64,000 nt of DNA from Basidiobolus meristosporus CBS 931.73 (taxonomy: Eukaryota; Basidiobolomycota; Basidiobolomycetes; Basidiobolales; Basidiobolaceae): NCBI GenBank assembly GCA_002104905.1, contig MCFE01000316.1, positions 33,242 to 97,241 of the forward strand, written 5' to 3'. A program made the translations under genes and the position numbers. Shown here one piece after another: positions 1-64,000 of this stretch (the stretch's first letter is position 1; each line of letters opens with the position of its first letter). Under the pieces are notes generated by a model. That model searched no databases, was not told where the DNA came from, and was given only the letters and a program-made list of their open reading frames with translations.

Positions 1-1130
1 CCTAAATCACCGTCCAACCTGAATAGCTACCTGTATCCATTGCTGGATGACCTTTGTATGCTTTCCAGCAGTATATTAGCAAAAGGCATTCATGTCAAAA
101 TGCATATTATTATCTGCATTGGAGATACCCAAGAAGTTGGCAAAATAGCCAGCTTTTTTGGGCACAATGAACAATATTGCTGTTGAATGTGTGAGATCCA
201 GGGTACTTACTCCATAACTCAAGCACATTATTATTACTCAAACTCTAGCGCTAAGAGCATCATCTTCTCACAGATAGATTGTACAGAGGTCAGCATGCAG
301 TTGCAGCAAAGTTTGCAAGCTATAACCCATTGGCCAGAATATGGAATCAAATGGAAACCAGAGATAGTTAAGATAGAGGGTATCTGTTGGAGCAAAAGCA
401 TTTGCCTTGGAGCAATGCATTTGCTTTTCAACAGTATCCCTTTACTGATGACCTAGTTGTACATGGAACATTTGAAGCTAAATGGGCCCTTTGATATACC
501 AGAGAAACTTGAAAGAATTGGCAAGATATTAAAGAGTGTCTGCTACCCTAAGTACTTTTCACAGGCTCCAATCAATATTCATACACACATGCCACAAAAC
601 AAATGCAAAGACTGGATGAGCTGGCTATGTATTTATTCAAGTGGCATTTGGATGCCATTCTCACAAAGAGTATATTGGAAGCATTGGGAGTCAATATGTG
701 GACATTGTAGAAATATTTATCCAGATGCAGATCACCAATGCCAACTTGACACATCTACAGCTGTTATGCAAGGAGTGTGTAACAGGATTTGAGTGGCTAT
801 ACTACAAACATAAATCTGAGTACATAGATCTCTGCCATTACTGTATCCATGCTCTACTCCATCTTGCTTGGTGTGTGGAGAATATTGGGACTTGCTTCAC
901 CTTTTTGGAGTTTCCTATGGAGCAGATGTGTGGGGAGATAGAAAGATAAGTCAAGTTGCAGGTACTACCATAACCCAACCTCATCAAGAATATTACCTTG
1001 AAGTCCATCATGGATGTGAAGAGTTGGCACATGGATGATAGCCAGGAAGAGTTGGAAAATACTGAGGACAGATGTGCACATGAAGACACCTATGCCTATG
1101 ACATTAAGAAGCTAAGCAGCCCCATGCGTG
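1..1130 (+). pseudogene. Decayed KDZ/Plavaka-like (CACTA-related) transposase C-terminal region
   Basis: Broken reading frames on the plus strand keep the pattern of the C-terminal region of TNP2/Plavaka-type transposases. The stretch around 836-950 reads CIHALLHLAWCVENIG, then FLEFPMEQMCGEIER, then a basic segment. This matches the family signature of a histidine-rich LLH(L/I)A(D/E) block, a GP/W spacing and an (F/Y)P(M/F)E(R/Q) motif before the small polar tail. Upstream, around 457-660, a segment with IPEKLERIGK and KDWMSWLCIYSSG resembles the earlier block of the same region. Several stops and frame changes interrupt it, so it is not functional. The 5' part would lie left of the window. 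No terminal inverted repeats were seen. Confidence 0.55.
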
Positions 1131-1239
1131 GGTAATCATTTAGGTAATGAAAAGTTGGGTTGGGTGCAACAAGCAACTAACTTTGATTAGGAGCACTTTA
1201 CTAAGGTAAGCCAGATTTCTTTTGGTTGCAAGCTAACTT

Positions 1240-2090
1240 CTACATCATTCAATACAGAATTCACACAAACCAAAGTCAGAGTGCACCTATAATGGGGGCT
1301 AGAACTGAGCAGGGAGAAGGAATATATAGGCTAAAGACCAAAAAGGTTTTCTGTGGATATTTAGAAGGTAATTGTGGCAAAGGTGGTGGCCACTGAGCAT
1401 ATGTTTGCAAGATGTATATGTTACCAGCAGTACAAGGTATATGGCAACTTTGCAAGTATCACACCAGAAAGCTGTAAGGTTGAGGTGATAGAAGCATGGT
1501 AATTGCAGCAGGTCTGCATGTTTGTAGAGGTTGGTAAGCTGGAGGCCATAGTTTTTATGATATGAACTATGTGTTGAATACCCAAGGAAGTAGTAGGTAA
1601 GCAAATAAAGAGGGGTGATTCTACAGTGGAATATATAAATTGCTCAAGGAGTGGTTGAAAAAGGAAATACCATTTGGTAAATTGGTATGGTAGCATTGTA
1701 CAGAACTAGCTGTAGGCTGCTACTCTGCTGTAGAAATGCCATCAGAGACTAACAATGAGGCTGTCAAACACTGTCAGGTTTTTGCCATATAAGGCAACTG
1801 GATGTACTAGCTAGCTAGATCCACTTAAAATAGTGAAGAGTGCATCAAGACCACAGCAATGCCATGCAAATATTGCTACAGTATAAATAAAACCCTGTTA
1901 AGTTTTTAACTTTATTTGGCAGTAAAATTAGCCAAATGCCATTGTGATCCTGTTATAAGATTACTAAGAGGGTCACCAATTCTAACCTGCTGGTATTATG
2001 ACAGTTTCCAAACAAGATCCTGTTGGCTGATCTGGATTGGAGCCACCTGTGGGACCATATTATTTTTCATAGGGATTGAGTTTTAGCATG
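1240..2090. repeat. CpG-poor direct repeat, copy 1 (longest left copy)
   Basis: This is one of at least five diverged copies of the same sequence in the first 9 kb. It shares long similar stretches with 7865-8700: a CATTCAATACAGA start, a GTGATTCTACAGTGGAATATA block, an AATACCATTT block, an AACTTTATTTGGCAGTAAAAT block and a GATCTGGATTGGA...TTTTTCATAGG end. No coding capacity is visible. The two longest copies flank the decayed Ty3/gypsy remnant at 3.9-6.3 kb in the same orientation, so they could be old long terminal repeats or a tandemly inserted element. The sequence does not decide between these. Confidence 0.6.
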
Positions 2091-2759
2091 TCATCATCTG
2101 GCTTCCTCTTCACATTGAAGAACTTTTGCTTTAAATACAGCTTGGTTGATACTGACTTTGCTCTGAATATCTTCTACATGGATCCCCATGCTGCTTTGGC
2201 TGTATTTGAAGCATGAATTTGTCCAATGAAGGAATCTTGCACATTAATGCATATGGTATTAATGGCCTTTCTCTCCTTCTCTTGAAACTTCTCTGCTTTA
2301 TCTGCTGTTCCTTTGGCTCAACTTCTTTTCCTGTGACTATATTTCAAAGCTTTGTCTCCTTAAGGTGGATCTGCATCTTGATTCTCCAAAGTCTGTAGTT
2401 CTTCCCATCAAGCCTCTCTTTTACAGGGAGGGTGTTTGTATTGTTCTGTTTGCTGGTAGATATCATCTTTAGAATAGATTAAGGTAATCAAGGCTCATAA
2501 CTTGTTGCAATTTAAGAAGTATTATAACTGTAACACTAAGTAAGGGGGTTTCTCAACACTCAGGAGTGTTCTGCAACATTCTCAGAGTTAGTATATACTG
2601 TTTGGTAAAAGTGCTAATCTGATCTTAGGAAAACAATCATAGGATCATTGATCTGAGGAAAGTGGCAAAGTTAGAGCTGCAAGTTAGTCCTAAGTCACCA
2701 GGACTAGTTCAGAACTGTTGAGTAAGTTTTTAGCTGCTGAATGATACCAAATAGTCCAG

Positions 2760-3140
2760 TATTTCAGCAGAAGCAGACAAAGAGGGATGATTATACAGTG
2801 AAATATATGAATGCCATAAGGGGAGGCAGAGCACCATCAGGTTTCTTGCCATATAAGACAGTTGGATATATTGGCTGTCTTGGTCTGCCCAACTTTATGT
2901 AGAGTTCATGAAGACCATTGGAACGCTATGTAGTTCTTGTCAAAAGACCGCCACATACTCTCAGGTTTTGAACTTTATTTGGCAGTAAAATCAGCAAAGC
3001 ACCATGATTAGACTGTCAGAAAACTGTGTGGAGGGTCAATAACTCTAACCTATTAGCATTTTGACAAACTCATTGTGGGATCCTGATGGCTGAGCTGGAT
3101 TGGATTCATGTGTATTACCAAATTATTTCTCATAGGCCAT
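2760..3140. repeat. CpG-poor direct repeat, copy 2 (partial)
   Basis: A partial copy of the 1240-2090 repeat. It keeps the GGGATGATTATACAGTGAAATATATGA block, the GACAGTTGGATATATTGGC block, the AACTTTATTTGGCAGTAAAATC block and the GAGCTGGATTGGATTCATG...TTTCTCATAGG end. It is diverged by scattered substitutions and small indels and has no open reading frame of note. Confidence 0.55.
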
Positions 3141-3149
3141 ACATGGAAT

Positions 3150-3640
3150 ACCCACAGAAGTACTTGGTACATAAATAAACTGTAGTGATTCTACACTTCA
3201 ATATATGAATGGCACAAGAGGAGGTAGCACAAGGAATTACCATTTGGTAGATTGGTACAATTGCATTATACAGTACCATCTGTAGGCTGCTCTAGTGCCA
3301 TTATAATGCAGACAGATATCTGCATCAAGGTTGTCAGGACATCTTCAAGTTTTTTCCATTTAGGGTATATGCATGTATTGGCAGGTTGGGCTACTCAAAT
3401 AAGAGTAGGCTGCTATAAGACTGTTAGAGTGCCCTTTAAGTCCCATTAGTGAACTACCAAAACACTATCAATAGTATCTACCTATTCTGTAGTAAAATCA
3501 GCAAACACCATCACAATTCCATCATAGGATTGTAATTAGGCTCAATAATTCCAATCTGCTTGCATTATGACAGCCTCATTGCAGGATTGTGAAGGTGGAT
3601 CCAGATCTAATCCCCCTGCTGGACCAAATTAGCTTTCATA
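3150..3640. repeat. CpG-poor direct repeat, copy 3 (partial)
   Basis: A third copy in the same direction as copies 1 and 2. It starts with the AAATAAACTGTAGTGATTC block, keeps the GGAATTACCATTTGGTAGA and CTGTAGGCTGCT blocks, and ends with TGCTGGACCAAATTAGCTTTCATAGG. It follows copy 2 almost directly, so this segment looks like a local tandem arrangement. Confidence 0.55.
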
Positions 3641-3959
3641 GGACTCCATAGCCCTGCTAGCATGTGACTTTGGTATGTGCCCTATAGCAATGGGCCACTC
3701 TATGTTTGCTAGCTCCCATCTATCCTGGTATTCAGCTGGCTCTGTCTAAAATGGTGCATATGGACATGGTGGTCAACAGGTTGCTTCTCTCTGCAAGCTC
3801 ACTTACCTCACTAAATTGAAGCTGAACTAGCTTAACCTCCAGCTCTTATCAGAACTGCTATAGTGTTGTTAGTAATTTTCTTGGCTATTACACGTATCAG
3901 TCTGCTTTAGGTCAATGCAGTTGAATGGTGAAGGTAACAGCTTTAACTGTGCAATCAGT

Positions 3960-4400
3960 GAAAAGTATTTGAATACTTGATCAGCATATTTTCAATTTAT
4001 CCATTAAACTACTCATTGACACTATTAGTTCTGGGGTGATATGCTACAGCTTGAATTGTTTAATCTGCTAGATTTCCAGGTAAGCTTCCAATATTTTTTC
4101 CATAAAGTATGCTGCTCAATCAGAGAAGATTTCCACAGGGCTTTCAACCTTTATCAGGATCTCATGACAGCTGAAACTTGGTGCATCCAAACTCTGTCAG
4201 GATCCAATATTAGATGAACTTGTAACTTTGTGTTCACTGTCCACTGGTACAGCTTTAGCCACTGGCCATTTGGTGGCATGGTCAATTGCTACTAAAGTAC
4301 ACCAAACCTATCTTCTAATAGTGGGCAGTCTTTCAAGAGAGTTAACTCCCCAACTCTCAAATGGTCTTACTGGCTCCAAGGGAAAAGCTCAGCAATTCTT
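3960..4400 (-). pseudogene. Integrase remnant of the Ty3/gypsy element
   Basis: The minus strand reads WGVNSLERLPTIRR, then VAIDHATKWPVAKAVPVDSE, then PVEIFSD, then HITPE. This follows the integrase core layout of W-G-D, the AIDY(A/F)TKWP block, the SD(R)G acidic block and the AYHP(Q/R)TNG block. In-frame stops lie between these blocks, and the acidic residue normally found after WGV is replaced. No function is expected. Confidence 0.65.
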
Positions 4401-4449
4401 AATGGTTGACCTTGGTTGATTTAGCAACTTTAACAGGCATCTTTTTCTC

Positions 4450-5000
4450 ATGCATTGGATAGTTTTGTGTTGCTAAGTTCAATTTCTTAAGTTTGAAAGT
4501 GACTGGTCATTCTTTTACTTCATGCTGTTGGCTTAATTCTCTACTAATTACATAATCTGAAGCATTGGTGCAGAAAGTAAAGTCTTTTCTGAGGTTAGAT
4601 ATCTTTAATCTGGGCAGCTTGGCAGGTTCATTTTTCAGTGTCTGTAATGCAGCCAGACAGGCTATGTTTCACTTCAAGGTGATGTCTTTTGTGAGGAGAT
4701 CAGTCAACAAGGCTGCAATACTTGCAACAGACTTGACAAATCTGCAATAATAGGAAATTATTCCAAGATACTATCTGAGCTCTCAAATACTATGATACTG
4801 CTTCAAATTCTTGATAAATTCTACTTTCTTGGGGCCCAGGATCACTTTTGTGCTACTCACTATGTGTCCCAGCTATTCAAATTTTTCCTAATATATCACA
4901 CACTTTGCTAGCTTGTCATAGACTTAAAAGTTCATCTGGAAATATATTTGACTATCCCTTTGGAAAAATCTAAGCTGTTTGGGGAACTGGAGTAGTGTAA
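4450..5000 (-). pseudogene. Reverse transcriptase C-terminus and RNase H remnant
   Basis: The minus-strand translation contains LGHIVSSTKVILGPKKVEF, the LGIISYYCRFV motif that closes the RT domain in Ty3/gypsy elements, ALLTDLLTKDITLK, and then the FCTNASDYVIS RNase H opening. Stops occur between the blocks. It lies directly 5' (in minus sense) of the integrase remnant, as in the family. Confidence 0.65.
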
Positions 5001-5599
5001 TAATCCTGTTTCACCACTATGAGAAACATCCAGATACCTTTCCTAAGTGCTCCACAGAACTGCATCTTGCCAAGCTCACTTGTGTCCAACACACAGGAAT
5101 TGACCAAGTCAAAATCCAGTTTGGCAGGTGGTAGCTCATAAGTCTGGTTGCCATTTGGATCTGAGTTGCATGGGTTCCCCAATGAATTGATGGACTATAG
5201 TGAAATACTCATGTTTTTCCAAGTACCAGGTCAAATTTGCAGTTTCCAAATATGTAGGGCTGTAGACCTTCTTCAAAGTCAGTGATCTTCATTTGTGCAG
5301 GTCAAGTAATATGGTTGACTAAGTGAGAGTTCCCATTGGTTGTTGAAGCTTAAGCTGATTTGGCAGTTTCTAAGTCAAATCCAGCTTTCAATGCACATTG
5401 CTCTCACATATACTTGTGTGATGCTTCTGAGTGATTCATGCTCCTGGCTGGTACTTCACTGATTACTCCATTCAAGTATAATATTTCTCCTGGGCTTGAG
5501 CTCACTTGGGACAAGTATTTTTCTGCATATGAAATGCAAGTTCCAAGTCTTATTCCTGTTCATCCTCAACCTCACTGTGTTCTTGGGCTTCAATTTGGC

Positions 5600-6260
5600 T
5601 GAAGGCTCTTATTAACTGGTGTTCATTTCTTCCCTGAGAGCAGTACTTTGAGATGAGCACATGCTGGTGGCATTTGAAACAAAGTAATTTCTGTGGCAAT
5701 ATTCTAAGGAGTATTGGAAGTGATGTGGAGAACTAGAGGATTTAGATATTGGTTACTTGTGAATTTATTGATCAGAAGTGTGGTATTTATACCTTTGATA
5801 AATTAGAGCAAGCAAATATGTAGAGTCTGTTAAGGAAGGTCCCAAGAATATGTGTGCAAAGTTTGGGGCTTTTTTGAGAAAGATCATAATCTGGGTATCA
5901 GATCATTAGGTTAAAATACTCTAAGTAAATCCTGACAGGAAACTTGGTCAGGACAGAATGCTAATCAAAGAATAAGATCTATGTGACTAAGTTAGCATGT
6001 ATATTTTGGTGACAACTTAAAAATTACAACAGTCCCAAGAGCGTGTGTGCAAAGTTTGTTAGGTGACAACTTGATAATTAACTCTAAACATAGCTGAGTC
6101 ATGGTCAATGGCAAGCTTGATGGCTTCTTCAAAAGTCCAGGGTATTTCAAAATTCACTTCCTTGCAAGTTTTTTCTTGCAACCCATCAACAGAGTAAGCA
6201 ACTTGACCCTGGGGGTGCATTCTTTCAATCTGTGCAAGAAGACATCTATACTAGAGCTGA
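5600..6260 (-). pseudogene. Gag-like remnant with degenerate zinc knuckle
   Basis: The minus strand gives LLAQIERMHPQGQVAYSVDG, then EIPWTFEEAIKLAIDHDSA near 6090-6250, which is the end of a gag capsid-like domain. A degenerate CX2C-H-C knuckle follows near 5640-5690. Its position upstream of the RT and integrase remnants supports the assignment. It is interrupted and non-functional. Confidence 0.45.
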
Positions 6261-6339
6261 GCTTATGCAAAAACTGGAGCTTTAACATACACAACAATGT
6301 AATCCTGTGAACACTTGTTGTGCATCAACATTTAAAACT

Positions 6340-7530
6340 TAGCCTATTTAACTCTGTTAGAAAATCTAGTACCCTTACTGATTTTCCCTAACCCAAGCAT
6401 AAATAATCCCAGTTATGGTTTATTTTTGTTACAAGTCTTGGTATAAGAGTTGTAGAGGAATAGGGAGTTTAGTCAGTATTGTATTCACTTAAACTTGAAC
6501 TGATTTCTATTGAGGTTCCAACAGCTTCTTGTATACATTTTGGGCAGATCAATTGCTGACTAATTGCATATCCCAATGTAGGTTGTGGCTGATGACACAT
6601 TTGATTGCATCATCATTACCCAATAAGATCCTACTTGATATATCTATTCTTGTCTGATAAGGATCTGCTGACTCATCTGCTGACTAATGCCTACTGATTT
6701 GATAGATAACACTGATATACTGATAGACTAAACATATAGCTAATTGATTTGACTATAAACTGATTGTACTTAAGCATTCAAGCAGTAGATCATAACAATT
6801 TATCACTTCTCAGAGTCTATTTTTGGCTGTCACGCCTAATCATTTTTCATGTGGTCATTACATCTGCAACTGATCTGCTAGGCCTTTCTAAGTAATTAGT
6901 CATCTGAGATCTATCCAACCACTTAGCAGTTGCCAATATATCAGCTGATTGATGATGCAATGTCTCATTATCTATTGCACCTATGAACACCCCAACAGAT
7001 TTTAATTAGTCCAGTCTCTTGTTGCTTACTAATTCAACTTGATCAGAAAAACATAAAATAGAGATTACTGAACCTTTTAGTTTAGTGTGTGTCTTAACAA
7101 AATTAAGATTGTGCCTTAGCAAAATTAAGTACTCAACAACTCTGTTCTAGTTTCTGCCCAAGCCTAGCATATCTAGCATTCCAAAGAACACCAAGCCTAG
7201 CCTGCATAGCAAGCCAACTCTGTTGCCACTATAGCCCAATTCAGCTATATACAAGACCAATATTAGACCAGAACCTCTCTGCCAATATATCTGTCACTCA
7301 GAACAACTCTAAGATTCTGCACTTAGTAGTCACTTATGTTCAATTAAGTCATTCAGGAGCTTATTACACTTTTCTCTTGAATACAACAATGCTACACTAC
7401 TGGAATGGATAGTCTATTTTGCAACATCTAGAGATGTCAAGAAAACATACACCTTGATATATGGTGATTTATGCAGAATTTTGATACAAAGAACTTTATA
7501 TGTGTAATGGCAATTGGATGTCCTGGCCAA
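6340..7530. other. CpG-poor gene-free stretch
   Basis: AT-rich, CpG-poor sequence between the gypsy remnant and the next repeat copy. No open reading frame, recognisable transposon domain or RNA gene could be read on either strand. It probably represents further decayed element sequence. Confidence 0.4.
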
Positions 7531-7539
7531 TTGGATTCA

Positions 7540-7795
7540 CTTAAAGTAGTTATAGAGCACTAAAAGACTGCAATAATACCATGCAAATATTGTCACAGCA
7601 CCAATAAAATATTGTCAAGTTTTATCCCTTTATTTGGTTGTAAAATTAGCAAAACACTGTCATGATCCCACCAAAAGATTGTCAGGAGGGTCACTAATTC
7701 CAAGCTGGTGGTATTATGATGGTCTCTAAGCAGGATCCTGATGGCTGATCTGGATTGGATCTACCTGCAGGACCAAGTTATTTTTCATAGGGTTT
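7540..7795. repeat. CpG-poor direct repeat, copy 4 (partial)
   Basis: A partial copy ending in GATCTGGATTGGATCTACCTGCAGG...TTTTTCATAGGGTTTAA, with the CTTTATTTGGTTGTAAAATTAGC block upstream. It lies directly before the longer copy 5, again head to tail. Confidence 0.55.
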
Positions 7796-7864
7796 AATGA
7801 AAGCCATATATTCTACTTGTTCTCTCCACCACTTCTGATATCCCCAAAACTGATACAACAGGTA

Positions 7865-8700
7865 CAAGCCAATATCTACAGCATTCAATACAGAGTTTGC
7901 ATAAACAAGTGCTGAATTACACCTTACAAGAGACTAGAATCCAGCTGGGACCAGGAACACACTGGCTAAGTACCAAAAAGTATTTGTAGATATTCAAGAA
8001 GTACTGATGGCAAAAGTGGTGAAAACCAAGCTTATATTGGCAAGATGTATATATTACCAGCCACAAAGGTTATGTGGTAGCTTTGCAAGTATCACACCTA
8101 AAAGCCATAAAGCTGAGGTAATTTATGCATGTCAATTGCAGTGGGTATGCATATATGTATAAAGGCTAGTGAGCAGGGGCCAGAGTTGTCTTGATTTAAG
8201 CTATATGTGGAATACCTATGGTAGTGGTGGGTGAGCAAATAAACAAAAGTGATTCTACAGTGGAATATATGCATGGCCTATGAGGAGGTAGAAAAAGAAA
8301 TACCATTTAGTAAGTAGGTATGATAGCATCATATAGGACTAGCAATAAAGGGCTGCTTTACTGCTGTGTTAAAGCCAACAGATGTATGTATTGAGGCCTT
8401 TAAAATATTGTCAGGTTCTTAACATAGTAGGCAACTGCATGTATTGGCTGGTTAGGTCTGCTCAGATAAATGCAAACTGCATAAAGAATGAGTGAATGAT
8501 ATGCAAGCCTGGCAAAAAGACTGTCAAGTTTATTACTTTATTTGGCAGTATGTTCAGCAAAACATCAACATAATCCTGCTATAAGAATGTAAAGCAGGTC
8601 AAGACTTCCAAGCTGCTGGCATGATAACAGCCTCATTGTGGGATCCTGATCCAGTTCACATCCACCTGCAGAATTAAATGATTTTCATAGTGGGGCTTGC
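7865..8700. repeat. CpG-poor direct repeat, copy 5 (longest right copy)
   Basis: This is the best partner of the 1240-2090 copy. Both start at CATTCAATACAGA and run through the same ordered blocks: GCAAGATGTATAT(G/A)TTACCAGC, GCAAGTATCACACC, GTGATTCTACAGTGGAATATA and ACTTTATTTGGCAGTA. Both end at the TTTTCATAG block. Substitutions and small indels are scattered throughout, so the copies are old. Confidence 0.6.
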
Positions 8701-9780
8701 TGAAAAAGGCAATTTGTCTACCACAGCCTCCACATCCTACATTGGAGATTGTGTGGAGATCCCACTGATAGGCAAAGCAACAACACCAAGAAGTCAGAGG
8801 ACTATCACAATGCCCAAAGTAGAGTTTTGGAACAGTAACAGGCACACTAAGAGGTGCAGCACTTCTGCAGGAGCAGTACTCAAGAAATTCACTTCAATGT
8901 TGCAAGGATTTCTTGCCAAGTCTGGCAGATGAGGTGCTATACCTTGCAGTGCCAGCTGAAGACAAGAACATATGCAAACCAGGAAACAAGTAGGTAATGA
9001 ACCAAGTGACCAAGTTAGGTGAATATTCAGGTGTAATTACAAAATTTACCACAAGAAGCACATAGATTGTGTCTAAGAGGATCCCAAGAGCTTCTATGCC
9101 AAGTTTTGAGCTTTACAAATTTTTCATCTCCTATGTACCTGATAGTTTAGTAAGGTGGTTAGTTGATCCTGACAAAAATTTGTGCCACATACTCTATGAC
9201 TCATTTTCTTTGATCAAATAAGTGACCAAGTTAATGGAGTATTTAGATGAAAAAACCAAAATTGATAACAAGGCCCAATATATACATTCCTGAAAGCCTA
9301 AAGAAAGAAATTAACAAAAGGTCAGCAGAATACAATTGTAATGTCTGCAGAATTGCAACTTTCCCAAAAGTGACAACACTTGTTATCTTAGGTACTAGCT
9401 TCTCAGCAGACAAGCAGGCATCCTTTCCAGGGGGAGACTAGGCTAATTAGCATCCATACCAAATTTGGTAATCAGTTGCTTATTGCTTCCACCAAAAGTT
9501 GCAACTGAAAATTTGAAGCAGAAACACCAACTGAATACCAGTAAGATACCATCAGAATACAAGGTGAATACTAGCTAAGAATCCAATGATTTCCAACTTT
9601 GAGATTTTTCACAGGGAAATCAAATATAGCTATAAGCAACTGCTTGTTTGGGCTGTATACATTTATTTCTAGCAACACAAGCATTGGGGGGTTCAGATGT
9701 TTCCACTAACACCAAACTGCCTTCTATTAATGTGGTCTCTGCACAGCTTGACACCAGGCCGATTCTGTTCAAGAATATCA
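8700..9780. other. CpG-poor unassigned stretch ahead of the gene region
   Basis: Short open frames occur but none has recognisable features. Part of it (about 8990-9200) resembles 5790-5960 in arrangement, with an AGAG(G/T)(A/C)TCCCAAGA...(T/C)CTGACA core, so it may be another decayed repeat. CpG becomes common again from about 9,750, marking the edge of the transposon block. Confidence 0.4.
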
Positions 9781-9790
9781 AGTGACTCTA

Positions 9791-11940
9791 CTAAGAAACA
9801 GGTGAAGGTGGTCTGGGGTTATGTTGAGGGCATCTAAACACTTTGATTTCCCCAGCATGATTTCTTTGCTGCTCTGCTGGGGTCAAATTTGGCCACTGAA
9901 CCTCTAACGCATCCAGTAGTCTGGTCTCATCTATGAAAGGGAGCAATGCAGGGGCCTCCCAGGATGCGTTGGTCCCTACCATATCTACGGGATGCTTCTT
10001 TGGGTAGAGATCAATGATAGGGGAAGCAGGATCCACCATGAGCTTTCGATAACTGAGAGGCAAAAGATCACATGAGCTAGCTGGGAGCACGCTCATCAGA
10101 TGTTCTAGAGGCCGAAAGGGTGCACCAAGGCTAAACTTCATGTCAAACGGCGGGAAGGCTTGCAACTCGGAGACCAGTGGTGCGTAATGGTAGGGATAAA
10201 ACCAACTCCAAGATACTACGCCACGATAATAGTAATGTAGAAGCCATTGAATCCCTTCAATGTAATGCTGTACCACTCGGTTGATGCTAGATCTATCATT
10301 GAAGTCTAGATCAAATTTTGACTTGTAATAATGAGACTTCCACCGAAGATATCCGTCTGTCATTGATTAAGGTAAGCTATGGGGTTCAGTATCTGTCGTA
10401 AATTAACAATACCTGTCTCAACTGGCTTGGTGAACCGTCGGGGATCCTCCAAATAATCTCGTTGAGAACGACTTCTGAATTCCTCGTCTTCGTGGGAGGA
10501 AAGGCGGGCAACAAACGCCCTCAGACGGCAAAGGTCAACAGCCCCCTGGTGATTAATGTAGCCGTCGATCTCTACGAGGGTGAGACGTTAGCTCAGGTTG
10601 GCCAGCGATCTCATAGGAATAGAATTTACCTCCGTCCTGAACAAGAGACTTGTATGTGCTTAACACATATTCCAGAGGATCCCTGACCGTGTTCAGCATC
10701 GGCAGTCTAGGCAGGAAGTCATTTCCCACAAAAAAGGTCAACATCACGATATCATCTATGATTTTCTCCAAGTCGTAGTCAAAATGCTCCAATGCCTGGA
10801 AAGAAGCGAACTCGTGTTCGAAATACTTCCTTAATGTAGAAAGTCGGAAGAGCGTGAAATTTTGTGGGTTCAGGGGTTGGCTGGAAACCCAGGCGGTGAG
10901 TGTGGGAGTAAGAGATACGGGCCAGACTAGAGTTTACCTTCGGTTTTTGGAGCCAACCCTGCTCGGAGTGAGCTTCTCCTTCATCACCACAAAATTCGGC
11001 TCGTGACTGAGCAAGCCTAGGATAATCAAGTCGGAGTCGGAGCCATAGAGGCAGTGTCGATGATCTGGGCTGTAATCAGACGATTCGCTGGCGTTCCTTA
11101 GGAATTCCAAAATTTTGTGCTCTCCCTCGCCTGGCACCTATGCTTAAGTTTGTGAATTGATTCGCTCCATGTGCTAAGGCTGCATGTTGATGTACCTCGT
11201 GGTTTGACACCAGCACCTGGAGCTTTTGCCAATCGGCATCTTTAGATACCTGCCTGCGGACAAAATCCTCGAGGTGAGAGGAAAGGTCGTTCATGAATTC
11301 GGTGCCTGGTTTATGAAGTTGGTTTAGCATGGTGTATAGATATACAAGTACGCGCGAGACAGAAAAACTATACCTGGTGTGATACTATTGGTGTCAAAGG
11401 CTCTAGTGTTTTTCGAGTTTCTGGCCAAGCTTTGAACGCTACTAAAGCGCCTGGCTCTTTGCTGATTTAATTTTGCTCTAGGAGAAACCCCTAACTTGAT
11501 GAACCAAGGCTCAGCCCGTGTTATCACTACCACACAGGCAAGTGAACTGACCGTCAATCGCAACGAACAAGAGCTTTTTCGGCTTTATCCTCTTCACCAG
11601 ATATGCCAGATAGCTTGTTACTGCTCCGAAAACAGTTTCTTCCGAGAATTTCGTTTTTGGAGCAGCCAATCTTGCCTGACAAGAAGAATGGATAATCCCA
11701 TTCAGATCCACATACAGGTTATCTATATTCTTTACTTTTGGACACGCATCAGCCAGGGTCTTTCCACATTCTCCCAAGGGACACTTACGGTAGTTGCAAA
11801 CACGGTTTTCATTTACATGTTGAAAACATTGGGGGTACTTTTGGCTGTTTGTTTCGAAGAAAGCGGTTAGGATGTCTTTCGATAATGTGGAGTGAGTCAT
11901 TCTTTAACCTCAACCACCGATAGAAGTTCGGGATGCCCAT
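9791..11940 (-). CDS. XRN-family 5'-3' exoribonuclease, short form
   Basis: The start at 11940 gives MGIPNFYRWL, the conserved N-terminus of Xrn1/Rat1 nucleases. An intron at 11908-11845 restores the RWLS-QKYP junction. Downstream exons carry the catalytic acidic motifs: YVDLNGIIH, VAIDGVSPRAKLNQQRARR, a PGTEFM block, PGEGEHKI, YGSDSDLIILGL with HEPNFVVMKE, and DYDLEKIIDDIVMLTFFVGNDFLPRLP. These are the CR1 and CR2 cores, which degrade 5'-monophosphate RNA. At least six short introns are needed. The protein ends soon after LLPFIDETRLLDAL and TPAEQQRN, near the end of the conserved core. It therefore lacks the long C-terminal part of Xrn1 and the tail of Rat1. The insert between the RARRF and ITPG motifs is also unusually short. 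The CpG-poor transposon block begins just downstream of the stop, so the short C-terminus may reflect truncation or a genuinely short clade. Whether it is Xrn1-like or Rat1-like is unresolved. Confidence 0.85.
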
Positions 11941-12108
11941 GTCGCTTTCAAGGCTGCCACACTGGACCTGGAGAGAATCCGGATGCAATACAATTATGGC
12001 CTTGATAAATAGCTCAATAAATCTCATCAGCGATAGGCTCAAATCAGATGATTAATTAGCAGAAATCACAATCGTGACAATTTCTCTGGAACACTACCCA
12101 CGATTCCT

Positions 12109-12474
12109 CTATCCCGTGAGAAGAACCAATGGTGCCCGTCTGCGGGATCTCTGTGAACTGAAGCTTGTTGCAAAGAAAAGGCATACCTGGGCATAATACG
12201 AGGCATACGCACTCTCACGAAACACTCTCCCTTGGCCTAATCTGTCGCTGTCCTCCACACACAATCCAATGGTGCGAGCGATGGTTGGCAAATCAATGAA
12301 GGGGGGAAATCGATGCCTTAGCCATTGTTTATGAAGGTGTTCGAAGTGCCAACGAGGTGGTAGGGTTATCCAGATCCTGCCAACACATGCGGAGCAAACA
12401 AACTTGCTGCTACGTGATGTATGTCTCGAGGTGAGCGTGCCATAGATCGCTCCTGACTTGATCCATTGATTCAA
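12109..12474 (-). CDS. Hypothetical small protein with a basic, presequence-like N-terminus
   Basis: An open frame of 121 codons, or about 100 residues if a GTATGC donor after YASYYAQ is used with an acceptor ending GGGATAG near 12110. The N-terminus is rich in Ser, Thr and Arg with few acids (IYGTLTSRHTSRSSKF), like a mitochondrial presequence. The rest includes PPFIDLPTIARTIG and GRVFRESAYASYYAQ. I do not recognise the family. It lies between the divergent starts of the exoribonuclease (minus) and the J-protein (plus). It could be a chance open frame. Confidence 0.35.
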   Translation of the reverse strand: MNQWIKSGAIYGTLTSRHTSRSSKFVCSACVGRIWITLPPRWHFEHLHKQWLRHRFPPFIDLPTIARTIGLCVEDSDRLGQGRVFRESAYASYYAQVCLFFATSFSSQRSRRRAPLVLLTG

Positions 12475-12807
12475 CTAAACGATTGGAACGGGTTCCCATA
12501 TTTGACCAGGGTGCGTCATAGTGCCAAAATGGAACTCCTCACAAGGTCATCCACACAATCGCTTCGAGCCTCATATTCGTAGCAGCTGGTATGACTCTGG
12601 ATGGTATGGTCATTTTATGCGCATCATGCGTCATCTTCTGAACAATGGACAGTCTCACTAGGAGAATTGCACAATTCGCTCAAAATCCATTGAATAAATC
12701 GCAGGAGTGGCGGCTATTTGATTTCGGTCGGTCATTGATTCCTATATCTCTAAACCAGACTCAACCTTAATCCACTAATCCACCGCCATATTTTGACCTT
12801 TTGAACC

Positions 12808-13479
12808 ATGTCGTTTAACGAGCCCTTCCCCGATTACTACAGTATCCTTCAAATCTCTGAGAACGCAACTGATGAGGAGATCCGTGAGGCATACAAACGA
12901 GAGGCGTTGAGAAACCACCCGGATAGAAATAGAGAAGATCCTGACGCCACAAGGAAGTTTCAGTTGATCTCCGACGCCTACTTTATCCTTAGCGATGCCA
13001 CACGACGATCGCAGTACGACCAAGCAAGACGCAGCCAAAGCCACAGCAGCTGGGCTAGACAGTCGCAAGATGCCCCTGCTGCGGATGAGACCTTTGGAAA
13101 TGTCTTCGAGGAGATCTTAAAGCCCGAGGTTGAAAATCCAAAGTGGCTGTACACTCCTCTGGGCTCTGTGGCAGGCGGTATATTGGGGTTCATCTGCGGC
13201 AGTATACCTGGTGCATTGTTGGTAACAAACAGATCGTAATGCTCTATCGTAAATGTCGAGTCGGATACTAAAGCTAATGCTTAGGGATCTTTTGCCGGTG
13301 CCAAACTAGGTGCAGTTCGTGATAACAAAGGTAAGTGCCCTGTTCCAAGCAATAAATGTTGACCTTGACCTTATGTGGCCTTATCCACAGGGGTGTCCGT
13401 TTATGAAGCATTCATGAAATTGCCACAAACTCAGAAGTATGCCATTCTGCAAGCGTTGGCGGCCAAAATCCTCAAATAG
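12808..13479 (+). CDS. J-domain (DnaJ/Hsp40) protein with glycine-rich C-terminal segment
   Basis: The first exon starts at 12808 (MSFNEPFPDYYSILQIS). It encodes a complete J domain within roughly the first 75 residues, with the diagnostic HPD in RNHPDRNRED, so it should stimulate an Hsp70 ATPase. After a low-complexity linker comes a small glycine-zipper-like hydrophobic stretch (LGSVAGGILGFICGSIPGAL), which may insert in or associate with a membrane. Two introns are supported by frame. The first starts GTAACAAAC after IPGALL and ends CTTAG. The second starts GTAAGTGC after the RDNK codons and ends CCACAG. The final exon reads VSVYEAFMKLPQTQKYAIL and ends at 13479. There is no zinc-finger or CTD substrate-binding domain, so this is a type III J-protein. 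The specific partner is unknown. Confidence 0.85.
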
Positions 13480-14193
13480 GTTTAGTGGGCTCCGAGACCT
13501 GACAACGATCGGCTGCCTTGATACAGAACGACTTATTAGCCTATTGTATGGAACGACATCCCATGTTATCGATCCTCTAACTCTTTGTGATCTCTCGAGG
13601 TCCCGATCAAGTGTAATCTCAGTATTTGATTGTATAAGAATATAAATGTATCATTTGTTATTTGATGGCTGTTTCTTGGCCACTCGTTGATTTTCCTTGA
13701 GCCGCCATTCACGTCCTGACCAGGCATCCATTCTTCATACTTTGATGGATCAGCAGGCCAGGGAGCACTGGGTTGTTTGAGGCGCACATATACCACCCTC
13801 CAACATTCGCCTCAATCCAGCATGGAAATCCATAGAGGAAATTGCAATTGTCACCCAGCTGTGGAAGGGCGTCACATTTGTGGAAGCGACTAAATCATGA
13901 TGATGGGCCATCGTAATGCTAGTCGCTGGATTGCTTGGTTAAACCAAACCTAAATCCGATTCGATCAGTTTGGAGGGTTCCTTGGTAAACGAAAATGCCA
14001 GAACAGAAATTAGAGGATTCCACCACTCATGTTAGAGAAAAAAAGGCAGCTCAGAAAAAAACAAATATCTGTGTGGCCCTGTGTAACCAACCTCCTGGCC
14101 TCAGACACTCCACCAAACCAAATTTTTCGGATTCCTGTGAAGGCTGTTGAGATTTCGTTAGCCACCTGCCCCTTGTAATCTAGAAGCGCCAAG
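13480..14193. other. Intergenic region with a possible minus-strand small gene
   Basis: The minus strand has an ATG at 13911 opening a short frame with FHSWVTIAISSMDFHAGLRR, and then, in another frame, PWPADPSKYEEWMPGQ near 13725-13770. Both look more coding-like than chance, but I could not find a splice join that links them without a stop. The right end serves as the CCT3 promoter. Treat the small gene as a suggestion only. Confidence 0.25.
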
Positions 14194-16101
14194 ATGATGC
14201 AATCTCCCGTTATCGTTATGAGTCAGTTGATTCAGCTCTCAACCATATCTTCGTTGTTGACTCCTCTCTAACGAAGGCAATTGCTGACTTACACTAGATA
14301 CTAATACCCAAAGAGAGTCGGGTAGAAAAGCCCAGATCTCTAACATCACTGCGGCCAAGGTTCTTACACTTTATTCCTCTGATCCATTCGCTACCTTCTA
14401 TCCTAACGCAATGCACTTTCCGTAGACCGTAGCTGACGTCATCAGGACCTGTCTCGGTCCCCGTTCTATGCTGAAGATGTTACTTGATCCCATGGGTGGC
14501 ATTGTTTTGACCAACGATGGAAACGCTATCCTTCGCGAGGTTGAGGTTGCTCATCCCGCAGCCAAAAGTATGATCGAGCTTAGCCGCACTCAAGATGAAG
14601 AAGTCGGTGATGGCACCACCTCCGTAATCATCCTTGGTAAGATATAGCCCCCACCCTGAGAGAGTTTCCCGGTCTGTGGCTAAATCCTGTGTTCCACTAG
14701 CCGGAGAAGTCCTCGCAACCGCTGCTCCTTATTTGGAACGCAACATCCATCCTATCGTGATTATTTCGGCATTGAAAAAGGCACTTGAAGACGCAATCAA
14801 GATTGTTGATGAGATCAGCCACCCAGTTGATATCAACGACAACAAAGAGATGTTGGATCTTATCAAGGCCTCGATCGGCACCAAGTTTGTTAGTCGCTGG
14901 AGCGAATTAATGTGCAAGCTAGCTCTTGATGCTGTCAAGTGTGTCGCCACCGACGATAACGGAAGACGTGAGGTTGATATCAAAAGATACGCCAGAATCG
15001 AAAAGGTAAGATCGAAAGCACCATCTTCGTCCAAGTGCCCGCACGATTAACGCTCGGTTACACCAACCACAGATCCCCGGTGGAGAAATCGAGGAATCTC
15101 GTGTGCTTGATGGTGTGATGGTGAATAAGGATGTTACTCATCCAAAGATGCGCCGTCGTATCGAAAACCCTCGCGTGATTCTTCTCGACTGTCCCCTTGA
15201 ATACAAAAAGGGGGAGTCCCAGACCAACATCGAAATCACCAAGGAGGAAGACTGGAATAGAATCCTTCAAATCGAAGAAGAACAGATCAAAGCGTTGTGC
15301 GATAAGATCATCGAACTCAAGCCGGACCTAGTCATCACTGAAAAGGGGGTTTCCGATCTTGCTCAACATTATCTTCTAAAGGCCAATATCACTGCTCTTC
15401 GTCGTGTTAGGAAGACCGACAACAACCGTATTGCTAAAGCTACTGGCGCAACCATCGTCAACCGTGTGGATGATTTGAAGGATGCTGATGTCGGTACCCA
15501 GTGCGGACTCTTCTCGGTTGAGAAGATCGGTGATGAATATTTCTCATTCATGACACAATGCGAGGATCCTAAGGCTTGTACCGTACTTCTACGTGGTCCT
15601 TCGAAGGATGTGTTGAACGAAATCGAGCGTAACCTTCAGGACGCCATGTGCGTTGCCCGCAACGTATACTTCAACCCCAACCTGGCCCCTGGTGGTGGTG
15701 CCACTGAGATGGCTATTAGCGTCAAGTTGGCTCAAAAGGCAAAGACTCTCGAAGGTGTTGAGCAATGGCCCTACATGGCTGTTTCGGAAGCCATGGAGGT
15801 TATTCCCCGTACTCTTGTGCAGAACTGTGGAGGAAATGCTATCAAGGTCTTGACCCAGCTGAGAGCCAAGCATGCTAATGGAGATCATTCCTGGGGTATT
15901 GATGGCCATGCCGGCAAGATTGTGGACATGTTGGAGTACGGTGTCTGGGAACCCAACGCAGTGAAGGTTCAAACAATCAAGACTGCCATCGAGTCCGCGT
16001 GTCTTTTGCTTCGTGTCGACGATATAGTTTCTGGTGTTTCCAAGAAGCAAGCAGCTGGGCCCAGTGGCCCAGCCCCTACTCCTGAACAAATGGAGCAATA
16101 A
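14194..16101 (+). CDS. CCT3: T-complex protein 1 subunit gamma (CCT3)
   Basis: A group II chaperonin subunit, part of the eight-member CCT/TRiC ring that folds actin, tubulin and WD proteins in the cytosol. The first exon is tiny (ATG at 14194, MQSPVIVM) and splices with a GTCAGT donor to TNTQRESGRKAQISN. A second intron precedes TVADVIRTCLGPRSMLKM, a third follows VIIL, and a fourth follows RYARIEK. ATP-binding and catalytic signatures are present: NDGNAILRE, QDEEVGDGTTSVI, APGGGATEMA and HSWGIDGHAG. The gamma-type opening with ESGRKAQ and the tail ending APTPEQMEQ agree with subunit 3. It is full length at around 540 residues. Confidence 0.95.
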
Positions 16102-16560
16102 GCGCAATGATTGTACAACTCATATTTCATCGTCACCTGCAAATGTAATTTTCCTAGTTGATATCATCTCTTCCACACCCTTTATCCCATAGGCCACAAC
16201 TAAATACACAGAAGCCGAATGCAGTAGTTTCATCAACTGGATAGCTCGGCCCGTCATTCCAAACCACTTGGTCATCAATAAAGGCTCGTTCCGGTACATA
16301 TGGTACGGAAAGTCAATTATCAGTGGCAAGGATATTAGTTGCTTTTTATGTGCATCCGACTGTTTGGTATTTCTAACAGATGAATGCCGCATATCGATAG
16401 GCCACCCCATATCGGACGAATTTCCCCGAAACAGAGTCGTCTGTTTAGTAATCAGTCAGAAAATCGACTCGCAGTAGCAGGAGCAACAGGTATAGCAAAT
16501 AACCGTATGGTATCTCCCTTGAGTGCAGTGATCATGAGGGATACAGTGCGCTGCAATCAC
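16102..16560. other. Intergenic region, CCT3 to chitin synthase
   Basis: This holds the CCT3 3' flank and the upstream flank of the chitin synthase locus. Short open frames on both strands have no recognisable content. Confidence 0.5.
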
Positions 16561-16675
16561 AGGATAATGGACATGTGAGTGCGGGCTTTACCTCGCTACC
16601 TCTTCAATTATGTGGCAATTTGTCCGACTCTTGACCGGTGTACCTCACACGATGGCACTAACAACCCTTGTCCAG

Positions 16676-16843
16676 ATCTAGGGAACCACGAAATAAAAGC
16701 AAACAAGCTCCCAACTATTACGCAGAGAAGAGAGCCATTGTAGCTTTGCCCCACCTGTTTCATCAACAGTCACTTCTGAAGAAACCTCTTGCGGAAGTGT
16801 TCCATTTTGAGGGCCGCTATTTATACGCTAGACTGCTATTTCA
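16676..16843 (+). other. Candidate upstream coding exon of the chitin synthase gene
   Basis: This stretch is open and protein-like (AEKRAIVALPHLFHQQ, KKPLAEVFHFEGRYLYARL). It is bounded by a good acceptor (CCTTGTCCAG, ending 16675) and a good donor (CAG|GTTAGTAAC after 16843). Splicing to the acceptor at the CCCACCAG ending near 17010 stays in phase 0 and leads into the MTSLRRGK start region of the chitin synthase. A further exon ending at 16574 before GTGAGTGC could supply the ATG (for example at 16507 or 16534). I cannot name a domain, and it could belong to a separate gene. Confidence 0.4.
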
Positions 16844-17030
16844 GGTTAGTAACTTGTCAAGCTTTCCGCTCCCTCACCCTTCGAGTTTCTCAATAGTTCC
16901 ATTCCGTTCGGAAATTCCTACAGAATTCAATTTCCGGGTATTTGAACAGGCTAATTGACCACCAAGCTTGGAATCGAATCCACAACTTGATCTTACACTT
17001 TCCCACCAGGTTGACTTCGGATCTCCAATC

Positions 17031-20000
17031 ATGACCAGTCTAAGGCGTGGCAAAACCCTTACTAGACCTGATCGAGTTCATGCTCCGGCACCTATGTTGA
17101 GAGGCCAGAATAGGCGTAAGACCTTAGACCCTTGGGTGCTGTTCTCCAAGTTGGTCACCTTCTGGGCGCCCGGGTTTATCCTATCGAAGATTGGAATGCC
17201 AGAGAAGGCCAGCCGTCAGGCGTGGAGAGAGAAGGTGGCTCTATGCTGGATAATTGCGTTGATCGGTGGAATGGTGGCATTTCTAACACTTGGGCTACCG
17301 TACGTGTTTTGCCCGCAAAGCGCAATGGCCAGCCTGGAGAACTTTGCCCAAATCAACACCAATACCCCAGGTACTGTTCTTCCGAATTTTCCCTCAAGCC
17401 ATTGAAATCATAACCATTCATTGTCTTTAGGGTTGGTTGGAATCAATGGCATGGTGTATTCAGTAATGTCCGGAAAAAACAACCCAAGCTTCCCCTCGGG
17501 GCTAGACATCAGCAATCAATTCCAGCATGGCTCCAATGTTGATGCTTGTCGTAATCCACTGATCAGTGGCTACCCGTCCGCTATGTATGGACCATGTGTC
17601 GCCAAAGGAGGAAATGAAGGCTGTCCGCTACCTCCGATTGAAGAGTCGGCCAGCAATTATGGGCTGATCCCCACTGGCAGAAAATTGGGATACGACTGGG
17701 TCGACGTCCCAAACAACTTCTTCGTAATTGACGGGCATGTTCTGAACCTTACGCCGTATCTCAAGGCTTTCCCTACTGCGAGCCCGGATGATGTCGTAGA
17801 TCGAGCCATTAGAGAGGCCATTGACAACAGGATCATCGATGCCACAAGAATATTTCTTCGAAAGCCCGAACTGATCGCCTCGATTCCCTGTTTGGTTGGG
17901 AAGTATTTCGCCGGATATCTTAGCAAAGCTACGCCCGGTTGCTTCGGTGTGAAACTGTTCTTCGTCATCTCCATGGTGATCATCCTTGGGATTGTATTGA
18001 CCCGCTTCTTCATGGCCGTCATATTCGATTGGTTCCTCTCTTTCAAGCTTGCTCGTCCCCCTCGACAACAGGCCAGACATATCATTGGATCGAAATCGGC
18101 ACCGTGGGCGAATGCAGGCTATAATGCGGAAGTAAAGCAGATCCAACTCAATCCCAGCGATCTATTTACCGTTCTTCTGGTAACCTGCTACTCCGAAGGG
18201 GAAAGCTCACTAAGATGCACTATTGAGAGCCTTGCGACTACAGACTACAGCGACGATCACAAATTATTGTTCGTAATTGCCGATGGAATGATCACCGGAA
18301 GTGGCAATGACAGAAGCACACCGGACATTTGCGTAGATATGATCGAGCTGGATCCGCAGTTCGCTGATCCCCAACCACAAAGTTACATTGCGGTTGCGTC
18401 GGGAGCAAAACAGCACAATATGGCCAAGGTCTATGCTGGGCACTTCGTTCACGAAGGGCATCGCGTCCCTACTGTTGTGGTCGTCAAGTGCGGGGCTCCT
18501 GAGGAGCAGACTAAACCTAAGGCGGGAAACCGCGGGAAACGAGACTCCCAATTGATCCTCATGAACTTCTTCAGTCGTGTCACCTTCAACGATCGTATGA
18601 CTCCTCTAGACTACGATCTTTTTACTAAGATACACCACCTTACTGGAGTCACTCCGGACTACTTCGAGATTGTGCTGATGGTAGATGCTGATACCAAAGT
18701 CTACCCTGATTCCTTGGGATTACTCACCAATTGCATGATAAACGATCCGATGATCATGGGGCTTTGCGGGGAGACTAAGATTGCCAACAAACGGGACTCG
18801 TGGGTAACCGCGATCCAAGTCTTTGAATACTACATCTCCCACCACCTGGGCAAGGGCTTTGAATCGGTATTTGGAGGTGTGACTTGTTTACCGGGCTGCT
18901 TTTGCATGTATCGGCTTAAGGCACGTAAAGGAGATAGCGATTGGGTTCCGATCATTACCAAACCAGAGATAGTACAGGAATATTCCCAAAATGATGTCGA
19001 AACACTGCACCAGAAGAACCTACTTCTACTTGGGGAGGATCGGTTCCTGACCACCCTGATGTTAAGAAACTTCCCCAACCGAAAGATGATGTTCATGCCT
19101 CAAGCGATATGTAAAACCGTGGTTCCGGACGAATTCAACGTGCTGCTATCCCAACGTCGTCGTTGGATCAATTCCACCATTCATAATCTCATGGAGCTTG
19201 TGCTAGTCCGCAACCTGTGCGGTACATTTTGCTTCTCTATGCAATTCGTGGTGGTGATGGAGCTGATTGGCACAGTATCCTTGCCAGTAGCTATCATCAT
19301 GACTTACGTATTGATATACTCCATTGCCACAACCACCTTTACTGATGCAGCTAGCTATTATCCTTTGATCCTTTTGATTCTCATCCTTTTCCTGCCCGCA
19401 GTTCTGATCCTGCTTACCACCCGGAAATTAATCTATATCGCATGGATGTTGATTTACCTTGTGGCTTTGCCTGTTTGGAACTTCATCCTTCCAGTGTATG
19501 CGTACTGGCACTTTGACGATTTCTCGTGGGGCGAGACACGTAAAGTCGCGGGAGAGACGAAGGATGATGATCATGGGAAGAAGGATGGAGTGTTCGATTC
19601 AAGCAAGATAACCCTGCGTCGATGGGAAGACTATGAAAGACGTCGATTGCGCCAGGATAAAGTGGACGCACCAACTCATTGGAATTCTCCATTAACCGGT
19701 AATGCGGACAACTACCATCCTTACAACACTCACCGATCGCAGAGAGAGTTTGGAAACCACCGCCCGGAGAAGAACCTTTTCTTTCAGCGGGATCATGCGC
19801 AGGAGCAAACTGCATCGTGGTATGTAGATGAAGATTGTATGACTTCCTACGGAGAGCATACGAGACATACCATGCACGACGAATTCGAACCTATTCCCCA
19901 ACTTGATCATACAGCGCAAAGAGAGTTGAGCCGCCTCTATGGGCCTCACCTACATCAACACCAGCATATCTCGATGGCCAACCCCCCAAACCTTCAGCAA

Positions 20001-20063
20001 TCACGTCCCCATGGCCCAAGACCGCAACCACCAAGAAAGAACCACGATTTCTCCCGTGAATAG
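17031..20063 (+). CDS. Chitin synthase, class IV type (Chs3-like)
   Basis: A family 2 glycosyltransferase that polymerises UDP-GlcNAc into chitin at the plasma membrane. From the ATG at 17031 the first exon reads [15 protein letters not shown], then [19 protein letters not shown] and a first membrane helix. One intron (donor near 17371, acceptor TTTAG near 17430) joins it to the long exon. A cytochrome b5-like domain ([15 protein letters not shown]) is followed by a second membrane region. The catalytic part follows, with [32 protein letters not shown] and the signature SQRRRWINS. At least four C-terminal membrane helices come next. The block [14 protein letters not shown] is typical of class IV enzymes, and no myosin motor is present. 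The hydrophilic tail is His-, Gln- and Pro-rich. The true start may lie further upstream if the candidate exon at 16676-16843 is used. Confidence 0.93.
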
Positions 20064-20472
20064 ATACCCTGGATTCAATGTACTGCCCACACGATAGCCT
20101 TGTTTATCGACTGTTTTTATTCAAACTCCTCCATTTCCACCCTGGCCTGACCCAGCAGCAACCTGGCGAACTTTCCGTTTCTCATCGCTCATCTATCTAA
20201 GTAGCCCAATAAAACTCATCTCGAACTTCCCTCAAATAGTGTGTTGGGTTCGGCGACTTGAGGACTTGGAAGATCGAAACAACGAAAGATACCTCTAAAC
20301 CATAACCACCCCTGCTGGGCTTTATTAAATTAGGAGCACCAGATATTATATCAAGTCACGGACGAGGTGGAACGGGGTACTAATATGATATATAAACACG
20401 TGCAGATGCAACTTGTCAAAAAACAAACTTCAGTGAAGTGGGTTGGGGGATCTCTCCAGCTCGTGGATGCGA
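20064..20472. other. Convergent intergenic region, chitin synthase to glycerol kinase
   Basis: Two genes converge here (plus from the left, minus from the right), so it holds only 3' flanks. AATAAA-like strings occur on the plus strand near 20208. No gene or RNA is visible. Confidence 0.5.
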
Positions 20473-22266
<1,794 letters not shown>

Positions 22267-22336
22267 TTTAGAAGACTATCAGGATATACCACAAGTGAAC
22301 TGAGGCGATTAAACATGGCCTCTGAAGGGGCTCGTG

Positions 22337-22345
22337 CTTATATAG
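22337..22345 (-). promoter_or_regulatory. TATA-like element of the glycerol kinase gene
   Basis: On the minus strand the sequence reads CTATATAAG about 70 bases upstream of the glycerol kinase ATG, a sensible position for a TATA box with a short leader. This rests on sequence match and spacing alone. Confidence 0.4.
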
Positions 22346-22349
22346 TGGA

Positions 22350-24450
22350 GTCTTTCCACTTGGAGTCTGTATTATTTCGAGAGGGCTACGATGCGACCAA
22401 TAAACGTCATGATATCTCCATTGTACAACAGCCGTCACCACCAGTTCATCCTCTACGCCTATTTGCTCTTGGAGCTTCGTAAATGACCGATCCAATTAGG
22501 AAGGTTTCACTGAGTCCTACGTACACACATATTAATTATTACTTACAACATCACCGCCCAGAAAAGGATTTTCATATGAAAGCGAGGGGAGCTCTCAAAA
22601 TAATCGAACCCGCTTCTGCTAAACATTCCAGAGAATGAACCTCGGAGTTATTCAGGGTGCCGCCAGACGACACTATTCGGATGCCACGAAGGTGGCTGTT
22701 GTTGCTCGCTGGGCCCTGTTCACCGACATCCCAACCCAACCGGTGTCTCCGCGAATAAGCTTATATTCAACACATGCAGTGTCCAACCAACTGGTTCAGT
22801 TTGCCCTGTTGGGCTTATCATTTCGATGCATTTCGTTCCATTGCTGCTCGCATATACCGGAACGATATTCCCGTAATACGCTAAATGGCCATTTCTATTT
22901 CTGGAAGGATTTCTCTCGCAAGCGGATTGCTCGCCCAACGGCTCGCGGACGAAGATACCTTGCCCTACCAGCCGCATATAGCCAGGTTGTACCTGGCGTC
23001 CGTCCGTGTAGGCGGAGTGCTTCTGCGCAGGAGTTGGTGTGAGGGTGGCTGGTGCTCCGAACAGGTTTGAGAGAAAGGCGACTTGGCTTCAGAGAGATGC
23101 ATCCTGTGAAAGGGATGCGGTTCAAGAAATCTGATTGATTCCATCCAAGAAAGGGAGGAAAATTTGTCGTGGAAAATATGCACGAAAAATCCCATGACGG
23201 ATTCGCCGCAGGAAGTGGATTGGCTTCCTTCCCTTTTCTATACGAAGCGATTGAACTCGTATTGGCACCGAATCACCACCTCGCTTTCCATATATATGGC
23301 CCATATTGCTGAATCAATCAACCCAGGTTGCCGTTATCACCAGGCTGATCGGGTTTCACACGCTCATCCCTAAGGTAACCCCGAGAATTCATATCCGTTT
23401 TGAGAAGGCGGCGCCTGGGGTTCTATATGGGCATGCTGAGGTAGCGCGCATTCGGTGATTTCCTTCAATTTAATATCACCCATGGTTGACCAGGGCCAGT
23501 GGTATTTTTCCAAATTTCCCATCCGAAAAACCCGATTGTTTGAGTGTGATCAAGATTGGATTCGAGCATGTGATGTTCAGCCACTCTGCAACTTCTTCAA
23601 TATGTTCCTATTTGGATGATAACCATTGTGGGGTCGATGGCTGATTACCTCGGGTGGCAACATTAGTCAGGAAATGCGGTGTTTAAATCGACCCGGCCAT
23701 ATGAGGAAAGCCAAGCGAGATAGCGAATGAATTCGTCGTAGAAGCAACTCCATCCATCCTGAAGCTGCACTTGCAGTTCCCGTGCTACTCTTTGACTGGA
23801 ATCTTACCCCACTCTTTCGATTTCCATATTTATTGACGAGCATTAAGACGTGGTCAATGAATGAGGCCCAGATGGCTTCTCCAGTTTGAGATCAATCCGA
23901 GCAGTGTAACTTACGTCAATATTCCAAATGGAGAGCTGGTTCATGGTCAGATGAGAGCGTTAGCCAGGGAAAGCAGCTCGGCCATTGCAGCTGTGCACCA
24001 CACACCCTGTGGGTGTCTCATGCAGCCAGACTGGTTCACCATTCGTCCAGCTGGAAATCGCAGAGCTTTGTTCCATTCAGCATGGCGACAACCAAATTAC
24101 CACTTGAATTCCGTAAGTATGCAATGGCTCGCTGGAGTTCTATTTTGAGTCAGGCGATATCCATAATTGACTTGATTAGCCAAATCTGTCCCTGTCTACG
24201 TTGTCAGCTTCTTCAAGGGTTAAAATCGAGCAGGCCTTCGAAAGCTGTGTACAAGCGTTCCTGCTTAATCGATAATATATCCATGTTGATGCTTTCCCAC
24301 AGATAAGCAACGCTTTATTAACGCTTCAAAATTTCGGCATATTGATCAGATAAATGATTAAGAGTTATATTGAGCTATGGTGGATACTAAATTCGTGTGC
24401 TCTCAGAAATGCGTCTAGGGAGAATGCAGTAATTAAGGACGTATTCTGGA
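22350..24450. other. Gene-free 2.1 kb between glycerol kinase and QTRT2
   Basis: Several open frames of 60-135 codons exist (for example plus 22635-23042 and plus 23861-24148), but their translations show no domain, signal peptide or conserved-looking pattern and they overlap each other in several frames. The left end is the glycerol kinase promoter and the right end the 3' flank of QTRT2. Confidence 0.45.
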
Positions 24451-25950
24451 TTATAGATTATAGTATATTTGCAAGAAATTGGCCTTCTTTTGCTTGAACG
24501 TGCCGTTGCCAATGCTTTCTCTGATCTGCTGGAAGAAACGCGAATAATGGTGGCAATTGTGGACCATCAGCAGAATAGATGCTAGCATCTCGTGGGTATT
24601 AATTAGATGATGGGTATAGCATCTGCTATGGTTTTGGCACGCAAAGCATCGGCAGCCCTCAAGAAGGGGCTGTTGATCGCTCTTGTTCTTGGGGTCGTTG
24701 AGATCGTAAGTAAGGTCCCCAGAACCAGCATCTTGATTGCCGAATTCGAATATTAGCGCAAGCCCTTTTTGAGTAGCATGATAAGGGAAGGAGGAATCAA
24801 ACAGATCTATCCCCAAGGTGATTCCGGTCAAGATGTCATCTAACCAATTGTGTTAATTTAGTCACAATAATGCACCGCAAGTGGCACAGATACCTGGTGC
24901 ACTAAAACCATAGCCAACTCTCGGCTTGTCTCTGGGTAGATGATCTAGGGAAATTTTAAGCAGCCTTTCTTTCTCCTCATTAGACACATCGAAGCTACGG
25001 GCTTCAAGGATATAGCCTAGGAACACAAATCTCAGTTATCGTATTCCTTGAGCGGTTCACCATTCAACCAATACCATCGACATCTCTTTTCACCACCTCC
25101 TCAGCACACCTCTGACGCTCACGGTCATACTGAGAACCGACCAATACTCCAAATAAATTGATGCTTTCCTAAGGGTTGAGCAGGGTTCATCATTAGCTTC
25201 GATTTGTCTGCAGTCTGCTTGAACATTCACCTGTTTCTGCGCTATAATCGCATCCAACCACCGCAAGGACCGGTCTACAGATTTGCGCGCACGTTTGGCG
25301 GTAGGGTTTTTGTCGACGACTATATCTGCCAGAGCTGCTGCAATATCGGGTTTGTATGCATTGATGGTTCTTAGGTAATCTTCTGGAGTGATCTAAGCAC
25401 CTGCTGAGTAAAAATTCTTGGCGCATCGATGGATAGCCGTTTACCTTACGCATACCGCCGTAGGTTTTTACAGAAATGTATTTCTCTCCGTTGAAGGGAG
25501 TTTCCTCGAGTTCAGAAGGATCCAACATATCAACAAATATAAGATAATCCTATAAAGACATAAATATCTACTTTTGGTGGGATTCTAGGTACGAAAGCCT
25601 CAGATGCAGTTGTTACCTCTAGGTTCAAGTATTTATGAATCCCAGGCTCAAAGGTAGCAGAAAGAGGTGGAAATTCATCAAACCTATGCAACGGGAACTA
25701 CCTTTAGCAATAAATCTAAGGAACTAAACCCAACCCAAGCTTACAATTGGCAAAGTGCAACCTGAATCCCGCGAATAGGTACCGAGCGGACCACGTCTGG
25801 GGTCAAATGAGGAGTAGTGCCGCGGTGGCTGTACATAAGGCAATTGGGAGTGTCCACTTGCAAATCTGAAACAGCCCTCGAGGTGTTAATACTGAGGATA
25901 CCTTGGCGGATTCTTTCCTCCTCCTTCTCTACTTCAAAATGGAGAGGCAT
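24451..25950 (-). CDS. QTRT2: Queuine tRNA-ribosyltransferase accessory subunit (QTRT2-like)
   Basis: The non-catalytic partner of the eukaryotic tRNA-guanine transglycosylase, which inserts queuine at the tRNA wobble position. The ATG at 25950 gives MPLHFEVEKEEERIRQ, then TPNCLMYSHRGTTPHLT, the usual N-terminal block. Frame-consistent introns join VALCQL to FDEFPPLSATFEP, then DYLIFVDMLDPSELEE, then VKTYGGMRK to ITPEDYLRTINAYKPDIAAA. These are followed by KSVDRSLRWLD, LFGVLVGSQYDRERQR, VDGYILEARS and APGDDILTGITLGIDLFDSS. The zinc site is in GCRCFACQNHSRCYTHHL (three Cys, one His), followed by the MLASILLMVHNCHHYSRFF block. Six introns of about 45-65 nt are implied. The catalytic subunit QTRT1 is not in this window. 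Confidence 0.9.
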
Positions 25951-26252
25951 ATCTCGGCAACACGATATCAAAATCTACACAAGAGAGAACTCCCAAATGC
26001 ATAGGTCTCTGCCATCAACCACGGTCGTGGAGTGCCATCATGCCCCCAATCTCAGATAGCTTGAATATCAAAAAAAATCCGATATTTATCTCCCATAATT
26101 TCCAATAATATATTTCTTTATTTCGCATCAGGCTTATGCCACCTTCCATAGGCGCCAAGTCATTGACTCAATGTAATGTTGGGCGGTTGAGTCAGTAAAG
26201 CTTTACAAGATATAAACACCATTTACAGCGCGCTTCTTCGCAGCAGAAGATA
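25951..26252. other. Short intergenic region, QTRT2 promoter and pyruvate kinase 1 end
   Basis: Both flanking genes are on minus, so this holds the QTRT2 promoter and the 3' flank of pyruvate kinase copy 1. Nothing else is visible. Confidence 0.5.
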
Positions 26253-27767
26253 CTAAGCTTGAATCACTCGCATATTGTTGGTGTTCCCTATACCCTCCTT
26301 GAAGCCCTGGATGACTATTACGGATTGTCCTTTTTGGACGAGGCCGAGCTTTAAACCCTGTTCGATGGCGAAGTCCACCCTGTTATCAACGTCCGATTGC
26401 CACTCTCTAGGGTCGGACTCCTTGACCTGGGGCTTGTCGTAGACAAATGGATAGCAACCAGAATGTAGATGTATTTGGCGCGCCACAGTTGGGCTTCGGG
26501 TGACAGTAATGATTGGACAAACCGGGCGATATTTGGAAATCAACCGAGCGGTGTTGCCGGTCTGTGTCAGCACAATGATGGCACCAGCGTCGGCTTCTAG
26601 CGAGGCATTGACAGCGGATGATGCAACTGTCTCGGTAGTATCAGTTGGTCGTGCAGTCAATGCACGGAGCTCATTGAAGAGTGGTGGATAGCAAATAACC
26701 GATTCAGCTAGCTGGCATGCCTGGGCCATGGTAGTGACCGCCTCGATGGGATAATCGCCCTTGGCAGTCTCACCAGACAACATCACGCAGTCAGCACCAT
26801 CCAGAACGGCATTAGCAACATCACTCACTTCGGCACGCGTGGGCCTTGGGTTATAGGTCATCGACTCGAGCATCTGAGTAGCACATACCACTGGCTTCCC
26901 AGCAAGATTGCACTGCGCAATGATTGATTTTTGAGCGATGAACACTCGCTCACACGGAATTTCAATACCCAAATCACCACGAGCGACCATCACACCATCG
27001 GTTACTTTCAAAATCTCAGCGAAATTATAAACCCCTTGGTAGTTCTCAATCTTCACGATGATCTTGATGTGCTTCCCTTTCTCCCCTAGCACGGCCCTGA
27101 TGTCTTGAACATCCTTGGCGGAACGAATGAAGGAGGCAAATATCATGTCGACGCCTTGCTCAACACCAAACTGTAGATCGGCTTTGTCCTTCTCGGAGAG
27201 TGCAGGTAGATCCACGTCGGTTTTCGGTAAATTAACGCCCTTTCGGCTACATATTTTCCCGTTGTTTAATGCTCTGACTTTGACATCATCGCTGCCAACT
27301 TCAAGCACTTCGAACGAAAGAATACCATCGTCAACATATATAATCTTGCCTTTTTCGATCACTTTCGGTAGGTTCTTATAATCCACGTACATCCTTTCCC
27401 CGTTACACTTCTCCTTGAATTTATCGTCGGTAGTGATAAGCATTTCATGACCAGCGTTGATCGGAGTCTCGACATCGTTCTCACATAGCCCAGTTCGGAT
27501 TTCAGGCCCTTTTGTATCCAGAGCGATGCCGACTGGACTGCTTCCTTTGCTTGCACGAGCATTGGCAATAACTGACCCGTGATACTCATAGGAACCATGG
27601 GAGAAATTCATACGTACGATATTCATGCCAGCTTCCCGAAGCTTGTTCATCATCTCGACGCTGTTGGTTTTCGGGCCAATCGTACAGATTATCGATGTCT
27701 TTCTTTTGGCTTTTGGCTGGACATCGATGTTTAGTCTGGATATCCAAGAAAGACGACTGCTCTCCAT
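26253..27767 (-). CDS. Pyruvate kinase, copy 1
   Basis: Converts phosphoenolpyruvate and ADP to pyruvate and ATP, the last step of glycolysis, in the cytosol. One uninterrupted frame of 504 codons starts at [16 protein letters not shown]. Present are [16 protein letters not shown], the substrate-binding [24 protein letters not shown], the catalytic lysine region [12 protein letters not shown], the metal site [24 protein letters not shown], and the C-terminal regulatory domain with [15 protein letters not shown] and [10 protein letters not shown]. It has no intron, although most neighbours carry several. Copy 2 at 45230-46753 is also intronless. The length matches fungal pyruvate kinases. Confidence 0.97.
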
Positions 27768-27856
27768 TTGTCTGAAAATGTGCGTAAAAGGCTTTGGTAA
27801 AGAGGGTTCAAGAGGTAGAAAGGTGACGTTTGGATGATGAACCGGCCAACAAGGGT

Positions 27857-28162
27857 TTATTTTATATCTTGAGCGGGTTTAGCGGGCTCAGCTTCATAAG
27901 GTCCCATGAAAGAGGCTACTTCGAGCCGTCCAATCGCCATCACCAAAGCTTGATCTTTGACTATCATATTGCTTCCTACCTACAGGTCACGCTTCAAGCA
28001 TTATGATTGTAGACAATCGGAACTCACATCAAGTACATCTGTCAAGGGATGGGGTATCCAATCACCAGCACTGACGTTATTGAAATTCTGAACCGTCACT
28101 TTATCCATGATTACGGATCCTTCGTAGTGGGCGAATTCGCGATTTGAACCACTCATAACCAT
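27857..28162 (-). CDS. Small two-exon protein of unknown function
   Basis: Exon 1 (28162-28028, 45 codons) reads [16 protein letters not shown] and [26 protein letters not shown] donor and a CCTGTAG acceptor bound a 48-nt intron (28027-27980). Exon 2 (27979-27857) continues in phase 0 as [20 protein letters not shown] and VASFMGPYE to a TAA. The clean splice sites, phase match and protein-like composition support a real gene of about 85 residues. An internal ATG at 28156 could also be the start. There is no signal peptide or membrane helix, and I do not recognise the family. It lies about 90 bp upstream of pyruvate kinase copy 1, on the same strand. Confidence 0.55.
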
Positions 28163-29725
28163 ACGTAATCATAGAGTCAACCAATATCCCCGGGGTTCGT
28201 TTACCGAGCCTCCGCAAATGACCCAATGGATAGGATGGATGATCAACCTGGTAAAAACATTGCTCTCCATAGGTGCGAGAGAAAACCGAAACATCGCCTT
28301 CAGCTGGTTAATAACCGATGACTCCTCGGTGCATCGATTAATCTATTGGCGGCGGTCAATCATCACCGATTGATCAGCGGGGCTGATCACTTGACAATGC
28401 AGCGAATCACGGGAGAGTGTTCCGGTGGTAACCTAACTATAGGGAGCTTTCGTATTAATAGAAATGATGGGGAATAGTCCGTTGGAATAATAGGACCACT
28501 CTAACATTCTATCTAGAAGTCAATTAAGTCTTGGATTATGCTGCATACAGCGCAGTTGTTTCACTATGCAATGCTCACGAGCATCCAAATCACCTATCAG
28601 TTAAATAACAAGCAGCAGAGGCATAAATTGTACAATGCTGGGAACACCATAAACGACATTGCATATTATGTGGCTACTCGGGTTTGCAAGGCTCAAATAC
28701 TCGATTATCTCATCTACATGGAAGATGCTCATGCGCTGAAGAACCAATCATCAATTGCCTCGCGACTCACGAGAGGTGGTACGCTATCACCCACGGCTCT
28801 CGTTACATCGTTCCAGATAGAGTTGGCTGGTGCAACCGGTAGTGGCCCCAGTAGACAACAGCAACAGGGATTTTCGTCAATAATTCGTTGATGGTAGTCA
28901 TACAACGTATTTTTCGAATCCTGTGAAGCTCACAATCACCATGTGCCACATCTCTGCTTCTGACAGATACGGGGCTGAGCTGAGCTGTGTATTAGCCACT
29001 TAACGCTCTTACTAAGTTCTCACCAGTTTGCTCGTGAGGAGTGTGGCTCACTCCTCAATCCACATCACAATCCAAATACCGCTTACCGAGTTGGAATTCC
29101 AGACTCGGTGGAGGATTTTCGGGGATCGCCACTGACTCGGTGAGAAATCCAGAGCTAATTGTCAATAGGAATCGCCCACCAGTTCACCACTTGATGTAAG
29201 TATTTAGTCCCAATCCCATGGCAACTTATTTGGCACCATCCACGATATCAATCATATTCTTCGACAAATCTGTCTAGAAAACAAAGCTTGACTAGACCGG
29301 GCGGAGGAATTAATTGATATCATATGAAATAGGCCAGGATCTAGTTTCTGATAGGTAATGGCCGTTGATAGGGATTTTTAGTATCTGTGGTCACCGTTGC
29401 CTATCACTTGAAAAGCCTCCTTCGCTGATTATCCTTGCAATCTGTTTCAATGTATCACTGACCTAGACCTAGGATTACCATTTATTAAGGTGTACAATTG
29501 GAGTAAATGTGAGTATTAAGTGTATGCGTTGTATGATTGGTATTGCGTGGATTCAATGTGCCTATTTCAGAAATAGCTGGGATTGCACGGAGATGGCTAC
29601 CACCAGATACAGGTTCTGTGGAAGTCAGGAAGCAGAAGGAGGGGTGCCTGGAAGGCCGTGGGGTGTGTGCATCGGTGAGGTTCATGGCTGGAGGGCGCAT
29701 CCGACATGCTGGCTACAGTAAATGC
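28163..29725. other. Gene-free 1.5 kb
   Basis: Contains the upstream flank of the small gene and the 3' flank of the next minus-strand gene. One 117-codon plus frame (28538-28891) has no recognisable features. A perfect palindrome lies at 28371-28389 (separate entry). Confidence 0.4.
28371..28389. promoter_or_regulatory. Perfect 8-bp inverted repeat, possible factor-binding site
   Basis: TGATCAGC-GGG-GCTGATCA is an exact dyad with a 3-base spacer. It lies about 210 bases upstream of the small minus-strand gene and about 600 bases upstream of pyruvate kinase copy 1. Dyads of this kind bind dimeric regulators, but the factor is unknown. Confidence 0.3.
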
Positions 29726-30565
29726 TCAGTTCTCTGTAAAATACTCCTTCCCCTTCATTCTCATCCACTTGTTGGCCACCCCACCGAGCGAAAATGCCGG
29801 AAGGATGCGAATCATGCGGATGGCAGTGGACGGCCCGGTTTCTTTTCTTAAGAATGCAATTCGCTGAGCCGAACTTGCCTCTGGCCTGTTGTATAGATCC
29901 AGGCCGGTTAGGTGGAGTGGGGTGGAAAGAAACTGAACCCCAACAGGAGTGATGAGTTGTGCAGCTATCTCACAGTTATCTCGTGACCAGCCTACATGCC
30001 CTTGAATCCACGGGGCCAACGCCGGTGGAAGGTTGAAAGAGGCGGCGATAGTCAAACAATCACGCGCAATAAAACATCCGTAGGAAAGTGGGGGGAGCGG
30101 CCTGGGTTTGGCGCTGGATCCGAACCATTGCGCCAACAGCTTATCTCTCAGCAAACTTAGACCAATATTTGCAACGGAGGAAGTAACGAATTTCGGAAAC
30201 TGCCATGGCTTATCATAATAGTTACAAACAGTTTCGGTCCAGTTGGCAATGGCATAGGTGCCCGAGTATACCGCAAACATGATCATGAACGTTGGCTGCT
30301 TGACGAATTTATGCGGGGCAGTAAACAAATCCTTAAGCCCCGCTCGTAGGCCGTCGCTAAGACTCTGACGACCGCTGGCGTTCGAAACGACCGACTTATC
30401 GATGATTGCAACCAACGGCGCAACGAAGGCCGAGGAAACCAGAGCGGATGATAGGTCGGTCAGTAGCAATCCCCGGTAATTGTACTTGGGCTCCTCGTTT
30501 TTTTGGATTGCCGTATTGGTTGACTGCTTTACCAGCGAGCTTGTCTGAAGAAGCTTGGAATCCAT
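29726..30565 (-). CDS. Conserved-looking fungal protein, possibly mitochondrial carrier-like
   Basis: The frame is open from 30805, but the first good ATG is at 30565 (MDSKLLQTSSLVKQS), giving about 279 residues; the part before it starts only at a GTG. The protein has several moderately hydrophobic segments (LLLTDLSSALVSSAFVAPLV, FMIMFAVYSGTYAIANW, RDCLTIAASFNLPPALAPW, QLITPVGVQFLSTPLHLTG). Their spacing and the AP...DK and TP.....TP patterns recall the threefold repeat of mitochondrial carriers, but the PX(D/E)XX(K/R) signatures are not clean. The tail has basic residues (RMIRILPAF, KWMRMKGKEYF). No intron is needed. I infer an organelle membrane protein and cannot name it. Confidence 0.6.
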   Translation of the reverse strand: MDSKLLQTSSLVKQSTNTAIQKNEEPKYNYRGLLLTDLSSALVSSAFVAPLVAIIDKSVVSNASGRQSLSDGLRAGLKDLFTAPHKFVKQPTFMIMFAVYSGTYAIANWTETVCNYYDKPWQFPKFVTSSVANIGLSLLRDKLLAQWFGSSAKPRPLPPLSYGCFIARDCLTIAASFNLPPALAPWIQGHVGWSRDNCEIAAQLITPVGVQFLSTPLHLTGLDLYNRPEASSAQRIAFLRKETGPSTAIRMIRILPAFSLGGVANKWMRMKGKEYFTEN

Positions 30566-32320
30566 ACCGAAAATGCCAATGAACGAGGTAAATGATATTA
30601 GGGATTGAGTGTGCTCGATATGCTTGAATGGAGAGTTTAAATGGAAAAGTAGTAGGGAACAGATTATGACGCCGTGTTCGGTCATCTTCCTATTTATATA
30701 TTTTTCTTGAGGTTGCACTTTAGTCACCGTTATCGAATTGGGCAACACCCATATTTGGATGCGTGGTTCGTTATCATTGCGATTTGGATAAATCAATTCA
30801 GGCACATCTGTGATATGGAATGACTGACACGGAGAGAACTAGCTTTTGGCATAACTGATTGATCGATAGAGCCAAAGATTCTACACTTCCGAGATTCCTG
30901 CTAGGCCAAACCATGGTGTGTCAGCATGGCTCAGGAGTGGTGGCCCACCTGGAAATAGGCTCTGAAAAATCGGTTTTGCCATGACAACTTTATCTGTTTA
31001 TGGAACATTCCAAACACCCGGATAGTGTCTACCAATCGCTTCCTTCAGTACGACTCCACAGCAGAATCAAGAGACGCTTGCTCCTGAAGATGAGCATCAC
31101 GCCGCCAACACGGAAGCCGACAATGCCAAGCCCAAGCTGGCACATTGCCATGGTGCAGAGGCAACTCTGGAATCCCGCTCACACACGCCCCAGATCGATG
31201 GTTCCATCATTGCTTTCATTCTGCCACTGGAGATGCCTTTTCTGATTATGAAAAGGATGTGATTGGATGGATGGGGTCATAAGCCCGATTCAGATATCTG
31301 CGTCCAAGTACTTGCAAATCGTTCAACAACCATCTGCTGCTTGGTCGCCATCGGTGTTGGTGGATGTGGATCCATAGAGCGATACACCCAATGCACCACC
31401 GATAAAAAAGGGCAGGGTTTGCAGGCGCTCGACCTGTTTGATGCGAGCGCATCGCTATCGCCTAAGGGGATATGGCAAAATGTGTACCCAAAAACCAGGT
31501 TGCTGCTGCCATAAACATGGTGAGTGCGAAAATCAATCTTTCCATATTGTATATCGGTAGCTCGTTTGTGGTGTGATTTGATTATCGTATTTTGTCAATA
31601 TGGAAATTAGACAGAACCTACCATGTTACCATAAACCGGTCACGTAAAATCACGGTAACACTACCCACTCGTTTTAAGCCCACGGGCCAGACCGGACCAC
31701 ATCGACTGAGGTGGATTTGAGGACCTGCATTCGATTCCTACATATTGTTGAGTAAAATAATCAAATCTCAATGATTTTTATTTTGGAGCAACTCAATTGT
31801 CTTGCTATTTCAAATACTCAAATGGATTCCCGGACCAGATACGTAGCTTCATTCTTTTCCAATCAGCATCTCAGGTACAGCATTTTATTAAAACAAAATT
31901 TGACTTTTCCGCATTCACGAGGCTATTTACTCGGGTCCCGTATTTGGGAAGTGTTGCAAAAACTATATTTGACTAGCCAGCTATCCGCCTTTTAAACGCT
32001 TGAGTATCGCTTTTAAACTTGTCTTAAGGTTCTGTTTGTTGCCCACGCCAAGCGGATTTGCAGTCCAACACATCTAATATTATTCCATCTAATTCAACGT
32101 TCCCCACATTCCGCGAGCATCAGCACATTTACGCTTCAACTTCCGGCTTTGCGAGTTTCTAGAGTGTCAAATTCTGATACGTAAAGGCGAGTTGAAACCT
32201 ACTACACAGTTGCTTATTGAGGTACTAAATTCAGGAGCCTCAAGCTGGTCTGCTTAGTACAGCATACCCACTTCTACTTCGTATTTCCTGCCGAGACTAT
32301 TCGGGTCTATTCTCCACGAA
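30566..32320. other. Intergenic region with coding-like fragments
   Basis: Around 31040-31260 the plus strand has a frame without ATG (LAPEDEHHAANTEADNAKPK, DGSIIAFILPLEMPFL). Around 31255-31380 other frames look coding-like (SPIQISASKYLQIVQQ). I found no join giving one protein, so this may be a gene remnant. The right part (about 31550-32320) is the promoter side of the Mga2-like gene and shows nothing else. Confidence 0.3.
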
Positions 32321-35300
32321 ATGGCCTCGAACCCAGACCTTATGCACATTGAGCAAGACAGGCCAAACAACAATGCAGAGTCTTTGTCACGGAAAGCACC
32401 AACAGAGAAACCCGGCTCTCCTTTCTGCTCTGCCATTCCTTCGACCGTCGACTCACCTAAGGATACCGATAGCTTCATAATCGATTACCTTCTGCCTCAG
32501 AGTGACGACGATAATATGTTTTTAAATCCCAAACTGGAAACCCTTGATGCCGAGAGCACACTTTTCTTCACAACGTCCAACGCACCCTCCCCACCAGAAG
32601 GTACTACCCCGCTGACTTCTCCATCATTAGCCTCCCAAAACCCAAAGTCACCAGCCACCAAGGCGACATCATCACCCCCTTCACCGCTGAAGAGTGCCGC
32701 ACATACTTCCATGAAGAGGAAAAATAGCAAAATGCAAAACTCTCCAATGAAGACCGTGTCTTTTCGCGATGTCGTCTCGAAGTCACCGGCTGAAAGCAAA
32801 GAGAGCAAAGCGACGAATGACAACACCAAAGCATCCAAAGATTCCACCGAGGCCATAGCAGTTTGCCCTAGTGATACATATTCCCTATATTCACAATTGT
32901 TTGGATCATTAAATGTGAGTATCTTGGCAGACTTCCAGTGGTTAAGAGAATGATTGATTGATGTTGAACATTGTTCGCAGAATACTCCAGCGCTCGCCCA
33001 AAAATGTTTGAACTTTTCTGATTACTTGAACCGTAGAATGTAAACTGTCTCTTTTTTGTGCATCCCACCACGCAATCGATCTTCTAACCAGATACTACCA
33101 CCAGCAGTCCGGGCTCAAACCCGCTCGAGAAGTACGAGGAGCATTCAGTCGATGGGGATATGCATGGGAAAGGGTGAGACTCTATTCTCATCAGATATCA
33201 TGATGTCGATCAATTTAGTTAAACGCTGCTTCCAGCCTACAGATTCGTGTCCTAGGGGTCCCTCAGACAGGCGCGAAGTCACGTGTAGAGACCCAAATCA
33301 AGCTCTGCCTGCAACTGGTTACGGACAAGGGGGAGAAGGTGCCACTTTGGTCGCATTTGAGGTTGCCTGAATACATGGTGGCTAAAGAAAAGCTCAAGAG
33401 AAAAAATTCTAGAGGTCAGTATTGAGCCACAACGTAGCCACGGGGGAATTTTATTCACCAACATACATTTAGATCAAACTCTACCTATTGTTGATCGGGG
33501 AATCCTCAATTTGGAGGCTACTGTCATCTGTGCCAGCGAGGCACCCAAAAAAGTTCTAACATGCTTAGGGTGTGTTCAAAGAGAGGTGATATCTTCAATT
33601 CAACCGACTTGCGTCGGCGAGTGTTCTGATACCTTGATTTAACAGCGTAAAAGAGCTCAGCGTAAGAAGGAGAATAGGCTGAAGAATCAGCAAAATAATG
33701 CTAACAAGCAGCTCGCGGGCGAAGCTACCCAACCGGGGGACACAGCTGTAGAGGCAAGCAAGCCAGCAGCGATGGACCTAGATGATGAAAAGGTATTGCG
33801 GGTTTACTCAAGAGTGTGACTGCTCGATTTTCCTAAACCCGATTCTGCTTATCGTAGTCCCTTCAACTGGAGCAGCGAAAGATACTCCTCTTCAACTGTA
33901 ACGAGTTGGTGGATTTCAGTAGTGGCGATACCATCCTGCCTACTAGAATCACTTGCTATTGTAGACATCATAATGAGAAAGTCGGCTTCTGGTAACGTAT
34001 CCCAGATTTCTGCCTTGTATTCCGATTGTGTAGCTTACATTTTGCCAAAGTATTTGCTTCGTGATGAAGGATTATAATAACCAGGTCATCGCCACTGGAA
34101 TGTCCCCTCCTATTATGATCACAGACGACCACAAATCTTCCAAATTCAAGAGCAATCGCAAGCTCCGTAAAGCCGAATATGATCGGGCTCTTAAAGCTGC
34201 CAGCACTGACTCTTCCCACAGTACGCCTTCTGCCATCCCAAGCCCGGCCCCCACGCCGATAGTGATGTCACCCTCTCTAATTACTTCATTATCGGCACCT
34301 CAGCAAATCTCGCCACCTATATCACCGACGAATTTGGTGTCTCTTGGGTCTAGTAGCTCGCATCACTTGAATTTGTCATCCGTCCAATCCAGGTTGAATC
34401 TGCCGCGATTGACGGCGCAAGAGATACAAAATCAATTCCTCAAAAGCATCACCACGTTTGGTCAAGAGTCTGCTAGTGAAAATGATGCTGCCAAACTTGA
34501 GGAGGCTCTGTCGATGCAGAGTGCAGCCGCCGAATCGGTAGAGGCACAGCTTCTAAATATTCGCGGACGGCCAAGACTTAACCGAGTCGTGCCTGCCGAA
34601 GGTCCCATGTATGGTGGTGTAGAGGTTACAGTACTTGGAAGCGATTTTTACGGTACATCCGGCACTTTTCCCTGATATATGCGATTCTGCTAACGTGCTG
34701 ATGCTTTGATAGAGGGGCTTACCTGCTTGTTTGGCTCCACTCCCGCCAACGGTACACATTATTGGTCGCCCAACAGCCTTGTTTGCATCCTCCCTCCTTC
34801 GCCTTCACCAGGCCCGGCCGTGGTATCCTTTAAAGAGCACCAGTTTGATAGCACTTGCGAAGATGGTGTCGTTTTATTTACCTACATTGATGGTATTTGA
34901 CCGCGTATAATTCTCAAAGGGGTCACATACTGACATTCTACTCTAGAAACCGACCGCGCATTGATGGAGCTTGCGTTACAAGTGATAGGGTTGAAGACCA
35001 CAGGAAAGCTCGAGGATGCTAGACAGGTTGGAAGACACCTATCTAGGTCCATTCTCATTCCCTACTAAAGGCTTTTTACTATAGGTTGCTATGAGAATAA
35101 TCGCTGGTGATTCAAATGGAGGCGAGAAGGATTCGAATTCCTCTGGTGGCAAAACGCACTTTTCGGGCAATCACAATTTGCGTGAGCTTGAGAGTTTGAT
35201 TATTAACTGCTTCCTAGAGCTCGATTCGTGGCCTATGGAAGATCAACCATGCTGGTCTCTAAAGGTTGGTCGTGTCTGATAGTTGCTTGCGGAGTGACGC

Positions 35301-36415
35301 TTCTTACCTAGCGTGATTTAGAATGAGACTCAGCACACCATGCTGCATCTTGCTGCACTCGGCGGTCTTGAAAAGCTGGCTTCATTCCTCATCAAAAGAG
35401 GTATAGATGTTAATTGTCAGGATTCCAATGGGTTTACGGGTATGTGTTTCTTAGTATCAGAGATTCATGGTGAAGCTGCTAACCCGCAAGCTGGCTCCAC
35501 AGCCCTTCACTTTGCTGCGTGGACTGGAAAACTAAATATCGTAGAATCCTTGGTCAAAGGTGAGATTCGTACTACAAGTATCCACTTTCCAGTTGCATAT
35601 ATTAAAATGACTGCCTTTTCAGCCCATGCCGCCATCACCACCAAAACGAAGCATCAACAGACGGCAATCGACTTGGCTCGGGAGCAATCGCAGGCTGAAG
35701 TTGTTGCTCTTCTTGATGAACACGAGCTGCAATTGCGCTCACGCAACACCTCGGGAATGCAAGAATTGAGCTGCTCCAGTAAGACGAGAGCAATCTACGC
35801 ATATAACCCTGAGACACTAGGTATGAACATATCATCGAAAGCATACACTCACTTCTGTTGTGGAGTCGCTCACATATATCCATTCCTGCTGTATCTTCTA
35901 GCATGCCTTTCCCGAGCGGTTCTGTATTACTGTCTGGCATTTAGAATTACACTACGGGTCATACATCTGTATGGGCACTCTATCGCGGGGGCAACTCTCC
36001 CCGCTGCAGTTCATTAAGCCTTTCTCTACCTGATAGTTCGATATCATTTGGATGTAGGAATAGTTTTCTTCCAAAGCCAAGGAGCACCATGGATCCAACT
36101 ATTGCCTGGGTTGTTTTAGTCACTATAGCATTCTTGTTTAATTATTTTTCATGACTGGCTAGTTTTCTTCATTGTTCCATAATTCCTCAAATCAGCAAGG
36201 TCGTCTGATTTTGAGATTTACCGGTTGGATTTTGATTGTCTTTCTCAATGTGAGTTGTTCGTGCCCTGTAGCATTATCCTTCAGAAATTTAGTCAGCAGT
36301 TATTTCAACACATCAACAGAACCAGCAGGGGCAGCACTATGTAGTTGTTGTACCATCGCTTGATTCGACCTCGCTTTTCAATTTATTTCATAGTTTTCTG
36401 TGCTGCTTCTACTAA
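32321..36415 (+). CDS. MGA2: Mga2/Spt23-like membrane-anchored transcription regulator (IPT/TIG plus ankyrin)
   Basis: Mga2/Spt23 proteins sit in the ER membrane and are released to activate the fatty-acid desaturase gene. The ATG at 32321 opens a Ser/Pro-rich acidic N-terminal exon. Next comes the family's conserved block (KSRVETQIKLCLQLVTDKGE, VPLWSHLRLPEYMVAKEKLK, LNLEATVICASEAPKKV, ITCYCRHHNEKVGF, then VMKDYNNQVIATGMSPPIMI, TDDHKSSK). The IPT/TIG domain follows (RVVPAEGPMYGGVEVTVLGS, FGSTPANGTHYW), then two ankyrin repeats (TMLHLAALGGLEKLASFL, GSTALHFAAWTGKLNIVESL). A tail-anchor-like helix is readable near 36090-36154 (DPTIAWVVLVTIAFLF), and a second hydrophobic exon near 36190-36250 splices in phase to a terminal exon ending at 36415. 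The last two or three exon joins are uncertain, so the end could be 36154. At least nine short introns are present. Confidence 0.85.
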
Positions 36416-37723
36416 GGCTTTGTAAAAATGTACAATTCAATGATGTTCCTAGAGATCTTCATATTAAACCACTATCGAACACCAAAATCACTCACCACTC
36501 GTCAAACCATTTTCCTGGAAACTGTCCGACATGTGCACCACCATAGTTGATGCAATGTACGATTTGGTTGTGACAGCTATGCAATCTACTTGACTCGCCG
36601 GAAATCGGCCAGTCCCTCAAAAATGCATATTCCACTTCCGAATCTATCCAAAATCCGGAAAACCAACACCAATCTCGGACGTTAACGGAGGGGTTGAGTT
36701 AAAGTGAATCAGCCATTTCCCCTAAGTCATTGCGGTAGCGTAGTGTACATTCTTACCGAATTCATTGTTTAAAGGTGAAACTTGGTGCTCCTTACGCTGT
36801 TTTTGATTTGGTAATGGATCGGTCAAGCACTACGCTCGTCAAAGGTCCGGAACTTGACCACGTCGCGTGAGTTACCCATCCCCATCTCACCAACGAGGCC
36901 CCCAACCCCGCGCCAATCTTACCAACACGGATTACCTGCCCCGGTAATTTATTTGCGAAGCGCTCGTCAACCATTACCCACAATTCGCAATCTACCCAGA
37001 CTTTCTGGATTGCCAAATCTGTGCAAACGAAGGGGTTCCTGCCGACCCGTTCGCTCCATAACCGGTTCGTCGCAGCGCACACTCCCGGCACCTGGATCCT
37101 AACCAGCCTCTGTGGGCTTGGTTGAACATGGTGTGGAGAGCGAGTGAGTTCTCCGCATGCGTGGCCAGCCGTTCGGATTGACATGGGCATTGGTGATGTG
37201 ACAATTAACGCGGATAAAGAAAATCAATGCGCTAAATACAGATGAGTAACTTCCACATTACTACAATCTAGATCCATCCAAAGAATATGCCATGAATTTC
37301 CGACCGAACGCCGAATTCGAACCTATGGAGACCCACGCAAAAATGGCGAATTCTTTCATCATTTGATGGGAATGTGGCCATATCCCTGAAGTCGACTCGA
37401 GTGTAGAGGATTTCTAGCCAGATTCTGCGTGGAGAATTCGTTTGTTCTTTCTTTCTCGGTTATCGAGCTCCACTCTGTAGTGACTCTGTAACGTCCATAC
37501 CCTCCTGTATTTGAAAGCGAAGGTTTCACCTGGACTTCCATATCGTGAACTTCTTCTTGGTTGTTTCGTATCAGTCATTTGCGACACCCCCTTCTCGCAA
37601 TTGTAGATTTCATACACTCGTCGGAGCCTACATATATCTCGCTTTCCTGAAAATATCACCCCCTCGCTTCTCGGAATAGTCGAAGTCTGATTACTCTTTA
37701 CCCTACACCATCCTTTCGTCCTC
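36416..37723. other. Gene-free 1.3 kb
   Basis: The 3' flank of the Mga2-like gene and the promoter of the CreC-like gene. Short frames on both strands (for example minus 36792-37190) overlap one another and show no recognisable content. Confidence 0.45.
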
Positions 37724-39875
37724 ATGTCCAAAACGGAAGACTCCGCCCAGCAGTGCCTTTGCTTTATTGCCGCCGAAGGGCAGTACTCACTAAAAGAAAG
37801 CATCTTCTTTGAACAGCTGCAGCCATGTACCACATACGGCACCCAAATATCGCTAGTCTCCGTAAGGTTCAAAGAGAGCTCCAACAGGACGCAGTTTGGC
37901 AGCATCGACAGTGGTGTGAGCGAAAAAATCGGTGACATGTTCACGAACTTTTCCAAATCAGACGAAATCGAAGATATAGAGCCGAGCCTGACCAGACGAG
38001 AATCGAACGTGAGCGACATATCACAGTCCCCCTTTGCGAAAGGAGGGGTGACCCCGGAAGAGGCAGGGTTCTCCTCGTTATTCGGTACGGTGAAAAGGAA
38101 AAAGACGAAGAACAACATCACCAAGACCACTTCAAGCTTTGTCGCCCGAATCATCACCAACGACAACATCGCCAAGATATTGGCCAGTAGAACCAACGAA
38201 GACACCTACCTGTTCTTCAATGTCGGGAAAACGTTTCTGTGGTGCGATTTGTTCGGAAGGCCAAAGGTAAGCGACCCATGCGAGTTCCTGCATAGACATC
38301 TATCACTAACTCAAGCAAACGGATAGGAACCATTGTCGCGTATCAACTTCAACAAGGCCAACCCAACCTGTCACGACGTAAACATGTTGACGCGCAGTAG
38401 TAGCCATTTGGATATAATTATCGGATTTTCCTCGGGCGATATAATGTGGTTCGATCCTTTAAGTAACAAGTATATTCGTATCAACAAACAGGTATTGTGC
38501 CTACCAGACATCCTGCCCTTCCTTGGTGTTTCCTCTGACAGATGAGCGTTCTTTAGGGAGTCATCAACAATAGTCCAGTGACCAGCATAAAGTGGATGCC
38601 CGGCTCTGAGAACCTGTTTATGGCCTCCCATCAGGATGGCTCACTTATTGTGTACGATAAAGAAAAGGATGACCAGAGCTTCGTACCCAACCCAGTAGCC
38701 GAGGACGACCCGTCAGTGTTCACATATATCGTTGGCACAAACAATAGTCGGATTACGCTAACCCAGCTTCTCATCCTCATTAGACTCCACATCATCAAGA
38801 CCAAAAATAACAAGCACAACCCCAACTGGCATTGGAAAGTTAGTAAAAAGGCGGTGACCGGTTCGTATCACTCAAGTGCGCTTTTAGGATTTGACCTTGC
38901 TGCTGACCCGAGTACCGTTTCTCGCTAGCATTCGCTTTTTCACCAGATTGTCAACATATCGCAGTGGTGTGTATGGACGGATGTCTTAGAATCATAGATT
39001 TCTTTCATGAAAGGTTGGGCTGAATAGCACATTCGAGCTACATAGATAGTGACTGACCTGGCGTATATATTAGGTTGCATGATACATATCATAGCTATTT
39101 TGGTGGATTCACCTGTGTCTGCTGGAGTCCTGATGGGAAGTATGTGTTGGTAAGTTGTATCCATGTTTATTTACATGTTGACTTCTACTGATTCTCTGCG
39201 TTTGAACTAGACTGGTGGACAAGATGATCTTGTGACGATTTGGGCATTTAGAGAGCAAAGGATTGTTGCTAGATGCCAGGGGCATCAGTCCTGGGTAGGC
39301 ATGCAGCGCATAATACGGGCGAGTTGACTTGCCTACTAACCGCTAAATTATCTAGGTAACCGGGGTTGCTTTTGATCCTTGGCGTTGTGATGAGAAAAAT
39401 TATAGGTTCGGTAGCGTTGGTGAAGACACAAAACTCCTCTTATGGGATTTCTCGGTCAACGCTCTTCATAGACCCAAGGTAAATCTTTATTTCGCACTTC
39501 ACCTACGAAAGCCAGTGTTGACGCTTGTTTACAGCACTCCAATATCAGACGAGGAAGTGTTCCCTTTATCCTTCCTCCCCCAACCAGGCGAAGGAACGAT
39601 GAGCAAGATGATTCTGAGCGAAAAGGGGTCGTTCATCCAGCCTTGTCCAAAACCGATGTTGCTATCTTGCAACCCGTCATGGTACTGTTCAATAGTACAC
39701 TTGAAGCTCGTCCTATTTTCTAATCCCTTGCGCCTTGTGGTGTCGTATATTCTAGGCTAAAAGTGTCCATTCTGAGCCACTGAACTCAGTCGCCTTTCGG
39801 GAGGACGCCATCATCACCACATGTAGACGTGGCCATATTAAGGTGTGGTCACGCCCTCAACTCTCAGAGCAATAA
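37724..39875 (+). CDS. creC: WD-repeat protein of the CreC/WDR20 family
   Basis: In fungi CreC stabilises the deubiquitinase CreB and takes part in carbon catabolite repression; WDR20 does the same for USP12/46 in animals. The ATG at 37724 starts a long N-terminal exon ([19 protein letters not shown], then [33 protein letters not shown]). Short introns join WD blades: [133 protein letters not shown]. The last exon reads [20 protein letters not shown] and ends at 39875. The C-terminal blade followed by SRPQLSEQ agrees with the family. About seven introns are implied. Confidence 0.85.
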
Positions 39876-40815
39876 ATATACCCTGCCTTCGACGCTCTCC
39901 AAGACAGATTTTGTTCTTATTTTCAACCTCAATTCCCTCCAAAAACCGCGATCCCAGGCTTGATCAATACCATTTGTTGATTTACAAAGATAATATGCAA
40001 CCCATTAAAGTGATCCAAGTGAAGTGGAGTGTTCGAGTTGATAAGATTATATCCGGCTTGGCAAAGCCTGAGGCGCCAGCGATTGTAGAGGGCACCACCC
40101 CACATCAATGTATTTGACGGTAAACATCATTCTGGCATCGCAATGGGTGGAGATCATTACGTAGACGTCACGTCACGCCACCCCATCTCAATTCCTCCAG
40201 AGTAGTTTGGAAGTTGGCTGGATCAAAACATCATAGATCCTGTAATGGTTTGGTGTGTTATGTGCGTTCAATATTCATTGCACATTTGTTAGCTCCAGGA
40301 CATGCTTTTCCTATTTACCCAAATCTAATTGGCTCTTTGTAGACGGTGGTTTTTAAAACATTACCCAATTCAGAGTGTCTCAATAGTTCGTACCTTTTTG
40401 CTTAGTTCCTCCACTTCCAAGGTAAAGTCGTACACCAAGAATATGAAGAGATTGGTCTCCTAGAGTCACACGGGATCCCTAGTTGCTCGTTCGCACTTTG
40501 TGTGATTCGCATCCTGCTTTGAGGCAGAAAGAGCCCTCTACTTTATATGATGATGTGACAAGCCAGCATGCGATGTATGTAGATGTACGTTCCCACAAGA
40601 TCAAAGTGTGGTGGACGTGTCATCTCCCTACAATATTGTTCAAACACGTCCACCTTTGTAATTATGAACGCGGACGAGTACTTGGGGATCTAATGCAAAC
40701 TTGTGGTTTCCGATTGGTTCAATAGTTCTACTTGTGTTTGTCTTCGTGAATTATTCGTACGGTCAATTGATATATTTTTCCGCTTTCATCCGGGCTAGCA
40801 GCTTCTAAACCAAAC
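39876..40815. other. Gene-free stretch ahead of SUB2
   Basis: No convincing reading frame on either strand. The last 80 bases before 40816, with a pyrimidine-rich run, would be the SUB2 promoter and leader. Confidence 0.45.
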
Positions 40816-42242
40816 ATGGCAGACCACGCCGACGACCTTATCGATTACGAAGAAGACGAGGAAACCATCCAGCCTGAGGTTGCCGTCGCTGATGTAGCCC
40901 AAGCAACAGGGGATGACCAAGAGGCCGACAAAGAGGACAAGAAGGATAAAAAAGGTAGCTACGTTGGTGTTCACTCCACTGGTTTCAGAGACTTCCTGTT
41001 GAAGCCAGAGCTACTTAGAGCCATTGTTGATTGTGGTTTCGAGCATCCCTCTGAAGGTACGATACATAACGCATTACGGCTGTAGACGATTAACGTTAAG
41101 CCTCGGAATAATTAGTACAGCAGGAATGCATCCCCCAATCCATTCTTGGTATGGACGTCCTGTGCCAAGCCAAGTCCGGTATGGGCAAGACGGCCGTTTT
41201 TGTCTTGGCCACGTTGCAGCAGGTTGAACCAGTCGCGGGAGAAGTGGCAGTTCTGGTCCTTTGCCACACCCGTGAGCTGGCATTCCAGATCAAGAATGAG
41301 TACACTCGTTTCAGCAAGTACATGCCCGATATCAAGACTGAAGTGTTCTATGGAGGAACTAGCGTCAAGAAGGATCACGATCTTCTGAAGGATCGCGAGT
41401 CATGTCCTCACATTGTGGTTGGCACACCTGGCAGAGTGCTGGCATTGATCAAAGATAAGACACTTAGGGTTGGCAGCGTAAAGCACTTTGTTCTTGACGA
41501 GTGTGACAAGATGCTTGAGCAACTAGGTACAGCAGCCTCTACCTCTCTGGTCTAAATATCTACTAATAATGATTCAGATATGCGTCGTGATATTCAGGAG
41601 ATTTTCCGCTCCACCCCTCATCACAAACAAGTGATGATGTTCAGTGCCACCTTAAGTAAGGAGATCCGACCAGTTTGCAAGAAGTTCATGCAGAACCCTC
41701 TTGAGATCTACGTCGATGATGAAACCAAACTGACTCTTCATGGCTTGCAGCAATACTACATCAAACTTTCTGAGGATCAGAAGAACCGTAAACTCAACGA
41801 CCTTCTCGATACATTAGAATTCAACCAAGTCTGTATCTTCGTCAAGTCTGTGGCTAGAGCCAACCAACTTAACAAACTGTTGGTCGAATGCAACTTCCCC
41901 AGCATCTGCATCCACAGCCAGATGCCACAAGAAGAAAGAATTGCGAGATACAAGACTTTCAAGGAATTTAATAAGCGTATTATGGTGGCCACCGATATCT
42001 TTGGACGTGGTATAGATATCGAACGGGTCAACATTGTGATCAACTACGACATGCCAGATGGTGCCGACACCTATCTGCACAGAGTGGGTCGTGCTGGTCG
42101 CTTCGGTACCAAAGGGCTCGCGGTTACCTTTGTTGGTGCCGACAGCGACTTGGAAATTCTCAACCAAGTCCAGAGCAGATTCGAAGTCAAGGTTCCTGAA
42201 TTACCGGAGGAGATTGACTTTGCTACTTACATGAACGCTTGA
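40816..42242 (+). CDS. SUB2: DECD-box RNA helicase SUB2/UAP56
   Basis: A spliceosome and mRNA-export helicase (TREX complex) acting in the nucleus. Three exons: [19 protein letters not shown] through [40 protein letters not shown] to [14 protein letters not shown]; and [18 protein letters not shown] to the stop at 42242. Motifs in order are the Q motif, Walker [28 protein letters not shown], the family-specific DECD (instead of DEAD), [50 protein letters not shown] and [13 protein letters not shown]. The acidic N-terminus and FATYMNA end are typical. Both introns are about 45-75 nt. Confidence 0.96.
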
Positions 42243-42495
42243 AGCTCCGTACCCTCGTTTTTATTTATATCACCATTCTCCCGGGGCCTTGTGCTTGCTG
42301 TCTCGAATAAAGATACATAACACTATTCTTATGACTTTTTTCTACTGACCATGGGCATTGTTTATGGTTGACCATTTATTCTATTAGTATGATTATTTAG
42401 ATTAAGCAATTTACGAGATGGAGCATTCTTGAAGGTTAGCTACATATAAACTACAAGCCGTGGGAAACAGCGCTAATACACAGATTCCTCGGCAT
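42243..42495. other. Convergent intergenic region, SUB2 to folylpolyglutamate synthase
   Basis: Holds the 3' ends of two convergent genes. AATAAA on the plus strand near 42306 is a candidate poly(A) signal for SUB2. Confidence 0.45.
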
Positions 42496-44748
42496 TCAAG
42501 TGCATTCGGCACCCAAGACTGTCATAACTCCCCCCACCAGATGCAGACTGCCGGTAACTAGCACGCGACGCTTTTTCTTGCCTGGATTAGAGCCTGACAA
42601 GATCCAGTTCACGGCCTTCTCAATGTCAGGAAACAAGTTGGCGTGGTGCTGGTCGGGTTCATTGGTCATGGAGGTCCAAGTATTTGCCAGGCTTCGTTGT
42701 GTAGACAACTCCTGGTCAACCTTTAGTACGATGTTCCTGGAATCGGCTAAGTAGAAATGTGACTGTCAGTAAATCTCCCACCATCTAAATCGTCACATTG
42801 GGGCACGTTACCACTGGACTTGATTCTGGAATGGGTTAGATTCGGACAGAAGACTGCATGCTTGAAGTTCACCTTTTGTTGGATTTCCGAAAGTAACTTG
42901 ATCTGAGCCAGGCCGTCTCGGCCGTTTGCTGAATTGAAAAGCAGGATATTTTCAACCGGGCTTTACAAAAGCAACTGAATCAATGGTGATTCAATCAAAA
43001 GCAGTGAGGTTTAAGTGTAGCATACCTATCCTCGTGATCAACTGTGTTTGAGAACCATTCGGCACAGGCCTAAGAAACAGTTGTTAGGGCTTGTCTCAAT
43101 ATGGACCATATGATGGTGCTTACTTTCATGCTTTCCATGGTATGTGCACCATCCAGATACCATTCGGTTTCGGTGAATCCAGGAGTGGCCAGGATCTGCC
43201 CACGTCCTGGCCATTTAACATTTTTCAAGCCAGGGACGAACTCTTGGGGAACAGAGTTGAGCGGCCGTACAGTCTCAGGGCTCACGTTACACTTTCGTAT
43301 TCTATTCCAGGAATCACAAAGCGATATGGCAAGTGAACTATTTGATAACTGGTGACTACCAGCAAGACCTTGGAAATGCGGATGAGTCCATATGTTACTG
43401 CTGAAATCACATAGAGAAGAGCCACATACCGATCGAGATCTTGTCCAAGCCTTGAATAGCCTCATGCGAAGGTATCACATGCAAAGGCGCCTGGGGTTAG
43501 TTGAGTCAATTAATGCACTGACTTGGATCGACTTAGTTCTACAGTAAATATTTTGCCTACGTTCTTCTCAGACGCTCTTCTCTCAATGACTTTCATAGCT
43601 TCTTCAGGTTGGGGGACAGTGAAAACGGGAACGTTTTGCTAAGCAATCCTAGCTGAGCTTGAGGTTGTGGAGCAGAGAAACTGATTGAACCTTACTTTGA
43701 TTATTCCAGCTTTGTGCCAAGCTATTTCTTCAATAGTGTTTCCCAAGACCGCCTGATGATCGATACCCAGTGCTGAAATCCCACACACAACAGGCTTCCG
43801 AACAATGTTTGTAGAGTCATATTCGCCTCCAACACCTACTTCTAAGATAGCTACATCCACCTAAGGCAAAACGTCAACCTGATGCTTTGTTTGATTCAGG
43901 ATGTGGCTAAACGAACCTTCTCTTGCATAAAGATGTGATAGGCCATAAGGTTTAGGAAACGAAAGTAACTCGGTCTACTTGGCTGATCGTCTAGGGCTTT
44001 GTCCTGTAATGGGGCTTGGGTTAGATTCCATCATTTTTCAAAGACGTACGGTTGGAATGCTCACCCTGGTTTCCTCCAATCGTTCCCAGCACTCGTAGAA
44101 GTATCTCGTAAAGCTATCTTTATCAATCGGTGAGCCATTGATACGTATGCGTTCGCGCACCTCGATCAAATGTGGCGAGGTAAACAACCCTAATGCGAAT
44201 TTGGATTAATTTCATAATTCAATTTGAGCTTATTCGTGAAAAGTCTTACCAGTCTTTATATGCTTATCCCCATGCATATTTCGGAGAATTGACTCGGAAA
44301 GAGCGCAAGTGGAACCCTTGCCTTTGGTACCAGTAACGTGGATAACGTTTAACCGGTCGAAGTCTTCAACCTGCAGAGGTGAGTTTAAATAGATTGGATT
44401 GTGGAAGGGACATTACCAACCATACCTGATAGCCTATTCTTTCGCACAAGTTTATCATCTCCGGAAGACTGCGTTGATTCAAACGGCCTCTGGCTTTCCA
44501 AATGTTCTCCAGGGTGGCCAAATTGCTTTGCAAAGAGTTGAGATCTTCCACAGCATTCTACAGGAAGAAGGACCCACTGCAGTCAGAACGAAAGTGCTAG
44601 GGTAGATAGGGCAACACTTGTTTACCTCATAGCTTTTCGGTCTTGGGAGTCTTACTTGCGCTATGGTCGACAGATTCACACGACCATTGAGGTATCTACC
44701 GGCCCACGGGTAGGCGTTGATTGTTCCTTTCTTGAGGACTCTATTCAT
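42496..44748 (-). CDS. MET7: Folylpolyglutamate synthase
   Basis: Adds glutamates to folate cofactors, which retains them in the cell and suits them to one-carbon enzymes. The ATG at 44748 starts a short exon (MNRVLKKGTINAYPWAGRYL). A GTAAGA donor and a CTGTAG acceptor join this to NAVEDLNSLQSNLATLE. Then come the P-loop VIHVTGTKGKGSTCALSE, FTSPHLIEVRERIRINGSPI, FRFLNLMAYHIFM, VDVAILEVGVGGEYDSTNIV, ISALGIDHQAVLGNTIEEIA, WHKAGIIK, GLAGSHQLSNSSLAISLCDS, WPGRGQILATPGFTEWYLDGAHT-like residues (TEWYLDGAHTMESMK) and VLVTGSLHLVGGVMTVL. Eight or more short introns are present. A mitochondrial isoform from the same gene cannot be judged. Confidence 0.93.
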
Positions 44749-45229
44749 TTTCTTCGAAGACTCAGGTGGGACCGAAAATGGTATTTAACATAATTCGTCA
44801 ACTGAGTGTACTGGGAGCAAGCAAATAAGATTGATTTCCACGAAACCTTGATAATCAGTTCGATATCGCTGTGGTTGAGGTTAAGTATCAAAGGGTCACT
44901 ACTATTTCTATATTCCATATATTAAACCTATTTCTCACCGGGAATAAATAACGGAACGCCCCCACCCGTTTCTAATTGGCTCACCGAAGATGCGCTGGTC
45001 CCTTGATTATCTTCATCGATGGAAAACTGCGAACCCTTTTGGCTAGCCTCAATGTAGGTGGTAATTTGATTATCCATGCCAGGTTCCCACGCATTCAAGT
45101 AATGAAAGATAAACCACAAGCACAACACCCAATTCTCATTGATCGAGCTTCTTGAACATCAGCGAATAACGAGGATTTTTATTCAAACTACACTACTGAT
45201 GTACAGACTCAAGCCAAAGTGTTTAGCGC
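44749..45229. other. Intergenic region, folylpolyglutamate synthase promoter and pyruvate kinase 2 end
   Basis: Contains the upstream flank of the folylpolyglutamate synthase gene and the 3' flank of pyruvate kinase copy 2. A 66-codon minus frame (44928-45128) has no recognisable features. Confidence 0.4.
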
Positions 45230-46753
45230 TCAAGTAATGATCACACGCATGCTGTTGGTGTTGCCAAGCCCTTCCTTGTATCCTTGTACCACCACAACTG
45301 GCTGGCCTATACCAACCAATTTAGCCTTAATTCCTTGCTCAATGGCAAACTCGATACGAGCATCCACATCCTCCAGCCACTCCTTTTCATCAGTACTTGT
45401 CGTGGCTGGCTTTGGATAGAGGAAGGGATAGCAGCCAGAATGCAGATGCGCCTGACGAGCAACATACCCATTACGGGTGACTGTAATGATGGGGCAATGT
45501 GGTCGATATTTGGAGATTAGACGTGCTGTGTTTCCTGAGTGGGTCAACACAATGATGGCACCAGCATCCGCTTCTAACGAGGCGTTAACAGCCGAGGAGG
45601 CGATTGTCTCGGTGATGTCTGTGGGGATTTTTGTGAGCCCACGTAGTTCGTTGAAGATCTGAGGATAGCAGAGGACAGATTCCGCGAGTTGACAAGCTTC
45701 AGCCATTGTCTTAACGGCTTCAACCGGGTACAACCCTTTCGCCGTCTCACCAGAAAGCATAACACAGTCAACCCCGTCGAGGACCGCATTGGCAACGTCA
45801 CTGATCTCAGCACGGGTAGGTCTCGGATTATAGGTCATCGATTCCAACATCTGGGTAGCACATACAACTGACTTGCCAGCCAAGTTGCACTGGGCAATGA
45901 TGGACTTCTGAGCAATGAATACCCGCTCGCAGGGAATCTCAATACCCAAATCGCCACGTGCGATCATTACACCATCCGCCTCTGACAAGATATCTGGGAA
46001 GTTATACACTCCTTGATAGTTCTCGATCTTGGCTATGATTTTAATTTCTTCCGCCGCTTTTCCCAATTCTGCTCTAATTTCTCGTATATCTTGCGCACAG
46101 CGAATGAATGAAGCAAAGATGATGTCGACACCGTGTTCCACACCGAACCGGATGTCAGCCTTATCCTTCTCAGACAGTGCTGGAAGGTCAACGTCAGTTC
46201 TCGGGAGATTGACTCCCTTTCTTGAACGAAGGGTACCATTGTTGAGTGCGCGAACCTCGACCTCGGTATCAAGAACTTCTATCACCTCAAACGAGAGGGC
46301 TCCATCATCGATATAGATGATCTTTCCGCTTTCGATCACCTTCGGGAGGCTTTTATAATCAATATAAAGCCTTTCACCATTGCATCTTTCAGCATACTCG
46401 TCGTCCGTGGTGAAAATCATCTGGTGGCCAGTCTGGATGTCGATGTCTTGGTTGTTTTCCATAATGCCGGTGCGAATTTCTGGGCCTTTGGTATCCAGGG
46501 CAATTCCGATCGGTAATTCTGGGAGAAAGGTCCTTTGACTCTCGCGAGCATTGGCAACAACTGAGCTGTGGTACTCATATGAACCATGAGAGAAATTCAT
46601 ACGAACGATATTTACACCTGCAGCACGAAGCTCGTTTATCTTCTCTACACTGTTTGTACTGGGACCCACAGTACAAACAATCCCGGTCCGTCTTTTAGCG
46701 GTGGGCTCAAGATCAATGTTGAGATCGGAAATCCAGGCAAGTCGAGAGGCCAT
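45230..46753 (-). CDS. Pyruvate kinase, copy 2
   Basis: The frame is open from 46786, but the first ATG is at 46753 (MASRLAWISDLNIDLEPTAK), giving about 507 residues. Same motif series as copy 1: [103 protein letters not shown] and GLGNTNSMRV. It is intronless like copy 1, about 17.5 kb away and on the same strand. The two proteins align end to end with many scattered substitutions, so this is an established paralogue pair, not a recent duplication. Different allosteric tuning is possible; the sequence does not prove it. Confidence 0.97.
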   Translation of the reverse strand: MASRLAWISDLNIDLEPTAKRRTGIVCTVGPSTNSVEKINELRAAGVNIVRMNFSHGSYEYHSSVVANARESQRTFLPELPIGIALDTKGPEIRTGIMENNQDIDIQTGHQMIFTTDDEYAERCNGERLYIDYKSLPKVIESGKIIYIDDGALSFEVIEVLDTEVEVRALNNGTLRSRKGVNLPRTDVDLPALSEKDKADIRFGVEHGVDIIFASFIRCAQDIREIRAELGKAAEEIKIIAKIENYQGVYNFPDILSEADGVMIARGDLGIEIPCERVFIAQKSIIAQCNLAGKSVVCATQMLESMTYNPRPTRAEISDVANAVLDGVDCVMLSGETAKGLYPVEAVKTMAEACQLAESVLCYPQIFNELRGLTKIPTDITETIASSAVNASLEADAGAIIVLTHSGNTARLISKYRPHCPIITVTRNGYVARQAHLHSGCYPFLYPKPATTSTDEKEWLEDVDARIEFAIEQGIKAKLVGIGQPVVVVQGYKEGLGNTNSMRVIIT

Positions 46754-48182
46754 CGAAGCAATGGAACTACTGGATACAATAAACAACCAAGGTTTCCAAT
46801 TGCTCGTCAGCCCTAGGTGCTTTTAAGTATTCCTTGTAGACGATGATTGCGTGTGAGTGTGGCTCGTTACACTTGCCACTTTTGTATATCTAAATATTTC
46901 ACCCCAAGCTAGAGAGTCCGTTCTACATTCGCTGAAGGATCTAGTCAATAGAAGCATAAACACCTATCCATTCGAATTTTGCGAAGCGATCACTCCACTT
47001 CACAGAATACAGGTAGAAATTATTATTTTCACATGTCACATAGAAATCTCTACTGTTTGTTTTGCATTGGCATCACCGGGCAGTGCCCGAAAGATATCTT
47101 CCTTAATCTCGGGCTCCAAATCAAATCAAAGGCTTAGAGCAGCGTAAGGTGGAAACGTTCCCGTATATTTGATTTCCCAGCGCAGTTTGCTTTCACGAGC
47201 CCCAATAGACCTGAATCGATCAAGTTTAACTTCGGCCCGCTTGAGCACATAAACTGGACTATCATTCAGAGGCCTCATGAAGTTCGCACGTGTTGATTGA
47301 AGTCACATTGTACGACACCTTGTACATTGTCCCTGTATACGGCATAGAGACCTTGAGCATTTTTATATGCAAATATGCCAAGTGAGCAGTAGATTGATTA
47401 CCGAACATTCTGGAGCTAGCAGACTAGAAATTTCAAACGTTGGATCCTTGACCGTGGGTATATGCTACAGCATGGTTACCAGGATCTTTCAGCCAATAAT
47501 CGTTTCACAAAAGACGAATCCCCCATTTAGTCCGTGGCTGATTATTGGCCCACCTAACATGCCCACACTTTATAAAAAACCCCTCAGCATGCGGCTCTAT
47601 AACCAGATCAAAAAGCCACCTCACCAATGCTGTATCTACTTCCTTCTGCTTACAGGATTACCCATTGCTGGCCCGTACTGGGGATGTCAAGCGGAAATTT
47701 TACTTGGAAAATTTTTGATTCACTTGCCTCAAGCAAATCAGATTTGGTGACTCTGGACGGGATGGATACTGGGTCTTGAAATAGATGAATTTTGCCGCCA
47801 TTATTCCACTCTTCAAATCCGTGACTCTCTAAAAGGATATTCGCCAGGTCACGTCGCGGATGACGTCATCTCAATTCCAGGAATGGATATGAAATACCCT
47901 AATGCGATATCCACCCAAAGACCCTGGACACTGCGCCAATGGTGGGTAAATTAATCACCTTCACGATTGTTACGATAGGTTGATATGAAGCCTTTTATGT
48001 AGAAAACAATATATGCTTGGGGAGAGTTGAGTGTAGTTGGCTAAAAGCCGTGGGCACTGATGCTCACGCCCAACCATATAGGCTCTGCATTAGGGAGTGA
48101 AAGAATAAGGGAATATGTTGTATGATAGAAGGTGGATGAACAAAAGCATTTGGGATATGTTCATGAGCCCAGACACGGCTAG
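46754..48182. other. Gene-free 1.4 kb
   Basis: The pyruvate kinase 2 promoter on the left and the 3' flank of the secreted protein gene on the right. The 127-codon plus frame at 47367-47750 has no recognisable features. Confidence 0.4.
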
Positions 48183-48749
48183 TTAACATGTCAAAAAGTA
48201 ATTTAGCGAGCGAACTGCCACACCATATGAGCACTCAGAGATTGTGGAGCAGCCGGCCGGTGGTATGTCGTAGTATACATTGATACCATCGAACGGTGGC
48301 CCACTCAAACGAACTATATATGTAGAATCAGAGTATAAAGGCTGGGAGTCCACCCCGCATGGCACGCCTTGCAATAATCTGGTCTGAATTGGCTGGCTCT
48401 GATTGCTGCTTAAGGTTGCCTCTGCAATGACAGTACCACGACTGCCACAAATGGCCAGCTCTAAACTAACGGATTGTACGGTGGAGTTAAAACTGAAAGT
48501 AATGGGCTCAGCAACAGTAGGCCGAAACACGAGGGAGGTATGGCCGAGCTGTGGCGAGTTATGGAAGTTATAGATTGTCCCGTTATGAATGATTCCATGG
48601 TTGAATGGATAGGAGTTGCTGACAGATGGCTTGAGTGGGAAAGGAGTAAGTCCGCTCGCTGCAAACCGAATCCCACCGAACGGGCATGTGGCTTGGCTGG
48701 CGACGAGAGTTGGATACAGAAGTATTACGATGATGAGAAAACTATGCAT
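48183..48749 (-). CDS. Small secreted protein of unknown function
   Basis: The frame is open from 48890, but the ATG at 48749 opens a clear signal peptide (MHSFLIIVILLYPTLVASQA), with cleavage likely after SQA. The mature part of about 168 residues is Ser/Thr/Pro-rich with several N-X-(S/T) sites (NGT, NST, NQS). It has seven or so cysteines spread through CPFGG, LAICGS, GVPCGV, AGCSTISECSYG and a final C-terminal Cys. A beta-rich secreted or cell-wall protein is plausible. No catalytic motif was recognised. Confidence 0.6.
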   Translation of the reverse strand: MHSFLIIVILLYPTLVASQATCPFGGIRFAASGLTPFPLKPSVSNSYPFNHGIIHNGTIYNFHNSPQLGHTSLVFRPTVAEPITFSFNSTVQSVSLELAICGSRGTVIAEATLSSNQSQPIQTRLLQGVPCGVDSQPLYSDSTYIVRLSGPPFDGINVYYDIPPAGCSTISECSYGVAVRSLNYFLTC

Positions 48750-50176
48750 GGTTTGGAGATCGAAAGCAAATCGCCGGGTATTTATTGGATTCGACAATGA
48801 GGTCACTTTAACATCAGCATAGAAACTATCCATGTCAACCAATCTGGTGTCTGACCAGGTCCCCATTTTTAGAGAGCGGTCTGCTGCCAAAGGATCAAAT
48901 GCCGAAATTGAGACAGTTTTCGATTGGAATGTGCCTGTAGAGCTTTACGATGATCCAGGAACCAAATCTATTACTCAATACTGACATACCTGGCAAAGGA
49001 TGACGGCAAAGACAATGGTTGTGTAGCGCAGGGTAGTAAGGTTGGTAGATTCTGATGGTTGTGGAACGTATCGAGTTTGAGCCCTCCGATCTTTTTGACA
49101 GAAGTGATGCTGCAGCAATCCCCATCCTCCTGGGTTGTGCCAACATACTCTTTTGGTGATGCTGGAATCACCCATTATGCGCAGTGTTTTTTACACTGAT
49201 AGTTGGTTATCAACATCCAGTGGTACATCGGCCAACCAAGCGAAACAACTGGACAAAATACCATACTTGTCTTCATTGGTCAACGGGGAAAATCTGCAAC
49301 TAGGCGACATCAAGTGGTCCACATTGCTGATATGCTAGAAAGACCTAAAGAATTGATTAGATGAGCATATTTCCTCTGTAGAGACTGGATGTTTACTATT
49401 TGCTATTGGAATATGTGAAAATCAATAATTCATTTAGTGACGGTCATGGAGGAAATTCCTATTCGTTTTTATTATGTCCAATATTAAATTTTCCAAGATC
49501 TCTGATATTCCTAGTAGATCATCCACACAAACCCCACGTCTGCCTAAAAGCAACTACACTACTACTGTGAGGAGAGTGTACTAATTGAAGCCTCAGGCCC
49601 ATTTAAGTCCTATTCCTACAGAATATTTCTCATATAAATATCATACATAAATGAAATTTGCCGAGGATCTGTCGGAATTTCAGCTCAAATTTATCAACTC
49701 AAGCTTAATCCGAATAATGACCCAAGTCACCCATTTACGCAAAAATGGCCAACGAATCGGAATGTGACCATTTACAGATACCGACAATCACCATGTTGCT
49801 GACAAGTGGATTTCTGTCTCTTTATATCTATTGACCTGATGAGCCCTTCACCACAAGTGTGTGGGATGAGGATTCCTAGGAATCGGTTGATTCATACTTG
49901 CTTCGTATTTCTTTGATGCTTGACATTTCATTGGCATTTTGCGTCTATTCCTATTCTATACATATATATTCCACCGGAGCAAAGTGCAAAACTTTATTGA
50001 CCATCTACAAATGGTGTACAGCACACAGATTTACGTGTATAGATTGGTGCTTTAGAGCCTACCATTGATGATGAATCTAATTAAGTGATGGGGCTCAGGA
50101 GGGACAGTCCATTATGTGCTACGCAAAGCTAAAGAAAATCTAAGGAATAAATAATTAATTTAGCGAGTATTGGCAT
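48750..50176. other. Gene-free 1.4 kb
   Basis: No convincing gene on either strand. Overlapping 60-80 codon minus frames near 48900-49175 share no domain. The right end is the 3' flank of the copper ATPase. Confidence 0.4.
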
Positions 50177-53100
50177 TTAGTCTGCCTCCGTGTTTGGAAG
50201 TTTCGTATATGTGCGAGAGAAGGTTGAGAACACTCTATCACGAACACTGCCAATGGCAGTAAGCAGTCCCCAGCTGCCAGAGAGTGATGCACTTCCGGTA
50301 ATCGCAACATCTTCTTCTTCACATAGTGGCTTCTTGTAGAGCTTGAGGAGAAGGCTTGAACAAACAACGCTGACGCTGGAAAAGGCCATGGCAGCTCCAG
50401 CTATCATAGGGTGCATCATGATACCCCATGGGAGCAAGAAGCCCATCGCTATGGGGATGGCAATCAAATTGTACCCAGATGCCCAGATGAAATTCATTCG
50501 AATGCGCTTGAAAATGACCCGAGAAAGATCAATGGCCGCTACAACATCGCACAAATCTGCTCGCATTAAAACAATACTGGCCGCCTCCATAGCAATATCA
50601 GTTCCAGAGCAAACGGCGATACCTACGTCGGAGGCAGCAAGGGCTGGTGAATCGTTGATGCCGTCCCCAACCATTGCAACCACTTCTCCTGCAAGCTGCA
50701 TCGACTTGATAATATGGGTTTTGCCTGCTGGCGAGACACCTGCATGAATTTCAGTGATACCACACTCAGTAGCAATGGATTGTGCAGTAAGCTCCTGATC
50801 ACCGGTTACCATAGCACAACTAATCCCCATCTTGTTTAAAGCGCGGATGGAACGTCGAGCCTCAGGTCTGATAATATCGGAGAGACAAATGAACCCGGCA
50901 AACTCGGTGTCGAAGGCAACCAGGATTACTACCTTGCCTTCGCGTCTGTATGATTTGATAGCTTCCAGCAGATCTTGGGGGACATGGCAGCGGTTCTGTA
51001 AAATCCATTTCTCGTTTCCGATAGCAATTACTTTGCTGTTTTGTCTAAGGGTCGTGCGACAGGTAACACCTAGACCCGGGACGGCCTCGAATCCGGTAAT
51101 TTCCACATCAGTGGTGGAGACGCTCATCTCCTGTTGAGCATACAGCACAATTGCGCGTCCCAAAGGATGTTCACTGTTGTTTTCGGCCGCTGCAACCAGT
51201 TTCCAGAACTGTTCCGCAGTTACGCCAGCAGTGGTCTCGAAGTGGGCGACTCCTAGTTTTCCAAGAGTTAACGTGCCAGTCTTATCAAAAACAAGTTTAG
51301 TAATCTTGTGTGCAGTCTCAAGTGGCTCTCCTCCCTTTATGAGAATGCCATTTTGTGCACCAACACCGGTTCCAACCATGACCGCTGTCGGCACGCTCAA
51401 CCCAAGGGCACATGGACAGGCGACTACTATGACTGATATGCATAATTTCAGGCATACATAAATAAAATTTGCATCCTCATAGAACATCCGTGGAAGATGA
51501 TCAGAGGTATAACAAATGGTTAGCCAGACAACGAATGTTCCGAAGCCAAGAGCGATAACAGTAGGAACGAAATAGCTGGCTATTGTGTCAGCCATAGCTT
51601 GAATTGGCGCTTTCTTCGTCTGGGCCTCTTCGACAAGTTTCACAATTTGAGCAAGAGCAGTGTCGCTGCCAACCTTTGTAGCCTCCATGGTAAACGATCC
51701 CATACCGTTCACAGTGCCACCAATTACGCTTTCACCCGGCTTCTTGGAAATTGGTAAAGGTTCGCCAGTCACCATGGATTCATCGACGGAGCTTGAGCCG
51801 CTCTTGACTACGCCATCGGCAGGGATTTTTTCACCAGGAAAAATCTTAAGAATGTCTCCTTTCTGCACTAAATCAGTAGATATCTTTTTCTCGGCAGCCA
51901 AGTCACCATTAGCGTCGAACTCCAATAATACTGCTGTAGAGGGTGCTAAGGAAATTAGCTTCGACAGTGCGGTGGAAGTCTTGCTTTTTGCTTTGTTTTC
52001 CAGATATCTCCCCAAGGTAACGAATGTAATGAGCATCGCAGAGGCTTCAAAAAAGGTTGACGGTTGAGGGTGCTTTGGATGCAACACAGAAATTACGAGC
52101 GACAACAATGAGAAAAAGAAAGCGCAGCTGGTGCCTAGCATCACTAAAACATCCATAGTGGAATTTCCATGCGATAAAGCCTTGTACGCGGATATGTAAA
52201 ACCTTTTCCCAATCCCAAACTGAACGGGAATAGTCAAGCTCATCTGGATCAAGTCCCCAAGTGGCAAGCCAGGGAGTAGGTTATAGTGGATCATATCGTG
52301 TCCCCATGAAAAATGTGGAAGTATCTTGTGAATGATAAGGACGGGTAACGTGAAAAATAGAGCACGGTAGAATGCCCTCCTCCATTCTTGGATCTCTTTC
52401 GTCTTCTCTAAAGACTCGAGCTGTGCATTGGAGCTGAGATCAGAGAGCAAGGCGTCGAATCCCATATCCTCCACTCTATTCACGATATTTCTAATCCCGG
52501 TGATCTCCGAATCAAACTCAATGTGTGCAGTCTCCAGCGGAAGACTAACAGATATATTGAGAATCCCAGGCATCTTCCCGATTTCCTTCTCAATACTGTG
52601 TACGCATGATGCGCAAGTCATGCCGTATATTTTGAGCGAAACGTTGCCTTGGCGGTTTGTCTGGAGTGGGGAAGCTTCGAAGCCAATTCCAGATACGATG
52701 CTGGCGATTTGATCAATATCAATCACATCTGAGTCGTATCGTACATCTGCACGTTCGGAGAGCAGTGAAACAGTGATGGACACAACTCCCTTTTGTTCTT
52801 TTAGCGCTCGCTCGATACTGGCTACGCATGAAGCGCATGACATTCCATGGATGGACAGAGAGCCACTGAGTATGGTATCTTGGTTGAATTGATGCGACTT
52901 GATATCCACCAACGGAATCATGTCTGCGGGATTGTACTTGTCATCAGCTGCAGAGAAGTTGCCCAATGGGACGCCCATTGCTTTGTCAATCTTTTCGACT
53001 GTGTTGATTGGCACCTCAAATCCACAATCTTCGATTGCATCAATAATGGCTTGCTGACTCAAGGCGCTCGGGCTATATGTTACAGTAGCCTGTTCCTTTG

Positions 53101-53698
53101 CAAGATCCACTTGTACTAATTCAATGCCGGTTAACGGCCGCAGTGAGTCTTCGATTGCACGGACGCAAGAATGGCAAGTCATGCCAACAATGGGAATAAC
53201 GGAGGTAGCAGTTTGATGGAGCTCAGAGGGGTCGGAAATATTGGAAGGCGAGCTATTAACATCAAAGCCACAGTCTTCAATGATACCGATTACTTCGGCC
53301 AGTGAAATGATGTCCTGGTCAAAAGTAACAATCGCGCTGTTCTGAGGAAGGCTTACTTCAAGATCTATAACACCAGGGGTTGGCGACAGAACGTTGTGGA
53401 TAGCCTTCACACAAGATTGACAAGTCATTCCTTGAACGTCTAGCTGAACAGTGGTGTTTGATTTAGACAACGGAACTTGCGATTGTAGAGAGGCGATAAA
53501 GCCACAATCCTCAATGCTTTCCAAAATAGTTTGTATATTGATGACTTGCGGCTCGAACTTCAAGTCAACTGTATTGTTTTCAAGGCTTACCTCCACCTGG
53601 TGGATACCACTCAATGGCTCCAGGCTAGAGCGGATGGCTGTCACGCAAGATTGACAAGTCATACCTTGCACATTTACTGTTGCGATGGCTATTGACAT
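50177..53698 (-). CDS. CCC2: Copper-transporting P1B-type ATPase with five metal-binding domains
   Basis: Pumps Cu(I) into the secretory pathway using ATP. One uninterrupted frame of 1,173 codons. The N-terminus carries five heavy-metal-associated domains, each with a CX2C site: GMTCQSC (about residue 13), GMTCQSC (about 91), GMTCHSC (about 171), GMSCASC (about 281) and GMTCASC (about 357). Then come the membrane helices, the actuator loop with TGEPLP, the transport site [12 protein letters not shown], the phosphorylation site FDKTGTLT, the nucleotide-binding NSEHPLG and the hinge [12 protein letters not shown]. The C-terminal helix and tail follow. Saccharomyces Ccc2 has two such metal-binding domains; human ATP7A and ATP7B have six. 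No intron is needed, unlike most neighbours. Confidence 0.96.
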
Positions 53699-55911
53699 TT
53701 TGGAAAGCTCTTCGAGAGAGGTTGACGAATGGACAGAAGGGGGTTAAGAAAAGGAGATAGCTCAAAGATAAAAAGGCGAACGAATAAAAATTTAGCTATG
53801 CTATATGCTAGAAGATACACAAGAAAACTGAATGCTGAGAAAAACGATAATGTGGTAAGGAGTGACAATTAACAGTTCATGGTACAACAAGCGTCAAGGA
53901 AAGAAATTCTTGATTCAAGAATCAGTAAAATAATCCATTGAAATTGCATTCCCAACAGACTTATATAACACCAGTGGGCCCACTCGAGCATTTTTTGTGT
54001 TATGTGTATGTTTGAGTGGGGTATTTCATAAATTGAATAGTAAATTGCACTTAAAGTCATGGCGGACCAATCCGAGGAAAAAGGTAATGTATTTCCTTAT
54101 TTTCTGGGTCATTCACATATCGAATTTGGATTTATACATGTCTTCGTTACCCCTTACCCATACATGTAGACAACGGTAATTGATTGAGTGCGTGTCTCGT
54201 GGAATTTCTCATAATATCCATAATTTTATAGTTTCATTTAGGGTCACTTGATCTAATATTCCGGATTCCATAATTGGTGGAAGCGGTAAGGGAGATACGG
54301 AAGAATATGGATCGATTTTACATCTCGTCATTCCACGGACACCTACTGTTGCGATGGCTCGGAAATAATGAGATCGCGTTTTGACGAAACCGCATAAGCA
54401 GTGGAAGCGGAGCATCATGTTAGCAGTTAAGATTACTGCACCAGGCTCAATGGTATGGAGAATGCCGGTTCCCCGTTACCCCTGTCATCCATCGGAATCC
54501 TGGGTGACACATGCTGCCGAACAGCCTCAAACCAAATTCTGTCCCTGTTGGTGAACGGGAGTTCAAGTGAGCATATCAATCACAATCACAGACTAGCAAC
54601 AAACAGGCACTCGGACCAATGCTAGCAAAATACCCGCAATCTAGGAAGATACATGCAAAACCAGCAACAGGTTAGTGGCACTTCGACGCATACTACTTGG
54701 CTGTTTCTATAGCTTTGATCCATCCAATGTACACTAAATTACATTCTTCAACCAGTTTTCTACCAACGATTACATGCGCATCAGCTGATTGCCATTTTAG
54801 GGTGGAATCAATTTGTGAATCCGCAGGGCGAATTACGTCCATGTAATGTTTGATGTTGGTTAGGGGCTACGCCAAATTAATAATCCATTAATGCTAAACA
54901 GGCAATCATCAAACCCTGCTATAACAATAGATTCATGCTTCGCAATTTCATGTCGACAAATTTGGCCAACTGACAGATTCCAGACTCAATCCCTGTCTTT
55001 TCTGGGTAGATTCGAAGGTTGTAGTATGGGAGAGGTCAAGAGATAATTTATCTGTGTTACTGGATTTGTTACGCAATGAATGTGGGGATTTGTAGAGTGG
55101 AGGCGAGCTGCTTGTCCCAAAATAAATGTGATCAGCCAACTTGGCCCGGATCAAGTGACGATGAGGGTAGCTTGGATCCAATCAGCGATCAGATGTGCCT
55201 GACCTCACCTAGCAAGATTGTTCGTGCATTTTTGACAGCCAAGAGTTGTTGTCTAATACCATCACATATAGATTGTAATGTGGGCCAGAAATTAGTGACT
55301 GAGGGTAAACTTCGCAATCAGGAGTTGGTTTGCTGCATCTGATCAGTATGAAACCGACGGTTCATTTCAGCCTCATGCTGGCTGAAATAGACTATGTATC
55401 ATCGACATGAAGGTTCCTCACCTTCTATTTGAAATCATTCATCAAATCCCCATTAAGGCATTGCGGATGCCTTGTTGACTTGCCTATATGGAAATTCCAT
55501 ATCATTATTGGCATCAGTATCTATCCATGCTATTTGAGTATTGTCGTATTCACAATGATTCTTAGTCACTGAAATGTTCCAGCCAATATCTCAGCTTATC
55601 CTCAGATTCGACGAGTTTGTATCATTTTTAACTTCTTGGTTTATGAGATTTGTAACTAGATACGAGTTCTTTAGAAGCAGTGACAAACCGTCATTCATAC
55701 TAACGCATTTAAGCTAAAAGTGTGTTAGAAAGACAGGATGACAGTAATGATATTATTTTGTCAGACGCCGATATTATTCACGTATCTTGATGATTCATAA
55801 TTTAGCATTCAGTAAAGTAGAAACTTGACTTGCCATTTGATCCGTGGCATAACAACCAAGCGAAGTTGTTGAAAGTATCAAAATTTTCAAATTAGAGCAA
55901 ATATGATGTAG
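53699..55911. other. Gene-free 2.2 kb between the last gene and the retroelement array
   Basis: AT-rich sequence with the copper ATPase promoter on its left. No open frame of interest, no transposon domain and no TTAGGG tract were seen. A 9-bp inverted repeat lies at 55364-55388. The sequence stays unique up to about 55,911, where the array starts abruptly. Confidence 0.45.
55364..55388. repeat. Perfect 9-bp inverted repeat (hairpin)
   Basis: ATTTCAGCC-TCATGCT-GGCTGAAAT is an exact 9-bp stem with a 7-base loop in otherwise gene-free DNA. There is no T-run after it and no gene directly upstream, so a function is not evident. Confidence 0.35.
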
Positions 55912-55926
55912 AAGGGGGGAGACAGT

Positions 55927-55950
55927 CACCAACAGGTGAAATCTTTATTT
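55927..55950 (-). other. 3'-terminal hairpin and AATAAA of LINE copy A
   Basis: On the plus strand CACC-AACA-GGTG, followed by AAATCTTTATTT. In element sense this is AAATAAAGATTT followed by a 4-bp stem, 4-base loop hairpin and a C-rich end. Identical to that of copy B at 59171. Confidence 0.8.
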
Positions 55951-55973
55951 CAGTTGAAACAAAGAAGCCAGTG

Positions 55974-57504
55974 CTACTGTTGTAGCTTTGATACAAGAGT
56001 GTGTAGCTGAGGGGAATTTGTAGGTAAGTTAATAAGAAGTGATGATAGTTCTTCAGTGCTCAACATACTGTTCAGTGGGAAGGGGGGTAGCAAGAGAGGT
56101 AAGAATAACTTGTGAACAACATTAATGAGGGGAATGTGATAAGGATTGATATTCATCATAAAGGGAGTGTGCTGCTGCAGATATTGCTGCCAAAGGTCTG
56201 TCAAGTACTTCAGGTAGGCCAGCTTGGGTTTTTCTGACTGCAGAATATAGTGAGCAAACTTCTTGACTTCAGGATCTCCAAGTATAGTTCTCCAGCAGGA
56301 GCCAGGTGTTGTGTAGTGTGTTCTCTTCCAGGCCTTAATCAGTGGGTTGTTGCAGTTGTGAAGTCTGAGGTATAATCTGGTTCTAAGGTAGAGAAGTCTG
56401 ATCTTATAGGGCATAAACCCAAAAGCACCAAGAATAGCATGTCTGTAGGGGCATTCAGGCAAATGAGGCACCAAGGAGGTAATGCACCATACTGCAAACT
56501 TGTCAAGCTTAGTGCAGTCTCTAGAAGTAAGAGAGAGAAGTGGTAAGCCAAATTACAGGACAGGGAAGACAAACTGCTTGAGTAGAAGGAGGCAGCTGGG
56601 AGCTGAAGTTGTAGGAGGAGTAACAGCCAGTAGCTTGTGGAGTGCCTGTCTTGCCAGGATAATTCTCTTCTTCAGGTGTGCTCCAGAGTCTAGTCCAGTA
56701 GGAAGGAAAGGAAAGCCAAGATATGTAGCAGAAACCTGAGCAGGTAGAGTGGAGTTCTCCAAGTTGATGGGAGAGCCCAAAGGTACTGTCTATGCAATGG
56801 AAAGCTGGAGATTATTCTTCTGCAGATACTGGTGGATGGTCTGAGAGTCTTGTTGCACATTGGAGGAGGATATTCTGATGTCATCAGCAAAGAGAGTAAC
56901 CAGGCAGTCAGCTGAGAGTCTTGGGAAGTCATTCAGGAAGATGGCAAACAGTATAGGACCAAGCACAGAGCCTTGAACCACTCCATTAGGTACTGAGAAC
57001 ACAGCTGATTGCTCACTTGGGTGCAGAATACTTGCTTGTGGATCCAGAAACAGAGACCTGACAAGGAGGGTGAGAGAGGTACTGGAGAAGCATTGCAACT
57101 TGGACCAAAGCAGATTTCTGTCAACTGAATCAAAGGCCTTAGTAATATCAAACAGAACAGAGGGATACTTGCACTGGAGAGAGTGATCTTGGCTAAGTAT
57201 GACTGCATATTCCAAGGAGAGGCCAGGAACAAAGCCAAACTGTGCAGGATGAAACTTGAGGGAGTCAGAGTAGAGCTCCTGAGCAAGCAGAAGCTCAAAC
57301 ACCTTTCTGCAGGTGGGCAGCAGAGATATTGGCCTGTAGGAGCTAGGATCCAGGTGCTTTCCTTTACCCTTGTACAGTGGCAGAACATTTGCAAAGGACC
57401 ATTCCTCAGGAGTAGAAAGCTGGGCTGAGCATTGCTGAAACAGTGGAAGCAGAAGTGCAGACATGGCCTTGGTACTAGTCTTCAGAAGCTCATAGGAGAT
57501 TGTG
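55974..57504 (-). pseudogene. ORF2 fragment (reverse transcriptase) of LINE copy A
   Basis: Contains the RT domain from about the SALLLPLFQQCSAQL region onward: SSYRPISLLPTCRKVFE, QFGFVPGLSLEYAV, NGVVQGSVLGPILFAIFLND and TLFADDIRISSSN. It carries a private stop (TAG at about 56790, where the full-length copy reads Lys in SITKTVPLG). It also has the TAA after QFVFPVL that both copies share (56553-56555). The endonuclease part is missing. Not functional. Confidence 0.85.
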
Positions 57505-57722
57505 GGTTAGGGTGTAGGTGTTATAGTAAGGGCTAGGAAAAGGTCAGAAGAGCAGGGGGTCTGGGGGACGCAGTCCCCTAGAGAATAAAAAAGCAGGGGG
57601 TCTGGGGGATGCAATCCCCCATACTGCTCCCATACTCTTTAAATTCCATTGGATTACTTTTCTCTCATTCTTGGTTCTGGTCCTTAGGGTTAGAATTCCT
57701 CCTCCTAACCCTTATCACCCTT
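57505..57722. repeat. Degenerate telomeric tract with duplicated G-rich hairpin unit
   Basis: Starts with GGTTAGGGTG directly after the truncated LINE and ends with CCTTAGGGTTAG (57683-57693), a reverse CTAACCC (57705) and TTAGGG (57721). In between, a unit beginning AGCAGGGGGTCTGGGGGA occurs twice (about 57551 and 57592). Each unit contains a dyad, GGGGAC-GCA-GTCCCC at 57564-57578 and GGGGGAT-GCA-ATCCCCC at 57604-57620. A degraded subtelomeric insert is likely. No coding capacity. Confidence 0.6.
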
Positions 57723-58084
57723 AGGGGAGGAAAGTCACCAAGTGGTGAAATCTTTATTTACTTATGACAAGTATCTAAAGAAGCCAAGTTAATCTAAAGT
57801 TATTCCTAGAAAGCTAGGTCTGAGAGATATCTTCCTGGTAAGCCAGGTCTAAGAGTTGAGAGGCTGAGTGGTACTATATTTCCTAGTTAGCTAGGTCTGA
57901 GAGAGGTTTCCTGGAAAGCCAGGCCTGAGAAGTGAGAATCTGAATATATCTGAGCTAAGTTATACTGGTTTGCGGTAGCTGAATTGTGGCCGGAATGGCC
58001 AGTAGACTGGGGGAACTGAGAGGAATATCTGGGCGATCACTGGCCAAATTTACTAGGCAAATCTGGCCAATTTGCATTTCAAGG
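57723..58084 (-). mobile_element. Short non-coding element with four hairpins and the shared LINE 3' end
   Basis: About 360 bp between TTAGGG tracts at 57721 and 58087. Its left (3') end has the same hairpin (CACC-AAGT-GGTG, 57736-57747) and AAATCTTTATTT as the LINE. It shows no open frame. Downstream lie four short dyads with a common flank: 57805-57818, 57834-57847, 57882-57895 and 57910-57923. A truncated second copy lies at 59069-59159. It behaves like a SINE-type or deletion-derived partner that borrows the LINE's machinery through the common 3' end. Confidence 0.7.
57805..57923. repeat. Four covarying hairpins in the short element
   Basis: CCTAG-AAAG-CTAGG, CCTGG-TAAG-CCAGG, CCTAG-TTAG-CTAGG and CCTGG-AAAG-CCAGG, each followed by a TCTGAGAG-like flank. 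The middle stem pair alternates A-T and G-C with both sides changing together, while loops always end in AG. Confidence 0.75.
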
Positions 58085-58088
58085 ATTT

Positions 58089-59052
58089 AGGGGGGGATGA
58101 TCATCACCAAAGGGTGAAATCTTTATTTAAATAATAAATAAAGAAGCCAAGTTTGAATATGAATATCTGAGATGCAGGAAGCCTACAAGATAAACTTGGA
58201 CTTTGCTGTATCCCAAATATCCTCAATATCAAAGTCTAGAGGAGAGTGTAGCAAGACTGCTTGCTCACTGTAGTATTTCTTGAGGAAATTTGTGACATGA
58301 AGGGAAGGAGAGTTTTTCAACAAGCTGGTAAATCTTTTGAGGAGTTCTTTTTCCAGAGAGAATGGCACAAAGAGTGGAATGTCCAAGTGATGTGCAAATA
58401 TGTGCTCTGAGAGCCCCCAATCCAGCATATTTTTGACTTCTTCTGTAAAATCTTCAACAATATCTTTGTCAAGAATAACTTCCAAGAGATCCCTGGCAAT
58501 GTACTGAATGTTAATAATCTTAGGCATATGAATACCTAGGTCCTTGAGGTAGTTTCTTTGTTCTGATATTGGGAGATACCCTGCATTTCTGAAATAGCAA
58601 ACAGCCCAGTTAGCAGTAGGAGGAGTATCAGGGCTGACAGGGAATCTTCTTCTGGCTTTAGAGTGCACTGGCTTAGGAGACTGTCTTGATGGAAGGGCAG
58701 CTGGTTATGGATGAGCTTGAAGTGCTTGAGAGTAGGTCTGAGTACAAGTAGTAGAAGTTCCTGGTTGCTGAGAATTTTCAGATTGACTGGATGAAGAGCT
58801 AATTGAGGGGTTGCAAGGTAAGGAAGAAGCTGAAAGAGAAGTGGAGAAGGCTGGGTGAAGTTCAGAAAGAGTTTTGAAAAGAATTTGGATCTGAGATTTC
58901 AACATTGAGTTTTCAGCTTCAAGAAGAGAAACTCTTTGTTCAAGGTAAGAAGTCTGTAAAGAGTGAAAGTTGGGTAAAGACATGGAAGTAATAAATAAGA
59001 AGAGTGGAGTAGTTGGGGTGGGAGAGTGGGAAAATTAGCAGGGAGAAGAGAA
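58089..59052 (-). mobile_element. Non-autonomous LINE-type element encoding only an ORF1 relative
   Basis: About 960 bp from the 3' hairpin at 58105-58116 (CACC-AAAG-GGTG, then AAATCTTTATTT) to a short 5' leader ending before AAGGGTTAGGGTTAGGGG at 59051. TTAGGG sequence lies on both sides. It has no endonuclease or reverse transcriptase. The sole coding region matches the C-terminal half of the LINE ORF1 in pattern. This is a probable parasite or partner of the autonomous LINE, comparable in layout to MoTeR2 with MoTeR1 in Magnaporthe. Confidence 0.75.
58183..58983 (-). pseudogene. ORF1-like protein of the non-autonomous element, one in-frame stop
   Basis: The ATG at 58983 opens MSLPNFHSLQTSYLEQRVSL, a coiled-coil segment (EQRVSLLEAENSMLKSQIQI) and a Ser-rich linker. 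A TAA at 58705-58707 interrupts, but the same frame continues to 58183 (about 267 codons in all). After the stop it reads PPTANWAVCYFRNAGYLPIS and LLEVILDKDIVEDF, ending with DIEDIWDTAKSKFIL. These blocks parallel PPASTWTVVYLKQVPWTPIS, ILEVILDQNIADPF and FEELWDSAG of the LINE ORF1, an RRM-like RNA-binding region. The zinc ribbon of the LINE ORF1 is absent. The single stop may be a recent mutation or be read through. Confidence 0.65.
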
Positions 59053-59068
59053 GGGTTAGGGTTAGGGG
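59053..59068. repeat. Telomeric TTAGGG tract (two units)
   Basis: GGGTTAGGGTTAGGGG lies between the 5' end of the ORF1-only element and the 3' end of the next element fragment. It is oriented with the G-rich strand running to the right. Confidence 0.85.
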
Positions 59069-59159
59069 AGGAAAGTCACCAAGTGGTGAAATCTTTATTT
59101 ACTTATGACAAGTATCTAAAGAAGCCAAGTTAATCTGAAGTAATTCCTAGAAAGCTAGG
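59069..59159 (-). mobile_element. Truncated second copy of the short hairpin element
   Basis: Matches 57727-57818 almost base for base: the same 3' hairpin (CACC-AAGT-GGTG at 59077-59088), ACTTATGACAAGTATC and ATTCCTAGAAAGCTAGG. It ends right at the first internal hairpin, where the 3' end of LINE copy B begins with GGGGAGACAGTCACC. Confidence 0.8.
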
Positions 59160-59170
59160 GGGGAGACAGT

Positions 59171-59194
59171 CACCAACAGGTGAAATCTTTATTT
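59171..59194 (-). other. 3'-terminal hairpin and AATAAA of LINE copy B
   Basis: Plus-strand CACC-AACA-GGTG then AAATCTTTATTT. In element sense, AATAAA precedes the hairpin, which is followed by a C-rich terminus. The same layout occurs at 55927, 57736, 58105, 59077 and 63818. Confidence 0.8.
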
Positions 59195-59217
59195 CAGTTG
59201 AAACAAAGAAGCCAGCG

Positions 59218-61986
59218 CTACTGTTGTAGCTTTGATACAAGAATGTGTAGCTGAGGGGAATTTGTAGGTAAGTTAATAAGAAGTGATGATAGTTCTTCAG
59301 TGCTCAAGACACTGTTCAGTGGGAAGGGGGGTAGCAAGAGAGGTAAGAATGACTTGTGAACAACATTAATGAGGGGAATGTGATAAGGATTGATATTCAT
59401 CATAAAGGGAGTGTGCTGCTGCAGATATTGCTGCCAAAGGTCTGTCAAGTACTTCAGGTAGGCCAGCTTGGGTTTTTCTGACTGCAGAATATAGTGAGCA
59501 AACTTCTTGACTTCAGGATCTCCAAGTATTGTTCTCCAGCAGGAGTCAGGTGTTGTGTGGTGTGTTCTCTTCCAGGCCTTAATCAGTGGGTTGTTGCAGT
59601 TGTGAAGTCTGAGGTATAATCTGGTTCTAAGGTAGAGAAGTCTGATCTTATAGGGCATAAACCCAAAAGCACCAAGAATAGCATGTCTGTAGGGGCATTC
59701 AGGCAAATGAGGCACCAAGGAGGTAATGCACCATACTGCAAACTTGTCAAGCTTAGTGCAGTCTCTAGAAGTAAGAGAGAGAAGTGGTAAGCCAAATTAC
59801 AGGACAGGGAAGACAAACTGCTTGAGTAGAAGGAGGCAGCTGGGAGCTGAAGTTGTAGGAGGAGTAACAGCCAGTAGCTTGTGGAGTGCCTGTCTTGCCA
59901 GGATAATTCTCTTCTTCAGGTGTGCTCCAGAGTCTAGTCCAGTAGGAAGGAAAGGAAAGCCAAGATATGTAGCAGAAACCTGAGCAGGTAGAGTGGAGTT
60001 CTCCAAGTTGATAGGAGAGCCCAAAGGTACTGTCTTTGTAATGGAAAGCTGGAGATTATTCTTCTGCAGATACTGGTTGATGGTCTGGGAGTCTTGTTGC
60101 ACATTGGAGGAGGATATTCTGATGTCATCAGCAAAGAGAGTAACCAGGCAGTCAGCTGAGAGTCTTGGGAAATCATTCAGGAAGATGGCAAACAGTATAG
60201 GACCAAGCACAGAACCTTGAACCACTCCATTAGGAACTGAGAACACAGCTGATTGCTCACTTGGGTGCAGAATTCTTGCTTGTGGATCCAGAAACAGAGA
60301 CCTGACAAGGAGGGTGAGAGAGGTACTGGAGAAGCATTGCAACTTGGACCAAAGCAGATTTCTGTCAACTGAATCAAAGGCCTTAGTAATATCAAACAGA
60401 ACAGAGGGATACTTGCACTGGAGAGCGTGATCTTGGCTAAGTATGACTGCATATTCCAAGGAGAGGCCAGGAACAAAGCCAAACTGTGCAGGATGAAATT
60501 TGAGGGAGTCAGAGTAGAGCTCCTGAGCAAGCAGAAGCTCAAACACCTTTCTGCAGGTGGGCAGCAGAGATATTGGCCTGTAGGAGCTAGGATCCAGGTG
60601 CTTTCCTTTACCCTTGTACAGTGGCAGAACATTTGCAAAGGACCATTCCTCAGGAGTAGAAAGCTGGGCTGAGCATTGCTGAAACAGTGGAAGCAGAAGT
60701 GCAGACATGGCCTTGGTACTAGTCTTCAGAAGCTCATAAGAGATTGTGTCCACACCTGGAGCAGTAGAGTTGGGAAGCCTCTTGAGCACATTATGGATTC
60801 TCCTTTGATCAAGTGCAAGTGGGATGGGCAGAGTCTTGAAGTCAGGATGAAAGCCAGGAGTTGAGTACTGCTTTGTAGAGAAGAAGATGTTAGCCAGCTG
60901 TTCTGTTGAAGGTAACTTCCTGGAAGAGGGCCTCATTGCCCTGTAGAGTCTTGATACTGTTCTTGTGATAGAGTTGGAAGATTGCAGAGGCAAGGAACTC
61001 ATAATATGATCCCAGAGCTGAGTATGCAGAGTGTGGTGAATTGCCTTGGAGTGGTGTATTGCTGTCAGGAGGAGTTTCTCTGTTTTTGGGTTAGGGAAAC
61101 TCAGGTAGCTTTGTTGCAGGGCTGAAACAATGGATTCCCATTTTCTTGAGGTAACAGCAGTAGTCTTGCATGGCAGTGAGAGGGAGGCAGACACCAGAAT
61201 CAGATGCTTCACAAAGAGCCAGGCATAGTTGAGATCATCTGGCAGAGAAAGTAGCAAACTGGCAAGCTTCAAGTAGTTCCCAAAGTCTTTCTTCTGATTC
61301 TTGGTTGCTTTGTGGGTGAGCACAGTAAGTTTTGGCAGCTTCTTCTTCACAACTGGTTGCATAGAAAGGGACCAGGCTGGATGGTCAGAGGCTCTCAAGG
61401 ATCCTAGCTCAGCTCCAGAGAATTGCTTAACTTCATTCACAAAGTAGAGGGCAGCAGCAGAAGGGCAGATCCAGTCAACACATCTTTTCTCAGATTGAGC
61501 ACCTAGTGCTAGCAGGTGGCTTTCTCTCAGGAAGTTCAGTAGGAATGTAGACCTTGGCTTCATTCTTGCAGTCAGAGTAGTCTTGTTCTCAGGATGGGGA
61601 ATGTTGAGATCTCCAAGCAAGATAACAGGTGTTGATATAGATTGTTGGTATTGCTGAACCTTCTGGCATATAACTTGCACTTCTTGAAGGGCAAGACTTG
61701 GAGGCAGATAGCAGAGCACCAGACTGATAGTTGGCAACTGGAGAGCAGCACAGTAAGGGGAGTAAAGAGGAACACAGAGCTGAGGAGTATTGATGGTAGA
61801 AGAGATGAAGCAGATAGAGGAGGTATTCTTTGTTCTAGGAGTAGAAAAGCAATATAGATTAGTCAAAAGTATAGAGGGTAGCTGGACATCAATCAAACAC
61901 AGGAGGGAAAATCTTGAAAGAAGTCTTTCTAGAGTTGGTCTTGATGGCTGTATGCTGTTGCAGTTAAGCAACAGAACTTCAGGTAG
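59218..61986 (-). CDS. LINE ORF2: endonuclease plus reverse transcriptase, one in-frame TAA
   Basis: The frame runs directly on from the ORF1 stop codon. No ATG occurs before the endonuclease, which starts at once with VLLLNCNSIQ. Counting from the TTG at 61971, the endonuclease motifs are GDLNIPH (about 120) and ASDHPAW (about 194-200). The RT follows: SYRPISLLPTCRKVFE, GFVPGLSLEYAV, LFDITKAFDSVDRN, NGVVQGSVLGPILF and the catalytic FADD (about 613). A TAA at 59797-59799 follows QFVFPVL, yet the same frame stays open for 193 more codons (LDKFAVWCITSLVPHLPEC and on) to the stop at 59218. The TAA is also in copy A. ORF2 is probably made by readthrough from ORF1. Whether the tail after the TAA is translated is unknown. 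Confidence 0.85.
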
Positions 61987-61992
61987 TCAGGC
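61981..61992 (-). promoter_or_regulatory. Probable stop-codon readthrough site between ORF1 and ORF2
   Basis: In element sense the sequence is GCC TGA CTA CCT, with ORF1 before it and ORF2 after it in the same frame. UGA followed by CUA is a known high-readthrough context in viral and cellular mRNAs. ORF2 has no ATG of its own before the endonuclease domain, so readthrough is the simplest way to make it. Confidence 0.6.
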
Positions 61993-63495
61993 AGAGGTTG
62001 TAGCTTCTTCAGAGGCAGCATTGATAATGTGACCTGCAGAGTCCCAGAGCTCTTCAAATGGTGCATCACTTAAGTCAGCAAGGAGGGAAATGGCATGATT
62101 CTTGAGGAAGTATGCCACATCATAGGAGGGGGCTTGTCTCTTGATGGCAGCAAAGAAAGACAGAATGGCAACATGGGCTGGAGGCTTGTTGAACAGTAGA
62201 GAGTCAGAGGATTCAGATTCTTCAGGCACTATCTTGAAGTCAGTTTTCAGCCAGTTAAGGTTCTTCTCCACAAAGGTAACAAATGGGTCAGCAATGTTTT
62301 GGTCTAGGATAACCTCCAGAATCTTCCCTTTTCTCCAGGCCAGGTTGACAATTCTTGAGAGCTGAATATTGCATGCCTTGAGTGCTTTCCTGATGTTGGA
62401 AATGGGAGTCCAGGGAACTTGCTTCAAGTACACCACAGTCCAGGTAGAAGCTGGTGGTAGGTTTGCTGGGGGCTTGTAAGTCCTTCTGTGTTGCAATGGA
62501 GCTGCAGTAGTCAGATTGGAGTCCACATTCTCAGTAGAAGGTTTTCTTGATGTGTCTTGCTGAATAGTACTGGAGCTGGATGTGCTGATAATTCTTGCTA
62601 GAACCTTGCCTGCATAAGTCTGAGGTATAGCTGAGGTGACTGTAGAGGTGGTGGCAGCTGGTGCAGGTGGAGAGGCAGAGACTAAAGCAGGAACTGAGGT
62701 CACCTGGGAGAAGGCAGTGGAAGCAGGTTTTCTGGGAGGAACAGAGTTCACTATCCAGTTGTTCTGTAAAACACTGGAGTAGCTTTTCTGTGGAACAGGA
62801 TCTTGCTCTTGAACAGGAACAGAAGCAGGAGGCTGGGGCTGAGCAGTAGTGGTAAGGCAGTGGCACTCCAAGGAAGCTTTTTGCAAGGCATCTCTGGCAG
62901 TTTTCAGGGCAGTATTGGCTTCATTCTTGAGCTTCTTGCATTGGGCATCCAGTCTCTTGTTTTCAATTGCCAGGGCAGTATTGGCAGCCTCTAAATCAGC
63001 AATTCTCTTCTCAATTGCAAGGAATCTCTGAAGAAATGCATCAGTAGAAGTGCTGGCATCTGGGAGAGCAGTGGCAGGAATAGACTCCATTGACAGTGGG
63101 CTTCTTGGAGGCAAGGAAAGTGGACTGGCAGATTCAGGCACAAAAGGAGATATCCTGGCAGGAGGAGAAGGAGTATCCAAGGCAGTAACAGAGGCAATTC
63201 TTGTTGGTGAAGCAGCAGCAGGGGAGGCAAGCCTGTTCAGAAACTGGGCAGGAGAGAGTGCTTGAGGAGAGGGAGTCTTCAGCTTGCCAAGCATGTCTTC
63301 CATCAGAGTGATACCAATATTCCTGGTGCATTTGCAGAGAAAAGTAAGCTTCCTGAGTCTGCCAGCTCTTCCATTCCTTCTGATAGTTCCTTTGTTTCCA
63401 CAGTTGGGGCAAGAAATCTTCTTGACAGACTTGTCAAAGCAATCAAGAACCTTCCTTTCAGGTGTAGTGGGCTCCTGTTGAGGTTTTGGTGGCAT
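61987..63495 (-). CDS. LINE ORF1: zinc ribbon, coiled coil and RRM-like RNA-binding protein
   Basis: The frame is open from 63522, but the first ATG is at 63495 (MPPKPQQEPTTPERK), giving 502 residues. A zinc ribbon-like site, Cys29-X2-Cys32-X21-Cys54-X-Cys56 with a basic GTIRRNGRAGRLRK loop, replaces the CCHC knuckles usual in LINE ORF1. After a Ser/Pro/Ala-rich stretch comes a coiled coil (LAIEKRIADLEAANTALAIE). A Pro/Ser linker and an RRM-like domain follow (STWTVVYLKQVPW, KGKILEVILDQNIADPF), then a C-terminal region with YFLKNHAIS and FEELWDSAG. It should bind element RNA. The stop TGA at 61987-61989 is followed by CTA and the ORF2 frame. Confidence 0.85.
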   Translation of the reverse strand: MPPKPQQEPTTPERKVLDCFDKSVKKISCPNCGNKGTIRRNGRAGRLRKLTFLCKCTRNIGITLMEDMLGKLKTPSPQALSPAQFLNRLASPAAASPTRIASVTALDTPSPPARISPFVPESASPLSLPPRSPLSMESIPATALPDASTSTDAFLQRFLAIEKRIADLEAANTALAIENKRLDAQCKKLKNEANTALKTARDALQKASLECHCLTTTAQPQPPASVPVQEQDPVPQKSYSSVLQNNWIVNSVPPRKPASTAFSQVTSVPALVSASPPAPAATTSTVTSAIPQTYAGKVLARIISTSSSSTIQQDTSRKPSTENVDSNLTTAAPLQHRRTYKPPANLPPASTWTVVYLKQVPWTPISNIRKALKACNIQLSRIVNLAWRKGKILEVILDQNIADPFVTFVEKNLNWLKTDFKIVPEESESSDSLLFNKPPAHVAILSFFAAIKRQAPSYDVAYFLKNHAISLLADLSDAPFEELWDSAGHIINAASEEATTSA

Positions 63496-63564
63496 ATCCA
63501 GAGTTTCAGCTTCAAATTTCAATTTTTGAGATTTTTGGGTGATTTTTGATGGGCGGGATCAAAA

Positions 63565-63578
63565 TTAGGGTTAGGGTT
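63565..63578. repeat. Telomeric TTAGGG tract (two units) at the LINE 5' end
   Basis: AAAATTAGGGTTAGGGTT directly abuts the 5' end of full-length LINE copy B. Orientation matches a chromosome end to the right. Confidence 0.85.
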
Positions 63579-63620
63579 GCGCGCTGTGACTGCTTTTTAC
63601 GATCGCAAGGTCAGAACCTA
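63579..63620. other. Short CpG-containing unique spacer
   Basis: GCGCGCTGTGAC and ACGATCGC make this the only CpG-dense patch in the array. Nothing else is recognisable. Confidence 0.4.
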
Positions 63621-63782
63621 GGAAAAAATAAAAATAGTTAGTAAAGGTGATTTAATGGATGGATGGATGGATTCGGAGTCAGATTCAATCAAAAAATCAA
63701 ATCGTTGACTAATTTAAAGAGGAAAAAATAAAAATAGTTAGTAAAGGTGATTTAATGGATGGATGGGAAAAAATAAAAATAG
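63621..63782. repeat. Subtelomeric tandem repeat of about 45 bp, three partial units
   Basis: GGAAAAAATAAAAATAGTTAG begins units at 63621, 63721 and 63766. The first two continue TAAAGGTGATTTAATGGATG and then GGATGG runs. A unique insert of about 45 bases lies after unit 1. In unit 3, TAGTTAG runs directly into GGTTAGGG telomere repeats. Confidence 0.75.
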
Positions 63783-63806
63783 TTAGGGTTAGGGTTAGGG
63801 TTAGGG
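63783..63806. repeat. Telomeric TTAGGG tract (four perfect units)
   Basis: Four perfect TTAGGG units, the longest tract in the window, followed at once by GGAGGGAAAGTCACC, the 3' end of the next element. Confidence 0.9.
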
Positions 63807-64000
63807 GGAGGGAAAGTCACCAAGGTAGGTGAAATCTTTATTTGAATGCAGACAAGTCTAACTACAAATAAAGAAGCCAGCTGGGAATAGAAGATTCCCA
63901 AAGTAAACACTAAGTTGAATATGAATAAATCTAAGCTAAAGTTAAGGCAGTATCCCAGAGTACACTGGAGTTCAGGTTCATGGGGGAGTGAAGTAGATAA
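63807..64000 (-). mobile_element. Start (3' end) of another ORF1-encoding element, cut by the window edge
   Basis: Has the shared 3' hairpin with a longer loop (CACC-AAGGTA-GGTG at 63818-63831), then AAATCTTTATTT. From about 64000 to 63935 the minus strand reads LLHSPMNLNSSVLWDTALTL and a stop. This parallels LLHSPLDFDIEDIWDTAKSK at the end of the ORF1-only element at 58183. It is therefore a related but distinct element continuing to the right. Confidence 0.75.

Follow-up and report, generated by a model that had tools for sequence, protein, structure and literature searches.

Terminal arrays of non-LTR retroelements with a shared 3' module at chromosome ends of Basidiobolus meristosporus

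Telomere-attached retroelements are known from few lineages. In fungi, parts of the literature cited here describe telomeric LINEs of the CRE type with a REL endonuclease, and MoTeR and FoTeR were placed with CRE/SLACS (PMC12857005; PMC7367193). MoTeR2 carries the 3' end of MoTeR1, with repeats near the 5' end (PMC7367193; PMC12857005), and sections of the work on MoTeR report that 5' truncations are healed at seeds of 1-7 nt and that stable interstitial tracts reach at most (TTAGGG)2, since longer ones break (PMC7367193). Like MoTeR1/MoTeR2 of Magnaporthe and FoTeR of Fusarium, the fungal array described in this study is telomeric, has its 5' ends outward and contains short interstitial telomere tracts.

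In Drosophila, the arrays of HeT-A, TART and TAHRE are polar, their junctions are oligo(A), and HeT-A is gag-only. TRAS and SART are of the APE type and insert into long repeat tracts guided by their endonuclease, and Athena, GilM/GilT and Zepp possess reverse transcriptase families other than the LINE reverse transcriptase found here. According to parts of the cited papers, features shared with the present array are terminal arrays with the 3' end inward (HeT-A/TART/TAHRE) and a non-autonomous partner that uses, or here would use, another element's machinery (HeT-A; PMC4700185), as well as LINEs located in telomeric repeats (TRAS/SART of Bombyx and Tribolium) and telomere association (Athena Penelope-like elements, GilM/GilT and Zepp; PMC10088271). 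Athena-type elements are described as endonuclease-deficient in an entry of the reference list of PMC10088271; in contrast to Athena, GilM/GilT and Zepp, the array in B. meristosporus encodes a LINE reverse transcriptase with an APE-like region.

The array in the window and its element families

The window is a stretch of 64,000 nucleotides (C554:33242-97241) from an assembly of 89.0 Mb in 1,311 contigs, and on the right it stops where its contig of 97,241 bp ends. The genus Basidiobolus (Basidiobolomycota) is associated with the amphibian gut. We identified six antisense element 3' ends (hairpins from 55926, 57735, 58104, 59076, 59170 and 63817) in a single orientation, each with the motif TCACC-loop-GGTGAAATCTTTATTT and, on its left, a G-run continuing a full or partial TTAGGG. 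This confirms the six minus-sense copies proposed in an earlier sequence-only reading of the window. (TTAGGG)2 gave five matches (three of them overlapping within one tract) against 0.01 expected from shuffles. The array is organized as follows:

55914-57503, minus strand: element A (autonomous LINE), 5'-truncated; hairpin at 55926, RVT_1 in 56790-57464; the left 3' end adjoins only AAGGG
57504-57512, plus strand: short telomeric tract GGGTTAGGG
57513-57719, minus strand (by analogy only): family F repeat without the shared hairpins; same end after TTAGG in five other loci
57721-57726, plus strand: TTAGGG junction
57727-58085, minus strand: element B (SINE-like), 5'-truncated; hairpin at 57735; full-length B is ~0.53 kb elsewhere
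58090-59054, minus strand: element C (gag-only); recurrent 5' end GAGAAGG, open frame of 161 aa (58183-58668)
59056-59067, plus strand: (TTAGGG)2 junction
59068-59153, minus strand: element B cut to ~90 nt; hairpin at 59076
59158-63782, minus strand: element A, full-length copy; ORF2 59218-61971, ORF1 61987-63522, repeated stretches 63620-63766
61987-63522, minus strand: ORF1 of A, 511 aa; its C-terminal part is related to the gag-only proteins
63565-63576, plus strand: (TTAGGG)2 within the 5' region of A, not a junction; recurs in 5/5 distinct A copies
63783-63806, plus strand: (TTAGGG)4 junction
63807-64000, minus strand: element D (gag-only), incomplete because the contig ends here; hairpin at 63817

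The same reading had placed TTAGGG tracts at the joins and the elements at or near them, which holds for most; however, the tract at 63565-63576 lies inside element A, the 3' ends at 55926 and 59170 are preceded by AAGGG... and TAGGG..., respectively, without a full TTAGGG, and 57513-57719 is a further repeat. Its count of at least three element types was an understatement, as five families share one 3' module and family F is additional. Family F, a repeat of more than 200 bp starting with GTGTAGGTGTTATAGTAAGG, lacks the shared 3' hairpins and follows TTAGG in 6/6 places (window 57513-57719, L014, L029, L120, L132 and L141). Elsewhere in the window, two pyruvate kinase paralogues (26253-27767 and 45230-46786, minus strand) lie ~17 kb apart and are 74% identical; the nearest named relative of one of them is found in Basidiobolus ranarum (91%).

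The five families are the autonomous LINE A, the gag-only elements C and D, the partial relative E and the SINE-like B. Their common 3' module, GGCTTCTTT...AAATAAAGATTTCACC-loop-GGTGA, has folding z-scores of -3.2 (A), -1.7 (B), -3.0 (C), -3.2 (D) and -2.4 (E). Element A (4.6 kb) encodes an ORF1 of 511 aa and an ORF2 of 917-922 aa; the latter contains RVT_1 (E 1e-25) together with a weakly matched APE-like region. In the window, the full-length copy has a stop codon within ORF2, in frame at 59797-59799, and the truncated A has the same codon there. Genome-wide, the open frame reaches 911 aa or more in 53 of the 62 reverse transcriptase copies, an in-frame TAA being present in two of the 53, and ORF2 is 98.9-99.6% identical in the three copy pairs compared. 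Elements C and D (1.0-1.4 kb) each have a single main ORF, which encodes 266 or 242 aa, and element E was found as partial copies only, up to ~0.9 kb. Similarity links the D protein to the C-terminal part of A ORF1 (BLASTP E 4e-22), so that A and D, which also share the 3' module, correspond to the combination of an autonomous LINE and a gag-only partner in HeT-A/TART/TAHRE. A long N-terminal helix is predicted for the D protein, which may tentatively be assigned an RRM-like fold; a relative in B. ranarum shows 50% identity across 67% of it.

Among solved structures, the reverse transcriptase of A is nearest to LINE-1 ORF2p (E 2e-21), with R2 at 4e-8. Two weak matches bear the names X-element and jockey, and five related proteins show 49-85% identity. 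APE-like Pfam matches were detected N-terminal to the reverse transcriptase in four of the six family proteins scanned (best E 3e-6), with scores below the curated cut-off in both scanned proteins of this genome; among the remaining sequences, the region is missing in P0004 and partial in P0003. In ORF2, most motifs of the APE-like region that we take to be catalytic are kept. The usual residue at one position of APE endonucleases is Glu, and Asp replaces it in all three sequences covering that position. Thus, by APE profile and solved-structure matches, A differs from the REL-encoding MoTeR and FoTeR.

Element B (0.53 kb) apparently has no long ORF: in the L033 copy, sense ATG ORFs reach at most 40 aa and an antisense one has 55 aa. 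Box A and box B are the consensus motifs of internal pol III promoters. We found 13 heads, two of which are not B; a box A with one mismatch and a box B are present in 8 of the 11 B heads, and the pattern occurs in 20 of 20,000 simulated sequences. When two heads were searched for a parent RNA, the tRNA family of Rfam gave no match at E<=10. With putative internal pol III boxes near its 5' end, no apparent protein and a 3' tail shared with a LINE, B thus appears SINE-like. Between box A and box B, 10 of the 11 heads (L013, L028, L033, L095 and others) contain CCCTAACCC, so that B cDNA would itself include a telomere-like stretch close to its 5' end.

Location and polarity at chromosome ends

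Matches to the shared 3'-end hairpin pattern number 1,626 genome-wide (1,492 forward, 134 reverse; control 0), and TTAGGGG immediately precedes a hairpin at 1,286 places. Polarity was scored on informative contigs, i.e., those long enough to distinguish their two ends. The first 100 hairpin places listed, in 27 contigs, all lie no more than 22.2 kb from the contig end on their 5' side; 37 of these 100, in 11 contigs of 100 kb or longer, are informative, and 37/37 are oriented 5'-outward within 25 kb of the end. Reverse transcriptase copies were taken from 62 scored matches, each spanning the 724-aa query; 54 are on contigs of at least 40 kb, and in 53 of these the 5' side is less than 25 kb and the 3' side more than 25 kb from the contig ends. 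For the ends of D and A, where the searches score the best candidates only, the best 40 copies (for D including that of the window) yielded in each case 30 with a locus and 25 informative ones, of which 25/25 and 23/25 agree, respectively; the hairpin, reverse transcriptase, D-end and A-end sets share contigs. On C846 (195,199 bp) and C591 (205,623 bp), elements are found at either end as mirror images of each other, and element matches on C424 and C536 switch strand in the same way from low to high coordinates. As a control, a copia LTR motif was unbiased (915 forward vs 990 reverse), and on the same 11 long contigs only 11/46 copia sites, vs 37/37 hairpins, lie within 25 kb of the array end.

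Array-side contig ends are reached by 21 of the loci examined, 13 of which finish in TTAGGG repeats, whereas eight, including the contig of the window, stop within the array. The window had been read as an array facing a chromosome end; its own contig stops inside an element before a telomere is reached, and support comes from other contigs on which the same type of array reaches the telomere. Terminal TTAGGG tracts are 168-271 nt long in 12 loci measured (11 reach the contig end and L033 is 12 bases short of it); a thirteenth value, 45, derives from a locus ending before its contig end. A TERT gene is present, as indicated by two neighbouring matches to the TERT RNA-binding domain above the cut-off. 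In contrast to Drosophila, which is without telomerase, these elements therefore do not appear to replace telomerase in B. meristosporus.

Two exceptions were found. On C726, a stretch at ~56-61 kb is inverted ahead of a canonical array that reaches the telomere, and may reflect the rearrangement or capture of an end, or else a mis-join; in this stretch (L095, L096), copia pol is fused directly to an element. C558 (218 kb) carries an array of usual anatomy at 98 kb, which represents an old fused end or a contig mis-join. This internal array (L127, C558:96342-99464) has normal TTAGGG junctions and a copia-like LTR stretch inside element A. With these two exceptions, the expectation of terminal, TTAGGG-flanked copies of one polarity across the genome was largely borne out. 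Assembly-wide, (TTAGGG)4 occurs 7,428 times forward and 81 times reverse, i.e., contigs are apparently mostly telomere-right, which is probably a habit of the assembler. The terminal retroelement array is real and general in the B. meristosporus genome, far beyond the window.

Junctions and 5' ends

We found 139 distinct 3' junctions and parsed 135, at loci picked by similarity or place, which are thus no random sample. In 111 of the parsed junctions, the telomeric run (up to and including GGG) comprises at least 6 nt, in 22 it has 4-5 nt and in two 3 nt; the 24 junctions with only 3-5 telomeric nt indicate that a full repeat is not required. The elements are separated by short tracts (median 9 nt, maximum 28), of which 97/135 have 6-12 nt, in contrast to the 3-7 TAACCC described at FoTeR 3' ends in part of PMC12857005. 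They also differ from the long tracts of TRAS/SART, as all 135 junctions have 3-28 nt, and they are G-rich, not oligo(A) as in HeT-A/TART/TAHRE. (TTAGGG)3 directly precedes an element at only 60 places genome-wide. Uniform insertion into a telomere of 168-271 nt was computed to make tracts this short in all 135 junctions essentially impossible. However, the same pattern would result if long tracts were selectively lost, which is what was reported for MoTeR, so that short tracts alone are no proof of attachment to a free end. The length of the G-run varies by family (6-7 in 37/49 A, 4-7 in 30/33 B and 4 in 35/50 D/E), which would fit pairing of a C-rich RNA end with the primer GGG in several registers.

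At the opposite side, the B end GTGTTCTTGG followed by TTAGGG has 183 matches in the genome, and GAGAAGG is the 5' end common to C and D, in D beyond a variable number of ~101-bp repeats. Ten of the 31 B copies of measurable length have 527-533 nt, 19 are shorter and two longer. The left side was examined at 146 junctions, of which 80 could be placed on reference copies and 66 could not; 15 of the 80 are at the reference 5' end and 65 elsewhere. Before exclusions, 42/65 non-reference 5' ends share at least 2 in-frame nt with the telomere repeat. After inspection, 16 of the 65 were removed by hand (15 at repeat-unit ends, which are really full-length 5' ends, and one self-match), leaving in-frame seeds of at least 2 nt at 27/49 truncated 5' ends vs 20% under the null (P 7e-8). 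This bias resembles the seed use at 17/23 reported for MoTeR. TTAGGG-like stretches occur near the 5' ends of A, B, C and D copies and could seed a telomerase cap. Repeats of ~100 bp were observed in the 5' regions of D (L002 2440-2947) and A (window 63620-63766) and are possible promoter units.

Attachment to chromosome ends: a model and its alternatives

On balance, we lean towards a mechanism in which reverse transcription starts at the RNA 3' ends and extends the 3' ends of the G-strand, with telomerase adding the cap afterwards; such priming and subsequent capping are likely. A consortium of non-LTR retroelements would live on the chromosome ends, with element A supplying the reverse transcriptase. 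The RNAs of A, C, D, perhaps E, and B would present the common 3' module, two hairpins and a C-rich end. This C-rich RNA 3' end would anneal to the 3' G's of a natural, worn or broken chromosome end and be copied; the cDNA would thus continue the G-rich strand, with the element 5' end outward. Synthesis might stop early, or the end might break later. Telomerase would then add TTAGGG, preferably at in-frame seed nt, and the next element would attach to that short telomerase-made tract. We infer that the RNA anneals to a free 3' end, which then serves as the primer, that the A enzyme is used in trans and that the events follow this order. Capping by telomerase, already suggested by the sequence-only reading, is supported by the terminal TTAGGG tracts, the TERT gene and the in-frame seeds at truncated ends; that reading as a whole is partly supported. 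More tentatively, the elements might form a complete community specific to telomeres, in which one LINE enzyme serves gag-only elements as well as a SINE-like RNA made by pol III, all of them docking through the common 3' module. Small non-coding RNAs would then be mobile templates that extend or heal chromosome 3' ends before capping.

A possible, if rather unlikely, alternative is site-specific target-primed insertion, in which an endonuclease nicks a telomeric tract; distal shortening or loss of the tract and a new cap would follow. Nick-primed insertion was proposed for TRAS/SART and also, through a different enzyme, for MoTeR, and a working nickase in ORF2 would make a free chromosome end unnecessary. 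The APE-like matches in four of six proteins fit this explanation, as do the 1,286 TTAGGGG-joined places for 1,626 hairpins, and, as part of PMC7367193 explains short MoTeR tracts by breakage of long ones, the tracts seen today may be survivors and not the original target. Nevertheless, 24/135 junctions lack a full repeat, which leaves a mixed picture for cleavage at a fixed place in the repeats as in TRAS/SART, Glu is changed to Asp in the endonuclease region, and (TTAGGG)3 precedes elements at only 60 places in spite of terminal tracts of 168-271 nt.

It is improbable that the elements spread mostly by recombination (break-induced replication, gene conversion between ends or loop-primed tandem copying) of a few old insertions, with retrotransposition now rare. 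Recombination is described for MoTeR arrays in part of PMC7367193, and the near-identity of ORF2 in three pairs and the inverted stretch on C726, which is a rearrangement or mis-assembly, would agree with it. However, junction lengths, G-run lengths and truncation points vary among copies, the 5' ends of B, C/D and A recur as those of transcripts would, and 53/62 reverse transcriptase copies retain the long frame, two of them with an in-frame TAA. Finally, an assembly artefact, whereby contigs break in repeats and any repeat looks terminal, is very unlikely: the fragmentation into 1,311 contigs, the (TTAGGG)4 orientation bias and the 8/21 array-side ends inside the array would suit it, but it would give both polarities where 53/54 and 37/37 run one way, 13/21 ends finish in TTAGGG repeats distal to elements, and copia LTRs are dispersed and unbiased.

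The lifestyle of the elements is already known, and their lineage, endonuclease class and set of passengers appear new. Titles and abstract openings of open-access papers announced no telomere-attached elements in Basidiobolus or early-diverging fungi, and the word telomere is absent from the main text of PMC10386755, which does not establish priority. B. meristosporus would represent a separate, APE-LINE-type origin of the telomeric lifestyle in an early-diverging fungus that kept telomerase, with gag-only and SINE-like passengers. Its ~1,600 3' ends with readable junctions are a resource on how a reverse transcriptase uses the chromosome end as a primer, and they also bear on retroelements and telomerase sharing one substrate.
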